Shown: positions 1-64,000 of the stretch, piece by piece
How the letters are laid out: each line of letters opens with the position of its first letter
Position numbering within the stretch: the first letter of the stretch is position 1
From: Thermococcus onnurineus NA1
GTDB taxonomy: Archaea; Methanobacteriota_B; Thermococci; Thermococcales; Thermococcaceae
Length of the DNA stretch: 64,000 bases
NCBI RefSeq assembly: GCF_000018365.1
Contig: NC_011529.1
Span: forward strand, 868,001-932,000
Direction: 5' to 3'
The notes under the pieces: model-generated
Told to the model about the DNA's origin: nothing
What the model saw: the letters and a program-made list of their open reading frames with translations, nothing else
Databases searched by the model: none
Position numbers and translations under genes: made by a program

Positions 1-65
1 GTGCAAGGAGAGCAGAGCTTGACGAGCAGTTCAGGAAGGCGAAGCCACCGATTTTCGAGGGCTAA
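1..65 (+). CDS. C-terminal end of an unidentified protein (partial)
   Basis: The window opens inside a reading frame on the plus strand that reads about 20 residues (ARRAELDEQF...PPIFEG) to a TAA at 63-65. The frame enters from the left edge, so only the C-terminus is visible. It is charged and shows no recognisable motif. It converges on the pterin-synthase-like gene. No function can be given. Confidence 0.45.
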   Translation, partial: ARRAELDEQFRKAKPPIFEG

Positions 66-126
66 GGATCAGCCCTGGCTGTAGTCATCATCGGGAGCCC
101 TCAGGAGAGCTCCGCTCATCACTTCC
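66..126 (-). ncRNA. C/D box guide sRNA, overlapping the 3' end of a coding gene
   Basis: Read on the minus strand there is a complete archaeal box order: C box GTGATGA, an 11-nt guide (GCGGAGCTCTC), D' box CTGA, spacer GGGCTCCCG, C' box ATGATGA, a 12-nt guide (CTACAGCCAGGG), D box CTGA. Such RNAs bind L7Ae, Nop5 and fibrillarin and direct 2'-O-methylation of the base paired five positions upstream of D or D'. The RNA covers the last coding codons and the stop of the pterin-synthase-like gene, on the same strand. The 9-nt D'-C' spacer is longer than usual. Targets would contain the complements of the guides; I could not identify them. Confidence 0.8.
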
Positions 127-1668
127 CTTGTTCTGAAGGTAGAAGTCCTTAAAAAGCTCGACCTCCTGGACATAGCTTCTCCTCAGTCTCAGCGCGGTGT
201 AGGCCTTCTCCAGCTCCCTGCCGAGGTAAAAGGCGTGCCTCGGGCTTATCTCAAAGCACTCAAGGATTGTGTCGATTATCGCGTTCGGCTCGTCTCCGAC
301 GATGGTTAAGACGGCCTTTGTTCCGTGGTGAGCGTTCACCCATATTTTCCCATCTTCAAGCCAGATGCGGAAGTAAACGGGTTCGAGCTCAACTGGCCTC
401 TCCTCGGCCTTGACGATTTCTTTGGCAGGCTCAAAGCGCCAGTCATTGGTCCTCTTCTCTTTGAGTATCAGCAGGTCAAAGCCGAGGTCCTTTGGCATCT
501 CAAAGAGGTTCATGTCCAGGGCTCTCCGCAGCTCCCTTATCGAGCCCCTGGCCTTGGCGCTTGTCTCCGTCGTTAGGAGAAGGCCTATAGAGAGCTCCTT
601 GGCCATTCCAGCAAGAAGGGCGTTCATCCCGACGCTGTCGGCGTCGTAGAGCTCGACGACGTTTCCGACGCCGGCAAGGAGAACGTCGTCCGGGTTCCTC
701 TCACGGTAGAGCTGGAAGGCCGTTATCGAGCGCGCCAGATGGGGCACGTGCTCCAGGATTAGGTCCGAGATTATCGTTTTGTAACCCAGATCAAGGGCCC
801 TGGCCTTAAGCCCCTCAAGAAATTCAACTCTCTTCGCAGGTCTCGTTGGAAAATACCCTTTCGCCTGGTTGGTTGGGATGAGAACGACGGGCTTATCGGT
901 AACAAGGCTCTCCAGGTTGCTATCATCGACGCTGAGGAACAGATCAGCGTAATCAAGGGCCCTTTCGATTTCAGCGGTGTTTAGAGAGTCAAAGCTTATG
1001 GGCACGTCGAAACCGTTCTCCCTCAGCCTCTCGCGTATTTCGGGGATGAGCTCGACGAAGTCAAGGTTCGTCTCGCCCGCGATCATACCGATATCAATTA
1101 TATCCGCCCCCTCACGGAGGTAGTAGAGGGCCTTTTGCACGGTTCCTTCGACGCCCAGCCTCGGGGCATCGACGACCTCGCCGAGGATTCTGGTGGGAAA
1201 GTCCCTCCCCGCGGGCAGGTTCCCTACAAGGACGTTCCACGGCCTTTTGAGGGCCTCCTCCATGTAGCGCTTGTTTCTCGTCCGGTTCCTTATGTCCTCA
1301 ACGCGCTTTAGAGCATCGAAGGAGAAGAGGTCATCCGCCGGAACCTCTTTGCTCAGATTGAAGCCTTCTCTTACCGCCTTCAGCACCTGAGGAAGGTCCA
1401 TCGCGTTCCTCGGCCCCTTGAATGTGGGAATGCCCAGCTCTTCCTCGATTTCTTGGGTCGAGCCCCTCACGAGGCCAGGAATGAGAATAAGGTCGTACTC
1501 CTCGCTTTTGATTTTAGCCTTCTTCAGATAGCGAACTATCATCTCGGGAGTCAGAAAAGCCGCTACGCTCAGGGGCGTAACGAAAACGTCGCAGCCCTTA
1601 CCGTACTTTCGAACAAGCGGTTCGGCGAGCTTGCCGGTGACGAGGAGGATTCGCTCGGGAGGGCTCAT
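88..1668 (-). CDS. Dihydropteroate synthase-related protein
   Basis: This 526-residue protein belongs to the archaeal dihydropteroate-synthase-like family (related to MJ0107), not the classical folP. Residues 1-130 form an N-terminal domain. Residues 145-400 carry the pterin-binding TIM barrel, with GADIIDIG on an early strand and a SFDSLN motif. The last ~110 residues form an extra domain. A role in modified-folate or pterin metabolism is inferred from the family; the substrate is unknown. No ribosome binding site precedes the ATG, and a TATA-like CTCTAAATAG lies about 25 bases upstream, so the mRNA is probably leaderless. The 3' end is shared with a C/D box sRNA. Confidence 0.8.
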   Translation of the reverse strand: MSPPERILLVTGKLAEPLVRKYGKGCDVFVTPLSVAAFLTPEMIVRYLKKAKIKSEEYDLILIPGLVRGSTQEIEEELGIPTFKGPRNAMDLPQVLKAVREGFNLSKEVPADDLFSFDALKRVEDIRNRTRNKRYMEEALKRPWNVLVGNLPAGRDFPTRILGEVVDAPRLGVEGTVQKALYYLREGADIIDIGMIAGETNLDFVELIPEIRERLRENGFDVPISFDSLNTAEIERALDYADLFLSVDDSNLESLVTDKPVVLIPTNQAKGYFPTRPAKRVEFLEGLKARALDLGYKTIISDLILEHVPHLARSITAFQLYRERNPDDVLLAGVGNVVELYDADSVGMNALLAGMAKELSIGLLLTTETSAKARGSIRELRRALDMNLFEMPKDLGFDLLILKEKRTNDWRFEPAKEIVKAEERPVELEPVYFRIWLEDGKIWVNAHHGTKAVLTIVGDEPNAIIDTILECFEISPRHAFYLGRELEKAYTALRLRRSYVQEVELFKDFYLQNKGSDERSSPEGSR

Positions 1669-1767
1669 GGTCGGAGATTGGCGTTCCCGCTATTTAGAGC
1701 TTTCGTACAAACTTTGCCTTCACGAAAGGGTTAAATGCTCCCAGGACAAATTCTCTCCGGCGATGTT

Positions 1768-2481
1768 ATGATCCACGTGGGGACCTGCGGCTTCTGCGAG
1801 GCAAGGGCGAGGTACTTTCAGGACTTTGACACGGTTGAGATACAGCAGACCTTCTACCGCATTCTCCAAGAGAAGACCCTAGAACGCTGGCGGAAGGAAG
1901 CGCCGGAAGGGTTCATCTTCTCGATGAAGGCCTTTCAGGGAGTCACCCATCCTCCGAACAGCCCCACCTGGAGGAGGAGCAACGTGAGGCCGTCTAAGGA
2001 GGTCGGCCTTTTGAGACCCAACAGTGAGGTGCTCCATTTCTGGAGGATAACCCTGAGGGAAGCTGAGCTACTCGGAGCAAGGTTCATCCTCATCCAGCTT
2101 CCAAGAAGCTTCAAGGAAACCGAGGAGAGCTTTGAGAACGCCGAGAGGTTTTTCTCAATGATCGATAGGGGCGAATTTGAGATAGCCGTTGAGCTCAGGG
2201 GCTGGAGTGAGGAGGGAGTTAAACGGTTTGTCCGGGAGTTCGACGTTATAGACGTCACAGACCCTCTCGTGAGGATTCCGCTCCACCACGGTGATGTGAA
2301 CTACTACCGCCTCCACGGGCGCTACGAGAAAGGGAGGATAGTCTACAGCCACACCTACACGGATGAGGAGCTGGAAAAAATAAGGGAAAGGGTTATCGGG
2401 TGGAACAGGGAGGAGAGCTTCGTGTACTTCAACAACTCGAACATGTGCGCCGATGCGAAGCGCTTCAAGGCAATGCTCTAG
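1768..2481 (+). CDS. DUF72 family TIM-barrel protein
   Basis: I start this 237-residue protein at the internal ATG (MIHVGTCGF) because the family begins with this strand; an upstream in-frame ATG at 1735 would add 11 unconserved residues. DUF72 proteins are YecE-like barrels of unknown activity. Typical features seen are an early Gly-Thr-Cys-Gly-Phe, a conserved QTFYR segment, an FSMKAFQ strand, a YYRLHGRYE stretch and a C-terminal YFNNSNMCADAK segment. A TATA-like GGTTAAATGC precedes it. It stands alone, convergent with the dehydrogenase and its downstream sRNA. Confidence 0.85.
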   Translation: MIHVGTCGFCEARARYFQDFDTVEIQQTFYRILQEKTLERWRKEAPEGFIFSMKAFQGVTHPPNSPTWRRSNVRPSKEVGLLRPNSEVLHFWRITLREAELLGARFILIQLPRSFKETEESFENAERFFSMIDRGEFEIAVELRGWSEEGVKRFVREFDVIDVTDPLVRIPLHHGDVNYYRLHGRYEKGRIVYSHTYTDEELEKIRERVIGWNREESFVYFNNSNMCADAKRFKAML

Positions 2482-2538
2482 GCTCAGGCACGGGTCCAGC
2501 TCATCATGGGTCAGCCAAGGGTGGGGTCATCATCGCCG
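2481..2538 (-). ncRNA. C/D box guide sRNA downstream of the hydroxyacid dehydrogenase
   Basis: On the minus strand, beginning about 16 bases after the dehydrogenase stop, the sequence reads C box ATGATGA, 12-nt guide CCCCACCCTTGG, D' CTGA, spacer CCC, C' ATGATGA, 13-nt guide GCTGGACCCGTGC, D CTGA. Box identity, guide lengths and short spacer are textbook for archaeal 2'-O-methylation guides. Flanking GGCG and GCC can form a short closing stem. Its position in the 3' untranslated region of a same-strand gene suggests processing from that transcript. Target RNAs were not identified. Confidence 0.87.
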
Positions 2539-2554
2539 GGATTCCCTCTCAAGT

Positions 2555-3559
2555 TTATTCAAATCCTGGCTTCCTGACGTTTAAAACTTCTCTATTGACC
2601 AGCGTCGGCGGAACTTCGCCGTTCTTGAAGGCTATTAAATTCCTCGCCACGAGCTCTGCCATCCCTTCCCTCGCGCCGTAAGTGGCGCTACCGATATGGG
2701 GTGCGAGAACGACGTTATCCAGGCTGAAAAGCTCCTCGTGGTAATATGGCTCCTCCTCAAAGACGTCCAGCCCAGCTCCGGCGATCCAGCCCTCCCTGAG
2801 AGCCTTAACGAGCGCCTCCGTATCGACGACCTTTCCCCTCGCTATGTTGACGAGTATCGCGGTCGGTTTCATCAGCTTCAGACGCTCCTCGTTTATCATG
2901 TGGTAGGTCTCCTTGGTCAGTGGAACGACCAGGACAACGAAATCGCTCTCCTTTAAGAGCTCGTCCAATGGCATGAACTCAGCGCCGAGCTCCTTCTCAA
3001 CTTCTGGCTTCCTCGTGCGGGAGTTGTAAAGTATCCTCATCCCGAAGCCCTTAGCGCGCCTCGCTATCGCCTGACCGATTCTGCCGAAGCCAACTATTCC
3101 TATGGTCCTGCCGTAGACGTCGTAACCGAGGAACATCAGCGGGTGCCAGGCAACACCGCGCTTCTTCCACTCGCCGGAGCGGACGAATTTGTCTGCCTCA
3201 ATGAGCCGCCGTGCTGTCGCTAGGAGGAGAACCCAGGCCATGTCTGCAGTGGCATTGGTAAGAACGTCGGGCGTGTTGGTGATGTAGACTCCCATCTTAG
3301 TTGCCTCCTCGATGTCTATGTTGTCATAACCAACCGCGTAGTTGGCAACGATTTTGAGCCTTGGGGCGGCATCGAAGACCTCGGCGTCAATCCTCTCGCT
3401 CAGCATGGTAACGAGAGCATCGACGTCCCTTACCTTCTCGAGCAGGACTTCCCTCGAAATCTCGTGCTCGTCCTCCCAGACCTCGACCTCAAAGTGCTCC
3501 CTCAACATCTTTATTCCGTTCTCAGGAATTTTCCTTGTGATGAGGACCTTTGGCTTCAT
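2555..3559 (-). CDS. gyaR: Glyoxylate reductase / D-2-hydroxyacid dehydrogenase
   Basis: This 334-residue NAD(P)-dependent enzyme reduces glyoxylate or similar 2-oxoacids and closely resembles the characterised Thermococcus glyoxylate reductase. The Rossmann loop GFGRIGQ sits near residue 155. The catalytic Arg is in [13 protein letters not shown], the Glu in the FEEEPYY stretch and the His in APHIGSAT. The ATG start is chosen because the purine-rich GGTGGTGGAG lies directly before it; a GTG nine bases upstream falls inside that binding site. It is divergent from the aminotransferase, and a TATA-like ATATTTAACG lies in the shared region. Confidence 0.93.
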
Positions 3560-3633
3560 CTCCACCACCTGGAAACGTTAAATATGCCTTTAGACATAAG
3601 TCTCAATGCTAATATCCTTATCGGGTGATGGCT

Positions 3634-4848
3634 ATGAAGGACGTGAAGTTTTTGGCCGGACGGGCCAACTGGATTAAAGGCTCTGCCCTTGCTGACGTTA
3701 TGAAGAAAGCTGCAGAGCTGAGGGCGCAGGGAAGAGAACTCATTTCCCTCTCAGCAGGCGACCCCGACCCTAACCTCATTCCGAGGAGCGTTTTGGGCGA
3801 GCTTGCGAAGGAAGTTCTCGAAAACGTTCCAGCCTCGGTAATGTACACCCCAGCGAACGGGATTCCGGAGCTCAGAGAAGAGCTTTCGAAGTTCCTTGAG
3901 AAGTACGAAGGCTATAAAGTATCCCCCGGAGAGATCATCATAACCGTAGGTGGCACCGGCGCCCTCGACCTCCTCGGAAGGGTGCTCATAGACCCGGGCG
4001 ACATCGTCATAACCGAGAATCCGAGCTATATCAACAGCATCCTTGCCTTCGAGCAGCTGGGTGCGAAGATCGTGGGAATACCTATGGACGAAAACGGCAT
4101 GAGGACTGACCTCCTGGAGGAGAGGCTCAGGGAGCTCGAAGCCAGGGGGGAGAAGGTCAAGTTCATCTACACCATACCCACCGGCCAGAACCCCATGGGC
4201 GTGACTATGAGCAAGGAGCGGAGAAAGGCCCTTCTCGAGATAGCAAGCGAGCACGATCTATTAATCGTTGAAGACGCAGCATACAACTTCATGCGCTACG
4301 AAGGTAAAGCGACACCCCTCAAGGCAATGGACAGGGATGGCAGGGTGATTGTGGCCGGAACGCTCAGCAAGGTCATGGGGACGGGCTTCAGGATCGGGTG
4401 GCTCATAACCGGAGGTGCAATAGGGAAGAAGGTACTTATGGAGAAGTCCCCGGTTGACTTCTGCGCACCGACGATTTCCCAGTACATCGCGCTCGAATAT
4501 CTGAAGAGGGGCTACTTCGAGGAGTACCACCTGAACAAGGGCCTTCCGGGCTACAAGGAAAAGAGGGACGCAATGCTGAATGCCCTTGAAGAGAGCCTTC
4601 CCGACGCCGAGTTCACGAGGCCAATAGCAGGGATGTTCGTAATGCTCTTCCTGCCTGAGGGAGCCGATGGGATGGCCTTTGCGGGCGAGCTAATGGAAAA
4701 GAAAGGAGTCGTTGTCGTTCCAGGAAAGCCCTTCTACACGGACGAGAGCGGCGGCAACGCCATAAGGCTAAACTTCTCAAGGCCGAGCAAAGAGGAGATA
4801 GAGGAAGGCATAAAGAGGCTTGCGGAGCTCTACTGCGAGAAATTCTGA
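3634..4848 (+). CDS. PLP-dependent aminotransferase (class I/II)
   Basis: This is a fold-type I aminotransferase of 404 residues, of the Thermococcales group acting on aromatic, 2-aminoadipate or broad amino-acid substrates. Motifs include SAGDPDPN near the N-terminus, the TGQNP loop, the DAAYNF strand, GTLSKVMGTGFRIGW with the PLP-binding Lys, and a C-terminal IRLNFSRPS segment with the carboxylate-binding Arg. The start uses the ATG at 3634, four bases after GGTGAT; GTG 3625 and ATG 3628 overlap that site. It probably supplies or degrades amino acids through 2-oxoglutarate. The precise substrate cannot be read from sequence. Confidence 0.87.
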   Translation: MKDVKFLAGRANWIKGSALADVMKKAAELRAQGRELISLSAGDPDPNLIPRSVLGELAKEVLENVPASVMYTPANGIPELREELSKFLEKYEGYKVSPGEIIITVGGTGALDLLGRVLIDPGDIVITENPSYINSILAFEQLGAKIVGIPMDENGMRTDLLEERLRELEARGEKVKFIYTIPTGQNPMGVTMSKERRKALLEIASEHDLLIVEDAAYNFMRYEGKATPLKAMDRDGRVIVAGTLSKVMGTGFRIGWLITGGAIGKKVLMEKSPVDFCAPTISQYIALEYLKRGYFEEYHLNKGLPGYKEKRDAMLNALEESLPDAEFTRPIAGMFVMLFLPEGADGMAFAGELMEKKGVVVVPGKPFYTDESGGNAIRLNFSRPSKEEIEEGIKRLAELYCEKF

Positions 4849-4869
4849 TCCTCCACTTTCTTTTTCAAT
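4849..4869 (+). terminator. T-rich terminator after the aminotransferase
   Basis: Right after the stop codon a pyrimidine-rich CCACTTTCTTTTTC tract occurs without a hairpin, the usual form of an archaeal intrinsic terminator. Confidence 0.45.
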
Positions 4870-4984
4870 TCGAAGTCCCATATCGTTCCTCCCTTGTGGA
4901 ACATCATCACGTAGCTTCACTTCTTGCTAACCGAACGTGAGCATCGGGCAAACTTTCTTAAAGCTGCTCCAATTAACGAACCAC

Positions 4985-6244
4985 ATGATTAAAGAGACAG
5001 TCAAAGACTTTACCGAGGAGGGCCTAGGCACCCTTCGTATAGATGGCAGAGCTATCCATGTCCCCTTCGCCTACCCAGGCGATTACGTCTTGGTGAAGCG
5101 AACTAAACGGCGCTTCGGAAGGAGAATCGCAACAGACTTTGAGCTTCTCGAACCCTCGCCGCTAAGGCAAATTCCGAGATGCCCTCACTTTGGGAGATGC
5201 GGCGGCTGCCTCTGGCAGGGAATGAAGTACAAGGAGCAGCTAAGGTTTAAAGCGGAACTCTTCGAGCGGATAACAGGGATAAGCGCAGATGTAAGGGGCT
5301 CTCCCAAAATCTGGGGCTTCAGGAACGTGAGCAACTTCATCGTTACAGCCGCTGGGATCGGCCTCAAGGAGTACGGAAACCCGCTCGACGTCGTGGATTC
5401 CAGGGAGTGTCCAATCTTCTCGAAGAGGACGCGCGAGTATCTGAATGCCCTCAGAGGTTTTCTCGAGGAGAGCGGCCTAAGACCCTGGGACCTGCGGAAA
5501 AAGAGGGGCGACGTTCACTATCTCCAAATTAAGGAGGGCAAGTTCACGGGAGAGGTTATGGTGAACCTTATAGCCCACGTTCAACCCACCAGGGAGGTCC
5601 TGCAGGCCTTTAGGGACTACTTCTCTTTCGCGGATTCCCTCTACTGGAGCTTCAAGGCCGATGAGAGGGACGACCCGAAGGGAGAGCCGGGGCTTATAGC
5701 TGGCCAACCTTACATCCGAGAGAGGATTAAGGACGTGGTGTATCTCATCCATCCGAACAGTTTCTTCCAGACCAACAGCTACGCCTTAGCTCTCCTGCTG
5801 AAGACCGTCGAGGGCTTCGCCGATGGAGAGAGAGTTCTTGACCTCTATTCTGGCGTCGGAACCTTTGGCGTCTGGCTGGCGAAGAGGGGCTTTGCCGTCG
5901 AGGGCGTCGAGCTGAATCCCTTCGCGGTGGAGATGGCTAGAAAAAACGCTGAACTGAATGGGGTTGATGTCGTCTTCAAAGTTGGCCGGGCTGAGGAAAC
6001 GTCAATCGGCGATTACGACACCGTAATAGTTGACCCGCCGAGGAAGGGGCTAAAGGAGGCGTCGAAGCTTTTGATTAAAAGCGGCGTTGAGGGGGTCGTT
6101 TACGTCTCCTGCAATCCCAGGGCGTTCAAGCTCGACTACGAGAACCACTTAAAGAAGGCCTACCAAGTCGAGGAGGCCGTTCTGGCCGATATGTTCCCGC
6201 ATACGCCGCATGTTGAGGCGGTAATAATGTTAGAAAAGAAGTAG
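4985..6244 (+). CDS. RNA (uracil-5)-methyltransferase, TrmA/RlmD family
   Basis: This 419-residue SAM-dependent enzyme makes 5-methyluridine in RNA. Pyrococcus homologues act on tRNA U54 or on 23S rRNA, and I cannot separate the two here. A small N-terminal domain (1-60) precedes an iron-sulfur cysteine cluster (CPHFGRCGGC plus a later ECPIF cysteine). The methyltransferase part has the SAM loop DLYSGVGTFG, VDPPRKGL, the catalytic Cys in YVSCNP and the base-abstracting Glu in HVEAVIML. No ribosome binding site precedes the ATG; a TATA-like TTTCTTAAAG about 24 bases upstream suggests a leaderless mRNA. In-frame codons upstream of 4985 are not conserved-looking. Confidence 0.88.
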   Translation: MIKETVKDFTEEGLGTLRIDGRAIHVPFAYPGDYVLVKRTKRRFGRRIATDFELLEPSPLRQIPRCPHFGRCGGCLWQGMKYKEQLRFKAELFERITGISADVRGSPKIWGFRNVSNFIVTAAGIGLKEYGNPLDVVDSRECPIFSKRTREYLNALRGFLEESGLRPWDLRKKRGDVHYLQIKEGKFTGEVMVNLIAHVQPTREVLQAFRDYFSFADSLYWSFKADERDDPKGEPGLIAGQPYIRERIKDVVYLIHPNSFFQTNSYALALLLKTVEGFADGERVLDLYSGVGTFGVWLAKRGFAVEGVELNPFAVEMARKNAELNGVDVVFKVGRAEETSIGDYDTVIVDPPRKGLKEASKLLIKSGVEGVVYVSCNPRAFKLDYENHLKKAYQVEEAVLADMFPHTPHVEAVIMLEKK

Positions 6245-6247
6245 AGG

Positions 6248-8041
6248 TCAAACCGCCTTCCAGAACGGATCCTGTTGGGCCTTCACCTTCGCCGTCATCT
6301 TCAGGGCTTTTATGTCAGTCTCGTCGAGCTCGTTCTTGAGCTGCTTCGCCAGGATTATGACGTCGTTCTTGCTCAGGTCAACGTAGAGCGTCTCACCTGG
6401 GTGGATGTGCCTGCCGACTATCGCGCCCTCGATGGCTATTGCCACCGCCTCGCCCTTCTTGGCCTCCTGCACGAAGTCGTTGCGGTTCTTGATGGACTTA
6501 ATAACGCCGACCTTCTGGCCGTTCTGCTTGATGAGCGTGACGCCGGGCCTTATCCTGCCCTCAACGACCTCGATACCGACTATCGCAGGATGGCTCCTCC
6601 TGAAGACATAGCGCTCGTCAGGATAGAGCCTGATGACGCCCGGGAAGGTGACCTTGCTGAGTAGCTCGCGCTTCTTCTTCTCCTCCTCGCCCTTGACCCA
6701 GGCCTCGTAGTCCTCAATGAGCTTGTAGATGATGTTGCCTGTGAATATGGGCACGCCCCTGGCCTTAGCAACCTCTTCAGCGTCCTCGTTTACCTTGACG
6801 TTGAAGCCGAGGACGACGCCGTACTTTGGATCCTCGTCCTTGACGCTCAGGGCCTCCATGACGTCGGTCTTGCTGATGTTCCCGACGTCGGCCTTCCTTA
6901 TTGGGATGTTCTTCTCCTGGAGCTCCTTGCTAAGGGCCTCCAGAGAGCCGAGGGTATCGGCCTTGACTATCACACCGACCTTGCCGGTGCTTATGACAAC
7001 GCTCTGTATCTGGCTGAGTATTTCCTGTTTGGCCTTCTCGACCTCCTCCTCGGAGCGAGCGGCGATGACCGGCGATCCTGCAAGGGCCTCCTCAAGGCCA
7101 GGAGCAGCTATCTTGACACCCGCAGCGGCTGTAACCTCGTCAACCTGGTCGAAGCGGAAGCGCGGGTCACGTATCTCGTCGAGGGGCTTAGGCTTGAGCA
7201 GAGCGCGGATTTTCGTCACTATCGCCTTGTCCTTGCCACCCACGACGATTGTATCATCTTTGTGAAGCGTTCCGTCATAGATTATGACGTCTATGGTAGT
7301 TCCGAGACCGATCTCTTCCCTGACTTCGAGGATTGTGCCGCGTGCCGGGCCTTCAACTTCAATCTTGAGCTTCTCCTCTAAGTACTTCTGGCTGAGACCC
7401 GCGATAAGGACGAGCAGCTCGGGGACGCCTATGCCGTACTTGGCCGAAATCGGAACTATCGCCAGCTCGCGGGTGAAGTTCTGGACGCGATCAAAGCGGT
7501 TCGCCTGGAAGCCCATCTCGTAGAACTTGCCTATCAGCTCCCAGAGCTTGGTCTCAAGCTCCTGCTGGGCCCTCTGATCCTGCTTCTTGATGTTCACGAG
7601 GAAAGGCTCGTCCTTCTCAATCTTCCATCCTTTAATCCTGTCTATCTTGTTGGCTGCAACGATGAATGGCGTTCTGTTCTTCCGGAGGATCTCGATGCTC
7701 TCTATAGTCTGGGGCTGGAAGCCCTCGTTTATATCAACAACGAGGACGGCAAGATCCGCGAGGCTACCACCCCTCGCGCGCAGGCTCGTGAAGGCCTCGT
7801 GACCGGGCGTGTCGATGAAAAGCAGGCCAGGGAGCTTTATCTCGCCCTTCCAGAGTTTGATGAGCGGACCGGCGAGGTTCTTTACGGTCTCAATCGGAAC
7901 CTCAGTTGCACCAATGTGCTGGGTTATTCCGCCGGCCTCTTTGCCGGCGACGTTTGTGCGCCTGATCCTGTCAAGGAGAGTGGTTTTTCCATGGTCAACG
8001 TGACCGAGAACCGCTATGATCGGCTGTCTAATCCTCTTCAT
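6248..8041 (-). CDS. infB: Translation initiation factor aIF5B (IF-2)
   Basis: This GTPase promotes subunit joining and initiator-tRNA placement on the ribosome. The 597-residue protein has GHVDHGKT (G1), DTPGHE (G3), NKID (G4) and an SAKYG G5 region, followed by the four-domain aIF5B body. The switch region reads straight through ([10 protein letters not shown]), so the intein common in this gene in Thermococcales is absent. The ATG at 8041 follows GAGGTGAG; the GTG at 8050 lies inside that site. A TATA box (TTTAAAAA, 8074-8082) precedes it. It is the last gene of the ribosomal-protein/NDK block. Confidence 0.96.
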
Positions 8042-8071
8042 TTCCCTCACCTCTGGAAGATACTCCGGCGT

Positions 8072-8084
8072 GAGTTTTTAAAGG
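8072..8084 (-). promoter_or_regulatory. TATA box of infB
   Basis: The minus strand reads CCCTTTAAAAACTC about 35 bases before the infB ATG, a typical archaeal TATA element. infB can therefore be transcribed separately from the upstream ndk. Confidence 0.6.
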
Positions 8085-8140
8085 GTTCGTTCGGGCGGAA
8101 GGATTAAAAGTCCGGGTGGTAATTCCAGAGAAGCGGCAAA

Positions 8141-8595
8141 ATGCTGACGGAACTGCTGGTGGCACTCTTTTGGGCGCTCGTTGGGTTTAGTCTGGCTTTG
8201 ATCATCTGGCGGAGAAACAGGTTCAGGGCATCTCTGTTCAGGCTCTCGCTCTCTATGACACTTGAAGTCGCCTACATTGAGAAGAGGAGTGTCCCACTGA
8301 AGCACATCATCCTCGGCCTTCTGGTCTTCCTGGCGTCGGCAATGATAGTGAGTCAGGATGAGGGTACCTCGCGAAGCTTGGGGCGGCAGTATTTCTCTGG
8401 TTCCTTCCGTGGGGCATAGACATGACCCACATCACTCAGGTTAGGGTAGGGACAGAGAGGTTAGTCGCGAAAGAGCTCGGAAAAGATGTCCTTGAAAGAA
8501 CGCTCAAGAAGGCAGTGGCGTTGGAAAAGGCCAACAAGAAACACGATGAAGTAACGGTGATGTCAAACGTGGAAAAGAGGATGAAGAAGGTCTGA
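8141..8595 (+). pseudogene. Small membrane protein gene with a single-base frameshift
   Basis: The first frame starts MLTELLVALF and encodes two hydrophobic segments, then loses sense after SQDEG near 8362. The adjacent frame picks up at once with GYLAKLGAAVFLWFLPWG and continues to a charged C-terminus (MTHITQ...EKRMKKV, stop at 8593-8595). One missing G in the run GAGGGTAC at 8360-8367 would join them into a ~151-residue protein with three membrane segments and a basic tail. I do not recognise the family. It lies opposite to, and between, ndk and infB. The break may be real decay or a homopolymer base-call error. Confidence 0.6.
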
Positions 8596-8597
8596 AG

Positions 8598-9110
8598 TCA
8601 CTCCATTTTGTCCATGTATTCCTTCTTTTCTCTGGCGTGGGTGTGGTAGAACCAGTCGGCGGCCTTCCAGTACTCGAATATCTCGTCCTCGCTGAAGTAG
8701 AGCTTTATCTCCCTCTCTGCGCTCTCCGGGCTGTCGCTGGCGTGGATAACGTTGTATATGGCGTCGCCAACGTCGAGGCCATAGTCGCCCCTTATGCTTC
8801 CGGGCTCGGCATCCTTCGGGTCGGTTGCACCCGCCATCTTCCTGACGACGCTTATGGCATAGCGGCCTTCAACCACCATGACGACGCTCGGAGCCTTGGT
8901 TATGTAGTCAATCAGCGGTTCAAAGAAGGGCTTGCCTTTGTGCTCCTCGTAGTGCTTCTCCGCCAGCTCACGTGTAATCCATATCATCTTCATTCCGACG
9001 ATTTTAAGCCCCCTCTTCTCAAAGCGGGAAATTATTTCGCCCATCAAGCCTCTAACGACGGCGTCGGGCTTCAGGATAACCAGGGTGCGCTCTATCTTCT
9101 TGTCCGCCAT
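8598..9110 (-). CDS. ndk: Nucleoside diphosphate kinase
   Basis: This enzyme balances nucleoside triphosphate pools by phosphate transfer through a phosphohistidine. The 170-residue protein begins MADKKIERT, followed by LVILKPDAV. The active-site His lies in [13 protein letters not shown] and the nucleotide-binding Arg in GDYG-flanked loops. The ATG at 9110 follows a GGTGTT site; a GTG nine bases upstream is part of the leader. It has its own TATA box (CCTTTTAACC at 9139-9150) after the L24e terminator, while keeping the L24e-ndk-infB order common in Thermococcales. Confidence 0.95.
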
Positions 9111-9138
9111 TGGCAACACCAGAAGTAGTTGACGGCAC

Positions 9139-9150
9139 GGTTAAAAGGCT
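9139..9150 (-). promoter_or_regulatory. TATA box of ndk
   Basis: The minus strand reads GCCTTTTAACCG about 30-35 bases before the ndk start codon, downstream of the L24e terminator tract. Confidence 0.55.
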
Positions 9151-9182
9151 TTTTGGAGAAGGACATGTGGCAGAATAAGGGA

Positions 9183-9199
9183 ACGAAAGAAAAAAGAAA
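9183..9199 (-). terminator. T-rich terminator after rpl24e
   Basis: Immediately after the L24e stop, the minus strand reads TTTCTTTTTTCTTTC. This long T-rich tract without a stem fits archaeal intrinsic termination and ends the L7Ae-S28e-L24e unit. Confidence 0.65.
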
Positions 9200-9406
9200 T
9201 CACTTCCTCCTCTTGGCCCTCTGGAGGCGGGCCTCCTGGAAGGCCTTGGTCCACTTGAGCTTTCTCGGGTTCCTGCCCATGAAGTAGTACTTCTCACACT
9301 TGCTGGAGCAGAAGAAGAGCACTCTGCCGTCGTTCCTGACGAACATCTTGCCGGTTCCCGGCTCGAACTCCCTTCCGCAATAGGAGCAGACGTTCCACCT
9401 GGGCAT
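9200..9406 (-). CDS. rpl24e: 50S ribosomal protein L24e
   Basis: This 68-residue large-subunit protein is a zinc ribbon, with CSYCG near the N-terminus and CSSKCEKYY in the middle giving the four metal-binding cysteines. The C-terminus is a basic rRNA-binding helix (RLQRAKRRK). Length and order match the archaeal family. It follows S28e by five bases with the start codon in a GAGGTAATCGCG leader, so the two are co-transcribed. Confidence 0.96.
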
Positions 9407-9411
9407 CGCGA

Positions 9412-9624
9412 TTACCTCCTAGCTCTGATCTCCCTAGCTTCCCTCTCAGTCTCCCTGAGGATGACTATGTCCCCGACGCGGACAGGGCCCTTAATGTTCC
9501 TCCTGATGACACGGCCCTTGTCGCGGCCCTCAAGGACCCTGACCTTGACCTGAGTAACGCCACCGGTGACGCCGGTCCTGCCGACGATCTCAATAACCTC
9601 CGCTGGGTATCCTTCGTCGCTCAT
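9412..9624 (-). CDS. rps28e: 30S ribosomal protein S28e
   Basis: This 70-residue small-subunit protein has an OB-fold. The sequence has the family's [24 protein letters not shown] stretch in part ([12 protein letters not shown]) and ends in REARAR-like basic residues. A GGGGTGTGAGAA leader precedes the ATG. It sits between L7Ae and L24e in the conserved archaeal order. Confidence 0.96.
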
Positions 9625-9702
9625 TTCTCACACCCCTTATCTAAAAATCCACTCGCAGAGATGAACTTAAACCTTTCCGTGAGTGAAAGGAGGAAAAGGA
9701 GC

Positions 9703-10074
9703 TCACTTCATGAGCTCCCTAACCTTCATAGCGATTTCCTCAACGAGCTCCCTGCCCTTGCCGGGCTCGATGATGGCGACGCTGGCAGCTGGAACCTCAA
9801 TACCAGCGGCAGCGCCGAGCTCCTTCTTGCTCGGAACGTAGATGTACGGGATCTCCTTCTCCTCACACAGCGGTGGGAGGTGGGCAACGATCTCCTCCGG
9901 GTCAACATCCTCTGCAATGATAACGAGCTTAGCCTGGCCCCTCTCAACGGCCTTGGTGGTCTCGTTGGTACCCTTCCTTATCCTTCCGGTGTCGCGAGCA
10001 AGCTCGACAGCCTCAAGGGCCTTCTCAGCAAGCTCTGCCGGAACTTCAAACTTGACGTAGCTTGGCTTCGCCAT
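9703..10074 (-). CDS. rpl7ae: Ribosomal protein L7Ae (kink-turn binding)
   Basis: This 123-residue protein is a ribosomal subunit and also the kink-turn binder of C/D and H/ACA ribonucleoproteins and archaeal RNase P. It has the family signature for RNA contact ([14 protein letters not shown]) and the IAEDVDPEE loop. Strong leader GGAGGGATGAAGG precedes the ATG, with a TATA box (TTTTAAA at 10136-10142). It is the first gene of the L7Ae-S28e-L24e unit and would serve the C/D sRNAs found in this window. Confidence 0.97.
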
Positions 10075-10133
10075 CCTTCATCCCTCCGAAACTTCATCGT
10101 TCATCGAGTTTTGCGTGCTCAATTCTGGGCGAT

Positions 10134-10144
10134 GGTTTAAAAGG
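10134..10144 (-). promoter_or_regulatory. TATA box of the L7Ae-S28e-L24e unit
   Basis: The minus strand reads CCTTTTAAACC about 62-70 bases before the L7Ae start, predicting a leader of roughly 37 bases. Confidence 0.65.
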
Positions 10145-10251
10145 ATTTCGATAGCCGGCGGGAAAAAGCAGAACGGGACAGCCGCCATCAGCAGCGGCCA
10201 AGCTCGTCATCCCAGAGGTCAGCCAGGGAAACGAAAATGACCTGAGAGAAC

Positions 10252-10863
10252 TCACTCGTTCTCATCATAGCCACGATAGATCTCCAGACTTCTCCTAGCC
10301 CTTGCGCGTGGAATGCTGTGACCCATCAGGGCGACTATCTTGTCGGCCCTGGCCTTGCCGTGGTGGAGCATCTTGGTTTCCGTCTTTATCTTCTCGACCC
10401 TGAAGGTATAACCGCCGACTTCAAGAACCTCACCGACGACGAACTCCTCATCACGCGGCACCTTAACCTTGAAGGCCTGCGTTACTCCCTTCGGCAGGTA
10501 GATGGAGACCTTGATGACCTTCGGATAGGTTAAACTCTCGCCCCACAGCGTTTTAATCTCGCCTATCTTGGCCTTGTTCACCCGCTTATCACCTTCAAGC
10601 TCTATGCCGGTAATTCTGACCTCGTCGTCCTCGGTTTCAACTATGTCGCCGACCTTGATTTCCTCGCCTTCTGGAAGCTCCGTGAAAGTCTTGAAGCTCC
10701 TCTCGTGCTTGCTAACTATGAGTGGAACCTTTACGAGTTTTGGGAGCGTTATGATCCACACATTGCCGCACTCGTTGCAGCGAAGGGTAAGCTCCCGTCC
10801 CCTCTCTTTGATGACTTCAACGTCATCGCTACCGCACTCAGGACAGATGAAGTACTCCTCCAT
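10252..10863 (-). CDS. HVO_0476-family zinc-ribbon protein
   Basis: This 203-residue protein has an N-terminal zinc ribbon (CPECG and CNECG, residues 6-40), followed by two all-beta segments (about 60-100 and 140-185) with GDIVETEDDEVRITGIE-like turns. It ends with a basic helix (HSIPRARARRSLEIY). The family is widespread in euryarchaea with no assigned activity; a nucleic-acid or ribosome-associated role is only inferred. The ATG at 10863 follows GGTGAGAG; the GTG at 10872 overlaps that site. It lies upstream of the ribosomal unit on the same strand, separated by a GC-rich 110-base stretch. Confidence 0.8.
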   Translation of the reverse strand: MEEYFICPECGSDDVEVIKERGRELTLRCNECGNVWIITLPKLVKVPLIVSKHERSFKTFTELPEGEEIKVGDIVETEDDEVRITGIELEGDKRVNKAKIGEIKTLWGESLTYPKVIKVSIYLPKGVTQAFKVKVPRDEEFVVGEVLEVGGYTFRVEKIKTETKMLHHGKARADKIVALMGHSIPRARARRSLEIYRGYDENE

Positions 10864-10904
10864 GTCTCTCACCAGTGGGAAGAAGAGGGGAGCGGTTTAT
10901 AAAG

Positions 10905-11852
10905 CTACTCTTTGATATAGATGCGGTAGGTTCTGCCCTCTTTCACGCGCGTGATCAGGCCCTTCTCCTCCATCTCGCGGAGGATTATGCTGACCTTTGC
11001 TTTGGAAACGCCGAGCTTTTCAGCGAGCTCACTCTGGAGAACTGGACCTTCACGGAGGATTGCCATTATCTTCTCTTCGTCGCCCCTCAGGAACTCCATC
11101 TCCTTCTCACGCTTCCGCTCGTTGTAGAGGAAGTAACCGTAAACGCCGCCGGCACCAAGGAGCATGCCTGCGAGGAAGAGGACAAGGTAAGTCAGCGGCG
11201 AAGGCTTCTCGATCTTTATCTCGCCAGAGAAGCCGACAATGAAGTAAAACTCGTCCCCCACACGAATGTTGTTCCTCGTCCACTCGAGGAGAAGTCTGTT
11301 GGTGGAGCTTTCAACCTTGTCCGGAGATGGGATTATCGGCGAGAGAATCGCGTAGCCCTTAGGAACGAGCAGCTGCATGTGGAAAACCCCAACTGGCTGG
11401 CTGAACTTGATGTAGTATGTAAACTGCTCCTTACCATCGGCCTCACTTATCATCCCTCTTGTCTCGAAGGTAAGCTTTATCCTGGCGCTCTGGCTAGGTT
11501 TAAGCATCGGAAAGTTGAGGTAGACCGCGTTGGTCCCATCGAGCACCTCCCTGACGGTCACGTTTATTGTCTCAACGCCCTTGCCCAACTCCACAATGGC
11601 GCTCGGGTTATCAACCGGGTAGTCCGTGTAGATAACGTACTGGCTCAGGTTTGTATGCGAGGTCAGGTCTATCTCTATAGTTTCCTTAATATCGTCCGGA
11701 CTGATGACCTCAAAATAGACCGCGTAGGCGTTTATTTCATAGTCATAGGTCTGTCCGCCCGCCAGAGGGACTGTCAAAATGAAGAGAGTCAGGAATAGCC
11801 CAATCAGAGCTGACTTCCTTCTTCGGGATTTTTGATTTTCAGGAGTGGGCAT
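10905..11852 (-). CDS. Membrane-anchored winged-helix regulator with an extracytoplasmic domain
   Basis: This 315-residue protein has a basic N-terminus and signal/anchor helix (LIGLFLTLFILTVPLAGG), then ~200 residues of beta-rich extracytoplasmic domain. A transmembrane helix follows (YLVLFLAGMLLGAGGVYGYF, near 220), then a charged linker and a C-terminal winged helix (LQSELAEKLGVSKAKVSIIL, wing GLITRVKEGRTYRIYI). The layout suggests an outside sensor wired to a cytoplasmic DNA-binding head. The ATG at 11852 lies inside the upstream gene, overlapping it by 49 bases; no later start keeps the anchor. It is probably translationally coupled to that gene. Confidence 0.75.
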   Translation of the reverse strand: MPTPENQKSRRRKSALIGLFLTLFILTVPLAGGQTYDYEINAYAVYFEVISPDDIKETIEIDLTSHTNLSQYVIYTDYPVDNPSAIVELGKGVETINVTVREVLDGTNAVYLNFPMLKPSQSARIKLTFETRGMISEADGKEQFTYYIKFSQPVGVFHMQLLVPKGYAILSPIIPSPDKVESSTNRLLLEWTRNNIRVGDEFYFIVGFSGEIKIEKPSPLTYLVLFLAGMLLGAGGVYGYFLYNERKREKEMEFLRGDEEKIMAILREGPVLQSELAEKLGVSKAKVSIILREMEEKGLITRVKEGRTYRIYIKE

Positions 11853-13696
11853 ACGTCCATACACTCCCTGCAGTGGATGCAGAGCTCGGGATTCACCATT
11901 ATCTTTTTGCTCACAGGATCTATGCTGAGTGCTCCTTCAGGACACTTGCCCACGCAGACACCACAGCCAACGCATTCGTAGGCCCTCTTAACGAGGTAGT
12001 AAGCCTGCAGGGCTTCGTTGAAGTCATCGGTATAGGCTCCATCTGGTCTAAATGTAACCTTCCCCGCCCTTATGTAGTTTTCGCCTTCCTCAACCTCGCC
12101 GAGGATTGGGGCAACTTCGTGGATGCGTTTGAGGTTTACAACGGTGTTGAAGCGGGTTGCTAAGCCTTCAGACGTTTCTTCGATCGAGTACTTCACCGGC
12201 TCCCAGGAGCGTTCTTCTGAAATTTCAACGCCGAGCTCTCTTGCTATCGCCTTCTCACCCCTGCTCAGCTTCTTCCAGCGCCAGAAACCGTAGGTTATCC
12301 ACTCCTCCGGAAGGTTAAAGCGCCTCCTCCAGCGCTCCAGCTCGTTTTCCCACTTGGCCCAGAGCTCGGGCTTCTCCTCCTTCAGCGTGTAGATTTCCGC
12401 CAGAGACGAGCTCGGACAGAGGAAACAGCCTATCCTGTCGAGCCTATCCTCGTAGAGCGGGTTGTACTTCAACCCGCGTGAGAAGATGTAGAGCCAGACC
12501 TCCAAAGCGCGCCAGTGGAATATCGGGGAAGCGCCGGTCTCGTTCGGCACCCAGGGGTTCTTCCATATCCTGGGCTGCTTGAAGCGCTTTATGCTCTCGT
12601 ACTTCCTCTGGCCGACGAACATAAGCACTCCTTCGGGGTAGTTTTCCTTTATTGCCATCGTTATCGGACCAAGTTTTGTGACCTTACAGCACCAGCGGTA
12701 GTCCCTTCCCGGCGGCGAGAAGACGTGAAGTGCCCTCCAGAAGGCGTCGCCAGCATCTGCAACGACGAACTTTATCCCCTTTGGTTCGAGTTCCTTCTGG
12801 AACTCTTTGACGTATTCAAGCGTTTCGGGGAATTCTATGCCCGTGTTGTTGAAGAAGACTGTGAAGCCCTCCTCGCCGAACTCCTCCAAAGCAAGGCCGA
12901 GAACGGCGAGGCTGTCCTTTCCGCCGGAGAAGGCCACCGCTATTGGCAGATCGGAGTAACGCATGGCAGTTTTTCTCATGAAGCGCTTCGCTTCCGCTAC
13001 CTTCTTCTCGAGCTCGATGCTGTTCGCCCGAAGGACATCTTCCATCGTGGTCTTTCTTCCCTCGCGGTAGTTCACGCTCTTCTGCCGCCTGACTTTGACG
13101 CCCGTTCCGCGCTCCCTGGCGATCAAGGCGCTGTAATCCTTCTTTGCTATACCCGTCGCCACGACCTCACCGCTCGGGGAGATGAGAACCACGTCGTCGC
13201 TGACCTTGATGCTCTCCTCAGCCTCCAGGATGCCAACTGGGAGGAGGTTGGAGCCGCTCAAGATAGGCTCTATCGCGCCCTCATCAACGATTATCCATTT
13301 GCGCATCTTTTTGCCGAAACGCTTCCACAGGGCGATTGCACCCTCAGTCTTTAAGCCTGGCTTCCAGCGGAGCTCGATGGGGTCGAAGCGTATCCAGCCG
13401 AAAACGTAACCGTCGACGATCATCTCGTAGGTGTCGTCCTCTCCTGGAGTCTTGTTGAGCAGGACGATTTTGCCCTCGAAGAGTTCACCAACGTCCACGC
13501 CGTAGTGCTCCTTGAAGATTGAGCGTATGAACTCGATGTCCCTCTCGAAAGCGAAGCGCAGGTCGCCCGGCGGAGTGATGTTGAGCTTGAAAGTTTTCTC
13601 TTTTCCGTGAACGGCGCAGCTCTCGCCGATGAGCGGAACGTTGCACTCTCCACACCAGTGAATGTAAGCCTTACCGAGGAAGACTGGCCTTCCCAT
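11804..13696 (-). CDS. Zinc ribbon-PUA-PP-loop-ferredoxin protein (PAPS reductase family)
   Basis: This 630-residue protein chains four modules. There is a zinc ribbon (CGECNVPL, residues 15-30). A PUA-like domain follows (about 130-215, LLPVGILEAEESIKV and GVKVRR). The adenine-nucleotide alpha-hydrolase core has PP-loop SGGKDSLAVL near 258 and cysteines WCC and CFLCPSS. The C-terminus is a two-cluster ferredoxin (CVGCGVCVGKCP and CIHCRECMDVCP). It is usually annotated as phosphoadenosine phosphosulfate reductase. PUA and zinc modules instead point to an RNA substrate, so tRNA thiolation is a plausible alternative. It is divergent from the stomatin gene and overlaps the membrane regulator. 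Confidence 0.8.
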   Translation of the reverse strand: MGRPVFLGKAYIHWCGECNVPLIGESCAVHGKEKTFKLNITPPGDLRFAFERDIEFIRSIFKEHYGVDVGELFEGKIVLLNKTPGEDDTYEMIVDGYVFGWIRFDPIELRWKPGLKTEGAIALWKRFGKKMRKWIIVDEGAIEPILSGSNLLPVGILEAEESIKVSDDVVLISPSGEVVATGIAKKDYSALIARERGTGVKVRRQKSVNYREGRKTTMEDVLRANSIELEKKVAEAKRFMRKTAMRYSDLPIAVAFSGGKDSLAVLGLALEEFGEEGFTVFFNNTGIEFPETLEYVKEFQKELEPKGIKFVVADAGDAFWRALHVFSPPGRDYRWCCKVTKLGPITMAIKENYPEGVLMFVGQRKYESIKRFKQPRIWKNPWVPNETGASPIFHWRALEVWLYIFSRGLKYNPLYEDRLDRIGCFLCPSSSLAEIYTLKEEKPELWAKWENELERWRRRFNLPEEWITYGFWRWKKLSRGEKAIARELGVEISEERSWEPVKYSIEETSEGLATRFNTVVNLKRIHEVAPILGEVEEGENYIRAGKVTFRPDGAYTDDFNEALQAYYLVKRAYECVGCGVCVGKCPEGALSIDPVSKKIMVNPELCIHCRECMDVCPLLKIKNPEEGSQL

Positions 13697-13725
13697 TTTC
13701 TCTCACCTGACCTCCAGAAGGTGGA

Positions 13726-13739
13726 GGGGTTTATAAAGT
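13726..13739 (-). promoter_or_regulatory. TATA box of the PP-loop/membrane-regulator operon
   Basis: The minus strand reads GACTTTATAAACCCC about 30-40 bases before the ATG of the PUA/PP-loop gene. Confidence 0.6.
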
Positions 13740-13751
13740 CGTCCTTCAACA

Positions 13752-13766
13752 GAAATACTTATAAGA
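13752..13766 (+). promoter_or_regulatory. TATA box of the stomatin-NfeD operon
   Basis: The plus strand reads AATACTTATAAGAAG about 45-55 bases before the stomatin ATG, which has a strong GGAGGCGAT ribosome binding site. Confidence 0.6.
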
Positions 13767-13810
13767 AGTTTTATCCTTCCGAGTTTGAAAACTAACTGGA
13801 GGCGATAGTA

Positions 13811-14767
13811 ATGCCAGCCTTCGCAAGTGCTGCCTTGCTGATTCTGGGAGTTTTTCTTTTGATAATGCTCCTGCTGAGCGTCAAGGTAATTCGGCCGTAC
13901 CAGAAGGGCCTCGTCGAGAGGCTCGGGAAGTTCAACAGAATCCTCGAGCCAGGGATACACTTCATAATCCCATTCATGGAGCGGGTAAAGGTTGTGGACA
14001 TGCGCGAACACGTCGTGGATGTCCCACCCCAGGAGGTCATCTGTAAGGACAACGTCGTCGTCACCGTCGATGCCGTCGTCTACTACCAGATTCTCGACCC
14101 TGTTAAGGCCGTTTACAACGTCAGCGACTTCCTTCTGGCTATCGTCAAGCTCGCCCAGACCAACCTGCGTGCAATAATTGGTGAGATGGAGCTCGACGAG
14201 ACCCTCAGCGGCAGGGACATAATCAACGCCAGGCTTAGAGAAGAACTTGACAAGATAACCGACCGTTGGGGTGTCAAGATAACGCGCGTCGAGATACAGA
14301 GGATTGACCCGCCGAAGGACATCCAGGAGGCAATGGCCAAGCAGATGACTGCCGAGCGTGAAAAGAGGGCCATGATCCTCCTTGCAGAAGGTAAGAAAGA
14401 GAGCGCCATCAAAGAGGCTGAAGGACAGAAGCAGGCTGCGATACTCAAGGCAGAGGGTGAGAAGCAGAGGCAGATACTCATCGCCGAGGGTCAGGCCGAG
14501 GCCATAAGGAAGGTTCTTGAGGCGCTGAAGATGGCGGACGAGAAGTACTTAACCCTACAGTACATCGAGAAGATGCCCGAACTGGCCAAGTACGGTAACC
14601 TCATCGTCCCGTACGACACCGAGGCGCTTATAGGCCTGCTGAGAATCCTCCAGAAGGTTAAAGATACTCCCCTGCCAGAGCCGCCGAAAAACGAGAAGAA
14701 ATTCGTCGAGGAAACCGGAAGCTCAAGTGACCCCGACCTCAAAACGCTTAAGGACATTATGAGCTAA
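13811..14767 (+). CDS. Stomatin/SPFH (band 7) membrane protein
   Basis: This 318-residue slipin-type protein has an N-terminal hydrophobic anchor (residues 7-25) and an SPFH domain (about 30-190, starting VIRPYQKGLVERLGKFN). A long Ala/Glu/Lys-rich coiled coil (190-240, repeats of AEGKKESAIKEAEGQKQ) precedes an acidic tail. Such proteins form ring oligomers that organise membrane microdomains and associated proteases. It is followed 19 bases later by a short NfeD partner, the arrangement known from Pyrococcus PH0470/PH0471. Confidence 0.92.
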   Translation: MPAFASAALLILGVFLLIMLLLSVKVIRPYQKGLVERLGKFNRILEPGIHFIIPFMERVKVVDMREHVVDVPPQEVICKDNVVVTVDAVVYYQILDPVKAVYNVSDFLLAIVKLAQTNLRAIIGEMELDETLSGRDIINARLREELDKITDRWGVKITRVEIQRIDPPKDIQEAMAKQMTAEREKRAMILLAEGKKESAIKEAEGQKQAAILKAEGEKQRQILIAEGQAEAIRKVLEALKMADEKYLTLQYIEKMPELAKYGNLIVPYDTEALIGLLRILQKVKDTPLPEPPKNEKKFVEETGSSSDPDLKTLKDIMS

Positions 14768-14786
14768 CCGCCAATGGTGAGAAGCC

Positions 14787-15200
14787 ATGGATGCCCTCCC
14801 CATCTCCCTCTTAATTTTGGGACTGCTGATAATAGTGCTCGACATGATGGTCACTGCTTTCATAACTCCAATAGGCGTTGCCTTCGCCGTCCTCGGGCTG
14901 CTCCTCGGCTTCAACCGGGGCTTTCCAGAGTCCTTCGTCGTTTCACTCGTGGCGGCAGTGATTTCCTACATGGTCATCGGGAGGTACATCAAACGGAACG
15001 TCCAAGACGTCGGAAAGCTAAAGTACACCTTCGAGCTCAAAGGTAAAAAGGGAAAGGTTGTCGAGGTCGGAAAGGAGCACTACCTCGTCGAGCTCGAGGG
15101 CGATAAGTGGATAGCCCTCAGCGAGGATAGGCTGAAGATAGGGGACACCGTCAAGGTAATCAACGTTGATGGTGTCAAACTCATCGTTCGGAAGGTCTGA
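14787..15200 (+). CDS. Short NfeD-family membrane protein
   Basis: This 137-residue protein has three to four transmembrane helices in residues 5-75 and a C-terminal OB-fold beta barrel (about 82-137, [37 protein letters not shown]). It lacks the N-terminal serine protease domain of long NfeD (STOPP), so it is the short form. Its start follows GGTGAGAAGCC. It probably binds the neighbouring stomatin. The last 20 bases overlap the convergent deaminase gene. Confidence 0.88.
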
Positions 15201-16443
15201 GCTCTTCCCATAATTCTTCCAGCGTTTTTCCAAGCTTCGTGAATACGCCGTTTCTGTAGACTATCTCTCCGTTCACTATCACAAGCTCTACATCGCTTCC
15301 CCTTGTGGAGTAGACGAGATGGGAGTAAACGTTCTCCCCGGGCAGGAACTGGGGTTTCCTCGCGTTTATGAGCACAAGGTCAGCCAGGTAGCCGGGTTTT
15401 ATCAGTCCGGCTTTAAGCTTCAGAGCGCTGGCTCCACCAATGGTGGCCCAGCTGAAAACCTCCCTCGTGCTGGCCACGTCCGTTCTCTTTCTCCAGACCT
15501 TGTTAAGCACTGCCGCAAAGCGCATTTCAGTGAACATGTCCATAACGCCAACGGGGTTCGGAGAGTCGTTGCCCAGCGCTATGTTCGTCCCTGCGGTGTA
15601 AAGCTCAATTATCGGAGCTATCCTTGCCTCAAGCTTCGCCATACTGAGGGAGCAATGGACGAGAGTGGCTCCGCTTTGGGAGTAGAGCTTAACTTCCCCA
15701 TCGCTCAGGTATATCCCGTGCACGCCAATGAGGTTTTCATGGAGAACGCCGGCCTCAGCAAGGTATTCCACGGGAGTTAGTCCGTAGCGCTCCTTAACGG
15801 TCCTGACCTCCTCCCTGCTCTGGGAGAGATGGACGTGGAGTAAAGCGTTTCTCTCGCGGGCAAAGGCACCGATTTCTCGCATGAGCTCAAGTGAGACCGT
15901 ATTCGTTGCGTGGGGAGCTAAAGCGGGTTTGACGAGTTCGTCTTTTCCTTCCCAGTGCTTGAAGAACTTGAAGCCCTTTTCAGGCTCCGCGAGGGGAAAG
16001 TCCACCAGGTCCATCACCGTCTGGCCGATGAAGGCGCGTATTCCAAGCTCCCGAGCGGTCCCGGCTATCTCATCGGCAAAGAAGTAGTGGTCGTTTATCG
16101 TCGTGGAGCCGTTAGCTAAAGCCTCCGCCATTCCAAGGAGCGCCCAGCGGCGGATTTCCTCGGGCGTCCAGGTGAGCTCAGTGGGCCAGATTACCTCCTT
16201 GAGCCAGCGCTCTATTGGCAGATCCTCGCCGAGTCCACGGAGTTTGGCCATGGCTACGTGGGTGTGGGTGTTAACTAGACCCGGCAGAACGAGATAACCC
16301 TCTCCACCGTAGATTTCATCAACTCCATATTCTCCAAGCTTATCTCTGGGAATAACGTTGATTACCTCGGTTCCATCAACCAAAACTGCATGATTTTTCA
16401 GAACCTTTTCAGCATCGACCACCGTACCAATGAGCGCAAACAT
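15181..16443 (-). CDS. mtaD: Amidohydrolase, methylthioadenosine/S-adenosylhomocysteine deaminase type
   Basis: This 420-residue metal-dependent hydrolase is of the guanine/adenosine deaminase superfamily, and this subgroup deaminates methylthioadenosine, SAH or adenosine. Metal ligands are seen in NTHTHVAM (HxH), the HVHLSQS His, GVHGIYL and LGNDSPNP (Asp). It ends with the composite beta-domain segment [17 protein letters not shown]-like TTTTTAAGTATC lies 30 bases upstream on the minus strand. Exact substrate is inferred from the family only. Convergent overlap with the NfeD gene is 20 bases. Confidence 0.85.
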
Positions 16444-16547
16444 CCCATCACCCTTTGAATATATGCCATCTGGATACTTAAAAATTTTGACACAACGACA
16501 TAAAATCGCCCAAAGGATTTAAATGCAGAAAAGGGAAAAGTAGAGCC

Positions 16548-16607
16548 ATGCCACCAATACTGATGATAAGGAAGGGAATAACCGCCCTTGAGCCGTGGAT
16601 AAATTGA
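16548..16607 (+). other. Possible 19-residue leader ORF or gene remnant
   Basis: A TATA box (GGATTTAAATGC, 16515-16526) is followed about 25-30 bases later by an ATG opening a 19-codon frame (MPPILMIRKG...EPWIN). This looks like a real promoter driving a near-leaderless tiny ORF. It may be a truncated gene start or a small peptide. Nothing downstream continues the frame, and AsnRS has its own promoter. Confidence 0.3.
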
Positions 16608-16639
16608 CGCTCTTCTGTTAACGTGGGTAGTCTGGAATC

Positions 16640-16653
16640 GCTACCGTTATAAA
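16640..16653 (+). promoter_or_regulatory. TATA box of asnS
   Basis: The plus strand reads CTACCGTTATAAAGCC about 35-40 bases before the asnS ATG, with GGAGGTGG as ribosome binding site. Confidence 0.6.
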
Positions 16654-16684
16654 GCCCATTTCAAAGCCTCTGGAGGTGGTAATG

Positions 16685-17977
16685 ATGATTGATAAGATTT
16701 ATTGCGCGGACGTTAGGCCCGAGATGGAAGGTAAGCGCGTCAAGCTCGCCGGATGGGTTTACAGAAAGAGGGAAGTCGGAAAGAAGGTCTTCATAGTGCT
16801 TAGAGACTCGAGTGGAATAGTTCAGACGATATTCAAGAAGGAGCTGAGTGAAGAGGCCTATGCCGAGGCTAAGAAGGTCGGAATTGAGTCGAGCGTTATC
16901 ATTGAGGGCGTTGTTAAGGCTGATCCAAGGGCTCCGACGGGTGTGGAGGTCCAGGCCGATAAAATTCAGGTCATCCAGAACGTCGAGTTCTTCCCGATAA
17001 CGAAGGACGCAAGCGACGAGTTCCTGCTCGACGTGAGACACCTGCACCTCCACTCGCCGAAGGTTGCGAGCATAATGAAAGTGAAGGCGACTCTCATGCA
17101 AGCAGCGAGAGAGTGGCTCCTCCAGGACGGCTGGTACGAGGTCTTCCCGCCGATACTCGTCACAGGGGCAGTTGAGGGCGGCGCAACGCTCTTCAAGCTC
17201 AAGTACTTCGACCGCTATGCCTACCTGAGCCAGTCGGCCCAGCTCTACCTCGAAGCAGCCATCTTCGGCCTTGAGAAGGTCTGGTCGCTTACACCGAGCT
17301 TCAGGGCCGAGAAGAGCAGGACGAGGAGGCACCTCACCGAGTTCTGGCACCTCGAGCTTGAGGCTGCCTGGATGGACCTCTGGGACATCATGAAGGTCGA
17401 AGAGGAGCTCGTCAGCTACATGGTGCAGAGAACACTTGAGCTGAGAAGGAGCGATATCGAGACCTTCAGGAAAGACTTAACGACGCTCAAGAACACGGTT
17501 CCACCGTTCCCGAGGATAAGCTACGACGAGGCAATAGACATACTCCAGAGCAAGGGCGTTCAGATAGAGTGGGGCGAGGACATGGGCGCCGACGAGGAGA
17601 GGATTTTAACGCAGGAGTTCGAGAGCCCGTTCTTCGTCTACGGCTATCCGAAGCACATCAAGGCCTTCTACATGAAGGAAGACCCGGAGGATCCGAGGAA
17701 GGTCCTCGCGGCAGACATGCTCGCGCCGGAAGGATACGGCGAGGTCATCGGTGGAAGCCAGCGTGAGGACGACTACGACAAGCTCGTGCAGAGGATTCTC
17801 GATGAGGGTATGGATCCGAAGGACTACGAGTGGTACCTTGACCTGAGGAAGTACGGCAGCGTTCCACACAGCGGCTTCGGCCTCGGCCTGGAGAGGCTCG
17901 TCGCCTGGGTGCTGAAGCTCGACCATGTCCGCTGGGCCACTCTCTTCCCGAGGACGCCCAGTAGGTTGTATCCGTGA
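16685..17977 (+). CDS. asnS: Asparaginyl-tRNA synthetase
   Basis: This class IIb synthetase charges tRNA-Asn. The 430-residue protein has an N-terminal OB-fold anticodon domain (KRVKLAGWVYRKREVGKKVF) and a class II catalytic core. Motif 2 is SLTPSFRAEKSRTRRHLTEFW and motif 3 is HSGFGLGLERLVAW, with the Asn-specific GGSQREDDYD loop. It matches Pyrococcus AsnRS rather than the archaeal non-discriminating AspRS. The ATG at 16685 has best spacing from GGAGGTGG; ATG 16682 is also possible. Confidence 0.93.
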   Translation: MIDKIYCADVRPEMEGKRVKLAGWVYRKREVGKKVFIVLRDSSGIVQTIFKKELSEEAYAEAKKVGIESSVIIEGVVKADPRAPTGVEVQADKIQVIQNVEFFPITKDASDEFLLDVRHLHLHSPKVASIMKVKATLMQAAREWLLQDGWYEVFPPILVTGAVEGGATLFKLKYFDRYAYLSQSAQLYLEAAIFGLEKVWSLTPSFRAEKSRTRRHLTEFWHLELEAAWMDLWDIMKVEEELVSYMVQRTLELRRSDIETFRKDLTTLKNTVPPFPRISYDEAIDILQSKGVQIEWGEDMGADEERILTQEFESPFFVYGYPKHIKAFYMKEDPEDPRKVLAADMLAPEGYGEVIGGSQREDDYDKLVQRILDEGMDPKDYEWYLDLRKYGSVPHSGFGLGLERLVAWVLKLDHVRWATLFPRTPSRLYP

Positions 17978-18003
17978 GTGGCTTTTTGGCTCTAATCTCT
18001 TTT

Positions 18004-18273
18004 CTAAAAATTTATCATATCCAAAACTGCCGAGAACATTAAGCCTATGACGCCTCCAATGGACAATCCAATAATATAGTTTACAAGCAATTGAACAACG
18101 GAATCCACAGCCCATTCGGGATTTATAGTTCCCCCGAAGTATGAGAGGGCAATTCCAGACGTTACCATTATTATGTTTATCTTTTGTTGCATCTCGTCCG
18201 CTTTGTTTACACCATTGAGAATACCGACAATAAAGCCCATAACACTCCCCACTCCAACGGTAAAAGTACTCAT
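18004..18273 (-). CDS. Small AT-rich three-helix membrane protein
   Basis: This 89-residue protein of unknown function has predicted transmembrane helices near residues 5-22, 35-50 and 62-85. The base composition is clearly more AT-rich than neighbours. The ATG (MSTFTVGVG) is preferred because a TATA-like AAATTTAAG lies about 45 bases upstream; a longer frame to 18348 would add an unconserved-looking 25 residues. It sits in an AT-rich patch between AsnRS and tRNA-Arg and may be of foreign origin. Confidence 0.5.
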   Translation of the reverse strand: MSTFTVGVGSVMGFIVGILNGVNKADEMQQKINIIMVTSGIALSYFGGTINPEWAVDSVVQLLVNYIIGLSIGGVIGLMFSAVLDMINF

Positions 18274-18649
18274 CTTTATACCCCAAACAACGCTTTCGTG
18301 CTTCCCATACTTAAATTTAATTTGAAAAGTTGAAATATTTGGAAGCATTACACTGCAAAGTTTGATTAAAGTTTGTGATTTCTATTTGGATTGGCCGTTT
18401 AAACGGTGCACATTAAAATTTTGGCAGTTAGGGTGTGATTTCACTCGAAATTTGCTATTAAGATTTGAGTCCGTTTTTTCTTTTTGACGCCCGTAGGGCG
18501 TCGTATTTGAGGGGACTCGGTGAAGATCGGCTAAGAACAAGGAAATCCAACTAGAATCAGCCTTTTGATAAGGTACACTCTAAAAGAAGACACTCTGAAA
18601 AGCAATCACGAGCCTTGATCAAACTTCGCGAAGGCGAAGTTTGTAGAAC
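18274..18649. other. AT-rich intergenic patch with inverted repeats, no gene seen
   Basis: This 376-base stretch holds no credible ORF. It contains the 12-base palindrome CCGTTTAAACGG (18395-18406), an inverted repeat GACGCCC-GTA-GGGCGTC (about 18486-18502) and a nine-base-arm hairpin AAACTTCGC-GAAG-GCGAAGTTT (18621-18642) just past the tRNA 3' end. The composition is unlike the flanks. It could be an integration scar or hold an unrecognised RNA. Confidence 0.4.
18621..18642. repeat. Perfect hairpin beside the tRNA-Arg 3' end
   Basis: Nine-base arms AAACTTCGC and GCGAAGTTT flank a four-base loop. It lies 8 bases beyond the encoded CCA of tRNA-Arg. It could form a stem in the tRNA 3' trailer. 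Confidence 0.6.
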
Positions 18650-18726
<77 letters not shown>

Positions 18727-18749
18727 TCGGGTTAGTGGTTAAAGGGCGC

Positions 18750-18762
18750 TCTTATAAAAGTT
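18750..18762 (-). promoter_or_regulatory. TATA box of tRNA-Arg
   Basis: The minus strand reads ACTTTTATAAGAG, placed 25-35 bases before the mature tRNA 5' end. Confidence 0.6.
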
Positions 18763-18767
18763 ACGGT

Positions 18768-18788
18768 GGGAAGAAAAGGGAAGAAGAA
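18768..18788 (-). terminator. T-rich terminator after the substrate-binding protein
   Basis: Directly after the stop, the minus strand reads TTCTTCTTCCCTTTTCTTCCC, a pyrimidine tract expected of an archaeal terminator and placed before the tRNA promoter. Confidence 0.45.
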
Positions 18789-18789
18789 T

Positions 18790-19932
18790 TCAGCGCCTCC
18801 TCCTAAGGAGGAGCGGCACTATGGCAAGGCCGACTATCAGGGCCGGTCCGCAGATGCCGGCGTTATCAGTTTCCCCGCTGGTTTCGGTGGTCGTCTTGCC
18901 GAGTATCTCGTCAGCGCTCTTGCCCTCGACCATGAGTTCGGTCCACTGCTTGAGCCAGGCCTCGTAGTTCTTCTCTATCTCGGCCGGGTCAACGGTGACG
19001 GGCTTGTCGACCTCAACCGCGTACTGGAAGACCTCAGGAAGCTGGACGTTCTTGTTGACAGGGTACATCCACTGGTTGACCGGAAGCTTCTCCTGGGCCT
19101 CCTCGCTGATGAGGAACTCTATGAACTTCTTGGCGAGCTCTGGGTGCTTGGCGCCCTTGACTATTCCAGCACCCTCGATCTGGAGGTAGTTACCCTCCTT
19201 AAAGGCGACCGCGCCGATGTTGGTGTTGTTCTCATAGTAAACGGTTGCAGCAGGGGAAGTTGCGTAGCTGAGCACGAGCGGATACTCGCCCTTGGTGAAA
19301 GCTCCCCAGGCCGCGCTCCAGCCCTCGACAATCTGGACATCGTTCTCCTTGAGCTTCTCCCAGTAGTAGAGCCAGTCGTCGCCATAAACGGCTATCGTCC
19401 ACAGGAGGAATGCCATTCCCGGCGAGCTGGTCCTCGGATCCTCGATGATGAGCTTGCCCTTCCACTCGGGCTTGATGAGGTCTTCGAGGCTGGTCGGCGG
19501 GTTCTGAACCATGTCCTTGCGGTAGTTGATAGCTATGTATCCGTAGTCGTAGGGTGTGAGGTGGAAGGTTGGGTCAAACTTCTCGATTATCCAGTCAGGA
19601 ATAACGTCGGCGTTCTCTGGCTTATATGGCTCGAGAACGCCTGCATCTATAGCCTTGGCGAGGTAGCTGTTGTCTATGCCGACGACGACATCAGCCTGCG
19701 GGCTGTCCTTCTCGAGGATGAGCCTGTTGAGGACCTCTCCAGCGTCACCTATGAGGACGAGGTTGACCTTAACACCGTACTTCTCCTCGAATATCGGAAC
19801 TATCTCCTTCATCCACCACTCTATGCTGTCGTAGGAGTAAACAGTCAGCTCTTCCTGGGCAGCAGCGGGCTTTGGAACCGCGAAAAGCCCCACAAGGAGC
19901 ACTACTAGGAGTGCGATGCCAAGTTTCCTCAT
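18790..19932 (-). CDS. Thiamine-type ABC substrate-binding protein with CGP-CTERM anchor
   Basis: This 380-residue exported protein has a signal peptide (residues 1-25, ending PKPAAA), a periplasmic-binding-protein type 2 fold of the thiamine/iron-binding (TbpA-like) group (VYSYDSIEWW near the start), a Thr/Ser/Glu-rich linker and a C-terminal CGPALIVGLAIVPLLLRRRR. That tail is the Thermococcales CGP-CTERM signal for cysteine-linked surface anchoring. No permease or ATPase is adjacent, so it is an orphan component here. Ligand is inferred only from family resemblance. Leader GGAGGTGATTCG is strong. Confidence 0.85.
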   Translation of the reverse strand: MRKLGIALLVVLLVGLFAVPKPAAAQEELTVYSYDSIEWWMKEIVPIFEEKYGVKVNLVLIGDAGEVLNRLILEKDSPQADVVVGIDNSYLAKAIDAGVLEPYKPENADVIPDWIIEKFDPTFHLTPYDYGYIAINYRKDMVQNPPTSLEDLIKPEWKGKLIIEDPRTSSPGMAFLLWTIAVYGDDWLYYWEKLKENDVQIVEGWSAAWGAFTKGEYPLVLSYATSPAATVYYENNTNIGAVAFKEGNYLQIEGAGIVKGAKHPELAKKFIEFLISEEAQEKLPVNQWMYPVNKNVQLPEVFQYAVEVDKPVTVDPAEIEKNYEAWLKQWTELMVEGKSADEILGKTTTETSGETDNAGICGPALIVGLAIVPLLLRRRR

Positions 19933-20059
19933 CGAATCACCTCCAAATACTCGGTTGTGATTTTCAATAATGTGGTAATACGATGCCTAATAAAGCTTTG
20001 CCTCCCAGAATTGTGACCTTGAAAAAGTCAGATCAAGGGAAACATTAAAACGTTGGACG

Positions 20060-20995
20060 TTAGGGGAGGCTCACTCCCCCGGTAGCAGCCAGGTAAAGGA
20101 AGTAGCAGTATATCGCCAGCAGGACTCCACCGGTTGCTCTACTCACTCTGCCCGTGAAGCGGAGCGCTCCCGTCAATATGCCCATGACAAGAAGCGTTAG
20201 CGGGAGGATAAAGGTATATATAGTTTGGTCAACTCTGATTGGGTTTATAAGCGCCGCAACTCCTATGACCACAAGCATGTTAAGGATGTTGGCACCGATG
20301 ATGTTGCCCACGCTGATGTTGGGGAGCCGTTTTATGGTGGCCATTAGGGAGTTAGTGAACTCAGGCAGGGAGGTTCCTATTGAGACCATCGTAAGCCCTA
20401 TAATCACTTCGGGAACACCGAAGGCCCTCGCGAGGGTGACGGCGCTGTCGACGACGAGTTTCGCACCAGTGACAACGAGCAGTCCGCTCCCGAACATTAT
20501 AAGCGCGTCCCGCTTTGGATTTCCGCGCCCTCCTTCCGGAAGCTCTTCCAGGGTCATGTGCTTTTGGTAGAGGTAGTAGAGGAAGCCAAAGTAGATGAGT
20601 ATCAGGCTCGCGCCGTCGAGCCTGCTTATCGTGCCGTCGTACATGAGCAGTCCAGCGTAAGCTGTGACCACTATCATGAAGAGGGCGTTCTTCCAGGCGG
20701 TTCTCTCGACCTTAAGCGGGCGGAGGAGTGATGAGACACCGAGGATAAGGGCTATGTTGGCGAGGGCACTCCCGATGGCATTTCCGAGGGCGATGTCAGG
20801 TTTTCCCTGATAGGACGATATCGCCGAGACTGTGACCTCGGGCAGGGTCGTCGCTATGCTTGCCAGAACGAGCGCTATAATGAACTCACTCACTCCAAAG
20901 CCCTTGGCCACCCTCGAAGCGGCCTCAACGAAGAAATCGCTCCCCTTGATTAGAAGGGCGAGTCCCACAATGAACATGACTATTTCAACTACCAC
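20060..20995 (-). CDS. Sodium/calcium exchanger family membrane protein
   Basis: This 311-residue cation antiporter has about ten transmembrane helices and two inverted alpha-repeats. Each carries the ion-binding motif: GNAIGSALANIALILG in the first half and GNIIGANILNMLVVIG in the second, with the partner PEVTVS and SIGTSLPEF segments. It likely exchanges Ca2+ for Na+ or H+. The start is taken as the GTG at 20995, four bases after GGTGAG; an ATG at 20977 would shorten helix 1. Confidence 0.88.
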   Translation of the reverse strand: MVVEIVMFIVGLALLIKGSDFFVEAASRVAKGFGVSEFIIALVLASIATTLPEVTVSAISSYQGKPDIALGNAIGSALANIALILGVSSLLRPLKVERTAWKNALFMIVVTAYAGLLMYDGTISRLDGASLILIYFGFLYYLYQKHMTLEELPEGGRGNPKRDALIMFGSGLLVVTGAKLVVDSAVTLARAFGVPEVIIGLTMVSIGTSLPEFTNSLMATIKRLPNISVGNIIGANILNMLVVIGVAALINPIRVDQTIYTFILPLTLLVMGILTGALRFTGRVSRATGGVLLAIYCYFLYLAATGGVSLP

Positions 20996-21033
20996 TGCCC
21001 TCACCAGAGTAGGCTGGGAAGAGTCCTTAAAAG

Positions 21034-21546
21034 TTATTTGGCTCCGTAGCCCCCGTTCCCCTTGCCCTCCATTTTGATGACGTAGTCCGCAGCATTCTGG
21101 AGGGCCACCGAAAAGCCGGGCTCAACTCCAATAACTATCGTCTCCTTCCCCTTGCGCTTGGCCTCATTAATTATCGGCAGAAAATCAGCATCTCGGGTCG
21201 CTAAGGCTATTACCTCGACGTCGGAGTTGTATATGAGCTCCATGGCTTCTATGGCTATTCTCACGTCGGTGTCGCCGGCGACTATAATTGGCTCAAGCCC
21301 CTGGTTGACCACGGCCTCTATCAGCCCCTGGGGCGCGTACTGGTTGAGGACAACCTTTGCAACGCGGATTTTGCCGATCCTTTCCAGAGCCTCGACGATG
21401 TCCTCCAGCTTTATGCCGAACTCCTTCCTGAGGATGTTGGGCCCATCGATAATAAGGCCTATACTCTTCTTGCTCTTTGGCTTTGGGGACTTTTCCTCGA
21501 CCTCCTTCTCGCCGCGCTTAAGGACCTTGAAGAGAGTCTCCCTCAT
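21034..21546 (-). CDS. NYN-domain (LabA/TIGR00288) putative ribonuclease, intact active site
   Basis: This 170-residue protein is of the PIN-like NYN fold. After a basic N-terminus, residues ~30-160 hold the fold with all expected acids: IDGPN, the TDVRIAIEA Asp and the TRDADFLP pair. Such proteins are metal-dependent RNases, though this family has no proven substrate. Its ATG overlaps the stop of the upstream paralogue (ATGA), so the pair is translationally coupled. It is about half identical to that partner by eye. Confidence 0.85.
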
Positions 21547-22055
21547 CCTTCCTCACCATTCGGTGTCAAGATTATCGTGTAATCGGCGGCATGTTTAAGG
21601 GCCGCGCTGAATCCCGGCTCTATACCTATGACTATCGTCTCCTTGCCCTTCTCCTTTGCCTTGAGTATAACCGGCAAAAACTCCGCGTTTCTAGTCGCCA
21701 AAGCTATGACGTCGATGTTCGGGTTGTATATCTCTCTCATGGCTTCGACTGCGAGTTTTACTCCAGTCTCGCCGGAAACCACAACTACCTCAAACCCCTG
21801 GTTGGAGACGGCCTCAATTAAACCCTGAGGAGCGTACTGGTTGAGTATGACTTTAGCAACCCTGAGGTCGCCGATGTCCTCCAGAACGTCCACTATGTCT
21901 TCCAGTTTTACTCCAAACTCCTTTCGGAGAATGTTTGGGCCGTCAATAAGCAGCGCTATCTTCTTACCCCTGCTTATCTTTCGCCTCATCATTCCTATAC
22001 TCCGCATCCCCTCCTTTGTTATCGATACTATCTTCTCCCAGTTGCTGCCTGACAT
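21543..22055 (-). CDS. NYN-domain paralogue with degenerate active site
   Basis: This 170-residue protein is aligned throughout with the downstream gene. It keeps IDGPN but has [10 protein letters not shown] where the partner has [10 protein letters not shown], and TRNAEFLP where the partner has TRDADFLP. Three catalytic acids are therefore replaced by Gly, Asn and Glu. I infer a structural or RNA-binding partner rather than a nuclease. The ATG at 22055 follows GGTGACAGCT; the GTG at 22064 is inside that leader. Confidence 0.83.
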
Positions 22056-22214
22056 AGCTGTCACCGCTGAGATCGTTCATCACTCAAGCTACCATTGTGA
22101 TACCACCTTACCTACGGGATAATCCTATAAAAATGTTAATTCTCTTCCCCGGGAAAATTTAAAACTGATTAGAATAAAAACACCACCAGAAAGGGGCGTA
22201 TCAGGGTGAGAGAG

Positions 22215-22642
22215 ATGAAACTTTTAGTCGTGAAGAAAGTTAAAAGTCCAGGAAAGGTTCCGCTTAAATGGAAACTTACAACGCTCCTTCTTGGATCACA
22301 ACTGCCTTAATGGCACTCTTTGCAGTGTACACCATTATGGGCGACAATTTTGATGACAACGGAATAACCGGTGCCGTAGCAGGTATAAGTGCCGCCCAGC
22401 TCATAAGACCAACGATAGAGAAGCTGAAAAAACACATATTCAAGACCTACGTTTCCCTAGTCTTCCTCAACACGCTCCTCGCGGCGCTCATAGTGAACCA
22501 CTTCAACTTACAGCCTGAGGGCACGCTCCAGTTCATGGGGGCCTTCATAGTGGTCTACATACCCCTCTCTGTCTTTGATTACAGCCTGATAAAGGCTGCC
22601 GGCAGAATATCGGAGAACAGACAGAACGGCGGGGCGGAATGA
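22215..22642 (+). pseudogene. Small membrane protein gene with a frameshift near its N-terminus
   Basis: The expected start is ATG 22215 after a strong GGGTGAGAGAG and behind a TATA box (AAATTTAAAAC near 22156). It reads MKLLVVKKVKSPGKVPLKWK then TTLLLGSQLP and a TAA at 22308. One base added near 22303 would let it run on as ALMALFAVYTIMG and a 110-residue body with four hydrophobic segments, ending RISENRQNGGAE. The body also opens from an ATG at 22268, but that has no ribosome binding site. I do not know the family. The defect is decay or a base error. Confidence 0.55.
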
Positions 22643-22695
22643 AAGAGAACAAGGAATAGCCAAGGACAAACAAAAGACTGAGAACCAGAGCCCGG

Positions 22696-25128
22696 TCACA
22701 GGAGCCGCTTGTAGTAGTACCAGAGCCCCCTGATTATGTCGCGCACCTCTATCATGGTGAAGGTCTCGGTTCTGTCAATGAGCTTGGCAGTCTCTTCCCA
22801 GCTGTGGGCCTGCAGGACGCGGTAGATGAGGAGCTTTATCTGGCGCTCGTCGAGGTAGGGCTTCATCCAGCCGTCGAGGAAGTAGAGTTTGACGATGGGC
22901 TTAACTGCATCGACGACGGTATCGTAGGTGAGCACCTTACCCGTGAAGGCGTCGAGGCGCTTCCTCTGGACCTCGGTCAGGTGTATGGGGTAGTCAACGG
23001 CCTCTCCAAAGGGACTCTCAAAGAGCCAGCGGGCTATCTCCGGTTCGAGGTCGCGGTGGGTGTCGCCCAGCCACTCGGTGAGCCTTATGCGGAACTCGTC
23101 GTTGGCCTTCTTTATGAGCTTCTTGGCCTTCTCACTGAGGGGCTTAAGGACTATCGCCGTGAATTCACCGCTGACGGGGTTTCTGGCAGGGCTGAGGTGG
23201 ACCACCGCAAAGCCGTTCCTAACCCAGAAGCGGACGAGCTCCTCGCTCGCTCCAAAGCCCGAGCCTATCCAGTCAAGGCCCTTCTTTCTCGCCTCCTCTT
23301 CGAGCAGCTCAAGAGCCTTGCTTCCAAGCCCCATATCCATCGCATCTGGATGGGTGGCGATTCTAACTATCCTGTAGCCTTTCAGCTTGGCGAACTCCTT
23401 CAAATAGTGGTGCTTGACCATCATGTCCGGAATTATGTTCCCACGGGGCTTGTAGCCCTTTGCCATCTTATCTATGACCTTCTTCGGAATGTTGCCCTCC
23501 TTGGCTATCTGTATCGCCGTGACTATCTTTCCGTTCTTCAGGCGGAGAACGCGGGCCTCGTGGTGTGGGGCATCGGCAAGTAAAGCTACATCGCTCGGCC
23601 TGTTGCGGTAGTGGGCGAGGATGTAGATTCCAACGAAGTTCCTGAGGTCTTCCCTGTCGTTCTCGAACCAGTCGTCCAGGTCGGGCTCCTCGAAGTAAAC
23701 CTCTTTCTTCTTTATCAGCTCGTAATCCTCGTCGGTAAGCTCGACCGGCTCGGCATCAAGGAGCAGAACGTCGAAGAGCCACTTCTCTATGGGATCACCC
23801 TCGGCGTAGCGTATCGGCTCGTCCATGTGGAGCTCCTTGAATTCCCTCTTTTCGCGGGCTTTCTTGAGGAACTTGACCGAGAAGCCCCTACCTGCACCTT
23901 CATAACCGTGAATCGTGGAGGAATAAACTACGCGCGGCTTGTTCAGATACTTGTGGAGTATGGGCACGTGGATTCCGGCGGCCTCGTCGAGGATGTAGAG
24001 GTCGGCGCTTTTTCTGTAGCCCTCGGTCGGCGGATAATAGCGCAGACCTATCTTCCTCGCGTAGAGCTCCTTTATCAGACCCTTCTCCTCAACGACGTGG
24101 GGCTTGAAGCCGAGCCTCTCAAGGGCCCTTTTGGCGAAGCGGAAGAGGCTCTGCACGTTCTCTGGTTCGGGGGCGGTGACTACTATCCTTGTGCGCTTCT
24201 TAAGTGCCAGGGCAAGGCCTATCGCCGCTATTCCAACGGAGACACTCTTACCCCTGCCCCTGTCAGCGGTGAGAACGACCATACCCTCGTTCTCAACGAG
24301 CTCTTCGAAGGCCTTCAGGACTTCAACTTGACCTTCAGTTAAGGCCATCTCGTAGAGCTCGCGCGGGAAGATAGTTTCTTCGGGAATATCGACGCCCTTT
24401 CTGCCCTTTATCTTGGCCTGGCTCTTGTTCCGTTTGGGCTTCTTCCGGACCTTCCCGTTCTCGGTAATTATGTAGATGCCATCGTGCTCCGTGAACTTTC
24501 TGATTAGACGCCTGTTGAAGCGCTTCTTGACGTCGTCGATGGTGTATGGGGGAGTAACAAGGCTCTTGTGGAAGCCCGTCCACATGTTCTTCCACTTCTC
24601 GAATGGGTGGGCCAGCACGAATATTAGGCCGCCTCCCCTAACCGTCTCGATTATCCTTCCGAGGTCGTTGGGGGAGTAGTCGTAGCTGAGGTCAAGAACG
24701 AGGAGGTCATAGGTTCTTCCGAGTATGTCCCGGGTGTGCTTGAAGGTTACGGCTTTAACGTTAACATTAGAACCAGCCAAAACGTCGAAGTGCTTTCTAA
24801 AAGACTCGTAGCGCTTCCTTCCGAAGGTTTCCTCTCCGAGGGCATCGGTGGCGTAGAGGACATCAATTTTATCCTCGCTTTCATCGCGGAGACGTTTCTT
24901 CTTCAGCTCGTCTATAACGTCGCTCAGAACCTTGGCCGAGGCTCCCGCAAGAATTCCGGCCAGCTCGGCCTTCCTCAGGGTGTCCCCTTCGATGACGATC
25001 ATTCTCCGGTGGAACTTCTCCAAAGCTTGAGCAAGGGCCGTCTCGGTGAGCTTGAGAACGGAATCCTTAACCTTCTCGCCCTTGGCGTAGTCTCTCACTT
25101 CCTTATCAAAGCGGACCTTGACGGTCAC
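22696..25128 (-). CDS. tmcA: tRNA(Met) cytidine acetyltransferase TmcA
   Basis: This enzyme installs N4-acetylcytidine in RNA using acetyl-CoA and ATP. In Thermococcus the homologue acetylates many CCG sites in rRNA, tRNA and mRNA. The 810-residue protein has an N-terminal domain, a RecD-like helicase module (Walker A TADRGRGKS near 280, DEAAG), a GNAT acetyltransferase module (ATHPDAMDMGLGSKAL) and a C-terminal tRNA-binding tail ending WYYYKRLL. I use the GTG at 25128 (MTVKVRFDKE), placed after GGTGACGGCC, because it matches the known Thermococcus start. Confidence 0.95.
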   Translation of the reverse strand: MTVKVRFDKEVRDYAKGEKVKDSVLKLTETALAQALEKFHRRMIVIEGDTLRKAELAGILAGASAKVLSDVIDELKKKRLRDESEDKIDVLYATDALGEETFGRKRYESFRKHFDVLAGSNVNVKAVTFKHTRDILGRTYDLLVLDLSYDYSPNDLGRIIETVRGGGLIFVLAHPFEKWKNMWTGFHKSLVTPPYTIDDVKKRFNRRLIRKFTEHDGIYIITENGKVRKKPKRNKSQAKIKGRKGVDIPEETIFPRELYEMALTEGQVEVLKAFEELVENEGMVVLTADRGRGKSVSVGIAAIGLALALKKRTRIVVTAPEPENVQSLFRFAKRALERLGFKPHVVEEKGLIKELYARKIGLRYYPPTEGYRKSADLYILDEAAGIHVPILHKYLNKPRVVYSSTIHGYEGAGRGFSVKFLKKAREKREFKELHMDEPIRYAEGDPIEKWLFDVLLLDAEPVELTDEDYELIKKKEVYFEEPDLDDWFENDREDLRNFVGIYILAHYRNRPSDVALLADAPHHEARVLRLKNGKIVTAIQIAKEGNIPKKVIDKMAKGYKPRGNIIPDMMVKHHYLKEFAKLKGYRIVRIATHPDAMDMGLGSKALELLEEEARKKGLDWIGSGFGASEELVRFWVRNGFAVVHLSPARNPVSGEFTAIVLKPLSEKAKKLIKKANDEFRIRLTEWLGDTHRDLEPEIARWLFESPFGEAVDYPIHLTEVQRKRLDAFTGKVLTYDTVVDAVKPIVKLYFLDGWMKPYLDERQIKLLIYRVLQAHSWEETAKLIDRTETFTMIEVRDIIRGLWYYYKRLL

Positions 25129-25254
25129 GGCCGTCACCTCCCAGAGAAGAGAGGGTAGGGGGCTTAAAAAGGTTAGGAGGTTCAGAGAGTCTCTCGATAA
25201 TCATCGAAACGCTAAGCTTTTATACGAAAAGAACCCAAATCCATCGGTGGTTCC

Positions 25255-27150
25255 ATGAAAGGGCTCGATATTAAAGACCTCGGAAAGTTCAAGCTCGTCG
25301 GCAACATCGACGCTTTTGGCAGGAAGTTCGTCTTCCAGGTCACGGAGATAAACGTTGAGAATGACGACTACTTCTCAAGGCTCTACCTCTACGATGGCAG
25401 GAAGGTAAAGCCCTTCACCTCCGGGAAGAAGGACGGGAACCCACGCTTTTCACCGGACGGGAAGCTCATAGCTTTCACCTCGAAGCGCGATAAGGAGAGC
25501 AGGGAAGCCGAGCTCTACGTCATTCCGACGGACGGCGGAGAGGCGAGGCTTCTCACTAAATTCAAGTACGGGATAAAAGACCTCCGCTTCACGGAGGACG
25601 GAAAGGGCATAGCCGTTATTACACCTATAGACATCGAGAAGAAGCCCAAAGATGACGTCCACGTCATCAAGGAGATTCCATACTGGTTTAACGGCGTCGG
25701 CTGGGTTTACGGGAGGAGGAGCGTTGTTTATCTCGTTGATATCGAGAGCGGCAGGAAAAGGCGCATAACCCCCAAGAACCTCGACGTCTCCCAAATCCGC
25801 TTCCACAACGGCAAACTCTATTTCATCGCCCAAGAGGACAGAGAGAAGAAGCCGATGGTGAGCGACCTCTACGTCCTCGAGGGCAGGAAGGCGAGAAGGC
25901 TCACCCCAGGAGAGTGGAGCGTAAGCGACTTTATTCCACTCGACGATGGAACCTTCATCCTGAAGGCCAACACGCGCGAGCGCGGGATTCCGACCAACAC
26001 CCACATCTACCACTACAACCCCGAGAGGGGTGAGCTAAGAAAGCTCACAGCTAAGCTCGACCGTGCTGCATACAACTCGCTCAACTGCGACGTTCGCGGA
26101 CCCCAGAGGGCAGAGCTTGGCTTTAAGGACGGTTGGGTCTACTATGTTGCCACCGATGGCCCGAGGGCGAATCTCTTCAGGGTTAACCTCAAGGGGAAGA
26201 TTGAGAAAGTCATCGGCGGTGACAGGAGCGTTGAAAGCTTCGCCATCGGTGATTACATAGCCTTCACCGCCCAGGATGCGGTAACTCCGACGGAGCTCTA
26301 CATATTCAGGGACGGGAAGGAGAAGAAGCTAACCGACTTCAACGGCTGGATTAAAGACTACAAGCTCTCGAAGCCCGAGCACTTCAAAGTTAAGGCTAGC
26401 GACGGCGTTGAGATAGACGCATGGATAATGAAGCCCGTTGATTTTGAGCCCGGCAAAAAGTATCCAGCCGTGCTTGAAATCCACGGCGGGCCGAAGACGG
26501 CTTACGGCTATTCCTTCATGCACGAGTTCCACGTTTTGACGACCAGGGGCTTCGTCGTAATCTTCAGCAACCCGAGGGGAAGCGACGGCTATGGTGAAGA
26601 GTTCGCGGACATTAGGGAGCACTACGGAGAGCGCGATTATCGGGACATCATGGAGGTCGTTGACGAAGCCATAAAGCGCTTTGACTTCATTGACCCCGAG
26701 AGGATAGGCGTCACCGGCGGCTCCTACGGCGGCTTCATGACCAACTGGATAGTCGGCCACACAAATAGATTCAAGGCGGCAGTTACTCAGCGCTCCATCT
26801 CGAACTGGGTGAGCTTCTTCGGAACGACGGACATCGGCTACTTCTTCGCCCCGGACCAGATAGGCGGCGACCCCTGGGGCAACCTCGACGGCTACTGGGA
26901 GAAGAGCCCGCTGAAGTACGCTCCCAACGTCGAGACGCCGCTCCTCATAATCCACTCGACGGAGGACTACCGCTGCTGGCTCCCGGAGGCGCTCCAGTTC
27001 TTCACTGCGCTGAGGTACCTCGGCAAGACGGTGGAGCTCGCGATATTCCCTGGAGAGAACCACGACTTAAGCAGGGGTGGAAAGCCAAAACACAGGGTTA
27101 GGAGGTTGGAGCTTATAGCCGGGTGGATGGAGAGGTGGCTTAAAGAGTAA
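25255..27150 (+). CDS. Acylaminoacyl-peptidase / S9 prolyl oligopeptidase
   Basis: This 631-residue cytoplasmic serine peptidase has an N-terminal seven-bladed propeller-like domain (about 1-370) and a C-terminal alpha/beta hydrolase. The nucleophile is in GGSYGGF (near 485), the acid in HSTEDYRC and the His in GENHDLSRGG. Family members cut N-acyl residues or short peptides. A TATA-like CTTTTATACG lies about 30 bases upstream and GGTGGTTCC precedes the ATG. It is monocistronic. Confidence 0.9.
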   Translation: MKGLDIKDLGKFKLVGNIDAFGRKFVFQVTEINVENDDYFSRLYLYDGRKVKPFTSGKKDGNPRFSPDGKLIAFTSKRDKESREAELYVIPTDGGEARLLTKFKYGIKDLRFTEDGKGIAVITPIDIEKKPKDDVHVIKEIPYWFNGVGWVYGRRSVVYLVDIESGRKRRITPKNLDVSQIRFHNGKLYFIAQEDREKKPMVSDLYVLEGRKARRLTPGEWSVSDFIPLDDGTFILKANTRERGIPTNTHIYHYNPERGELRKLTAKLDRAAYNSLNCDVRGPQRAELGFKDGWVYYVATDGPRANLFRVNLKGKIEKVIGGDRSVESFAIGDYIAFTAQDAVTPTELYIFRDGKEKKLTDFNGWIKDYKLSKPEHFKVKASDGVEIDAWIMKPVDFEPGKKYPAVLEIHGGPKTAYGYSFMHEFHVLTTRGFVVIFSNPRGSDGYGEEFADIREHYGERDYRDIMEVVDEAIKRFDFIDPERIGVTGGSYGGFMTNWIVGHTNRFKAAVTQRSISNWVSFFGTTDIGYFFAPDQIGGDPWGNLDGYWEKSPLKYAPNVETPLLIIHSTEDYRCWLPEALQFFTALRYLGKTVELAIFPGENHDLSRGGKPKHRVRRLELIAGWMERWLKE

Positions 27151-27325
27151 GCTCTTCTCTCTCCTTTTCCTTGGTTGAAAACATAAAAACGAAAATCGAC
27201 GAAGTAAATCGCACAGTATATAATCCAGCACTCTCCGCCTCTTCGATGTGCTCCGGATAGACGTTCTTTATCTCTTGCCGTCCACCGCCGTGGGGTTTTT
27301 AAAGCTCTGACTGAAATGAGAGCCC

Positions 27326-27916
27326 ATGAGAGCATACATCCTGGCCTACCCAGAGAAGCGCTGGGAGAACTACACGATACCAGTAAACGACGAGCCTGTG
27401 GTAAAGCTTACTGAAAGGCGGCTTCTGATGAGCAAGCGCATAGATGATGTAATAACCATCGTGAGGAAAGACAAGCTGAAGCTCTATTCCCTTCATGTCT
27501 CAAATCCCCTACCAGTCAAAGGAAGGAACAAGCTCGAAGCCCTTCTAAACGCCCTTCCATCCGGGGAGTCAATATTTCTCGCCGAGGGCAACATGCCCAT
27601 TATAATGCCCTTCCTAGTGAATTACCTGACTGGTCTCTTCTATGAGAACGAACCCGAAGCCCTAATTCCGGTCTGGCGCGACGGGACTGCGGAGATAACG
27701 CACGCCATCTATGAATCCGACGCGCTGAAGGATGCTATAGAAGCGGCATTGGCAGAGGGTCACAAAAGCCTAAGTAGAATAACGGAGTTCCTCGACTATG
27801 AGCCCGTCTCTATCGAAGAGCTCGCCAAGAGAAACCCAAAGGTTACGTTGAGCTTCTTTAAGGTGAGAAACCAGTTCGACGTTCGCTTTGCAGAGGAGAC
27901 GCTGAGGAAGCTCTGA
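27326..27916 (+). CDS. MobA-like nucleotidyltransferase fold protein, degenerate
   Basis: This 196-residue protein resembles molybdopterin guanylyltransferases in layout, with IPVNDEPVV, an RIDDVITIVRKDK strand and a central IFLAEGNMPIIMPFLV segment. The canonical N-terminal Gly-rich loop (LAGGxSxRMG) is missing, replaced by AYPEKRWENYT. Cofactor nucleotidylation is therefore uncertain; Thermococcales do use tungstopterin enzymes. A TATA box (GTTTTTAAAGC, 27294-27304) about 25 bases upstream and no clear ribosome binding site suggest a leaderless mRNA. Confidence 0.5.
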   Translation: MRAYILAYPEKRWENYTIPVNDEPVVKLTERRLLMSKRIDDVITIVRKDKLKLYSLHVSNPLPVKGRNKLEALLNALPSGESIFLAEGNMPIIMPFLVNYLTGLFYENEPEALIPVWRDGTAEITHAIYESDALKDAIEAALAEGHKSLSRITEFLDYEPVSIEELAKRNPKVTLSFFKVRNQFDVRFAEETLRKL

Positions 27917-28046
27917 GCCCCAGATTTGCTGGAAATTTTCCAAATTTTTGTAAAAATCCTTAAATAGCAGCAAGGACTATAATATAGTAGGGTGGGAGTT
28001 CCCAAAAGTTCTTCTGCTCGGTTCGGACCATAAAGGAGAGATAATT

Positions 28047-29076
28047 ATGAAAAACTCTTAAGCGCAGCGATATCGCTGCTTATTCTGTTTAGTGTGATGG
28101 GCCCCTTCGGGCCGGGCATGGTTTCTGCAAAGCCCATTAGCGATTATAACGTACTGATCCTGAAAAGCGTCGATGCCTGGAATTCACCTGCAGTGGAGAA
28201 CATGCTCACGGATATGGGGGTACCTTACGACGTTATGACCTCGGGAGAGCTGAAGAACAAAACTGCCCAAGAGCTAATCGAGACCTACGATATGATAATC
28301 ATTGTCAGCGACCAGCCGCAGATATTCTACGACTACCTCGGCACTCAGATGGACAAGCTCGAGGAGTATGTGAGGGCCGGAAGAACCCTCGAGATACATG
28401 CCGCCAACTGGGGATGGCACGGAGGGGTATGGACAACACCCTACCCGGAGGAGCGGAGATAGTACAGGGTTACTCAAGCCACGATTATCTGATAGCCAAC
28501 GGCACAACTCTGGTGAGCAGCTACGCGAGCCATGGCTACTTCATCAACCTGCCAGCTAACGCGGAGATAATTACAGTTCAGGCACCCTCGGGAACCCCTG
28601 ATTACAACAAACCGAGCACAGCGATCTATTCGCTGGGAAGCGGCAAGGTTTTCGTGACCGGACTAACCATAGAGTACAGCGTCGCAAGGAAAGGTCCGGA
28701 GTGGGAAGCATTCTTCAGGGAAATGCTCATGAACAACTTGGGCTACTCCCAATTCGTACCAGTTGCTCCTGTTATTGTCATTGGAGGGATCGACTTCATG
28801 ACATTCAACTTCTACTACTACATCCAGTACAAGCGGGCGCTTGGGAAGTTCAACACGATGTACAAGGAGGCCGTGGCCGGAGGAATGGACAACGAAACGC
28901 TCGGGCTCGCTATGACTCAGAACGACACCGCAGCAACTTACTATGCGAACGCAAGTAGATACGATCCCGTTGTTTCAAACTTCCCCAGAGTTTACATCTT
29001 CATAGACTTAAGGGAGGCCGGACTGCACCAGAAGCAGGCAGTTGGAATATTAAAAGAAGCAATGGAAGACTGGTGA
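28047..29076 (+). pseudogene. Secreted GATase1-like protein gene with two frameshifts
   Basis: A strong GGAGAG precedes ATG 28047, but the frame stops after four codons. One more A in the AAAAA run (28050-28054) restores a signal peptide (MKKLLSAAISLLILFSVMG...VSA). The frame then reads well to WTTPYP near 28447, where another missing base in CCCGG shifts it into PGGAEIVQGYSSHDYL and on to the stop. The reconstructed ~343-residue exported protein has a flavodoxin/GATase1-like N-terminal half (YNVLILKSVD, DMIIIVSDQP) and a KVFVTGLTIEYS strand. Function unknown. A TATA box (CCTTAAATAG) lies near 27960. Confidence 0.6.
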
Positions 29077-29083
29077 CTTCTTT

Positions 29084-29599
29084 TCACCCTATTTCCACCG
29101 CTTTTCTGACCCTGTCTGCTATCACAATGGCAACAGCGGCTTTAACTGCATCCACTGGCAGGAATGGAGTGACGCCGAGGAGGAAGGCCTTTTCGAAGTC
29201 CCCTCCCATGAACAGGCCGAGCCTCAGCCAGCCAAGGAGGTATATAATCCCAACTCCCAGGATGGAGCCGATGAGCATTCCTCTTCTGCCAAGCCTTTCA
29301 GTGAACAGCCCGGCAAGATAGGCCGCTATGGGAAACGCTACTATGTAGCCGCCAGTCGGGCCGTAGATGACCGTGAAGCCACCATTGAAGTTGGCAAACA
29401 CCGGGAGACCAATTGCCCCCATGACAACGTAGACCAGCTGGCTCAGTAATCCGAGCCTCGCCCCGAGAACGAGGCCGCTGAGGAGGACGAAGAGCACCTG
29501 TAACGTAATCGGTACAGGACCGATTGGAATGCTTATTTGGGCACCCACGGCCGTCAAAGCCGCGAAGAGTCCAGCGAAGGCAACCTCCCTGCCCCTCAT
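29084..29599 (-). CDS. bioY: Biotin transporter substrate-binding component BioY
   Basis: This 171-residue S-component of an energy-coupling-factor transporter has six hydrophobic segments and the BioY hallmarks: VGAQISIPIGPVPITLQ near residue 20 and GPTGGYIVAFPIAAYLAG in the middle. It captures biotin and passes it in when coupled to EcfAT. The ATG follows GGTGGTAGC. It is divergent from ecfA with only 47 bases between start codons, so the three genes act together. Confidence 0.95.
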   Translation of the reverse strand: MRGREVAFAGLFAALTAVGAQISIPIGPVPITLQVLFVLLSGLVLGARLGLLSQLVYVVMGAIGLPVFANFNGGFTVIYGPTGGYIVAFPIAAYLAGLFTERLGRRGMLIGSILGVGIIYLLGWLRLGLFMGGDFEKAFLLGVTPFLPVDAVKAAVAIVIADRVRKAVEIG

Positions 29600-29646
29600 G
29601 CTACCACCTTAAAAAGCTTTTAAACTCGAAACTTGAAAATTCCCCG
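29600..29646. promoter_or_regulatory. Compact divergent promoter of bioY and ecfAT
   Basis: The 47-base gap carries CCTTAAAAAGCTTTTAAACTCG, in which AAAAGCTTTT is palindromic and can serve as TATA on both strands. A regulator binding here would control both directions together. No repressor gene is adjacent. Confidence 0.5.
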
Positions 29647-30438
29647 ATGATTGAGGTTAAAAATCTTTGGCATATCTACGAGAACGGAAAGGAAGCACTG
29701 AAGGGCATAGACTTCAAGATGGGCGAGGAGGTAGTGGCCCTAGTCGGTCCCAACGGCTCCGGAAAAACAACCCTGGCCAAACACCTGAACGGTCTTCTCA
29801 AGCCGACAAAAGGGGAAGTCATCGTTGACGGCATGAACACCATGGAGCACACGGTCGCGGAGCTTTCACGCGTTGTAGGCTACGTCTTCCAGAATCCGGA
29901 GCACATGTTCTTTGAGGAAAGCGTTTTTAAGGAAGTAGCCTTTGGACCAAAGAACCTCGGGCTGAGTGAGGAAGAGGTAGAGGAACGTGTGAGATGGGCT
30001 TTAAGGGCGGTTAACCTAGAGGGTTACGAGGAGAGAACGCCCTACTCTCTGAGCGGCGGTGAGAAGCAGCGCCTAGCTATAGCCTGCGTTCTAGCGATGA
30101 AGCCGAAGTACCTCATCCTCGACGAGCCGACGACCGGTCTGGACGCGAGAAGCTCGGAGAGCGTCGTCAACGTGATAAGGAAGCTCAGGGGAGAGGGCCA
30201 TGGAATTCTGCTCATAACCCACGACATGGAGCTCGTTCTTGAGCTTGCCGAGAGAGTTATGCTTCTTAATGATGGAAGGAAGGCTTTCGATGGTTCAGTA
30301 GAGGAGTTCTTCTCTCTTAACCTGCACGACTACGGCCTTGAAAAGCCTGAACTTCTAAGGATCAGCGAAAAGATTGGAGCCGGATTTGTGAGAAGCGTGA
30401 GCGAGCTGATAGAGGCTCTGGTGGGTGGTTCTCGATGA
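29647..30438 (+). CDS. ecfA: ECF transporter ATPase
   Basis: This 263-residue ABC ATPase has Walker A GPNGSGKTT, Q-loop VFQNPEHMF, signature LSGGEKQRLA, Walker B YLILDEPT and switch THDMEL. A single ATPase gene is present, so it is expected to act as a homodimer. The family's C-terminal extension is seen. The ATG at 29647 begins the conserved MIEVKNL strand. The next gene starts four bases inside its stop (ATGA). Confidence 0.94.
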   Translation: MIEVKNLWHIYENGKEALKGIDFKMGEEVVALVGPNGSGKTTLAKHLNGLLKPTKGEVIVDGMNTMEHTVAELSRVVGYVFQNPEHMFFEESVFKEVAFGPKNLGLSEEEVEERVRWALRAVNLEGYEERTPYSLSGGEKQRLAIACVLAMKPKYLILDEPTTGLDARSSESVVNVIRKLRGEGHGILLITHDMELVLELAERVMLLNDGRKAFDGSVEEFFSLNLHDYGLEKPELLRISEKIGAGFVRSVSELIEALVGGSR

Positions 30439-31196
30439 TGTACTCGTTCTACGTCGAGCGCGACTCTTTCCTTCACCGCCTCGATCCGCGCGTTAAGATA
30501 ATCGGCACGGTAGTAGGGATAGCTGTTATAATGCTCTTCAACGATCCTACCTTTCTCGTCCCGCTGTTCTTTGTTACCCTCCTCTACGGCCGCCTGCTGG
30601 GAAAAGTTGAGATAAAAGAACAGCTCCGTCCCCTGAAACCTCTCCTGCCTATAGTTATCATAACCATAATAGTCTGGCCGCTGATCTACAAGCCGCGGCT
30701 GATGGGACTCCTCTTCGGGCTCTCATTTGCCATCAGGCTGCTTACCTTCGGTTTGTTGACCTTCATCCTGCTCATGACGACCCCGCAGAGAGAGCTCATC
30801 CTCGGCTTCGTCAGGCTTGGCATGCCCTACGAGTTCGGGCTGACGATTTCAATAGCACTCCGCTACATCCCAACGCTGTACCTCCTCACGAGAAACATCA
30901 TGGACGCCCAAATGGCACGCGGCTGGGAAATGGAGAAGGGCAACTTCATCGTCAGGACGAAGAGAATGACTGTCGTCCTGATTCCACTTTTGGTCGCTTC
31001 GCTCAAGACCGCCCACGAGCTGAGCATAGCCCTTGAGAGCCGCGCTCTGGGTGCGAGTAAGAAGAGAACGTTCCTCTACGACATCAAGATGGGGGGAAAA
31101 GACTACGCGGCAACTTTTGTCGTCGTTCTCCTCTTCGCGCTGGCACTCTACGTTAGATACGTCCTTGGCCTCGGCCATGTGAGGATATACGGCTAA
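30435..31196 (+). CDS. ecfT: ECF transporter transmembrane component EcfT
   Basis: This 253-residue integral membrane scaffold joins EcfA to the S-component BioY. It has about five transmembrane helices and the two coupling motifs with Ala-Arg-Gly (AQMARGWEMEKGN) and SRALG (ALESRALGASKKR). It begins MYSFYVERDSFLHRLDPRVK, as in the family. It overlaps ecfA by four bases and a convergent gene by four bases. Confidence 0.93.
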   Translation: MMYSFYVERDSFLHRLDPRVKIIGTVVGIAVIMLFNDPTFLVPLFFVTLLYGRLLGKVEIKEQLRPLKPLLPIVIITIIVWPLIYKPRLMGLLFGLSFAIRLLTFGLLTFILLMTTPQRELILGFVRLGMPYEFGLTISIALRYIPTLYLLTRNIMDAQMARGWEMEKGNFIVRTKRMTVVLIPLLVASLKTAHELSIALESRALGASKKRTFLYDIKMGGKDYAATFVVVLLFALALYVRYVLGLGHVRIYG

Positions 31197-31828
31197 AGAA
31201 GGGGTTTGACGAGGGAATCAATCGGTATCGAGTGGTCGCCAATGTTTGAGACGAACTCAGCTGGGGCCTTCAGAACCGTCATGTTAAGCCTGTAGTGGCC
31301 GCGGTAGGAGTTTGTTCTCAGGACGGCAAGGGATTCGAATATCTCCGGGAGGGTGTAGAGCGCGCGGAACTCGCCGGGTAAGTCGAGTTCGTTCAGCTCA
31401 ATCGTCGTATATGTCAGTACGAGCATCAGACCCTTCCTATCGACGGTCTTTCTTAGCCCCACAATATTCTCGGCCGTTCTGTTAAGGAGCGTTGGAAATA
31501 GGGAAACGACCACGAGGGAGTTGTCTTCAACGAGATTCAAAGCCTGAAGAAGCTCGTCCATTGAGTAGACGTTGCCGGTGTAGAGGTTGGAAACGTCGTC
31601 AACTAGGCGCTTGAGCACTTTAATCGAGAAGGAACTGCCGGGCCCAACATGGTAAACGGGGCCGCTGAGGAGGGAGTTGGCCACCAGGTGGTACAGAAAA
31701 ACCGTGTTGGCGAGTTCGTCAGTTGAGATTATCCCGGCTAGGCTCCCCTCACTGAAAGATAGGGGAAATTCCTCGAAGGGCTTTACTTCCCTCGATTGAA
31801 CCTCAGCCGGTTTGAAAAACATAGGCAT
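31193..31828 (-). CDS. Degenerate RecA/KaiC-like protein of unknown function
   Basis: This 211-residue protein follows the strand order of RecA-superfamily ATPases: GPVYHVGPGSSFSIKVL stands where a Walker A would be but lacks the GK[ST]; NSLVVVSLFPTLL stands where Walker B would be but lacks the acid; then IVGLRKTVDRKGLMLVLTY and RGHYRLNMTVLKAP. I therefore read it as a catalytically dead relative of RadB/KaiC proteins, with moderate confidence. A start at the third codon (MFFKPAEV) is equally possible. Confidence 0.5.
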   Translation of the reverse strand: MPMFFKPAEVQSREVKPFEEFPLSFSEGSLAGIISTDELANTVFLYHLVANSLLSGPVYHVGPGSSFSIKVLKRLVDDVSNLYTGNVYSMDELLQALNLVEDNSLVVVSLFPTLLNRTAENIVGLRKTVDRKGLMLVLTYTTIELNELDLPGEFRALYTLPEIFESLAVLRTNSYRGHYRLNMTVLKAPAEFVSNIGDHSIPIDSLVKPLL

Positions 31829-31888
31829 CGCACAATATAGCGCGCTCGGGATATTTATACCTTTCCGAAAAGAATAAAAGTCAGAGGG

Positions 31889-32281
31889 TCACGCCAGGGC
31901 AACCAGACCGAGAAGCACGAGGATTCCCACCACCATTACCTCTATTATCGCCGCCAGAATCCAGGCTAAAAACGCCCTGATCCAGTCAGTGTTGAAAATC
32001 GTCTTAATGACCCATACGTAGGCCAGGATAAATGCTACTACCGCGAGAAGGGCATTCATTGGGGCTATCCAGATAAGCAGCACTGCAACTACGGCGTACG
32101 CTATCGCTCCAACGATTCCGCCGCCAACTATTGCCAGCATCGCCTTAAGCGTTGAGGCATCTTTTATACCGACCAGATGGGCCGCTAGCGACAGAAAGAA
32201 CCCTGCTATAAACAGGGAGAACAGGAAACCAAGGAAAGACACGGCCCCAAGCCCATATACAAATCCATGCCCGTAAGGCAT
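31889..32281 (-). CDS. Four-helix membrane protein of unknown function
   Basis: This 130-residue protein is almost entirely hydrophobic, with helices near 10-35, 45-70, 73-92 and 100-130 and a short charged loop (GIKDASTLK). Leader GGAGGTAATAT precedes the ATG. No catalytic motif is visible. It is divergent from the DUF63 gene. Confidence 0.7.
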   Translation of the reverse strand: MPYGHGFVYGLGAVSFLGFLFSLFIAGFFLSLAAHLVGIKDASTLKAMLAIVGGGIVGAIAYAVVAVLLIWIAPMNALLAVVAFILAYVWVIKTIFNTDWIRAFLAWILAAIIEVMVVGILVLLGLVALA

Positions 32282-32375
32282 ATTACCACCTCCAGATTTG
32301 TTTTTCCTTGTCGAGACTTATTAATCTTCCCAAAGACCTTTAAGCACGGGAAGTTATTCCAGTACGGTGGGTAAA

Positions 32376-33167
32376 ATGCTGGAGTCGCTGTGGAACTTCA
32401 TTTACCAGTACTTCATCGAGCCGATGTACACGAGGAGCGGCTACAATCCCTACAACACTCTCGTCTATGCCCTCCTGCTCGGCTTCGGAATCATATACTC
32501 ATATAAGTATATAATCAAACCGCTCAAAATCAGGATTGACGAGAGGCTTTTCCTGGCCGTAACGCCCATGGTAGTTTTTGGCGCAACCGTCAGGGCGCTG
32601 GTCGATGGGGGCATTCTCCCCAAGAACCCGCTCATTCTAACGCCAGGAATATTCTTCACGGCCTTCGTCCTCATAGTCCCTGCCCTCGTTGCGGATGCCA
32701 AGCTGAAAACCTATCCAAAGATAACAGTCGCCTGGGGGAGCATTCTAGCTCTGTGGGCCAACTATCTGCTTATAACCAACGTCAAAAGCTGGGAACCCTA
32801 TGAGCTGACTCTAATTCACACAGCGGTTAGCTTCCTCGCGGTTTTTGCCTTCTATCGCTGGAAACCCTTCGAGAGGCTCTACCTCTACCCTGTTCTTGCC
32901 CACTACTTCGACATAGCCTCAACAGTGGTGGCGATTCACTTCTACGGATACAGGGAAGTCCACTGGCTGGAGAATATCCTAGTCACCCACTTGGGGGCCT
33001 ACTTCTACTACCCCTGGATAACCTTCATCCTTGTCATCGTCTACTACGGCCTTAAATACCTCGTTCCAGATGAGGAAGAGCGCTACTTCTGGTACCTGGC
33101 CATCTACATCCTCGGTCTCGGCCCAGCAATAAGAGATCCAGCCCAGCTGGTGTTGCAGATAGGCTGA
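32376..33167 (+). CDS. DUF63 family integral membrane protein
   Basis: This 263-residue archaeal membrane protein has seven to eight predicted helices and family segments FGATVRALVDGG, HYFDIASTVVAI and the C-terminal GLGPAIRDPAQL. Conserved Asp/His residues sit within membrane helices, hinting at an intramembrane active or ion site, but the function is unknown. The ATG follows GGTGGGTAAA; the GTG at 32367 is inside that site. Confidence 0.85.
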   Translation: MLESLWNFIYQYFIEPMYTRSGYNPYNTLVYALLLGFGIIYSYKYIIKPLKIRIDERLFLAVTPMVVFGATVRALVDGGILPKNPLILTPGIFFTAFVLIVPALVADAKLKTYPKITVAWGSILALWANYLLITNVKSWEPYELTLIHTAVSFLAVFAFYRWKPFERLYLYPVLAHYFDIASTVVAIHFYGYREVHWLENILVTHLGAYFYYPWITFILVIVYYGLKYLVPDEEERYFWYLAIYILGLGPAIRDPAQLVLQIG

Positions 33168-33245
33168 GCTCTGGATCTCCCGGTTTTTATCTTTGCAGAA
33201 AGCTGAAGTCAAAATCCAAAGGAGAACGGTTATCCTTAAGGGCAG

Positions 33246-35786
33246 TCACTGGCGATAGCCGCGCTCCCGTGCTCCCGTTTGAGATCGTCTATCTAAAGCT
33301 CCCCCCTCCTCAATCTCCCTCCTGAGAAGCTTTGCCTCGTTCTCCGTGCTCTTCACTCTGAAAACCCTTGCTATCCTCTCGATGGCTTCAAGCTTTCTAA
33401 CTATGCCGTCAAGCCACGTGAAGACGTCGCCAGGATAAACGACGAGACCATAGACCTTCCTGAAGTGCTCCGCTATCTGGGTTGGGTGCTTACCGTTTCT
33501 CCTCAGCTCGATTATCAGGTTGCTAACGCGCTCCATGGCGTATTCGGTGCAATCATCTTCAGGACACATGAAGAACTCCTGATAGATCGTGAACAGCCTC
33601 TCCGCCGCGTTGGGGCTGAGCTCGGGGATGACCTTATCAAGCTCTTCCAGAATCGACGCAAAGCTCGGCGAGAAGACATTGGCGCTCAGCCTTCCCCTCA
33701 CGGCGCCTTCAAGCTCTCTCTGGAGCGTTCCGCTCAAATACAGGTTCTCGAAGGGGAGTAGCTTGACGGCTATCCACTGGGCGGGCTTCTTTCCGAGGTT
33801 GCCCCTTATGAAGGTTGCCTCCTTGGGCAGGAGGAAGCTCATGCTCACGGCCCTTCCGTAGGGGGTGACATCGACGAGGGAGCCCTTAAGGCGGATGAAG
33901 CCGTACTCCTCCAGCTTCTCCAGAACCTTCTCGGCACTCTGGTTGGCGCCAAGGCATTTACTTTGCACGTCCTCGATGACGTCGAGACGATTGAAGACGC
34001 AGGCGTGGGCGAGAACGTTGTCCTGTTCGAGCTCGTCGCTCCACTCAACGACGACGGGCTCAATTGGAGCTGTGAGCAGCTTGAACGCAATCTCATCCTC
34101 GGAGTTCTCCATCTGAGCCGAGTACTTCCTCCCCGGCTCTATGATCAGGTAAACCTTGCCCTTTTCGTGGTAGAGCGGCCTTCCAGCGCGGCCGAGCATC
34201 TGGTGGAACTCCCTAACACTAAGCCACTTGTTGCCCATGGCGAGGCTCTCGAAGATGACCTGCGAAGCCGGGAAGTCAACGCCTGCCCCAAGGGCGGCTG
34301 TGGTAACTACAACGTCGAGCGTCTGAGCCTGAAACTCCATCTCGGTTAGCTTTCTCTGTCTGTAAGGTAAGCCAGAGTGGTAGGGCTTCGCCTTGAGCCC
34401 CTTACTCGTGAGGTAAGCGGCAAGCTCGTGCGTCCTCTTGCGCGAGAACGTGAAGACTATGCTCTGACCCTTGTAGCCCTGCCGCGACTTTCTACTCGCC
34501 TCAGCACGGCAGAGATTCGCTATATGCCTCCACTTCTCGCTCTCGTTTCTGACGATGATTATGTGCCTTTCCAAATCGACGGGCCTTTCGTCGTAGAGGA
34601 CGAGCTTAAGCCCGAGCTCTTTGGCAAGCTCCTCAGGATTACCTATGGTGGCACTCAGGCCTATGAACTGAGCATTAGGATAGAGCTTCCTCAAGCGGGC
34701 TATCAGGCCATCAAGCCTCGGTCCGCGCTCCTCGTCGTCGAGCATGTGGATCTCGTCTATCACGATAGTTCCGACGTTGCCGATTTTTCTGCCTGCCCTC
34801 AGCAAGTAGTCGATACCTTCATAGGTTCCCACTATAATGTCAGCATCTATGCCAGTATCTACGACGACTAACTCATCCTTCGTCTTTATCCTGCTCATGC
34901 CAACCCTTATCGCCACGCGGAGGCCGAGCTTGGAGTAGCGCCTCTTAAAATCTTCATACTTCTGATTGGCTAAGGCGACAAGAGGGACGAGGAAGAGCAT
35001 CTTTCTACCTTCCATCGCCTTCGGAACGCCCGCCAATTCACCTATGAGCGTCTTGCCGCTGGCAGTTGCAGAGACCACGAGTAAGCTCTCCCCCTCTAAG
35101 AGCCCGCGCTTTATAGCCAGGCTCTGAACGGGAAGGAGTTCGCTAACGCCCTCTGACTTGAGAATGGATTTAAACTTCTCGGGGAGATTCAGCTCGTCCA
35201 CCTTGAGCCTCTCAACCCTTACGTGCTTGGCTTTGAGCTCATCCCACTTGGTAACCTCCGGGTGCCTTGTTGGGTCGAAGCGGGGGTCAAAGGCGTAGAG
35301 AACCTTGTCAAGATCCTTAAAACGTTCGAGAAGCTTTTTCGCCTGGTCAAACATGGCCACGCTCTTGAACCTGAAACGGAGCTCCCTCTTTAGCTCGTCC
35401 TCGGCGCAGCGCTCACAGATGTACTCGTTGTGGTATTTTATCCTGTTGCCTTCGGTCAAAACGGTGATTTTACCCTCAAGGAGGCAGAGGCGACAGAGTT
35501 CGGCCTTCTCAACCCTCTTGTTCTGAAGCCGCCTTTTGAAGTAATCCTCCCACTCTTCGGCGTTTACCAAGACGATTCTGGCCTGCCGGAGAGCCTTCTC
35601 GATCTCCTTTGGGTTTCTGTACTGGCTTCCCTCCAGAACTTTGAAAAGCCTGTCGTCGCGCATGATGAAGCGGTAAATCCTGTCAGCTTTAAGGTTCCTC
35701 ATTGCTGAGAGCTTCTCGGGCTCATTCTCGATGAAAAAAGCTTCGAGCTCGTTCTTCTTTCTTCCTGGTCTGATGACAAAGAGCAT
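33246..35786 (-). CDS. Ski2-like superfamily 2 helicase with N-terminal zinc finger
   Basis: This 846-residue helicase has a ~190-residue N-terminal region with a four-cysteine motif (CRLC and CERC, about residues 98-138), then the motor: Walker A SATASGKTLIGE, DEIH (VIDEIHMLDDEERG), LSATIGN, TAALGAGVDFPASQ and HQMLGRAGR. A winged-helix/ratchet-like part and a charged tail follow. The zinc module fits the archaeal ASH-Ski2 RNA helicases linked to RNA decay, though Hel308-type DNA helicase activity is the alternative. It follows the Lrp gene by 47 bases on the same strand. Confidence 0.85.
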   Translation of the reverse strand: MLFVIRPGRKKNELEAFFIENEPEKLSAMRNLKADRIYRFIMRDDRLFKVLEGSQYRNPKEIEKALRQARIVLVNAEEWEDYFKRRLQNKRVEKAELCRLCLLEGKITVLTEGNRIKYHNEYICERCAEDELKRELRFRFKSVAMFDQAKKLLERFKDLDKVLYAFDPRFDPTRHPEVTKWDELKAKHVRVERLKVDELNLPEKFKSILKSEGVSELLPVQSLAIKRGLLEGESLLVVSATASGKTLIGELAGVPKAMEGRKMLFLVPLVALANQKYEDFKRRYSKLGLRVAIRVGMSRIKTKDELVVVDTGIDADIIVGTYEGIDYLLRAGRKIGNVGTIVIDEIHMLDDEERGPRLDGLIARLRKLYPNAQFIGLSATIGNPEELAKELGLKLVLYDERPVDLERHIIIVRNESEKWRHIANLCRAEASRKSRQGYKGQSIVFTFSRKRTHELAAYLTSKGLKAKPYHSGLPYRQRKLTEMEFQAQTLDVVVTTAALGAGVDFPASQVIFESLAMGNKWLSVREFHQMLGRAGRPLYHEKGKVYLIIEPGRKYSAQMENSEDEIAFKLLTAPIEPVVVEWSDELEQDNVLAHACVFNRLDVIEDVQSKCLGANQSAEKVLEKLEEYGFIRLKGSLVDVTPYGRAVSMSFLLPKEATFIRGNLGKKPAQWIAVKLLPFENLYLSGTLQRELEGAVRGRLSANVFSPSFASILEELDKVIPELSPNAAERLFTIYQEFFMCPEDDCTEYAMERVSNLIIELRRNGKHPTQIAEHFRKVYGLVVYPGDVFTWLDGIVRKLEAIERIARVFRVKSTENEAKLLRREIEEGGALDRRSQTGARERGYRQ

Positions 35787-35833
35787 AGCTATCCCCCGGC
35801 CAGCCGTCCACTCATCACGCCTCAGCGTCTTAC

Positions 35834-36295
35834 CTACTCATTGGCCACCCAGCACTCCTTGAAGGTGTCGATTATGAGTGTTACCTCCACCCGTTCAAGG
35901 TTCTTCCCAAAGTGCTTTTTCAGCATTCCGGCGAACTCCTTAACCTCATCAGTATTGTGAAAGCTCGCCCTTATGAGTATCTGCTTCTCGCCACTCCTAC
36001 GGTATAGGGCTTGGACGTTCTCAAGCTTTGCTATTCTCCTGAGGATCACATCAACGTTCTTGTCGTCTATTGAAAGTTTGAGTTCAAAAAGGACCTGAAC
36101 GAACTCATCGAGGAAAGCAGGGTCAATTATGGCAGAATAACCCTTAATCGCGCCGAGCTTTTCCAATTTCTCCACCCGGTTCTTCACGCTCGCCGGGGAT
36201 AGTTTAACCCTTCTTCCGAGCTCTGTGAGGGTTATCCTACCCTCCTTCCTCAGGATTCTGAGAATTTCTTTATCCTTTTCGTCTATCCCCGGCAT
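35834..36295 (-). CDS. Lrp/AsnC family transcription regulator
   Basis: This 153-residue protein has an N-terminal helix-turn-helix (residues 4-50, ITLTELGRRVKLSPASVKNR) and a C-terminal RAM ligand-binding domain (about 60-145). These regulators sense amino acids or other small molecules as octamers. The ATG (MPGIDEKDKEIL) follows GGTGAGTG. It sits between TyrRS and the helicase, 25 bases after tyrS. Its effector is unknown. Confidence 0.88.
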   Translation of the reverse strand: MPGIDEKDKEILRILRKEGRITLTELGRRVKLSPASVKNRVEKLEKLGAIKGYSAIIDPAFLDEFVQVLFELKLSIDDKNVDVILRRIAKLENVQALYRRSGEKQILIRASFHNTDEVKEFAGMLKKHFGKNLERVEVTLIIDTFKECWVANE

Positions 36296-36320
36296 GTCAC
36301 TCACCAAAAGAAAAAGGGAG

Positions 36321-37448
36321 TCAGCGGGTAATCTTTATCTCCCTCATGAGTTCGAGAGGCTCTGGATGCTTCTCGAAGTAGTCTCTGACCGGCTTGAGCA
36401 GCTCAATTAGGTACTCAGCCACTGCGTTCTTGAGGTCGAGCGGATGAAGCTTTCCTTCAGCGAAGTCCCGCTTGAGCTCCTCAAAGGTCGTGTAGGTAAC
36501 ATCGCCACCAAACTTGGCCGGCCTGTGGATTGTGAACTCCGTCGGCTCCTCGCGGAAGATGATGTACTCAGCCCAGTCAAGAACGGGGTTGTACTTAACC
36601 TCCCTGGCCGGGCAGAAGGCCTTCCTGAGCTTCTGCTTGATCTCCTCGGGAGTGTCGTGGATGAAGACGGCCGAATAAGGCTTGCTCTTGCTCATCTTCA
36701 TCTGGGTCTTGAGCTCCTTGTACTGCTCCTCGCTCTCTATCGGCCACACCGGCGGCTCCTGAAGGCCGAGCAGGAGGTGGTGGTGAAGAGCAACGGGCTT
36801 CAGCTTCTCACCATTGTGCTCTATTGCGTGGTACTTAAGCTTCTGGGCGACTTCAATAGCTATGACATGAGCCTTCCTCTGATCCATTCCGGCGTGTGCT
36901 ATGGTGACGCCCTGGTAGAAGATGTCAGCCACCTGCATAGCGGGGTATATGAGCTTGGCAAAGTCTATGGCCTCTCCCATCTGGCGGCCCATAATGGTTA
37001 TGGAGCGCATCATTCTCGCCAGGGTAACGTTCTTGGAGATGTCTATAACCGTCTGCCAGTAGTCGCCCTTCTCAAGGATTTCACTCGCTAGCACGAATTC
37101 AACCTTATCAGGATCGCCGCCCATGACCTTTATACTCTGCTTCATACCCTCCTTGAAGTACGTCAGAGCGACTTTCTGGATGATCTCCAAATCGCCGCCG
37201 AGCTTGTCGTTTATCCAGCTGTGCCAGTCAGCAAGGAAAATCCTCGTCTTTATCCCCGCTTTCTGAAGATCTGCTATCTTGGCACCAGCCATCAAACCAG
37301 TTCCCAGGTGAATGTAACCGCTTATTTCAAAGCCGATGTAGTGCTGCATTGGGGCACCTATCTCCAAAAGATGTCTCAGGTTCTCAACGGTCAGTAGCTC
37401 CTCCGTGGGCCTCTTGGTTATCAGCTCTATCTTCCTCCCTATGTCCAT
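36321..37448 (-). CDS. tyrS: Tyrosyl-tRNA synthetase
   Basis: This class Ic synthetase charges tRNA-Tyr. The 375-residue protein shows the archaeal HIGH-like motif YIHLGTGLM, the tyrosine pocket (YPAMQVADIFYQG) and KMSKSKP, with a short C-terminal anticodon-binding domain. Length matches Pyrococcus TyrRS. The ATG at 37448 follows AGGTGGTGAGC. It leads a same-strand group with the Lrp regulator and helicase. Confidence 0.95.
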   Translation of the reverse strand: MDIGRKIELITKRPTEELLTVENLRHLLEIGAPMQHYIGFEISGYIHLGTGLMAGAKIADLQKAGIKTRIFLADWHSWINDKLGGDLEIIQKVALTYFKEGMKQSIKVMGGDPDKVEFVLASEILEKGDYWQTVIDISKNVTLARMMRSITIMGRQMGEAIDFAKLIYPAMQVADIFYQGVTIAHAGMDQRKAHVIAIEVAQKLKYHAIEHNGEKLKPVALHHHLLLGLQEPPVWPIESEEQYKELKTQMKMSKSKPYSAVFIHDTPEEIKQKLRKAFCPAREVKYNPVLDWAEYIIFREEPTEFTIHRPAKFGGDVTYTTFEELKRDFAEGKLHPLDLKNAVAEYLIELLKPVRDYFEKHPEPLELMREIKITR

Positions 37449-37530
37449 GCTCACCACCTAAAGCCAGAATATCCTAAGCCTTTAAGGACTTTACGGAAGT
37501 TTTTCAGGCCTGTTAAAGTTCCGATTCATA

Positions 37531-37541
37531 AGATTTATAAC
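37531..37541 (+). promoter_or_regulatory. TATA box of the CGP-CTERM protein at 37572
   Basis: The plus strand reads AAGATTTATAACTC about 32-40 bases before the ATG, followed by a GGTGATACC ribosome binding site. Confidence 0.55.
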
Positions 37542-37571
37542 TCTCCACGCTGTATACACGACGGTGATACC

Positions 37572-38653
37572 ATGAAGAAGGCTGCAATAATAATGGCGGT
37601 GTTTGTTTTCTTTGGTGTTTTTGGATTTGCCATGGCCAGCGCCACAACCATTGGCATCGACCTCTCCCACGGTGAAAGCGACAAGGGCCTCGCTGTTCTG
37701 ACCGACAAGGACGGCAACGTCCTCGCAGAGGGAATGATCAAGACCATCAGCGACGTTAACTGGGTCTATATTGGTGACCCGGCCCTTGCAGACACCCTCG
37801 GAATTCAGAACATCGGCGACAAGATAACCTACGACGCCCTCAAGGACGTCGACTTCCTCATCCTCGGACAGCCGAGCCAGGCCTTCAGCCCGGACGAGAT
37901 ACAGGCCATCGTCCAGTGGTGGAACGACGGCAACAGGATTCTCTGGGTGGCTGCGGACTCTGACTACGGTGACGGTCCGAACAGGATTGACTTCGCCGAT
38001 ACGGTTCTCGATGCAATCGGTGCCAACCTCAGAGTTGACCAGGCCTCAGTTGAGGACGCTACCAGCAACGCTGGAGCTGGCTACCGTGTCATTGGTCTTG
38101 TTAACCCCGATCCGGACACCCCTGAGAAGGACATGATAACCAAGGATCTCGCCAACGGTGGAAAGGTTCTCTTCCACGGACCGGGTGTTGTTGCCTACGT
38201 TGATGAGAGCGGCAACTGGAAGCCGCTTCCAGTCGGCGGTGGAATCGAGAACATCTACGTTATAGTCACCAGCAGCGATGACGGCCAGATTGTTGAGAAC
38301 ACCGACCCAGCAGCCAACGCCTACACCGCCGGTGACACCGGCAAGTTCCCACTCATGGCGGTTCAGCTCTTCCCCGACAAGAAGAACGTCCTCATAGTCA
38401 GCGGCGAGACCCCCTACGGTGGCTATGAGCCAATGTGGGCTCCCGAGTACAAGGCATACAGCTTGACGGGCCGCAGTTCGTCACCAACTTTATTAAGTGG
38501 GCCATCTATGTCCAGCAGGAGCTCGGCAAAGAAACCGCAACCGAGACTGGTGAAACCAGCACCGAGGGCGGAGAGACTGGCAGCACCTGCGGTCCAGCTG
38601 CCCTGGTCGGCCTCGCCCTTATACCGCTTGTCCTCTACAAGAGGAGGAAGTGA
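37572..38653 (+). pseudogene. Exported CGP-CTERM protein gene with a C-terminal frameshift
   Basis: A signal peptide (MKKAAIIMAVFVFFGVFGFAMASA) leads a ~300-residue extracellular domain with a GATase1/flavodoxin-like look (VDFLILGQPSQAF, GNRILWVAADSDYG). After WAPEYKAYSL at about 38462 the frame changes. The adjacent frame gives DGPQFVTNFIKWAIYVQQEL, a Thr/Glu linker and CGPAALVGLALIPLVLYKRRK, stopping at 38653. One missing base in AGCTTGAC explains it. The intact ~360-residue protein would be surface-anchored, just upstream of an ABC importer. Without repair it would lose its anchor. Confidence 0.7.
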
Positions 38654-38682
38654 ATTTTTCTCCCCTTTCCTTTGTCTTTTGA
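38654..38682 (+). terminator. T-rich terminator after the CGP-CTERM gene
   Basis: Right after the stop the plus strand reads ATTTTTCTCCCCTTTCCTTTGTCTTTT, a pyrimidine tract without a stem. Confidence 0.5.
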
Positions 38683-38745
38683 ACCATTAATTTTTTATTG
38701 ACTTTGAGCAACTTCAACCGATTGAGCATGAACAGGTGATAAACC

Positions 38746-40197
38746 ATGAGGAAGTGGGCATCAATCGGCCTTATTTTACTCCTCGCCCTTAGTGTCGTCG
38801 CGAGCGGTTGTATTAGCGGAGAAAATTCCACCGGAACCAACGGCGAGGGAATAACCTTGGTCATTGTAACGAGACACGACGCGACAATCCAGTACATGGT
38901 AAAGCAGGTCTTTCTCCAGAGTGATATAGCCAAACAGTACAACATCGTTGATCTCAAGTTCATCAAGGTTCCGGAAAGCCTTTGGCCAAGCTATATCGAG
39001 AAAGGTGCCGATGTCGGCTGGGGCGGAGGTCCAACGCTCTTTGACGACCTCTACAAAGCCAACTACCTTGCACCCATAACTGACGAGAAGATCCTTAACC
39101 TTCTTGGAAACCCAATTCCAACTGAACTGGCAGGAATGCCAATGATTAGGAAGGACGATAACGGTAATGTCTACTGGATAGCCGCGGCACTCTCGTCCTT
39201 TGGTTTCACTGTCAACAAGAAGCAACTTGAGAAGTGGAACCTCAAACTGCCCGAGAAATGGGAGGACATAGCGAGCGAGGATTGGGCCCTTAACCCACCA
39301 CAGTACGGTATAGCTGACCCAACGAGGAGCACCTCGAACACGAGGATATACCAGATCATCCTCCAAGCCTTCGGCTGGGAAGAGGGCTGGCGTATCATGA
39401 CCCTTATAGCGGCCAACTCTAAGGTTTACATGGCCAGTGACGCCGTCAGAGACGCGGTCATCAACGGTGAGATAGCGGCCGGAAACACCATTGACTTCTA
39501 CGGTTACACCGCCATGCAGCAGAACCCAGACTGTGTTTATGTCGTTCCGAAGGGAGAGAGCATTATCAACGGTGACCCAATAGCCCTCCTCAAGAACGCC
39601 CAGCACCCTGAGGCAGCTCAAGCCTTTATATACTGGGTCCTCACTGAGGGCCAAGCAGTCTGGATGAGCCCAGATGTCAACAGGCTTCCAATTAACCCAC
39701 AGATCTTTGATATGGAGATAACCGACATTTACGCCAAGGTTATATTCAAAGGAGAGAACGCAGGCAAGACCTACGGTGAAGCTAGACCAGCCCTCAAGAA
39801 GGCCTACGACGATGCTGTCAACGCTCAGGGAATACCATTCGACGACAAGAGGGCTCTCGAAACCATAAGCGCCCTCCAGTACTACTTCAAGGCCACCCTT
39901 GTTGACCCCAATCAGCAACTACACAATGCATGGATTGCCATAGTCACCGCGTACAAGGAAGGCAAAATAACCGAAGAGCAGTTCAAGCAACTCAAGGACG
40001 AACTCACTGCTCCAATACAGTTCAAAGATCCGGAGACTGGCAAGGTGGTCACCTTTACCGAAGAGTATGCTAAGAGCATAAATGACAAGATTGTTAAGGA
40101 CAGGAACTTCCAGGACCAGCTCGTGCAGGAGTGGCGCCAGGCAGCCATGGCCAAGTACAACAAGGTGCTCGAAGACCTGCAGAAGATTACTGGCTGA
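38746..40197 (+). CDS. ABC substrate-binding lipoprotein (iron/phosphonate type)
   Basis: This 483-residue exported lipoprotein has a signal peptide with lipobox VVASGC at residues 20-25, a short Ser/Thr/Gly linker (ENSTGTNGEG) and a type 2 periplasmic-binding fold (ITLVIVTRHDATIQYMV, GADVGWGGGPTLF, DPTRSTSNTRIYQ). A ~120-residue helical extension at the C-terminus is unusual for the family. Resemblance is to Fe(III) and 2-aminoethylphosphonate binders. The leader is AGGTGATAAACC. With the permease and ATPase it forms a complete importer; the true ligand is unknown. Confidence 0.85.
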   Translation: MRKWASIGLILLLALSVVASGCISGENSTGTNGEGITLVIVTRHDATIQYMVKQVFLQSDIAKQYNIVDLKFIKVPESLWPSYIEKGADVGWGGGPTLFDDLYKANYLAPITDEKILNLLGNPIPTELAGMPMIRKDDNGNVYWIAAALSSFGFTVNKKQLEKWNLKLPEKWEDIASEDWALNPPQYGIADPTRSTSNTRIYQIILQAFGWEEGWRIMTLIAANSKVYMASDAVRDAVINGEIAAGNTIDFYGYTAMQQNPDCVYVVPKGESIINGDPIALLKNAQHPEAAQAFIYWVLTEGQAVWMSPDVNRLPINPQIFDMEITDIYAKVIFKGENAGKTYGEARPALKKAYDDAVNAQGIPFDDKRALETISALQYYFKATLVDPNQQLHNAWIAIVTAYKEGKITEEQFKQLKDELTAPIQFKDPETGKVVTFTEEYAKSINDKIVKDRNFQDQLVQEWRQAAMAKYNKVLEDLQKITG

Positions 40198-40236
40198 TTT
40201 TAACATTTTTCTGGAAAATTCTCCTTTTTCTCTTGT
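40198..40236 (+). terminator. T-rich terminator after the binding-protein gene
   Basis: The plus strand reads TTTTAACATTTTTCTGG and then TCTCCTTTTTCTCTTG. Placed before the separate permease promoter, it would let the binding protein be made in excess. Confidence 0.5.
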
Positions 40237-40272
40237 CAATTTTCAATGTATCTAGTCAACAGGTTTTTGGAA

Positions 40273-40285
40273 ATGTTTAAATAGA
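40273..40285 (+). promoter_or_regulatory. TATA box of the permease-ATPase genes
   Basis: The plus strand reads ATGTTTAAATAGAAC about 60-70 bases before the permease ATG, which has its own GGGAGGTCGAT ribosome binding site. Confidence 0.6.
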
Positions 40286-40344
40286 ACCCACAAAGACATC
40301 TCAGAAGCTATGGGAGTAGAAACAGAACGGGAGGTCGATAACCA

Positions 40345-42189
40345 ATGAAAGTTAGCAAATGGAGCGAGAGACTCTTTGGGACTCCAATATTTGATCCAGT
40401 TGTTACTGCGTCTTTCCTATTTCCACTCCTGTATTTGGTAGCGTTTCTCATAATACCAGTGCTGGCAATGTTGGCAGTGGCCTTTCAGTATAACGGGCAG
40501 TTCTCACTGCACTGGTTTACAAGTATACTAACTTCAGACTACTACATTAGCTTCCGCCCGGAGGGAGAATTCTACAAGCTTATAACCATGCCAAACGGCG
40601 AGCAGGTCTACTACATTCAAGGCTGGGACTTTGGTGTCATACTGAACTCAATACTAGTTTCAATAAGCGTCATGATTCTTACGACGATTCTAGGAACGGT
40701 CTTCGCTTTCGTCATGGCCCGTTATGACTTCCCTGGCAAGAACATTGTTAGAATCCTGCTCTTCGTTCCGCTGCTCGTCACACCCTTCGTCAACGTCTTC
40801 ATCGTCAAGAAGATGTTTCTTCCCACTGGACTCATCAACTGGATCTTTTACGACATCCTCCACATATTCCCGCATCCAATATGGATTGACGGTCTCGTCG
40901 GCGTTATTGTTGCACAGACCTTAACTTACTATCCAATAGTATACCTCAACGCCTATGCAAGCTTTATCAACATCGATCCAACACTTGAAGAGCAGGCAGA
41001 GAACTTGGGAAGCGGAGGAGTCCACCTGTTCAGGACGGTTACCTTCCCGTTGGCCCTGCCAGGAATAGCAGCGGGAGCAACCCTCGTTGGAATATTCAGC
41101 CTAGAAGATCTGGCGGCACCGATTGTCTTCCAGGGCAATGGTCTCGCGAGAAAACTCATGTCTTTCCAAATCTACAGTGCCTTTACAAGCGGATTCAACG
41201 TTGGTAGCCCGCAGCTCGCCGCACTGGCTCTCATGATGCTTCTTATTGCCGTCCTAATGTTCTTAGGAATAAGGAAGTACGTCAGCATGCGTCAGTATGC
41301 GATGCTCAGCAAAGGTGGAAGATGGAAGCCACGAGTCGCCAAGCCCAAGTCCTGGCAGGCGTTCCTGATATACTTCGTTGTCCTTCCAATACTCTTCCTA
41401 TCAATCTTCCCACAGATTGGTGTGGTCCTCCTGGCTTTCAGTGAACAGTGGGGAGACGCCACTTGGCCAAGTGGATTCACTCTCAAGCATATACAAAGCA
41501 TACTTACCCAGCCTGACATCGAGAGAGTCATCATAAACAGCGTGATGTATTCAACCGCTGCAATAGTTGTCATCATCCTGCTCTCGCTCACTGCCTCCTA
41601 CGCTTCCAGTAGGTTCAAGAAGAGCAAGCTCGGACCGGTTCTCGACAGCCTCGCCACGATTCCGATAGCAGTTCCAGGTATCGTCATAGCCATGAGCTAT
41701 TTCTTCTTCTTCGCCAAAGTGTTCCCAGATACGCCGCTCGACCCCACCAACCTGCTCGGATTCAACCCAGCAATGGTGCTTATACTGGCCTACTCCATCA
41801 GGCGTCTGCCCTTCGCGGCACGTTCCATATCGGCAGGAATTCAGCAGGTGCACGTCTCACTTGAGGAAGCAGCATTGAACCTCGGCGCCAGCAGATGGAA
41901 AGCACTTACTGGTATACTTATACCCCTGATACTCCTCAATCTGCTTGGTGGAGCTATGCTCAGCTTCGTCTACTGTATGAGCGAGACCAGTGTCGGCATT
42001 ACCCTCGGTTCCATTAACCCGGACTACTACCCAATAACGGCAAGAATGGTCGAGCTCATAACTGGTTCCGTAGGTGGAGCTCATCTCACCGCGGCTCTTG
42101 GTGTCTTTCTTATGACTGTTCAGATAATAGCTATAGTCTTGGCCAACCTGATAACCAAGCAGAGGTACTCATTCATCGGTCTAACATGA
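40345..42189 (+). CDS. ABC importer permease, two fused domains
   Basis: This 614-residue integral membrane protein has about twelve helices arranged as two binding-protein-dependent permease domains in tandem, as in FbpB. The coupling loops with the EAA motif are visible as LEEQAENLGSGGVHLFRTV near 210 and LEEAALNLGASRWKALTGI near 510. A linker (RKYVSMRQYAML...KPRVAKPKS) joins the halves. It forms the pore of the importer and is followed ten bases later by the ATPase. Confidence 0.92.
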   Translation: MKVSKWSERLFGTPIFDPVVTASFLFPLLYLVAFLIIPVLAMLAVAFQYNGQFSLHWFTSILTSDYYISFRPEGEFYKLITMPNGEQVYYIQGWDFGVILNSILVSISVMILTTILGTVFAFVMARYDFPGKNIVRILLFVPLLVTPFVNVFIVKKMFLPTGLINWIFYDILHIFPHPIWIDGLVGVIVAQTLTYYPIVYLNAYASFINIDPTLEEQAENLGSGGVHLFRTVTFPLALPGIAAGATLVGIFSLEDLAAPIVFQGNGLARKLMSFQIYSAFTSGFNVGSPQLAALALMMLLIAVLMFLGIRKYVSMRQYAMLSKGGRWKPRVAKPKSWQAFLIYFVVLPILFLSIFPQIGVVLLAFSEQWGDATWPSGFTLKHIQSILTQPDIERVIINSVMYSTAAIVVIILLSLTASYASSRFKKSKLGPVLDSLATIPIAVPGIVIAMSYFFFFAKVFPDTPLDPTNLLGFNPAMVLILAYSIRRLPFAARSISAGIQQVHVSLEEAALNLGASRWKALTGILIPLILLNLLGGAMLSFVYCMSETSVGITLGSINPDYYPITARMVELITGSVGGAHLTAALGVFLMTVQIIAIVLANLITKQRYSFIGLT

Positions 42190-42199
42190 GGTGGTTGAA

Positions 42200-43264
42200 A
42201 TGGTTGATGTCAAGCTAGAAAACATTGTTAAGACCTTCGGAGAAACTGTGGCTCTCAAGGGAATAGACCTACACATCAAGGCGGGAGAGCTCTTTACCCT
42301 ACTCGGACCGAGTGGCTGTGGAAAATCCACGACACTGAGAATAATAGCCGGCTTGGACTTCCCGGACAGCGGAACGATACACTTCGGCGACGAAGAGGTC
42401 ACCTACCTCCCATCAAGCAAACGCGGTGCGGTCTTAGTCTTCCAGAACTACGCCCTCTGGCCACATATGACCGTCTTTGACAACGTTGCCTATGGACTGA
42501 AGCTCAAGAAGCTTCCCAAAGAAGAGATACGGAAGAAGGTTAGGTGGGCTCTCGAACTCGTTAAGCTCAGTGGCTTCGAGGATCGCTATCCCACCCAACT
42601 CTCAGGTGGTCAGCAACAGCGTGTCGCCATAGCAAGGGCTCTCGTTGTCGAGCCCAAGGTTCTCCTCCTTGACGAGCCGCTGAGCAACCTCGACGCCAAG
42701 CTTAGGCTTGAAATGCGTTCGGAAATAAGACGCATACAGCGCGAGCTGGGAATAACTGTAATCTACGTCACCCACGACCAGGAGGAGGCAATGGCAATAA
42801 GCGACAGGATTGCCGTCATGAACGTCGGAACCGTTGAACAGGTCGGGACGCCAAAGGAGATATACGAGAGCCCCAAGACGGAGTTCGTCGCCAGCTTCAT
42901 GGGCAAGACCAACGTCATTCCCGCCAAAGTCGTCGAGAGGAACGGAGACAGGGTCACCGTCGAGTTCGAGGGTATAAGGCTCGATGGCCTTTACTACACT
43001 GAGAAAAGCGACGACGTCGTTATAGTCATAAGGCCTGAGAGGATAAAGCTCAAGCCCGTCGAAAACGCGGTTTCATTCACAGGAACAGTGGACCTCATCG
43101 AGTACTACGGCTTCTTCGTCGAAGTCGTCGGCCTCTTCGGGGAGACAAGGATTATCTCAAGAACCATCAGCGACAAGGAAGTTGCTCATCTCAGACCGCT
43201 CCAGGAGGTTACATTCTACGTTGACAGGGACGATATAATAGTCCTTCCAAAGCAGCAGCTTTAA
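42200..43264 (+). CDS. ABC importer ATPase (FbpC/PotA type)
   Basis: This 354-residue ATPase has Walker A GPSGCGKST, Q-loop VFQNYALWPHM, signature LSGGQQQRVA, Walker B VLLLDEPLSNLDAK and switch THDQEE. A C-terminal TOBE regulatory domain covers about residues 270-350. The start is the ATG at 42200 after GAGGTGGTTGA; the GTG at 42191 is in that site. It powers the fused permease upstream. Confidence 0.93.
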   Translation: MVDVKLENIVKTFGETVALKGIDLHIKAGELFTLLGPSGCGKSTTLRIIAGLDFPDSGTIHFGDEEVTYLPSSKRGAVLVFQNYALWPHMTVFDNVAYGLKLKKLPKEEIRKKVRWALELVKLSGFEDRYPTQLSGGQQQRVAIARALVVEPKVLLLDEPLSNLDAKLRLEMRSEIRRIQRELGITVIYVTHDQEEAMAISDRIAVMNVGTVEQVGTPKEIYESPKTEFVASFMGKTNVIPAKVVERNGDRVTVEFEGIRLDGLYYTEKSDDVVIVIRPERIKLKPVENAVSFTGTVDLIEYYGFFVEVVGLFGETRIISRTISDKEVAHLRPLQEVTFYVDRDDIIVLPKQQL

Positions 43265-43288
43265 ATTCTTTTTTCTCCATTTCTCTTT
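43265..43288 (+). terminator. T-rich terminator after the ABC ATPase
   Basis: The plus strand reads AAATTCTTTTTTCTCCATTTCTCTTT between the ATPase stop and the next gene's ribosome binding site. Confidence 0.45.
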
Positions 43289-43298
43289 GGTGGCCGGG

Positions 43299-43898
43299 AT
43301 GCTCGAACTCTTTAACGAGGAGCAGGTTTACGAAGTCCTCTTGGTTACGCGCTCAAATGCCACCCCAGTAGGCGTAGTCAGAAAAGGGAAGACCCTTAAC
43401 TTCAAGCTCTTTGGCGGAAGGAGTTCCGAGGAGCTGAAAGCCCACCCATACGCATCAATTCAGATAACGAATGACGTCGAGCTCTTGGTTAAGCTCGGAC
43501 TGAACATTCCCGTGGAAGTCGAGTTTGTGGAGAAAAAGCCCTATCGTTGGATTAAAGGTCTTCCCGGTTTCTATGGAAAAGTTGAGTTAAGAGAAGACAC
43601 TCACGAAGACGAGCTCGGAAAGATATCTGTTCTCAAGTGCTCTCTTAGACCGAATGGCGTTATAGAGAGCCCACTTCCTCCGCGGCCTATAAGCCGTGCC
43701 GATTACCTCCTCCTCGAAATGGCTGTTGATCTCACAAGGCTCTTCGTTGCCACAAGGGGCCTGAAAGTTGAAGCCGCAAGAAGACTCTACGAGAGGATAT
43801 GGTTGAACTACCATATGTACAAACATCTCGGCGGAAATTCCGAGATTGCCGAGAAAATGATTGGGTGGGCAATCTCATCACTCAGATGGAACCCCTAA
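43299..43898 (+). CDS. DUF447 family protein
   Basis: This 199-residue cytoplasmic protein of the archaeal DUF447 family is related to flavin-binding split-barrel proteins. Recognisable segments are the early EVLLVTRSNATPVGVV, HPYASIQITNDVELLV and a basic helical C-terminus. No activity is known. The ATG at 43299 follows GGTGGCCGGG. It lies between the ABC importer and the phosphoesterase. Confidence 0.82.
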   Translation: MLELFNEEQVYEVLLVTRSNATPVGVVRKGKTLNFKLFGGRSSEELKAHPYASIQITNDVELLVKLGLNIPVEVEFVEKKPYRWIKGLPGFYGKVELREDTHEDELGKISVLKCSLRPNGVIESPLPPRPISRADYLLLEMAVDLTRLFVATRGLKVEAARRLYERIWLNYHMYKHLGGNSEIAEKMIGWAISSLRWNP

Positions 43899-43925
43899 AC
43901 TCCAAAACGCGACTTAGAAAGGGAA

Positions 43926-43940
43926 AACTTATAATTAAAT
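43926..43940 (+). promoter_or_regulatory. TATA box of the metallophosphoesterase
   Basis: The plus strand reads AAACTTATAATTAAAT about 30-40 bases before the ATG, followed by TTTGGTGATACC. Confidence 0.6.
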
Positions 43941-43966
43941 TTTTCCATGAATGTTTTGGTGATACC

Positions 43967-45985
43967 ATGCTGGGCAGAAGAATAATAGCCCTGTTGATGG
44001 CTCTTTTCACCTTAGCAGCCATTCCAACGACGAGTGTTTGGGCAGCAACAACCACCAGCTTGGCCCCAGGAGACGTTCTTATAAAGCCCCTCCCCGGAGT
44101 TCCAGCCATCGGCCTCCCGGGAGACACCATTGAAATCTATCCTGTCGAAGGGGTTACAATCCAGAGCCTCCAGATAATCTCAATTCTACACGGACCTTAC
44201 GACCTGCAGATACTGGGCACAGAGAATGGAATAGTCAAGGCTAAAATACCAGAGGACGCCGCTCCGGACGTCTACTTCCTTGTTGTCAAGAGCGACAAAG
44301 GTGAGGTGGCCATACCAAACGGAGTATGGGTCATGAAGGAGGCCCCTACAGTTCTCAGAATAGTCCACGGAAGTGACCTGCACGTCACGAGTGGTTCAAA
44401 GATGGGTTTTGTCTGCGGTGACTACTTCCAGAAGAGCATAACCGGAATACTTGAGTACTGCAAGAACCCCGTGGCACTTCACAGCTACACCGCCACCGAC
44501 AGCTTCATGACCTACTATGGGATGGTTGGGCAGGACGGAGAGAACGTCATAAACATAATCCTCGCCACAGGTGACGACGTAGATACTAACGGTGACAGGG
44601 CAGGATACGAACTCCTTGACAACGCAATCCTCCACGCTACCGCTGCCGGGACACCCTTTATAAGCGTAAAGGGCAACCACGACCATCCGCCGACCTATTA
44701 TACTAAGTATATTGGCCCACGATACTTCTATGAGGTCATTGGAGACTTCCTCATCATAGGTCTTGACAGCCGTGGTGAGGAGAGGCACCCCGAAATGGAG
44801 CAGCTTCAGTGGATGGAACAGGTTCTCAAGGATCACCCGGACAAGATACCGATAGTCCTCGTCCACCACCCGTTCTGGTACATAAGCAGACTGAACGGAG
44901 GAGTCGTTGAGAACCTCACGGCCTTTGATGACAATGACTGGCAACAGATAAAGAAGCTCGCCAGCTGGGACTGGGTCGGAAGGAACGGCGAGTACGAGGA
45001 CATTGCCAGGTACTTCCTCCAGATGGTTGAGAAATACAACGTCAGGCTCGTTCTCAGTGGACACATACACAAAGACAAACCGGTCCTCTACATCGACAAG
45101 GACGGTAACGAGCACTGGTTCTACGCCCTTACCACCACCGGTGCCCCAGACAAGACCAGCAACCCGCCGAGCCAGACTGACATAAACAGAGGATACACCA
45201 AGCCTTCATGGTATGGTTCACAGATAATCTATGTCTACTCAGACGGAAAGGTTGAGTTCCCGCTTGTGGACGACCTATTCGCCGAGGACAAGATCATCTC
45301 TCTCCCAATTCCGCAGAAGTTCATCGTCTTCAGGCAGAATGGCGAGGAGGGGACCGCCGTCAAGTTCATCAACGAGCTCGGCCAGAGCGTCAGCGGACCG
45401 ATAGTCCTTGAGATTCCCGCCGGTGCCAAGGTCGACCCGCAGGCCACCAACATAACCTACACCGTACTCGGCGGGAGAGAAATAGGTGGAGCCTACTACA
45501 TGCTCCTCAACGTTACCGTCCCGGAGGGAGTCAGCCAGATAACGGTCGTCAAGGAAGCCGACACTAAAGCTCCCGAGGTGAGCATAGGCTACCTCTCACC
45601 AAGCAAGCCCAAGCCCGGACAGGCATTCAAGGTCTACATCAGTGCCAACGACAACGTCGGAATTAAGGATATGAAGGTGCAGGTTATCGTCGATGGAAAG
45701 GTAGTCGCAGAGTATCCAGCGTTCTCAATGAAGCCATTCGAGGTTAAGGCAACCTACTTCACCGAAATTCCGGGTGTCGACTCAGAAAGCTTCACAATCA
45801 AGGTTATAGCCACAGACTTCTACGGCAACACCGGGGAGGCAGAGTACACCCACTCAGCAGCCACTACCACGGCAACCACAACGACCACAAGCAGCACCGA
45901 GGGCGGAGAGACGGGTAGCACCTGCGGTCCGGCTGTTCTCGTCGGGCTTGCACTAGTCCCGCTCCTCCTCAGGAGGAGGAAGTGA
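43967..45985 (+). CDS. Secreted metallophosphoesterase with CGP-CTERM anchor
   Basis: This 672-residue surface enzyme has a signal peptide (MLGRRIIALLMALFTLAAIP...VWA), a beta-sandwich of about 110 residues and a calcineurin-like phosphoesterase domain with all metal motifs: GSDLHV, ATGDDVD, GNHDHP, LVHHPF and SGHIHKD. Two further beta domains follow, the last Ig-like (APEVSIGYLSPSKPKPGQ), then a Thr-rich linker and CGPAVLVGLALVPLLLRRRK. It should cleave phosphoesters outside the cell. Position next to an ABC importer suggests it feeds that importer. Confidence 0.88.
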   Translation: MLGRRIIALLMALFTLAAIPTTSVWAATTTSLAPGDVLIKPLPGVPAIGLPGDTIEIYPVEGVTIQSLQIISILHGPYDLQILGTENGIVKAKIPEDAAPDVYFLVVKSDKGEVAIPNGVWVMKEAPTVLRIVHGSDLHVTSGSKMGFVCGDYFQKSITGILEYCKNPVALHSYTATDSFMTYYGMVGQDGENVINIILATGDDVDTNGDRAGYELLDNAILHATAAGTPFISVKGNHDHPPTYYTKYIGPRYFYEVIGDFLIIGLDSRGEERHPEMEQLQWMEQVLKDHPDKIPIVLVHHPFWYISRLNGGVVENLTAFDDNDWQQIKKLASWDWVGRNGEYEDIARYFLQMVEKYNVRLVLSGHIHKDKPVLYIDKDGNEHWFYALTTTGAPDKTSNPPSQTDINRGYTKPSWYGSQIIYVYSDGKVEFPLVDDLFAEDKIISLPIPQKFIVFRQNGEEGTAVKFINELGQSVSGPIVLEIPAGAKVDPQATNITYTVLGGREIGGAYYMLLNVTVPEGVSQITVVKEADTKAPEVSIGYLSPSKPKPGQAFKVYISANDNVGIKDMKVQVIVDGKVVAEYPAFSMKPFEVKATYFTEIPGVDSESFTIKVIATDFYGNTGEAEYTHSAATTTATTTTTSSTEGGETGSTCGPAVLVGLALVPLLLRRRK

Positions 45986-46005
45986 GTTTCCTTCTTTTCC
46001 CTTTA
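45986..46005 (+). terminator. T-rich terminator after the metallophosphoesterase
   Basis: The plus strand reads GTTTCCTTCTTTTCCCTTT directly after the stop. Confidence 0.45.
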
Positions 46006-46043
46006 CATTACCGAACGTTATTCTGCGGGCTACTCCCAAAGGG

Positions 46044-46057
46044 AAGAGTTTTTAAAC
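46044..46057 (+). promoter_or_regulatory. TATA box of a probably leaderless gene
   Basis: The plus strand reads GAGTTTTTAAACC, centred about 24 bases before the ATG at 46076, which has no upstream ribosome binding site. Confidence 0.55.
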
Positions 46058-46075
46058 CATCCCCTAAACCCCACC

Positions 46076-46699
46076 ATGGTGGTGAAAGTGAAGTTTAAGG
46101 GCAAAGCCTTTGGTAACATCGTGAGAATTGAATTTGAAATTCTCACCATCGGCGAGCTTAAAATAGACGATCTGCGAGACTTTGATGTCGATTCAATTAA
46201 GATAGAGCTCAAACCGACGTCATCAGGTATAAAGGTCATAGGCATATGGGAAGGTACCGTTGATGAAGCCGGAGAGGGAATAAAGAAGGCTCTCGAGGAG
46301 AGCTACAAGCTCCGGGAGAGAATTCTCAACAGGATAAAAAGCAAAACTGAAGCCATAAGGAGCACTATGCGCCAGCTCGGTTTCAAGGAAGAAGTGGAGG
46401 GATACGGCAGCGTCATCAAATTCATAAAGAAGGTCGGTTCCTACGAGATAGTCGTCGTTGCTTCGACCACTGACGACATGGTTCGCGTTGAAGTCTACGG
46501 GAACGACAAGAAGATAATAAGCCCCGAGATAGAGAGCATCTTCGAGGACGTTGAGGTCGAGGAGCTCGAGATATACGACTTCGAGGACACCAAGGAGGAG
46601 AGGCTCGTCATAAACCTGGAGATACCCAAGAACGAGGAGAAGCCAGAAAGGAAAATAGTGGAAGCCATCAGGATGATCGAAAATATGCTGATGGCCTGA
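46076..46699 (+). CDS. Hypothetical protein, charged alpha/beta
   Basis: I do not recognise this 207-residue protein. It begins with a beta-rich part (residues 1-70), has a Lys/Glu-rich helix (about 72-105, KKALEESYKLRERILNRIKS), then a second beta part and an acidic tail. No signal peptide or membrane segment is seen. If leaderless, it starts at 46076; a GTG at 46088 after GGTGGTGAAA is the alternative. Its stop abuts the stop of the convergent nuclease-fold gene with no gap. Confidence 0.65.
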   Translation: MVVKVKFKGKAFGNIVRIEFEILTIGELKIDDLRDFDVDSIKIELKPTSSGIKVIGIWEGTVDEAGEGIKKALEESYKLRERILNRIKSKTEAIRSTMRQLGFKEEVEGYGSVIKFIKKVGSYEIVVVASTTDDMVRVEVYGNDKKIISPEIESIFEDVEVEELEIYDFEDTKEERLVINLEIPKNEEKPERKIVEAIRMIENMLMA

Positions 46700-48838
46700 T
46701 CACTTGTACCTGCTCTCCAGCTGAATCTGCTTTAGCTTCGCTGTTATCCCCTTTATTGGAGCCGTATCCTCGCTGATTATCTTTCCTGTCTTGGTGTCGA
46801 TCCTTGCGTAGTAGAATCTGTCTTTCCCTGAGAGCTTGATGTTGATGTAGCCCTTATCCTTGTGGTGGGTCACCCTCTCGGTCTTTGGCTCTTTTTCACC
46901 GTAAACTTTTCTGACGTGGTTGTGATACATTGCCTCTATTGCCATCTCCGTGAAGCGGACGTCCTGGCTGAGGACCTCCCCAGTAGCCCTGTGGAGCACG
47001 AGCTTTCCTACCTTCGTCCCACCAGTGAACTCAACCTCCCAGTGCTCACGGAGTTTGATACCCTTAATGGCAGCCTCGGGGTCTACCTCCCTGACCTTCT
47101 CCCCCGCTATATTTTCGGCAAGCTCCCTTTTGAGCACCCTGTCTATCTCTTCGATGAGTTTTCCGTCCTTACTGACCCGTATTTTTAACTCGTGTCTGCC
47201 GTTCTCAGCGGTTATGGTGTATTCAGCTTCTGCCTCTTCAACGGCTGTTATCCCGAACTCCCGGTACTTCTCTGCCACTATTTCCTTTGCCCGCTCCGGC
47301 GTTATTTCGACGATGTAGTCGAGAACATCACCCGTTGCACCGTCAACTTTAACGACGGCCTTCCCATCGCCGCTTTCAAGGATCAGCTCAAGGTACTTGT
47401 GTTCCAGCACCCGGTAGGAGTTAAGTTCGAGGTCCCCTATGGGGAAGTTGTTCTCTATGACCTCCCTGGCATTCTTGTAGGCTTCCTCTGGTGAAGGCAG
47501 CCTTCTTACTTCAGTGTAGCTCCCTCTCGTAAGGTCAACCTCAACGACGGCTATGCCGTCTCCAAGGAGGATGTCAGCTACGGCAACCTTCTTGCCCTTC
47601 TCCAGGTTCAGGACCTCCCCGTCGGGATATGTCCCTCTCAGAAGTTCATCGAGAGCCTCGTCGTTCATCAAAACCCCCACACCAAGCGGCTTCCCTGTGT
47701 AGCCGTTGAACGAGACTTCGAATGAAAACCTCTCGGTCCGTCCGGTGATCTTTACCTTTCCTTTGTCCCTCTTCAGGTCAATCTCGACGGTCTTTTCTCC
47801 GGTCTGTTCACTGATTATTCCCCTCGCCTTTTCAAGGAAGTATTCATCGGAGAGCGGAGTTATGTGAAACTCGATCTCATTGTTCTCTAGGTTTACCACG
47901 GCCTTCGCGGCGTTTTCACCGGCTTTAAGTTCGAGTTCTGCCATTTTGGGTATGTAGACCTTCTTCCTCTCGTGGATTGCTATCTTCCCTTCTGGGACGT
48001 CCAGCTCCCGCGAGGCCCTTGATTTGAGTACGAGCACTGCCTCGCTGGGGCTTATGGGAACCTCTATTTCTCTCTCGGTAGCCCGTATTATGGAGCGGTC
48101 GTCGAGAAGTGCCTTGGTTACTGGAACGCGGAGCTTCTTGTGTGAGGTTGCCCTCAGGACAATGTTCTCCGGCGAGAAGACAACGGCCTTATCCTTCTCC
48201 CCTCCCTCCTCAACGGACCAGGAGAATATATATGCACTCGAGAGGATAACCGAAAGGGACCGGAGCTCAATCTCACCGGCCTTTATCGGATACATGGAAG
48301 AGGCGAAGGAGACTACCCTCTTCATGAGTCCCTCTGCGGAGAAGTCATAGAGCAGCGGAGCATCGAGCTCAAACTCCTTGAGAGGGCTCTCTTTTTTCTG
48401 CTTCCTCTTTTGGGCCGAGGCCATCTCAACGAGCTCGGCCGGAGGTTCTATGGAGTAGTTGTGGAAAAGGGAAACAAGTTTCTCCCCGTCCCAGGGGATT
48501 ATCCTTCCCCGGTACTCCCGGGATATAAGAACCTTGGCGTCCTTCGTGAAGCCTGTCGTCGAGATTAAGATTCCTTTGTCGGCCTTGTACTTGTCAACTA
48601 GATCTGCAAAAACGTTAACGTCGCGGGAAGCGGCCAATCCCTTACGATGGACGGCTATGACGAGCTTCTCGGTTCCAGAGATGGGATCATCACGTATGGC
48701 CACGATGTCGATTCCCCAGTCTTTCCTGCTTGCGACCTTTTCGTAGTTCCTGAAGCCCATTCTCTTCAGTAGCTCAATGACGTTCTCGATAAGAGTTTCT
48801 TCCGGTGTGAGCCTTATTAGATCAAGGGTCCACGCCAT
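46700..48838 (-). CDS. Mrr-like nuclease-fold protein fused to PepSY-like repeats
   Basis: The 712-residue protein opens with a ~140-residue restriction-endonuclease-like domain: LIENVIELLKRMGF, WGIDIVAIRDD, then VIAVHRKG where an Mrr enzyme has QxK, and TTGFTKDAKVLI. After a basic linker (SAQKRKQKKES) come several ~75-80-residue alpha/beta repeats (about 300-700) of the PepSY/YpeB look, such as AKEIVAEKYREFGI followed by strands and GKLIEEID. No membrane helix is seen. The core shows Asp and Lys but His in place of Gln/Glu. Start ATG 48838 follows GGTGAGAATG. Confidence 0.65.
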   Translation of the reverse strand: MAWTLDLIRLTPEETLIENVIELLKRMGFRNYEKVASRKDWGIDIVAIRDDPISGTEKLVIAVHRKGLAASRDVNVFADLVDKYKADKGILISTTGFTKDAKVLISREYRGRIIPWDGEKLVSLFHNYSIEPPAELVEMASAQKRKQKKESPLKEFELDAPLLYDFSAEGLMKRVVSFASSMYPIKAGEIELRSLSVILSSAYIFSWSVEEGGEKDKAVVFSPENIVLRATSHKKLRVPVTKALLDDRSIIRATEREIEVPISPSEAVLVLKSRASRELDVPEGKIAIHERKKVYIPKMAELELKAGENAAKAVVNLENNEIEFHITPLSDEYFLEKARGIISEQTGEKTVEIDLKRDKGKVKITGRTERFSFEVSFNGYTGKPLGVGVLMNDEALDELLRGTYPDGEVLNLEKGKKVAVADILLGDGIAVVEVDLTRGSYTEVRRLPSPEEAYKNAREVIENNFPIGDLELNSYRVLEHKYLELILESGDGKAVVKVDGATGDVLDYIVEITPERAKEIVAEKYREFGITAVEEAEAEYTITAENGRHELKIRVSKDGKLIEEIDRVLKRELAENIAGEKVREVDPEAAIKGIKLREHWEVEFTGGTKVGKLVLHRATGEVLSQDVRFTEMAIEAMYHNHVRKVYGEKEPKTERVTHHKDKGYINIKLSGKDRFYYARIDTKTGKIISEDTAPIKGITAKLKQIQLESRYK

Positions 48839-48916
48839 CATTCTCACCCATAAGCGAAAATCTGTCACTAAAATCATTTGAGGGTCATTTTATAAATTTC
48901 TTTCCCAGGAATTCGT

Positions 48917-48933
48917 CATCACTGTAGGTGTTC
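48917..48933 (+). promoter_or_regulatory. Candidate Tgr (TGM) site upstream of pgk
   Basis: The plus strand reads CATCAC-TGTAG-GTGTTC, matching the Thermococcales glycolytic motif TATCAC-N5-GTGATA at eight of twelve positions with the right spacer. It lies just upstream of the pgk TATA box (GGTTTTTAACG, 48941-48951), the position used for activation of gluconeogenic genes by Tgr. Confidence 0.5.
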
Positions 48934-48981
48934 AAAATAAGGTTTTTAACGAGATAACTTTAACATCTCCGCGGTGATGGA

Positions 48982-50226
48982 ATGTTCAGACTCACAGACT
49001 TCACCTATCACGGCAAAACCGTCTTTCTGAGGGCTGACCTCAACTCACCGGTTAAAGATGGAAGGATAATCAGCGACGCTCGCTTCCGGGCTGTTTTGCC
49101 GACGATCCAGCATCTTCTGGACGAAGGTGCGAAACTCGTCATCGGAACCCATCAGAGCAAGCCATACAAAGGTGACTATATCACCACGGAGCAGCACGCC
49201 GAAATCCTGAGCAATCTTCTCGGCCAGGAGGTTGAGTACGTCGAGGACATCTTTGGAAAGTATGCAAGAGAGAGAATAAAGACGCTAAAGCCGGGTGAAG
49301 CGATAATCCTCGAAAACCTGCGTTTTGCCGCCGAGGATGTCAAATACAAGCCCCTAGAGGAATGTGAGAGGACGCACTTCGTGAGAAAGCTTGCTCCGCT
49401 CTTAGATTACGTAGTTAACGATGCTTTCGCAGCCGCTCACAGAAGTCAGCCATCCCTCGTAGGATTAGCCCGATTGAAGCCGATGATAATGGGCTTTCTT
49501 ATGGAGAAGGAAGTTGAAGCCCTCAGTAGGGCATATGAAACAAACGAAAAGCCGAGAATTTATGTCCTTGGTGGAGCCAAAGTTGACGACTCCCTCCGCG
49601 TGGCCGAGAACGTCCTCAGAAATGGAAGGGCAGACCTAATCCTCACGGGTGGATTGGTTGGCCACGTCTTTACGCTCGCCAAGGGCTTCCACCTTGGCGA
49701 TGCCAACCTCGAGTTCATGGCTAAGAAGGGTCTTCTGGAGCTAGTCGACTGGGCAGAGAATATACTCGATGAGTTCTATCCATACGTGAGGACTCCAGTA
49801 GATTTTGCGGTCGATTACAAGGGCGAGCGGGTTGAGGTTGACCTCCTCAGCGACGAGAAGTGGCTCTTCGACAAGTATCCTATACTCGACATTGGCTCGA
49901 GAACTATCGAGAAGTACCGTGATGTCCTCATGAACGCGAGAGTCATTGTAGCAAACGGACCGATGGGCGTCTTTGAGCGGGAGGAGTTCGCTCTCGGGAC
50001 GGTCGGGGTCTTCAGGGCGATTGGTGAGAGCCAGGCTTTCTCGGTTGTCGGAGGTGGACATTCAATAGCGAGCATCTACCAGTACAATATAACCGGCATA
50101 AGCCATGTGTCGACGGGTGGAGGGGCTATGCTGAGCTTCTTCTCCGGCGAGAAGCTTCCGATTCTGGAGGCGTTCAGGATAAGCTACGAGAGGTTTAAGG
50201 ACAAAATAGAAAGAGGACCTAAGTAG
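48982..50226 (+). CDS. pgk: Phosphoglycerate kinase
   Basis: This enzyme interconverts 1,3-bisphosphoglycerate and 3-phosphoglycerate. In Thermococcales it serves gluconeogenesis, since glycolysis bypasses it with GAPOR. The 414-residue protein has FLRADLNSPVKDG, the HQSKP substrate loop, ILENLRF, VNDAFAAAHRSQPS, GGAKVDDSLR and the C-terminal GGGHSIA / STGGGAML nucleotide loops. The ATG follows GGTGATGGA. A candidate Tgr site precedes the promoter. The last 43 bases overlap a convergent membrane protein gene. Confidence 0.95.
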   Translation: MFRLTDFTYHGKTVFLRADLNSPVKDGRIISDARFRAVLPTIQHLLDEGAKLVIGTHQSKPYKGDYITTEQHAEILSNLLGQEVEYVEDIFGKYARERIKTLKPGEAIILENLRFAAEDVKYKPLEECERTHFVRKLAPLLDYVVNDAFAAAHRSQPSLVGLARLKPMIMGFLMEKEVEALSRAYETNEKPRIYVLGGAKVDDSLRVAENVLRNGRADLILTGGLVGHVFTLAKGFHLGDANLEFMAKKGLLELVDWAENILDEFYPYVRTPVDFAVDYKGERVEVDLLSDEKWLFDKYPILDIGSRTIEKYRDVLMNARVIVANGPMGVFEREEFALGTVGVFRAIGESQAFSVVGGGHSIASIYQYNITGISHVSTGGGAMLSFFSGEKLPILEAFRISYERFKDKIERGPK

Positions 50227-50528
50227 TTCATCAGCACTCCGAAGATAACGGCCACCCACCAGACCTCTAAGAAGGCGAAGCCCACTGTTGCCGTGCCCGT
50301 GGCAAGCCATGCCACGAAGATGGCGTAAGCCATAAGCGTCACAGCGACGTGAAGCTTCAGGAAAGTCCTGTTCACTTTACTATCCGACTTCATCCAGCCG
50401 GTGGGAAGAGGGAGCCAGTCAAAAAATGCTCCAATCAGGGCAAAGAGAGGCTGGTTGAAAAAGACTGTGGGAATAAAAATCAGGCCCGCAAGGGCCACGC
50501 AGAGCATGGTAAACTGCTGATTCTTCAT
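50184..50528 (-). CDS. Small membrane protein at the end of the ABC exporter operon
   Basis: This 114-residue protein of unknown function has four hydrophobic segments (about 5-22, 28-42, 58-75, 83-105). Its ATG follows GAGGTGGCGGATGT, 12 bases after the exporter permease stop, so it belongs to the PadR-ABC operon. The 3' end runs 43 bases into pgk on the other strand. This is unusually long and may mean the true C-terminus was lost or shifted. Confidence 0.6.
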   Translation of the reverse strand: MKNQQFTMLCVALAGLIFIPTVFFNQPLFALIGAFFDWLPLPTGWMKSDSKVNRTFLKLHVAVTLMAYAIFVAWLATGTATVGFAFLEVWWVAVIFGVLMNYLGPLSILSLNLS

Positions 50529-50540
50529 ACATCCGCCACC

Positions 50541-51305
50541 TCAGTCTATTGTCGCCTTCCTGAACTCGAGCGCCGCTATTCCTGCGAAGAGCGCGGCGAG
50601 GCCAGCCAGGACTACCCAGTCCGTGACGATTCCAAAGGTCGGCTCGACTCCAGCCAGATAATACCTCGAGCCGTCCACCGCGTAGGTCAGGGGGTTTACC
50701 TTCGCCAGCCACTGCATCCACTCCGGCATCGTGCTTATCGGATAGAACGCTCCGCTTAGGAAGGTCATTGGGAGCATTATCATGGTCACTATCATCTGGA
50801 AGCCTTCCATGCTGGTCATCTTGAGCGCTATTGCAACTCCCATTGACGCTATCGCTATGCCGACGAGGAAGCTGAGTCCAAGGGCTGGAAGGACCCCGCT
50901 CACGTTGAGGTCCGCCATCGTGAAGCTGAGGGCCAGGATTATGACACCCTGTATCATGGCCATCAAAGCACCGCCGGTGATTCTGCCGAGTATTGCCTCA
51001 GTCCTGCTCGCTGGAGCCACGAGTATCTCCTTGAGAAAGCCGAACTGCTTGTCCCAGATGAGGGTTATGCCCTGCATAAAGCTCATGTTGAAGACCGTCA
51101 TGGCCACTATTCCTGGCACTAGGTATGTCATGTAGTCGACGCCGCCGAAGAGCTGCGCTGCCATCGGGTTGTTGAAGACACCGCTCCAGCCCTTTCCGAA
51201 GAATATGAGCCATATGAGCGGGTTGATTATGCTCCCTATAACTCTCGCACGGGAGCGGGAAAAGCGCTTCAGTTCGCGGTATATCATTGTGAGAAAGACC
51301 TGCAT
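50541..51305 (-). CDS. ABC-2 type exporter permease
   Basis: This 254-residue DrrB-like permease has six helices and a cytoplasmic N-terminus. The family segment with MTFLSGAFYPISTMPEWMQW near residue 180 is clear, followed by NPLTYAVDGSRY. It partners with the ATPase four bases upstream. Substrates of such exporters include drugs, lipids or polysaccharides; none can be assigned here. Confidence 0.9.
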   Translation of the reverse strand: MQVFLTMIYRELKRFSRSRARVIGSIINPLIWLIFFGKGWSGVFNNPMAAQLFGGVDYMTYLVPGIVAMTVFNMSFMQGITLIWDKQFGFLKEILVAPASRTEAILGRITGGALMAMIQGVIILALSFTMADLNVSGVLPALGLSFLVGIAIASMGVAIALKMTSMEGFQMIVTMIMLPMTFLSGAFYPISTMPEWMQWLAKVNPLTYAVDGSRYYLAGVEPTFGIVTDWVVLAGLAALFAGIAALEFRKATID

Positions 51306-51309
51306 GCAA

Positions 51310-52296
51310 TCACCTCCTCATACGAGCCTTCATTATCATTTTCGCCACGTTCTGCTCGCCACCTTCGTCCCTGATTTCCCTTCCGGTGAGGTGCAGAAAG
51401 ACGTCGTTGAGGGTGGGCCTGTGGTACGTGACCTCGAGGATTTTAACTCCGCTCTCCTTTGCCAGTTCGAAGAGTCTTGGCAGAGCTTCAGCAGCGTTGT
51501 CCACGTCAAGGCGAACCCTCCCGTCCGGGAGCATCTTGCAGCCCTTGATGAAGTCCGCTTTAAGGCACTTGAGTTCTTCTTTTGGACTCTCCAGTTTGAG
51601 GTAAATGATGTCGTTGCCTACGAGTTTCTTCAATTCCTCTGCCGTTCCCTCGGCGATTATCTTTCCGTGGTCCATTATCGCTATCCTGTCCGCTAACTGC
51701 TCGGCTTCGTCCATGTAGTGGGTGGTGAGGAAGATCGTCATGTTGTGCTCCTCCTTCATTGCCCTTATGTAGTCCCAAATGTGCGCCCTCGTCTGCGGGT
51801 CAAGGCCTATCGTTGGTTCATCGAGGAAAAGCACCTCTGGCTCGTGGAGGAGCGAGCGGGCTATCTCAAGCCTGCGCTGCATTCCGCCCGAGAATGTCTT
51901 GACTGGTCTGTCCCGGAACTCCCACAGCTCGACGAACTTGAGGAGGCGCTCGATTTTTTCCTTCAGTTCGTTTCCGCTCAGGCCGTATATTCTGCCGTGT
52001 ATCAGCATGTTCTCGTAGGCGGTAAGTTCTCTATCCACGCTCGGGTCCTGGAAGACAATGCCTATCTTTTTGCGAACCTCTATAGATTCCTTCACGACAT
52101 CGTGGCCGGCAACGATAGCATTTCCGGCCGTTGGCTTGAGGAGCGTCGTGAGGACGTGAACGGTAGTGGTTTTCCCGGCGCCGTTGGGGCCTAAGAAGGC
52201 AAATATCTCGCCCCGCTTCACGTTAAAAGATATACCTTTAACTGCCTCAAAATCACCGTACTTCTTGACAAGATTCTTAACCTCAATAGCATTCAT
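51310..52296 (-). CDS. ABC-2 type exporter ATPase (DrrA-like)
   Basis: This 328-residue ATPase has Walker A GPNGAGKTTT, Q-loop VFQDPSVDRELT, signature FSGGMQRRLE, Walker B VLFLDEPTIGLDPQ and switch TTHYMDEAE, with the DrrA C-terminal domain about 225-328. The ATG at 52296 follows GGTGAATGA and lies one base after the PadR stop. It belongs to a PadR-ATPase-permease-membrane protein operon. Confidence 0.93.
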   Translation of the reverse strand: MNAIEVKNLVKKYGDFEAVKGISFNVKRGEIFAFLGPNGAGKTTTVHVLTTLLKPTAGNAIVAGHDVVKESIEVRKKIGIVFQDPSVDRELTAYENMLIHGRIYGLSGNELKEKIERLLKFVELWEFRDRPVKTFSGGMQRRLEIARSLLHEPEVLFLDEPTIGLDPQTRAHIWDYIRAMKEEHNMTIFLTTHYMDEAEQLADRIAIMDHGKIIAEGTAEELKKLVGNDIIYLKLESPKEELKCLKADFIKGCKMLPDGRVRLDVDNAAEALPRLFELAKESGVKILEVTYHRPTLNDVFLHLTGREIRDEGGEQNVAKMIMKARMRR

Positions 52297-52297
52297 T

Positions 52298-52753
52298 TCA
52301 TTCACCCTCCAGAAGGATCCGTCTTATTCTACGCGCAAATTCCCGGAAGGTGCCTCTGAGCTCCTCCCTTTGCTCGTCCGTGAGATCTTCAATCGATCTG
52401 AATAGTTCCCTGAACGCCTCCTTGAGCTCGTCCCCACCGAGTTCAAGGAATGTTCTGTAGGCGTGCATCCTCTTCTTGACTTCTTCCAGCTCTTCTTCAT
52501 GTTCTTCAAGATACCTTAGACCCTTTTCCGTCACGACGTAGTTTTTCTTCTCCCTATCCCCGGTTTCAGCGACCTCGATGAGGCCATCCTTTCTGAGGGA
52601 AGCAAGGATGGGGTAAACGGTCCCTGCGCTGAGTTTTATGCCGTATCGTTCCTCTAGTTCTGTCATTATGCCATAGCCGTGTTTTGGCTCCTTCAGCAGG
52701 TCAAGGATCAGTATCTTCATGTAGCCCCTGAAATTGGGTCTTTCCACATACAT
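52298..52753 (-). CDS. PadR family transcription repressor
   Basis: This 151-residue regulator has an N-terminal winged helix (about 8-80: LKEPKHGYGIMTELEERYGI, GTVYPILASLRKDGLIE, KNYVVTEKG) and a Glu/Lys-rich helical dimerisation tail. PadR proteins repress exporter genes and release DNA on binding a toxic ligand. A perfect palindrome sits between its TATA box and start codon, indicating self-repression of the whole exporter operon. Confidence 0.92.
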   Translation of the reverse strand: MYVERPNFRGYMKILILDLLKEPKHGYGIMTELEERYGIKLSAGTVYPILASLRKDGLIEVAETGDREKKNYVVTEKGLRYLEEHEEELEEVKKRMHAYRTFLELGGDELKEAFRELFRSIEDLTDEQREELRGTFREFARRIRRILLEGE

Positions 52754-52759
52754 CACCAA

Positions 52760-52777
52760 ACATATCGAACGATATGT
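52760..52777. promoter_or_regulatory. Palindromic PadR operator
   Basis: A perfect 18-base dyad ACATATCG-AA-CGATATGT lies directly upstream of the PadR start, next to the minus-strand TATA box (TTTTTAAACG, about 52778-52788). It covers the expected transcription start. Location, symmetry and size fit a dimeric winged-helix repressor site. Confidence 0.75.
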
Positions 52778-52843
52778 CGTTTAAAAAGATTCTGGTTCGG
52801 AATCCTTATTACTCGCGAGGTAAAAGCATCCAAGGGTGGGAAT

Positions 52844-53275
52844 ATGAGGCTTGTCCTGAAGCCCCTTTTTGAGGCAGAACTTCCGGCCGGTTTCGAGGAG
52901 ATAGTGAGGGAAAAGCTAGCCGGGAAAGAGGTAAGAACCAACGAGGAAGTCGAGATAGACCTGCTCGGAAAGCCTCTTCGCTTCAAAGTTCTGCTCGCGG
53001 AGCCCTCACCGATGAAGGTCGCGAGGAGCACGAGAGTGGAGTTCTCGACTGGAGAAGTTAGGATCATCGACTTCGAATTCGACGACCCTATTAGAGATGT
53101 AATTTCCTTCGAGAAGGGCTTCGTCGTGGTGTTTCCTAATAAGGTTCTAATCCTGAACCATAATGGACAAAAGATTTATAGTGATGAGTTCGAGGAACTT
53201 AACAAAGTTAGCGTTTCCAAAGAAACGGTGGTGATAGTGCATGGCAAAAACAAACTCAGGTTCGTTAAGCCTTGA
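52844..53275 (+). CDS. Hypothetical beta-rich protein
   Basis: This 143-residue protein is unknown to me. It has a short helical start (EAELPAGFEEIVREKL), then a beta-rich body with repeated hydrophobic-charged alternation (GFVVVFPNKVLILNHNGQKI). No membrane segment or cysteine cluster is seen. The ATG follows GGGTGGGAAT. The 3' end overlaps the start of endonuclease III by 35 bases, so the two are probably co-translated. Confidence 0.7.
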   Translation: MRLVLKPLFEAELPAGFEEIVREKLAGKEVRTNEEVEIDLLGKPLRFKVLLAEPSPMKVARSTRVEFSTGEVRIIDFEFDDPIRDVISFEKGFVVVFPNKVLILNHNGQKIYSDEFEELNKVSVSKETVVIVHGKNKLRFVKP

Positions 53276-53972
53276 TGGCTTCACCTTCCAGGAAAGCTGG
53301 GAGGAGAAGAAAAAGAGGGCGGAAAAAATAGTCGAAATCTTGATGAAGACTCATCCGAGGGAGAAGCTCCTCATCGGCGACCCCTACAGGACGTTAATCC
53401 ACTGCATAATCTCCCAGCGCATGCGCGACGAGGTCACCTACAAGGTCTGGGAAAAACTGTTTGAGAAGTACGGGGACATCGAAACCATCGCGAGAACGCC
53501 GATAGAGGAAATGCAGACCTTTTTGAAGGAAAACGGCGTCGGCCTCTGGAAAACAAAGGGCGAATGGATTGTTAAGGCCTCCCAGATAATCCTCAAGGAG
53601 TACGGCGGAAAGGTTCCGGACGATATTCACGAGCTTATGAAACTGCCCGGAATAGGCAGAAAGTGCGCCAACATTGTCTTGGCTTATGGCTTCGGGAGAC
53701 AGGCGATACCGGTTGACACCCATGTAAACAGGATAAGCAAACGCCTGGGCCTGGCTCCTCCTAGAGTTCAGCCAGAAAGAGTCGAGGACTACCTGAGGGA
53801 GCTCATCCCAAGAGAGAAGTGGATATACGTTAACCACGCCATGGTCGACCACGGAAAGACTATATGCAGGCCGATTAAACCGAGATGCGACGAGTGCCCG
53901 CTGAGGGAGCTGTGTCCCTATTCAAAGGGGCTTGTGACGGACGGAGATATAAAGGGGAGCTCGAAGAAGTAG
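53241..53972 (+). CDS. nth: Endonuclease III (DNA glycosylase/AP lyase)
   Basis: This base-excision repair enzyme for oxidised pyrimidines has 243 residues. It has the helix-hairpin-helix LPGIGRKCANIVL with the catalytic Lys, the VDTHVNRISKRLGL Asp and the iron-sulfur cluster CRPIKPRCDECPLRELC (Cys spacing 6-2-5). A ~25-residue N-terminal extension and a Ser/Lys-rich tail flank the core. The start lies within the upstream gene. Its stop abuts the convergent PhoU-like gene. Confidence 0.93.
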   Translation: MAKTNSGSLSLDGFTFQESWEEKKKRAEKIVEILMKTHPREKLLIGDPYRTLIHCIISQRMRDEVTYKVWEKLFEKYGDIETIARTPIEEMQTFLKENGVGLWKTKGEWIVKASQIILKEYGGKVPDDIHELMKLPGIGRKCANIVLAYGFGRQAIPVDTHVNRISKRLGLAPPRVQPERVEDYLRELIPREKWIYVNHAMVDHGKTICRPIKPRCDECPLRELCPYSKGLVTDGDIKGSSKK

Positions 53973-54551
53973 TCACTCCTCTTCCCCCACCTCTTCCCCG
54001 GCGAGCTTCCTGAGCTTGTCCAAGTCCGAGCCAACGGCTATGAGCACGTCACCCTCCTTTATGATGTCATCTCTGCCGGGATTGTAGATGTAGCGAGTTC
54101 CGCGCTTTATGGCCAGAATCCTCGTTCCAATCTTGCTCGGGAGCTTAAGCTGTTTCAGGGTCTTGCCGTGCAGAATGGAGCCTTTCCTTACGGTAACCCT
54201 CCCCAGTTCTTCCTCGGTGTCCTCCATTATCTTCTTGATTATCGGGTGGGGCTCGACGTCTCTAAGAACAAGATCAGAGATCTTATAAGCGGCATCCGAA
54301 ATCTGCTCATTTATCTCCGCCATGTCTATGACGCTGAGGAGCTTTAACGGGTCATCCTCATTCTTGGCCAGCATCAGGGCCAGCTTCTTGACTTTCAGGG
54401 TAAGCTCGTCCATGCGCTCCTCTAGGAGGTAGACCTCCTCCGCTATGTCCTCGCTGTTGTACATGACCGACGAGAAAGCGAGGTCAACCATGAGCGATGA
54501 GAGGTCTTTCATCTCTATAAGGCAGTTTCTAATCTCTTCGAGTTCATTCAT
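53973..54551 (-). CDS. PhoU-like/TrkA-C (RCK_C) protein, second copy
   Basis: This 192-residue cytoplasmic protein has an N-terminal PhoU-like helical bundle (1-100) and a C-terminal TrkA_C beta domain (about 110-188: LGRVTVRKGSILHGKTLKQL, TRILAIKRGTRYIYNPGRDD, GDVLIAVGS). RCK_C domains bind small ligands and gate cation transporters. The start overlaps the upstream paralogue by eight bases. Role inferred: a heteromeric regulator of the divergent transporter. Confidence 0.87.
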   Translation of the reverse strand: MNELEEIRNCLIEMKDLSSLMVDLAFSSVMYNSEDIAEEVYLLEERMDELTLKVKKLALMLAKNEDDPLKLLSVIDMAEINEQISDAAYKISDLVLRDVEPHPIIKKIMEDTEEELGRVTVRKGSILHGKTLKQLKLPSKIGTRILAIKRGTRYIYNPGRDDIIKEGDVLIAVGSDLDKLRKLAGEEVGEEE

Positions 54552-55152
54552 TGCCCATCACCTTTATGTTGCCCCTCGCTATCTCCTTGAGGTACTCAAT
54601 TGAGGTGTTAGTGCCTCTGCCTATGAGTATATCGCCAGGGAATATCTTGAAGTCCCCGTCTGGATCGAATATCCAGCGCTTTCCGCGTCTAACTGCTATT
54701 ATCCACACACCAGTATTTGTTGAAAGGTCTAGCTCTTCCAAGGTCTTACCAACGAGAATGGAATCTGCCGAGACATAGATTTTACCTATTATTTCCTCGC
54801 TGCCTAAGATGGCCTCGGTGATAACTGGATGAAGCTCAACTCCCTCGAGAACCATCTTTGCCAAATCCGCCGCCGCGTTGGACATGTCATCGATAGCATG
54901 TGCCATGTGAAGTATTGACGTTATCTGCTCCGCCTCCCTCGGGTTTCTAGCGGCAAGAACAGCATGCACCATCAGGTGGTAGTTGAGTAAGTCAAGATAC
55001 TCCTCAAGCTCGAGAACTTCATCGGCTATCTCTTCCTCCCCGAAGAGAACGGAGGAGTAGGCGAGATCAACCATCAGCTCGGCGGTGTTCTTCATCTCAA
55101 CAAAGATGTCCTTAACGTTCTTGGGAACCTCGATTTCGTCCCACTCTTCCAC
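54544..55152 (-). CDS. PhoU-like/TrkA-C (RCK_C) protein, first copy
   Basis: This 202-residue paralogue of the next gene has the same order: PhoU-like bundle (about 10-110) and TrkA_C domain (120-198: IGKIYVSADSILVGKTLEEL, VWIIAVRRGKRWIFDPDGD, GDILIGRGT). It starts 107 bases from the divergent SLC41/MgtE-type transporter. The promoter region carries AAAGTTTAATACC. The two paralogues are coupled by overlap. Confidence 0.87.
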   Translation of the reverse strand: MEEWDEIEVPKNVKDIFVEMKNTAELMVDLAYSSVLFGEEEIADEVLELEEYLDLLNYHLMVHAVLAARNPREAEQITSILHMAHAIDDMSNAAADLAKMVLEGVELHPVITEAILGSEEIIGKIYVSADSILVGKTLEELDLSTNTGVWIIAVRRGKRWIFDPDGDFKIFPGDILIGRGTNTSIEYLKEIARGNIKVMGNE

Positions 55153-55259
55153 CCGGCTCTCACCGATAGGGGGAATTGAAGGGAATTTTATTTAGTTTTC
55201 GGCCGCGAAAAGTTTAATACCACCAGAGGTCAACGTTTAGGGGGTGAGGGGCGTGGAGA

Positions 55260-56441
55260 GTGATACCAGTGATGGCTCAGGAGCTCGGGGAAAAGGTGAG
55301 GCAGGCTTACAGGGTCTCACTGCCCTCGTTAGTCGTCTCTCTGATAATTGGCTTCTTCGGAGGCACCTTCCTCGGTAAGTACTTGGAAAAAATTAGCCGC
55401 GATTATCCCGGTCTGCTCGTCATTCTGCCGGGTATGATGGGCCTCCGCGGCAACGTTTTTGGCTCGATGGCCTCGCGCTTCTCCACAATGCTTTACCTCG
55501 GTGACCTCGAGCCCTCGCTCAGGGAAAAGAAGGTTCTCAAGAACATTGTCATAGCGATGCTCCTCTCTCTAATCCCTGTAACGATTCTCTGGGCAATAGG
55601 TGTCATTCAGGGGATAAGGTACCACGCCCTCCAGATTCTCCTCATCGTTGTGAGCTCGACCATACTCGTCTCTCTCATCCTCGGCTACTTTACGGCTTTC
55701 GTCACCATATTTGCCTTCAGGAAGGAGGTTGACCCAGACAGCATGGCCGCCCCGCTCGTTGCCTCGATGGGTGACCTGCTCACCATTCCAGCATTAATAG
55801 CTTTTATACTCCTCCTTGAGACCTCGAAGGAGACCTTCTGGGGAAGCAACCTCGCCCTAATTTTGCTCTTCCTCTTCTTGCTGGCAATCTCCCGCGTGAG
55901 AAAGGCCGAGATAGTCGAATTCAAGGAGCTCTTCACGATAATAACAGCTTTAGCTCTGCTCTCACTCATCTCGGGCTTCACACTCCAAAGGTTCAGCGAC
56001 CTGATAGGGGCCTCTATAATCCTCGGCTTTGCCTATCCTTCAATCCTCAGCTCCTTTGGAAACTACGGCTCAATAATAGCGGCGAAAACCTCAACCGCAC
56101 TCCACCTTGGTGAGATTGACGGCTACCTCTCCAAGGAGCCATTCATGGAGATACTCGCACTCTTCCTCACAACGCCAATCGTTGGGGTCCTGATAAACGT
56201 CTTTGGTGCGGGAATAGCCCACTTCATCGCGGGAGCCGAGCCAAGAATAGTTTACGAACTGACCCTCAGCTATCCACTCATGGCACTTTTCATAATGCTC
56301 TACTCGTATACAATCTCCTACTTCCTCTTCCAGAAGAACATCGATCCAGACAACGTGGCGATACCTCTCATTTCGAACAACAGCGACATATTCGGCACGA
56401 TATACGTCGTGATAATAGCAAAGCTTATGGTAGGTGGTTGA
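55260..56441 (+). CDS. SLC41/MgtE-type divalent cation transporter (membrane domain only)
   Basis: This 393-residue transporter has about ten helices in two repeats. Each repeat has a signature: LPGMMGLRGNVFGSMASRFS and DPDSMAAPLVASMGDLLTIP in the first, PSILSSFGNYGSIIAAKTST and DPDNVAIPLISNNSDIFGTI in the second. Bacterial MgtE N and CBS domains are missing, so control must come from elsewhere, perhaps the PhoU/TrkA-C pair. The start is uncertain: GTG 55260 after GGGGGTGAGG, or ATG 55272. Confidence 0.85.
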   Translation: MIPVMAQELGEKVRQAYRVSLPSLVVSLIIGFFGGTFLGKYLEKISRDYPGLLVILPGMMGLRGNVFGSMASRFSTMLYLGDLEPSLREKKVLKNIVIAMLLSLIPVTILWAIGVIQGIRYHALQILLIVVSSTILVSLILGYFTAFVTIFAFRKEVDPDSMAAPLVASMGDLLTIPALIAFILLLETSKETFWGSNLALILLFLFLLAISRVRKAEIVEFKELFTIITALALLSLISGFTLQRFSDLIGASIILGFAYPSILSSFGNYGSIIAAKTSTALHLGEIDGYLSKEPFMEILALFLTTPIVGVLINVFGAGIAHFIAGAEPRIVYELTLSYPLMALFIMLYSYTISYFLFQKNIDPDNVAIPLISNNSDIFGTIYVVIIAKLMVGG

Positions 56442-56442
56442 G

Positions 56443-57210
56443 TTGATTGGCCTATCCATGACGGCCTTTTCGGGAAAGAGCATAAAGGACTTCGAGGAAT
56501 GGGCAGGGAAAACACAAAAGCTTGGCTTTGACTTCATAGAACTCCTGAGCGAGTGGCCACACTATTTGACAAAAGCGAGCTACAGGGATTTCGCAGAGAT
56601 CGTTGAGGGATATAGGATGAAGATAACCGTCCACGCTCCCTTCAGCGACATCAACATCGGTGCGTTCAACGAAAAGATACGGAGAGCCGCACTGGAGGTT
56701 CTGCGCGAGACAATAGAGGTCGCCGCTGAAATGAACGCCTTGGTGGTCACCATTCACCCTGGCCACCGTTCTCCACTCAGCATAAAGCACCAGGAGAAAT
56801 ACCTTGAGATACACAGGAAATCGCTCAGAAAGATTGCCGCATGGAGCGAAGAGTTCGGCATAAAGGTCGGCCTCGAGAACATGCCGAGCTTTCCCATTTT
56901 GGACGCCCAGAGCTGCGAAAGACTCGCAGAGCTGGTGGGGGACATTGATATTGGAGTTACTCTCGACGTCGGCCATCTAAACACTACGACAAGGAACTTT
57001 GACCGCTTCATCCAGCTTCTTGAAAACAGAATCGTGCACCTCCACCTCCACGACAACCGCGGCGATAAGGACGAGCATCTCCCGTTAGGAGAGGGAACTG
57101 TTCCTTGGGCTCAGGTCATTCCCAAACTTCCAAAGGTGACATGGTCTCTTGAGGTGGGGGGCATAGAATCGGCGAGAAAAAGCCTCGAATTTCTGAGAAG
57201 TCTGCATTGA
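56443..57210 (+). CDS. TIM-barrel protein of the xylose isomerase/endonuclease IV superfamily
   Basis: This 255-residue protein has the AP-endonuclease-2-type barrel: FDFIELLSEWP, VHAPFSDINI, VTIHPGH, VGLENMP, TLDVGHLN and HLHDN-type metal ligands, ending SLEVGG. It may be a sugar-phosphate epimerase/isomerase or a repair-type hydrolase. A TTG start (MIGLSMTAFSG) is chosen since GGTGGTTGAG precedes it and it follows the transporter stop by one base. Confidence 0.82.
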   Translation: MIGLSMTAFSGKSIKDFEEWAGKTQKLGFDFIELLSEWPHYLTKASYRDFAEIVEGYRMKITVHAPFSDINIGAFNEKIRRAALEVLRETIEVAAEMNALVVTIHPGHRSPLSIKHQEKYLEIHRKSLRKIAAWSEEFGIKVGLENMPSFPILDAQSCERLAELVGDIDIGVTLDVGHLNTTTRNFDRFIQLLENRIVHLHLHDNRGDKDEHLPLGEGTVPWAQVIPKLPKVTWSLEVGGIESARKSLEFLRSLH

Positions 57211-57313
57211 TGGACTTTTCAGTTCACTGGAGCCCAATTTTTACAAAACGCAACTCTTTTATACATTTGAAATGAAGTTTTTGCGAGAAGCAGTTTCTGG
57301 TGGAGGGATACCA

Positions 57314-58732
57314 ATGGAAGCAAAGATAGTAGAGGAAATGAGACCCTTCTTCGACCCAAGGGCGGTCGCTATCATTGGCGCAACCAACAAGAAAGGTAAA
57401 GTTGGAAACGTCATCTTTGAGAACTTCAAAATGAACAAGGAGCGCGGTATCTTCAAAGGCAACATCTACCCGGTAAACCCAAAGCTCGATGAAATAGATG
57501 GTTACAAGGTCTACAAGAGCGTTGAGGAGCTCCCTGATGATACCGATTTAGCAGTCATCTCGATTCCTGCCCCGTTCGTTCCGGACACGATGAGACAGAT
57601 AGCAAAGAAGGGCATAAAAGCAGTAATCATCATCACCGGTGGTTTCGGTGAGCTCGGCGAGGAAGGAAAGAAGCTCGAGCGTGAAATTCTTGAAATAGCC
57701 AGAGAGAACGGCATAAGGATCATCGGTCCGAACTGTGTTGGTGTTTACGTGCCGGATACCGGTGTTGACACGGTTTTCCTGCCTGAGAACAAAATGGACA
57801 GACCCAAGAGCGGACCAATTGCCTTCGTCAGCCAGAGCGGTGCTTTCGCGGCAGCCATGCTCGACTGGGCAGCCATGGCGGACATAGGCATAGGCAAGAT
57901 GGTCAGCTACGGCAACAAGCTCGACGTCGACGATGCGGACCTCATGGATTACTTTATCCACGACGATAGCATAAACGTCGTCACCTTCTACATCGAGGGC
58001 GTGAAGGACGGAAGGAAGTTCATGGAAGCCGCCAGGAGGATAACCAAGGTCAAGCCGGTCATAGCCCTCAAAAGCGGAAGAACCGAGTACGGAGCCAAGG
58101 CTGCTTCATCTCACACCGGTTCCCTTGCTGGAGCGGACACTATCTACGACGCAGTCTTCAAGCAGACGGGTGTAATCCGTGCTGAGGACTTCGAGCACAT
58201 GTTTGATCTTGCGAAAGCCTTCGCAGCTCTGAAGGACAAACTTCCGAAAGGCAACAGGATAGGAATCATCACTGATGGCGGTGGAGCCGGGGTAATGGCG
58301 AGCGATGCCGTTGCCAAGTTCGGCCTCAAGATGGCCGAGCTGAGCGAAGAAACACTCAAGTTCCTCAAAGAAAACTTCCCGCCGCACGCCGTTGCTGGCA
58401 ACCCAACAGACGTTGTCGGCGACACCGACGCCGAGAGGTATAGGATCGCTATAGAGGGCTTCGTCAATGACCCGAACGTCGATGCTATACTCGTCATCGT
58501 GCTCTTCCAGGTGCCGCTCCTCGAGGAGGAGAAGATAATTGACATCCTCGCGGAGTACCAGAAGAAGAGCGACAAGCCCATCGTTGCCGTTGCCATGGGT
58601 GGTAAGAAGACCGATTACTACGCTAGAATCCTAGAGGAGAAGGGGGTCCCGGTCTATCCAACCCCTGAGAGAGGAGTAAGGGCCTTGGCAGGCCTTGTCA
58701 AATATGCCGAATATCTGAGGAGGGGCGACTGA
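57314..58732 (+). CDS. Acyl-CoA synthetase (ADP-forming), alpha subunit
   Basis: This subunit catalyses the energy-conserving step acyl-CoA + ADP + Pi to acid + CoA + ATP. The 472-residue protein has a CoA-binding domain (VAIIGATNKKGKVGN), a succinyl-CoA synthetase-like ligase domain with the phosphorylated His in SSHTGSLAGAD and a final flavodoxin-like part (VAVAMGGKKT). The ATG follows GGTGGAGGGAT. An upstream ATG at 57272 would lie too close to the TATA box (TTTTATAC). The beta subunit follows after 31 bases. Which isoenzyme (acetate, aryl acid or succinate) is not clear. Confidence 0.92.
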   Translation: MEAKIVEEMRPFFDPRAVAIIGATNKKGKVGNVIFENFKMNKERGIFKGNIYPVNPKLDEIDGYKVYKSVEELPDDTDLAVISIPAPFVPDTMRQIAKKGIKAVIIITGGFGELGEEGKKLEREILEIARENGIRIIGPNCVGVYVPDTGVDTVFLPENKMDRPKSGPIAFVSQSGAFAAAMLDWAAMADIGIGKMVSYGNKLDVDDADLMDYFIHDDSINVVTFYIEGVKDGRKFMEAARRITKVKPVIALKSGRTEYGAKAASSHTGSLAGADTIYDAVFKQTGVIRAEDFEHMFDLAKAFAALKDKLPKGNRIGIITDGGGAGVMASDAVAKFGLKMAELSEETLKFLKENFPPHAVAGNPTDVVGDTDAERYRIAIEGFVNDPNVDAILVIVLFQVPLLEEEKIIDILAEYQKKSDKPIVAVAMGGKKTDYYARILEEKGVPVYPTPERGVRALAGLVKYAEYLRRGD

Positions 58733-58763
58733 GCCCCTCATTCACTTTCTCGGTGGTGGTATC

Positions 58764-59489
58764 ATGAAGGATGAAGCCCTTAAAGTTATCGAAGAGGTTT
58801 TGAAGTCCGGAAGGACTGCACTCGTTGAATACGAGGCTAAACAGGTCCTCAAGGCCTACGGCCTTCCCGTTCCGGAGGAAAAGCTTGCCAAGACCCTTGA
58901 CGAGGCACTCAAATATGCTGAGGAGATTGGCTATCCAGTTGCCATGAAGCTGATGTCTCCTCAGATACTCCACAAGAGCGACGCCAAGGTTGTTCTCCTT
59001 AACATAAAGACCCCCGAGGAGCTCAAGGAGAAGTGGGAGATCATCCACGAAAACGCGAGGAAGTACCGGCCAGATGCTGAGATACTCGGCGTCCTGATTG
59101 CTCCGATGCTTAAGCCTGGAAGGGAAATCATCATAGGCGTTACCGAAGATCCGCAATTCGGCCACGCTATAATGTTTGGTCTCGGTGGAATCTTCGTCGA
59201 GGTTCTCAAGGACGTCACCTTCAGGCTTGTGCCGATTACCGAAAATGACGCCAGGAAAATGATCAGGGAAATCAAGAGCTATCCGATTCTTGCCGGAGCG
59301 CGCGGAGAAGAACCAGCGGACATCGATGCAATAGTTGACCTCCTCCTCAAGGTCAGCCAGCTCGTCGACGAGCTTAGGGAATACGTCAAAGAGATGGATC
59401 TCAACCCGGTCTTCGTCTACGAGCAGGGCAAAGGTGCCGTGGTAGTTGACGCAAGGATAATCCTCAAAGAACCCGTAGAGAAGAAGTAA
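58764..59489 (+). CDS. Acyl-CoA synthetase (ADP-forming), beta subunit
   Basis: This 241-residue ATP-grasp subunit has KAYGLPVPEEKLAKT, GYPVAMKLMSPQILHKSDAKV, IAPMLKPGREIIIGV, MFGLGGIFVEVLKDVTFRLVP and the C-terminal MDLNPVFVY. It carries the nucleotide site and receives phosphate from the alpha-subunit His. Alpha and beta genes are adjacent here, whereas in some Thermococcales they are scattered. Leader GGTGGTATC precedes the ATG. Confidence 0.93.
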   Translation: MKDEALKVIEEVLKSGRTALVEYEAKQVLKAYGLPVPEEKLAKTLDEALKYAEEIGYPVAMKLMSPQILHKSDAKVVLLNIKTPEELKEKWEIIHENARKYRPDAEILGVLIAPMLKPGREIIIGVTEDPQFGHAIMFGLGGIFVEVLKDVTFRLVPITENDARKMIREIKSYPILAGARGEEPADIDAIVDLLLKVSQLVDELREYVKEMDLNPVFVYEQGKGAVVVDARIILKEPVEKK

Positions 59490-59520
59490 ATAAGCCCCGC
59501 GTACTGAGAAAGGCTCTTGA

Positions 59521-59856
59521 TTAGACTTTTTCTTTCTCAACTTTTTCTGATTCCTCACCTGCGACCTCCTGGATGTATCCCAGAATATCATGCAGTATGA
59601 AAAAGCTCACCGCGGCATCAACGACAGACCATATATTACCTGCTATCAGGAACAGCAACGCAAAAAAGAACTCTATTGCAGCGTAGATAAGGGCGATTTT
59701 TATGGCGGTGCGGCTCTCCTGCGTGAGGCCGTATGCGAGAGCCATGCTCAGCAGGCCGAAGACTAGGTAAACTACTGAACCGAAGGAGTAGGCATAATAC
59801 AGAAGCAGAAAGCCGTTGAGGAAAAGAAGGTAGGTGGCGAGGGTTAACCTTTTCAT
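59521..59856 (-). CDS. Small membrane protein coupled to the cysteine-synthase-like gene
   Basis: This 111-residue protein has four hydrophobic helices (about 8-25, 28-42, 50-70, 72-95) and a charged tail (EEVAGEESEKVEKEKV-like). Its ATG overlaps the stop of the upstream gene by four bases, so they are translated together. Function unknown. Confidence 0.72.
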   Translation of the reverse strand: MKRLTLATYLLFLNGFLLLYYAYSFGSVVYLVFGLLSMALAYGLTQESRTAIKIALIYAAIEFFFALLFLIAGNIWSVVDAAVSFFILHDILGYIQEVAGEESEKVEKEKV

Positions 59857-60756
59857 GTGATCCCCAGGTAACCCTCAAATATCTCCACGTATTTAAATCC
59901 ATCGTCCGGAAAGATCAGGACGTATGTTTTCTCACCGAATTCGCTGGAGACTTTTTCGTACGCTTTGACCACTGCTCCAGAGCTGAGTCCTATCAAGAGA
60001 CCGTCTCTGCGTGCCACGCTGAGGGCACCCTCAATGGCTTCGTTCCGGGTTATCTCCACGACCCTGTCTATGTCTACTTGGAAGTACCACTTGGGCTTTG
60101 TTTCAAGGCGCTTTATGCCGGGGATCTTCTCACCCTTCGCCGGGACGACGCCCACAACGGTTGTGTCATAGCGCTCCTTGAAGTACTTTGCCAGACCTGC
60201 TATGTGGCCCGAAGTGCCTATGCCCGCTATCATAACGTCGGGCCTTTTGCCAATGCTCTTCAGCTGCTCGTCTATCTCCCTGGCGGTAAAGCGGTAGTGG
60301 GCCTCGAAGTTGTCGTCGTTCTCGAACTGGTTGAGGTTAGCCGCTCCAGCCTTCTTTGCTTCTTCGACGACGTACTGAACCATGGTGGGGTCTATAGTCT
60401 CGAAGTCAGTCATGATAACATCCGCACCGAGTACTCTGAGCAGAACCTGGGTGGCCTTTGGTGTCGGCTTTGGCAGGTATGCCCTGAACTCAATACCGAG
60501 AACGTTGCTGAGCGCCGCCAGAGAAATCCCGACGTTGCCGGAAGTTGCCTCAAAAAGCTTCCTCGTGCCGTTGATGTCCCCGCGCTCGATGGCCTTCATA
60601 AGCATGTTAAAAACGGCCCTGTCCTTAATGCTCCTGCTGAAGGGGTTAAAGAACTCTAACTTGGCAAAATACATCCCCCCTCTCGGTGGAAAGCCTAACA
60701 AGGGGGGTCGGCTTGTACTTTTCGAACAGCTCCAGTGTGTTGTTAAACACGTTCAT
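59853..60756 (-). pseudogene. Cysteine synthase-like PLP enzyme gene with an N-terminal frameshift
   Basis: ATG 60756 follows GGTGATGGCAA and begins MNVFNNTLELFEKYKPTPLV, the expected N-terminus of a cysteine synthase/O-phosphoserine sulfhydrylase-type enzyme. The frame is lost after LSTERG at the six-G run (plus strand C at 60675-60680). One G fewer joins it to YFAKLEFFNPFSRSIKDR (PLP Lys), ATSGNVG, GIGTSGHIAG, GLSSGAV and the C-terminus. The full protein would be about 300 residues. Downstream codons from 60701 lack the substrate-binding start, so the gene is probably inactive unless the G run is miscalled. Confidence 0.72.
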
Positions 60757-60813
60757 TTGCCATCACCATAAAAGGCTCCGGCAAAGACCTTAAAAGCTTT
60801 CCTTAAACGAACA

Positions 60814-60946
60814 GTTATACACAAAATTGGGTAATGGATTTGCGTTTTAAATGCTTGGACGTAACTCTAACAGTTGCATGTTATCCAACGCGAGTTTTAA
60901 TTCACATATTTTAAGAACAAAAGTGTTATATACAACTTTGAGTAAT
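60814..60946. repeat. Pair of imperfect 22-base direct repeats
   Basis: Copies at 60814-60835 and 60925-60946 match at 18 of 22 positions with 111 bases between start points. Their role is unknown; regulatory binding sites or an insertion scar are possible. Confidence 0.4.
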
Positions 60947-60990
60947 TACACTTGACAGCCTTGTTGGGGAAGGGACGAATGCGGGAGTAG

Positions 60991-61116
60991 ATAATCGTCC
61001 AAGAGCACGTTAAAAAAGTCCATCCAGTAAGAACTGACGCGGGCTTGGAGTGGTTCATGGCCTACTACCGACAAGTGGCTGAACTGACGTTTACGGAAGT
61101 GTTCAAACAGACATGA
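60991..61116 (+). pseudogene. Gene remnant of 41 codons
   Basis: An open frame without start reads IIVQEHVKKVHPVRTDAGLE then WFMAYYRQVAELTFTEVFKQT and a TGA. It looks like protein rather than noise, and ATGCGGGAG with an upstream GGGGAAGGG is nine bases before the open part but in another frame. I infer a decayed small gene of unknown family. Confidence 0.35.
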
Positions 61117-61226
61117 TGATGAGAGAACAGATATAGACTCCCAGAATTTTGTAGTCTGTACCCGGGAGGAGTATGGAACCCAATGTGGATGGGACTGGGT
61201 AGTAAGGTGGTAAATGGTGGAGTGTC

Positions 61227-62207
61227 ATGAAGAACGATAAAAAGGTTTTGGTAGGATTTTTAATTTTTATTTTTGCTGTTTCTTTATTTATCATCCAAAA
61301 AGATAACTCACCCCCTCCTAATGAGGGTGAAGGATTACATTTACAAAATAAGTCCAGCATCTCAATAAGTGTCAACGAAACAGGTGATAATAAGACACTT
61401 GTTCCGATAGCAACTGATGGGGTTAATTTTGAGGGAGAGACTACTGGTTTCATTCAATGTTTATCGGTAATCCAAGTTAAATCTCAGTACTATCAGAGCG
61501 GACTTGAGCATCTCGTGAACTTCACCCTCTTCCTTAACGGAACGCTGAAGGCGAACGTGACCTTAGAAGGTGTGGAAGGAAATTATTTCTGTGTCCCTGA
61601 GGGGGTAGTCGTGTATTCATACTACCCAGGGGAACGGAGAAGCTCCGTGGCGCTGTTTGACTACAACTTAACCATCATATGGAAGGAAAAATACCGGGCC
61701 TTCCCGGAAATGTACCACAATGGGAGCATAATCCTCGTGGATTCGTGCATTTACTTTGTGAACACCTCTGACGGGAACTTAAGCAGGAAGATATGCCCCG
61801 ACGTCAGGAGGCCATACATCTCACACATAAGGATTCTGGGTGAGACGGTGTACTATACAGTGGGCTACTATGACATTGATCTGTGGAAAACGAGGGCGTT
61901 GATATACCTCGTGAGGGCCGAGGAGGTGAAAAAGAGTGAAATCGCCACGATTGAAGGGCACCCCCTCGGTGTTAGACTGCTGATTGACGCCAACGATGAA
62001 TATGTGGCGGTGGCTTACTACCTTCACGACGAAATTGGAAACGAAAAAAACGGCATCTGCGTCTTCACCGCAGGCAGGCTAATCAAAATCGCCTGTAAGG
62101 AATTTGAAGACGGTGAGAGACCACTAAAAGTCAAACTCGAAGGAAACATCGTTTACGTCCAGACAACAAAGGGGGTGAAAGCTTACAAGATACTCAGCCC
62201 GTGGTGA
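61227..62207 (+). CDS. Hypothetical membrane-anchored extracytoplasmic protein
   Basis: The 326-residue protein has an N-terminal anchor (VLVGFLIFIFAVSLFII, residues 7-23), a polar Asn/Ser/Pro-rich stalk and a beta-strand-rich body with repeated units such as GVVVYSYYPGERRSSVALFD and GSIILVDSCIYFVNTSDGNL, suggesting a small beta-propeller. Many Asn-x-Ser/Thr sites are present. The first ~250 bases are AT-rich, the rest less so, so the gene may be recently acquired or chimeric. Leader GGTGGAGTGTC precedes the ATG. No family recognised. Confidence 0.65.
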   Translation: MKNDKKVLVGFLIFIFAVSLFIIQKDNSPPPNEGEGLHLQNKSSISISVNETGDNKTLVPIATDGVNFEGETTGFIQCLSVIQVKSQYYQSGLEHLVNFTLFLNGTLKANVTLEGVEGNYFCVPEGVVVYSYYPGERRSSVALFDYNLTIIWKEKYRAFPEMYHNGSIILVDSCIYFVNTSDGNLSRKICPDVRRPYISHIRILGETVYYTVGYYDIDLWKTRALIYLVRAEEVKKSEIATIEGHPLGVRLLIDANDEYVAVAYYLHDEIGNEKNGICVFTAGRLIKIACKEFEDGERPLKVKLEGNIVYVQTTKGVKAYKILSPW

Positions 62208-62298
62208 CCAGTGGTGTGTCCGAGGATGCTCGTATAAGGAACTGCATCTGCATTCTCGATGTGGGCTTGAGAGAATCTTATGCGAGGAATGAGATGCT

Positions 62299-62889
62299 TT
62301 AAAGCACCCCCTCCTTTACGAGTTTCTCCCTTATCTTCTCGAACTCCCCAAGGGAGCCGCGCACCACCGGATACTTCGGCACGAACGGACAGGGCTCTTC
62401 AGGTTCTATGCTTATTTCGAACGTGCCTATCTCCTTTGCTATTTTGACTATCTCCTCCTTGTCGCGGCCGATGAGGGGCCTCAAAATAGGCAGATCACTC
62501 GCCTGACTTATTATCAGCAGGTTGTCGAGGGTCTGCGATGCCACCTGCCCGAGGGAGTCACCCGTAACTATAGCTTTTGCCCCGATTTCGTGCCCCACCC
62601 TGCAGGCCTTCCTCAGCATCGTGTACTTGCAGAAAAGACACGTCCACTTGGCCTTTCCTATCTCGACCAGCTTGGAAAAGACTGGCGCCTGTTCCTCGTA
62701 AGCATCAACGATTACGGGCTCGTTGAGCTTCCCGTACTTACTCAGAATCTCGCAGAGCTCCAGAACCTTTGACTCCTTCTTATCGCTCTGCTTGAAGTGG
62801 ACCGGCGTTATCTCCATGCCCTTTCTGAGCATGAGGTATATCGCCACTGGAGAATCAATGCCCGAGCTGAGCAGTGCAACAGCTTTCAT
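62299..62889 (-). CDS. ThiI-like PP-loop sulfurtransferase domain protein
   Basis: This 196-residue protein is the catalytic PP-loop half of ThiI without THUMP or rhodanese domains. It begins MKAVALLSSGIDSPVAIYLM (PP-loop), has a CLFCKYTML cysteine pair, GDSLGQVASQT and a final segment IGTFEISIEPEEPCPF with another Cys. ThiI relatives activate tRNA U8 for thiolation. Without THUMP the RNA-binding partner must be separate. The start overlaps no other gene. A second homologue lies 600 bases upstream on the same strand. Confidence 0.8.
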   Translation of the reverse strand: MKAVALLSSGIDSPVAIYLMLRKGMEITPVHFKQSDKKESKVLELCEILSKYGKLNEPVIVDAYEEQAPVFSKLVEIGKAKWTCLFCKYTMLRKACRVGHEIGAKAIVTGDSLGQVASQTLDNLLIISQASDLPILRPLIGRDKEEIVKIAKEIGTFEISIEPEEPCPFVPKYPVVRGSLGEFEKIREKLVKEGVL

Positions 62890-62931
62890 GTTCGGAAGAA
62901 GGGGAGAGCCATATATGAAGTTTTCCTCAAC

Positions 62932-63486
62932 TTAGAGTTGGGAACCTCTAATCTGGAGCAGGCCAATATAGGTAAACCAGGCCAGTATCATGGCCGCACC
63001 TATAAGCTCGGGGATAGCAAGGCCCTTGAAAACGCGAGCTTTCACCATGTAGAGCATCACCACAAAAGTAACAACCGAAAGAATTGCCCAGAGCATCCCG
63101 ACGGAAAGGCCAGAACGAGCGAGCTTGAGCCCTATGAGGACTATATCCGCTAGCGCCAGGACATAGAAGAGAGTTGCTGAAGGAGTATGTAGGGAATATT
63201 CCTCAGGAAAGATGCCAACAAGGAAGAGCGAGACCATGGCGGTGGGCATGAGATAAGAGAGGCCGTTCTTGAAGGCCCCGAGCGAGGCTATGAAGCCCAG
63301 AACGGCAAAGAGCATTATGAAGCCGTTGAAGTAGTAGTTCACGGGATTCCGTACTGACCCCATGTCGCTGAGGGCGTTGTCGGTGAATGAAAACCAAGGA
63401 TTCTGGTAAATGACAACGATTAGCCCAATAAGAAATACGAGTGGTAGGAGGAGGGAGATGTATGCCGGGAGTTTTGTCGACTCCAT
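62932..63486 (-). CDS. DUF998 family membrane protein
   Basis: This 184-residue protein has six hydrophobic helices and the DUF998 hallmark NPWFSFTDNALSDMGSVRNP near residue 30, a lumenal-type Asp/Asn-rich loop, followed by YYFNGFIMLFA. Function unknown. Leader GAGGTGATGTT precedes the ATG. It lies between two ThiI-like genes, nine bases after the upstream one. Confidence 0.83.
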   Translation of the reverse strand: MESTKLPAYISLLLPLVFLIGLIVVIYQNPWFSFTDNALSDMGSVRNPVNYYFNGFIMLFAVLGFIASLGAFKNGLSYLMPTAMVSLFLVGIFPEEYSLHTPSATLFYVLALADIVLIGLKLARSGLSVGMLWAILSVVTFVVMLYMVKARVFKGLAIPELIGAAMILAWFTYIGLLQIRGSQL

Positions 63487-63495
63487 AACATCACC

Positions 63496-64000
63496 TCAAC
63501 ATGCCCTATTTTTCGGTTCTTCGCCGAAGACGGCCTTGTAGAGCTTTCTGAACTCCTCCCAGGAACCCCTTATTACTGGATGCCTCGGTATAAAGGGAAT
63601 CTCGTCATCAGGGAGAGTGGACAGCTCAAAGGTGCCTATCTCCTTTGCTATTTTGACGATTTCCTCCTTGTCCATGCCTATGAGCGGGCGGTAAATCGGC
63701 AGATCGCTCGCCCGGCTGACGATGTACATGTTCTCCAGGGTTTGAGAGGCCACCTGGCCGAGGGAGTCACCCATCACGATGCCCTTTGCCCCAAAGTCCT
63801 TCGCGATTCTATCGGCGTGGCGAACCATCATGAACTTGCAGAAGACACAGGTGTAGTTCTCTTTTTTAAGCTCCTTGAGTTTCTGGAGAATTCTTTCCCG
63901 CTCTTTGGGTTTAACCACAATCAGCTCGCCCTTTCCACCATAGCCGTACTTCCTAAGCTGGTTCCATATCTTCCTGACCTTTTCGAGGGTCTTCTCGCCC
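63496..64000 (-). CDS. ThiI-like PP-loop protein (partial, runs off the right edge)
   Basis: The frame enters from beyond 64000 and reads 167 residues to its stop. It has CVFCKFMMVRHADR, GDSLGQVASQTLENMY, RASDLPIYRPLIG and a C-terminal RHPVIRGSWEEF as in the homologue at 62299. The visible N-terminal part (GEKTLEKVRKIWNQLRKYGY) continues upstream, so the PP-loop itself is outside the window. It ends KNRAC. It may differ from its neighbour by carrying extra N-terminal domains. Confidence 0.82.
   Translation of the reverse strand, partial: GEKTLEKVRKIWNQLRKYGYGGKGELIVVKPKERERILQKLKELKKENYTCVFCKFMMVRHADRIAKDFGAKGIVMGDSLGQVASQTLENMYIVSRASDLPIYRPLIGMDKEEIVKIAKEIGTFELSTLPDDEIPFIPRHPVIRGSWEEFRKLYKAVFGEEPKNRAC

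Follow-up and report, generated by a model that had tools for sequence, protein, structure and literature searches.

An order-wide pair of intact and altered NYN paralogues in Thermococcales, a putative two-subunit endoribonuclease

Results

Two overlapping TIGR00288 genes in Thermococcus onnurineus NA1

The window, i.e., the whole 64,000-nucleotide stretch of contig NC_011529.1 of Thermococcus onnurineus NA1 that was analysed (positions 868,001 to 932,000), carries two adjacent genes for paralogous NYN/TIGR00288 proteins. The upstream gene, here called D, has an altered active site and the downstream gene, here called A, has an intact one. The features of the locus are given below in window coordinates.

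22696..25137, minus strand: tmcA-like gene for a tRNA/RNA cytidine acetyltransferase, upstream of D-A in 4/6 genera
21543..22055, minus strand: D gene (upstream), NYN/TIGR00288 paralogue with altered active site, 170 aa, motifs GETGVK and RNAEF
21762..21770, minus strand: D codons E96-T97-G98, matching D92-T93-D94 of A; Gly stands in place of the second catalytic Asp
21681..21689, minus strand: D codons N123-A124-E125, matching D119-A120-D121 of A; Asn stands in place of the third catalytic Asp
21543..21546, minus strand: ATGA overlap of A start and D stop
21034..21546, minus strand: A gene (downstream), NYN/TIGR00288 paralogue with intact active site, 170 aa, motifs IDGPN, GDTDVR and RDADF
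21265..21273, minus strand: A codons D92-T93-D94; D94 is the second catalytic Asp
21184..21192, minus strand: A codons D119-A120-D121; D119 is the third catalytic Asp
20060..21004, minus strand: calcium/sodium antiporter gene, downstream of D-A

The A and D proteins share 60% identity, and the NA1 genome has no third copy. Both pass the curated TIGR00288 cut-off (219 and 210 bits vs 178), with matches spanning almost the whole model, and both are members of Pfam NYN (PF01936) above its curated cut-off. TIGR00288 is an NCBIfam hypothetical equivalog, and its model takes in the altered as well as the intact paralogue without separating them. The two genes carry the same automatic annotation name, although D is very probably no nuclease. 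An initial annotation, made from this DNA alone, had described two paralogues overlapping by ATGA, and the start of A and the stop of D do share positions 21546-21543.

Active-site residues and predicted folds

Residues are numbered throughout after the intact copy A. NYN RNases have three absolutely conserved Asp residues, i.e., D13, D118 and D143 in the B. fragilis enzyme, D358, D426 and D452 in MARF1, and D14, D92 and D115 in VPA0982 (PMC11346440). Their counterparts in A are D34, the Asp of the IDGPN motif, together with D94 and D119, the equivalence of which was taken from an alignment to VPA0982 with an offset of 3 between crystal chain and protein numbering. A carries this whole triad as well as D92 and D121. 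D keeps D34 and N37 and, like A, has the IDGPN motif, but differs from A by D92E, D94G, D119N and D121E, and by N151H. The motifs that had been read from the sequence were therefore correct, while the three altered acids then counted are in fact four, with N151H in addition.

The active-site acids of D are lost: with G94 and N119, two of the three absolutely conserved NYN Asp residues are gone. Three carboxylates (D34, E92 and E121) are retained, so weak metal binding would be possible. The reading of D as a pseudo-nuclease next to an intact nuclease gene A is well supported, and we infer that D would be unable, and A able, to cleave.

The predicted models have a mean pLDDT of 86.8 and a pTM of 0.84 for D, and of 85.4 and 0.81 for A. 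Their best fold matches are VPA0982 (2qip) and the MARF1 NYN domain (6fdl), each with a Foldseek probability of 1.00, and both proteins are accordingly predicted to share the NYN (PIN-like) fold. MARF1 NYN, VPA0982 and the CRISPR-associated NYN ribonuclease have the same three catalytic Asp residues as A, but they are single intact domains with only about 14-21% sequence identity, and no dedicated inactive paralogue of any of them was described in the literature examined.

The pair and its residue states are fixed across Thermococcales

We surveyed 94 Thermococcales genomes from six genera. Both genes were present and adjacent in 89/94, with D always preceding A; the remaining five lacked both A and D, four of these being incomplete, and one copy was never found alone. 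Neither gene was detectable in a genome of genus g4 (G076) that is 96% complete, the only good candidate for a real loss of the pair.

At residues 34, 37, 92, 94, 119, 121 and 151, A reads D N D D D D N in 89/89 copies and D reads D N E G N E H in 88/89. The 89th D copy has a frameshift just upstream, with E G N E H still present. This frameshifted gene (L170, reverse strand, in G029), in which the lesion lies near the NILRKEF motif, belongs to a nearly complete Thermococcus genome, and the frameshift is either a real lesion or a sequencing error. With regard to the three Asp residues that mark a competent NYN RNase, A has all of them in 89/89 genomes, whereas D has D34 in 88/89 and the changes D94G and D119N in 89/89. 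A further, Archaeoglobus-like NYN gene (L094 and L047; contig JALTMZ010000077.1) in a MAG labelled Thermococcus seems to result from a binning error, and the third copy that it would add to that genome (G091) is to be disregarded.

Being fixed in every pair from six genera, the adjacency and the residue changes are not due to chance, and the fixed residue states of the D copies mean that the losses are neither strain-specific nor decaying. The alignment across Thermococcales that the initial annotation had put forward as a check thus rules out a loss limited to this strain.

The ATGA overlap is found in 45 pairs and a GTGA overlap in 7 more, so the exact ATGA is not fixed. Nearly all other pairs overlap by more, and in one genus the D stop lies within the conserved NYN core of A. 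Exceptions exist, e.g., G024 and G063, in which A starts just after the D stop; at the G063 locus (L023) D and A are in frame with only TGA TAG between them. When a tethered D-A query was built on this locus, the alignment rows all fell on the D half. The overlap supports a probable joint translation of D and A; gene overlap is also a frequent way of saving space in compact genomes.

The genes around the pair are less constant. tmcA lies upstream of D-A on the same strand in 4/6 genera, while the pair sits elsewhere in g3 and g4. In the window, between tmcA and D-A, there is a 124-aa ORF (22268-22642, plus strand) that is present in only some Thermococcus genomes and had no NCBIfam match. An antiporter gene often follows the pair directly on the same strand and is probably just a neighbour. 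A general functional link to tmcA was considered and rejected, as the linkage is absent in g3, in g4 and in the other archaeal contexts examined; where the two are linked, in four genera, this gives no more than a hint of stable-RNA metabolism. The tmcA gene of T. kodakarensis is tk0754, next to which the D-A pair would be expected from the gene order in related genomes. The thermosensitivity of a tmcA transposon mutant was complemented (PMC6393311), so this phenotype provides no evidence on the NYN pair.

Origin of the pair and constraint on D

In the sister orders of the same class there is mostly a single full-length copy in which the acids D34, D94 and D119 are kept. A maximum-likelihood tree was built without positions 92, 94, 119 and 121. 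In it, A forms one clade (99/93) and D another (100/99), with the single copies outside both. The two clades are sisters with a support of 86/47, so that the sister relation of A and D has only moderate support. Since single copies with the acids occur in the sister orders, one duplication and inactivation would be placed on the Thermococcales stem, and the simplest reading is that of one tandem duplication there, with the upstream copy probably inactivated before the genera split.

Purifying selection on D is as strong as on A: in pairwise comparisons of close relatives the median dN/dS was ~0.019 (D) and ~0.026 (A). Among 42 positions that are invariant across the single-copy relatives and A, D shows a full replacement at only five (D92E, D94G, D119N, D121E and N151H), and four of these five fall among the five active-site acids (hypergeometric P = 0.0015, two partly variable sites counted). 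The catalytic acids of D are gone and little else has changed. The pair is real, ancient and constrained, and the pairing of an active nuclease with a pseudo-nuclease that was originally suggested for this strain is upheld by losses that are order-wide, derived and ancient, in a gene under strong purifying selection.

The N-terminal segment is conserved to 60% in D vs 22% in A, and that of D is the more basic. Against the N-terminal profile of the single-copy relatives D has a median of 4.9 bits vs -1.0 for A, a weak match, so the reading that D has retained an ancestral N-terminal module lost from A is only suggestive and was not adopted.

A second pair in Methanobacteriales, and Asgard relatives

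Several Methanobacteriales genomes have a second TIGR00288 copy that is not linked to the first (second copies L215-L221, L284-L290 and L292), and the intact copy is kept in the same genomes. The second copy has N119 in 14/15 rows examined, one MAG copy (L191) keeping D119, and in one subclade D121E is found besides D119N, as in Thermococcales D. When the active-site columns were left out of the tree, these second copies nested inside Methanobacteriales, and forcing the altered copies together with Thermococcales D was rejected (AU p = 0.013), from which it follows that an intact/altered pair evolved at least twice. At two methanobacterial loci (L031:2914-5846 and L291:4972-7827) a gene for RNA 3'-terminal phosphate cyclase is found two genes away from the intact copy.

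Asgard archaea have pairs of divergent TIGR00288-like proteins with acids changed in both copies (L189-L193, L251-L268 and L293-L303). The changes are H94, H119 and R121 in one type and N119, with D94 kept, in another, for which a composite or a different active site is conceivable.

Discussion

The leading explanation for these observations, supported only indirectly, is a putative hetero-complex of A and D, which the initial annotation had suggested to be obligate. It draws on the perfect co-occurrence of the two genes, their overlap, the kept fold, the repetition in Methanobacteriales and a precedent in Regnase-1. More precisely, the locus would encode a two-subunit NYN endoribonuclease in which A is the catalytic subunit and D a fixed secondary subunit that binds A, a reading to which we give somewhat better than an even chance. 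D would then most likely serve such a hetero-NYN RNase as its dedicated non-catalytic subunit. Both the binding of A and D and RNA as the substrate are putative.

The history behind such an enzyme may have been as follows. An ancestral archaeal TIGR00288 nuclease, probably a homodimer or oligomer, would have undergone tandem duplication of its gene on the Thermococcales stem, after which the downstream copy A would have kept the catalytic acids, while the upstream copy D would have lost two of the three core metal-binding Asp residues (D94G and D119N) and exchanged two further acids for Glu. The fold of D would have been retained, as would its basic N-terminal segment and almost all of the remaining invariant residues of the family. 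It may now bind A and help to hold or position RNA at the active site of A, as an inactive Regnase-1 PIN domain can, and the overlapping genes on one message may keep the subunits in balance. That the replaced positions in D are mostly active-site acids, with the fold and the other invariants kept, supports this reading of D as a specialised subunit. A TmcA-controlled mirror-tree analysis gave an A-D correlation no higher than that of A with the neighbouring antiporter, and is therefore not counted as support.

The closest precedent that we found is Regnase-1 (MCPIP1/ZC3H12A), whose PIN/NYN domain forms a head-to-tail dimer, and in which a catalytically dead D226N/D244N domain rescues partners without RNA-contacting residues (PMC4772114). 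It belongs to the same superfamily, and a domain without its acids is able to act as the 'secondary' partner of an active one. However, Regnase-1 is one gene and its inactive form was engineered, whereas the Thermococcales pair consists of two dedicated genes. Furthermore, Regnase-1 is absent from the top fold matches of the A and D models, its interface is not known to recur in D-A, and the comparison of G94 and N119 of D with D226N/D244N is one by description. NYN nucleases also need not dimerise, given that the MARF1 NYN domain is a monomer in solution (PMC6294520).

Alternatively, D could be a free-standing RNA-binding protein derived from a nuclease, which protects or marks the RNAs cut by A without a stable A complex. 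Such conversions are a recurrent event in the fungal RNase II family, where the Ssd1/Dis3L2 pseudonucleases are conserved RNA-binding proteins that lost their acids independently and repeatedly, sometimes after duplication (PMC8097288); these differ from D-A in being eukaryotic, in belonging to the RNase II family and in having no tandem active/inactive gene pair. The retention of the non-catalytic invariant residues in D and the more basic N-terminal segment would suit a free-standing protein, as would the unlinked copies of Methanobacteriales, which also count against an A-D complex. In Thermococcales, however, the genes are always adjacent, in the same order, almost always overlapping and never single, and this constancy fits a stoichiometric assembly better than a free-standing D, which we regard as unlikely though worth keeping in view.

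Less probable still is that D inhibits A, occupying A or its substrate groove until a signal arrives in the manner of an upstream-encoded antitoxin or chaperone. The upstream-first order with translational overlap is usual for inhibitor- and chaperone-type pairs and is seen here, and the strong constraint on the altered paralogue would also agree with an inhibitor. However, the pair is vertically inherited and nearly universal in the order, unlike mobile toxin-antitoxin modules, and the single-copy relatives of A in the sister orders are without such a partner. The patchy, mobile distribution of a type II toxin-antitoxin system is not what was found: inheritance is vertical, with one locus per genome in the 89/94 genomes, and a plasmid search gave a single distant match, in Natrinema. 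It is highly improbable that D has remained an enzyme that uses D34, E92 and E121 for a modified metal chemistry or on another substrate. Two of its four changes replace Asp by Glu, which keeps the carboxylate, and every change is fixed, but D94G and D119N take away two of the three absolutely conserved Asp residues and the Regnase-1 D226N/D244N double mutant is without activity (PMC4772114).

The initial annotation knew of no described role for the pair, and this stands within our literature searches, which were limited in coverage and gave nothing on this family under TIGR00288 or archaeal NYN protein. TIGR00288 proteins occur in almost all Thermococcales and are widespread among other archaea, and an intact/altered pair that is fixed in one order and repeated in a second points to a heteromeric RNase. 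Taken more broadly, archaeal TIGR00288 nucleases may be asymmetric NYN-NYN assemblies that at least two lineages have independently split into catalytic and non-catalytic genes, with Asgard archaea perhaps resembling them, a generalisation that we place a little short of an even chance. If the hetero-NYN RNase is real, the Thermococcales pair would amount to a natural and fixed form of the engineered primary/secondary arrangement of Regnase-1 and an undescribed heteromeric archaeal RNase, and the non-catalytic role played by the engineered Regnase-1 mutant would be one that can become a gene of its own.
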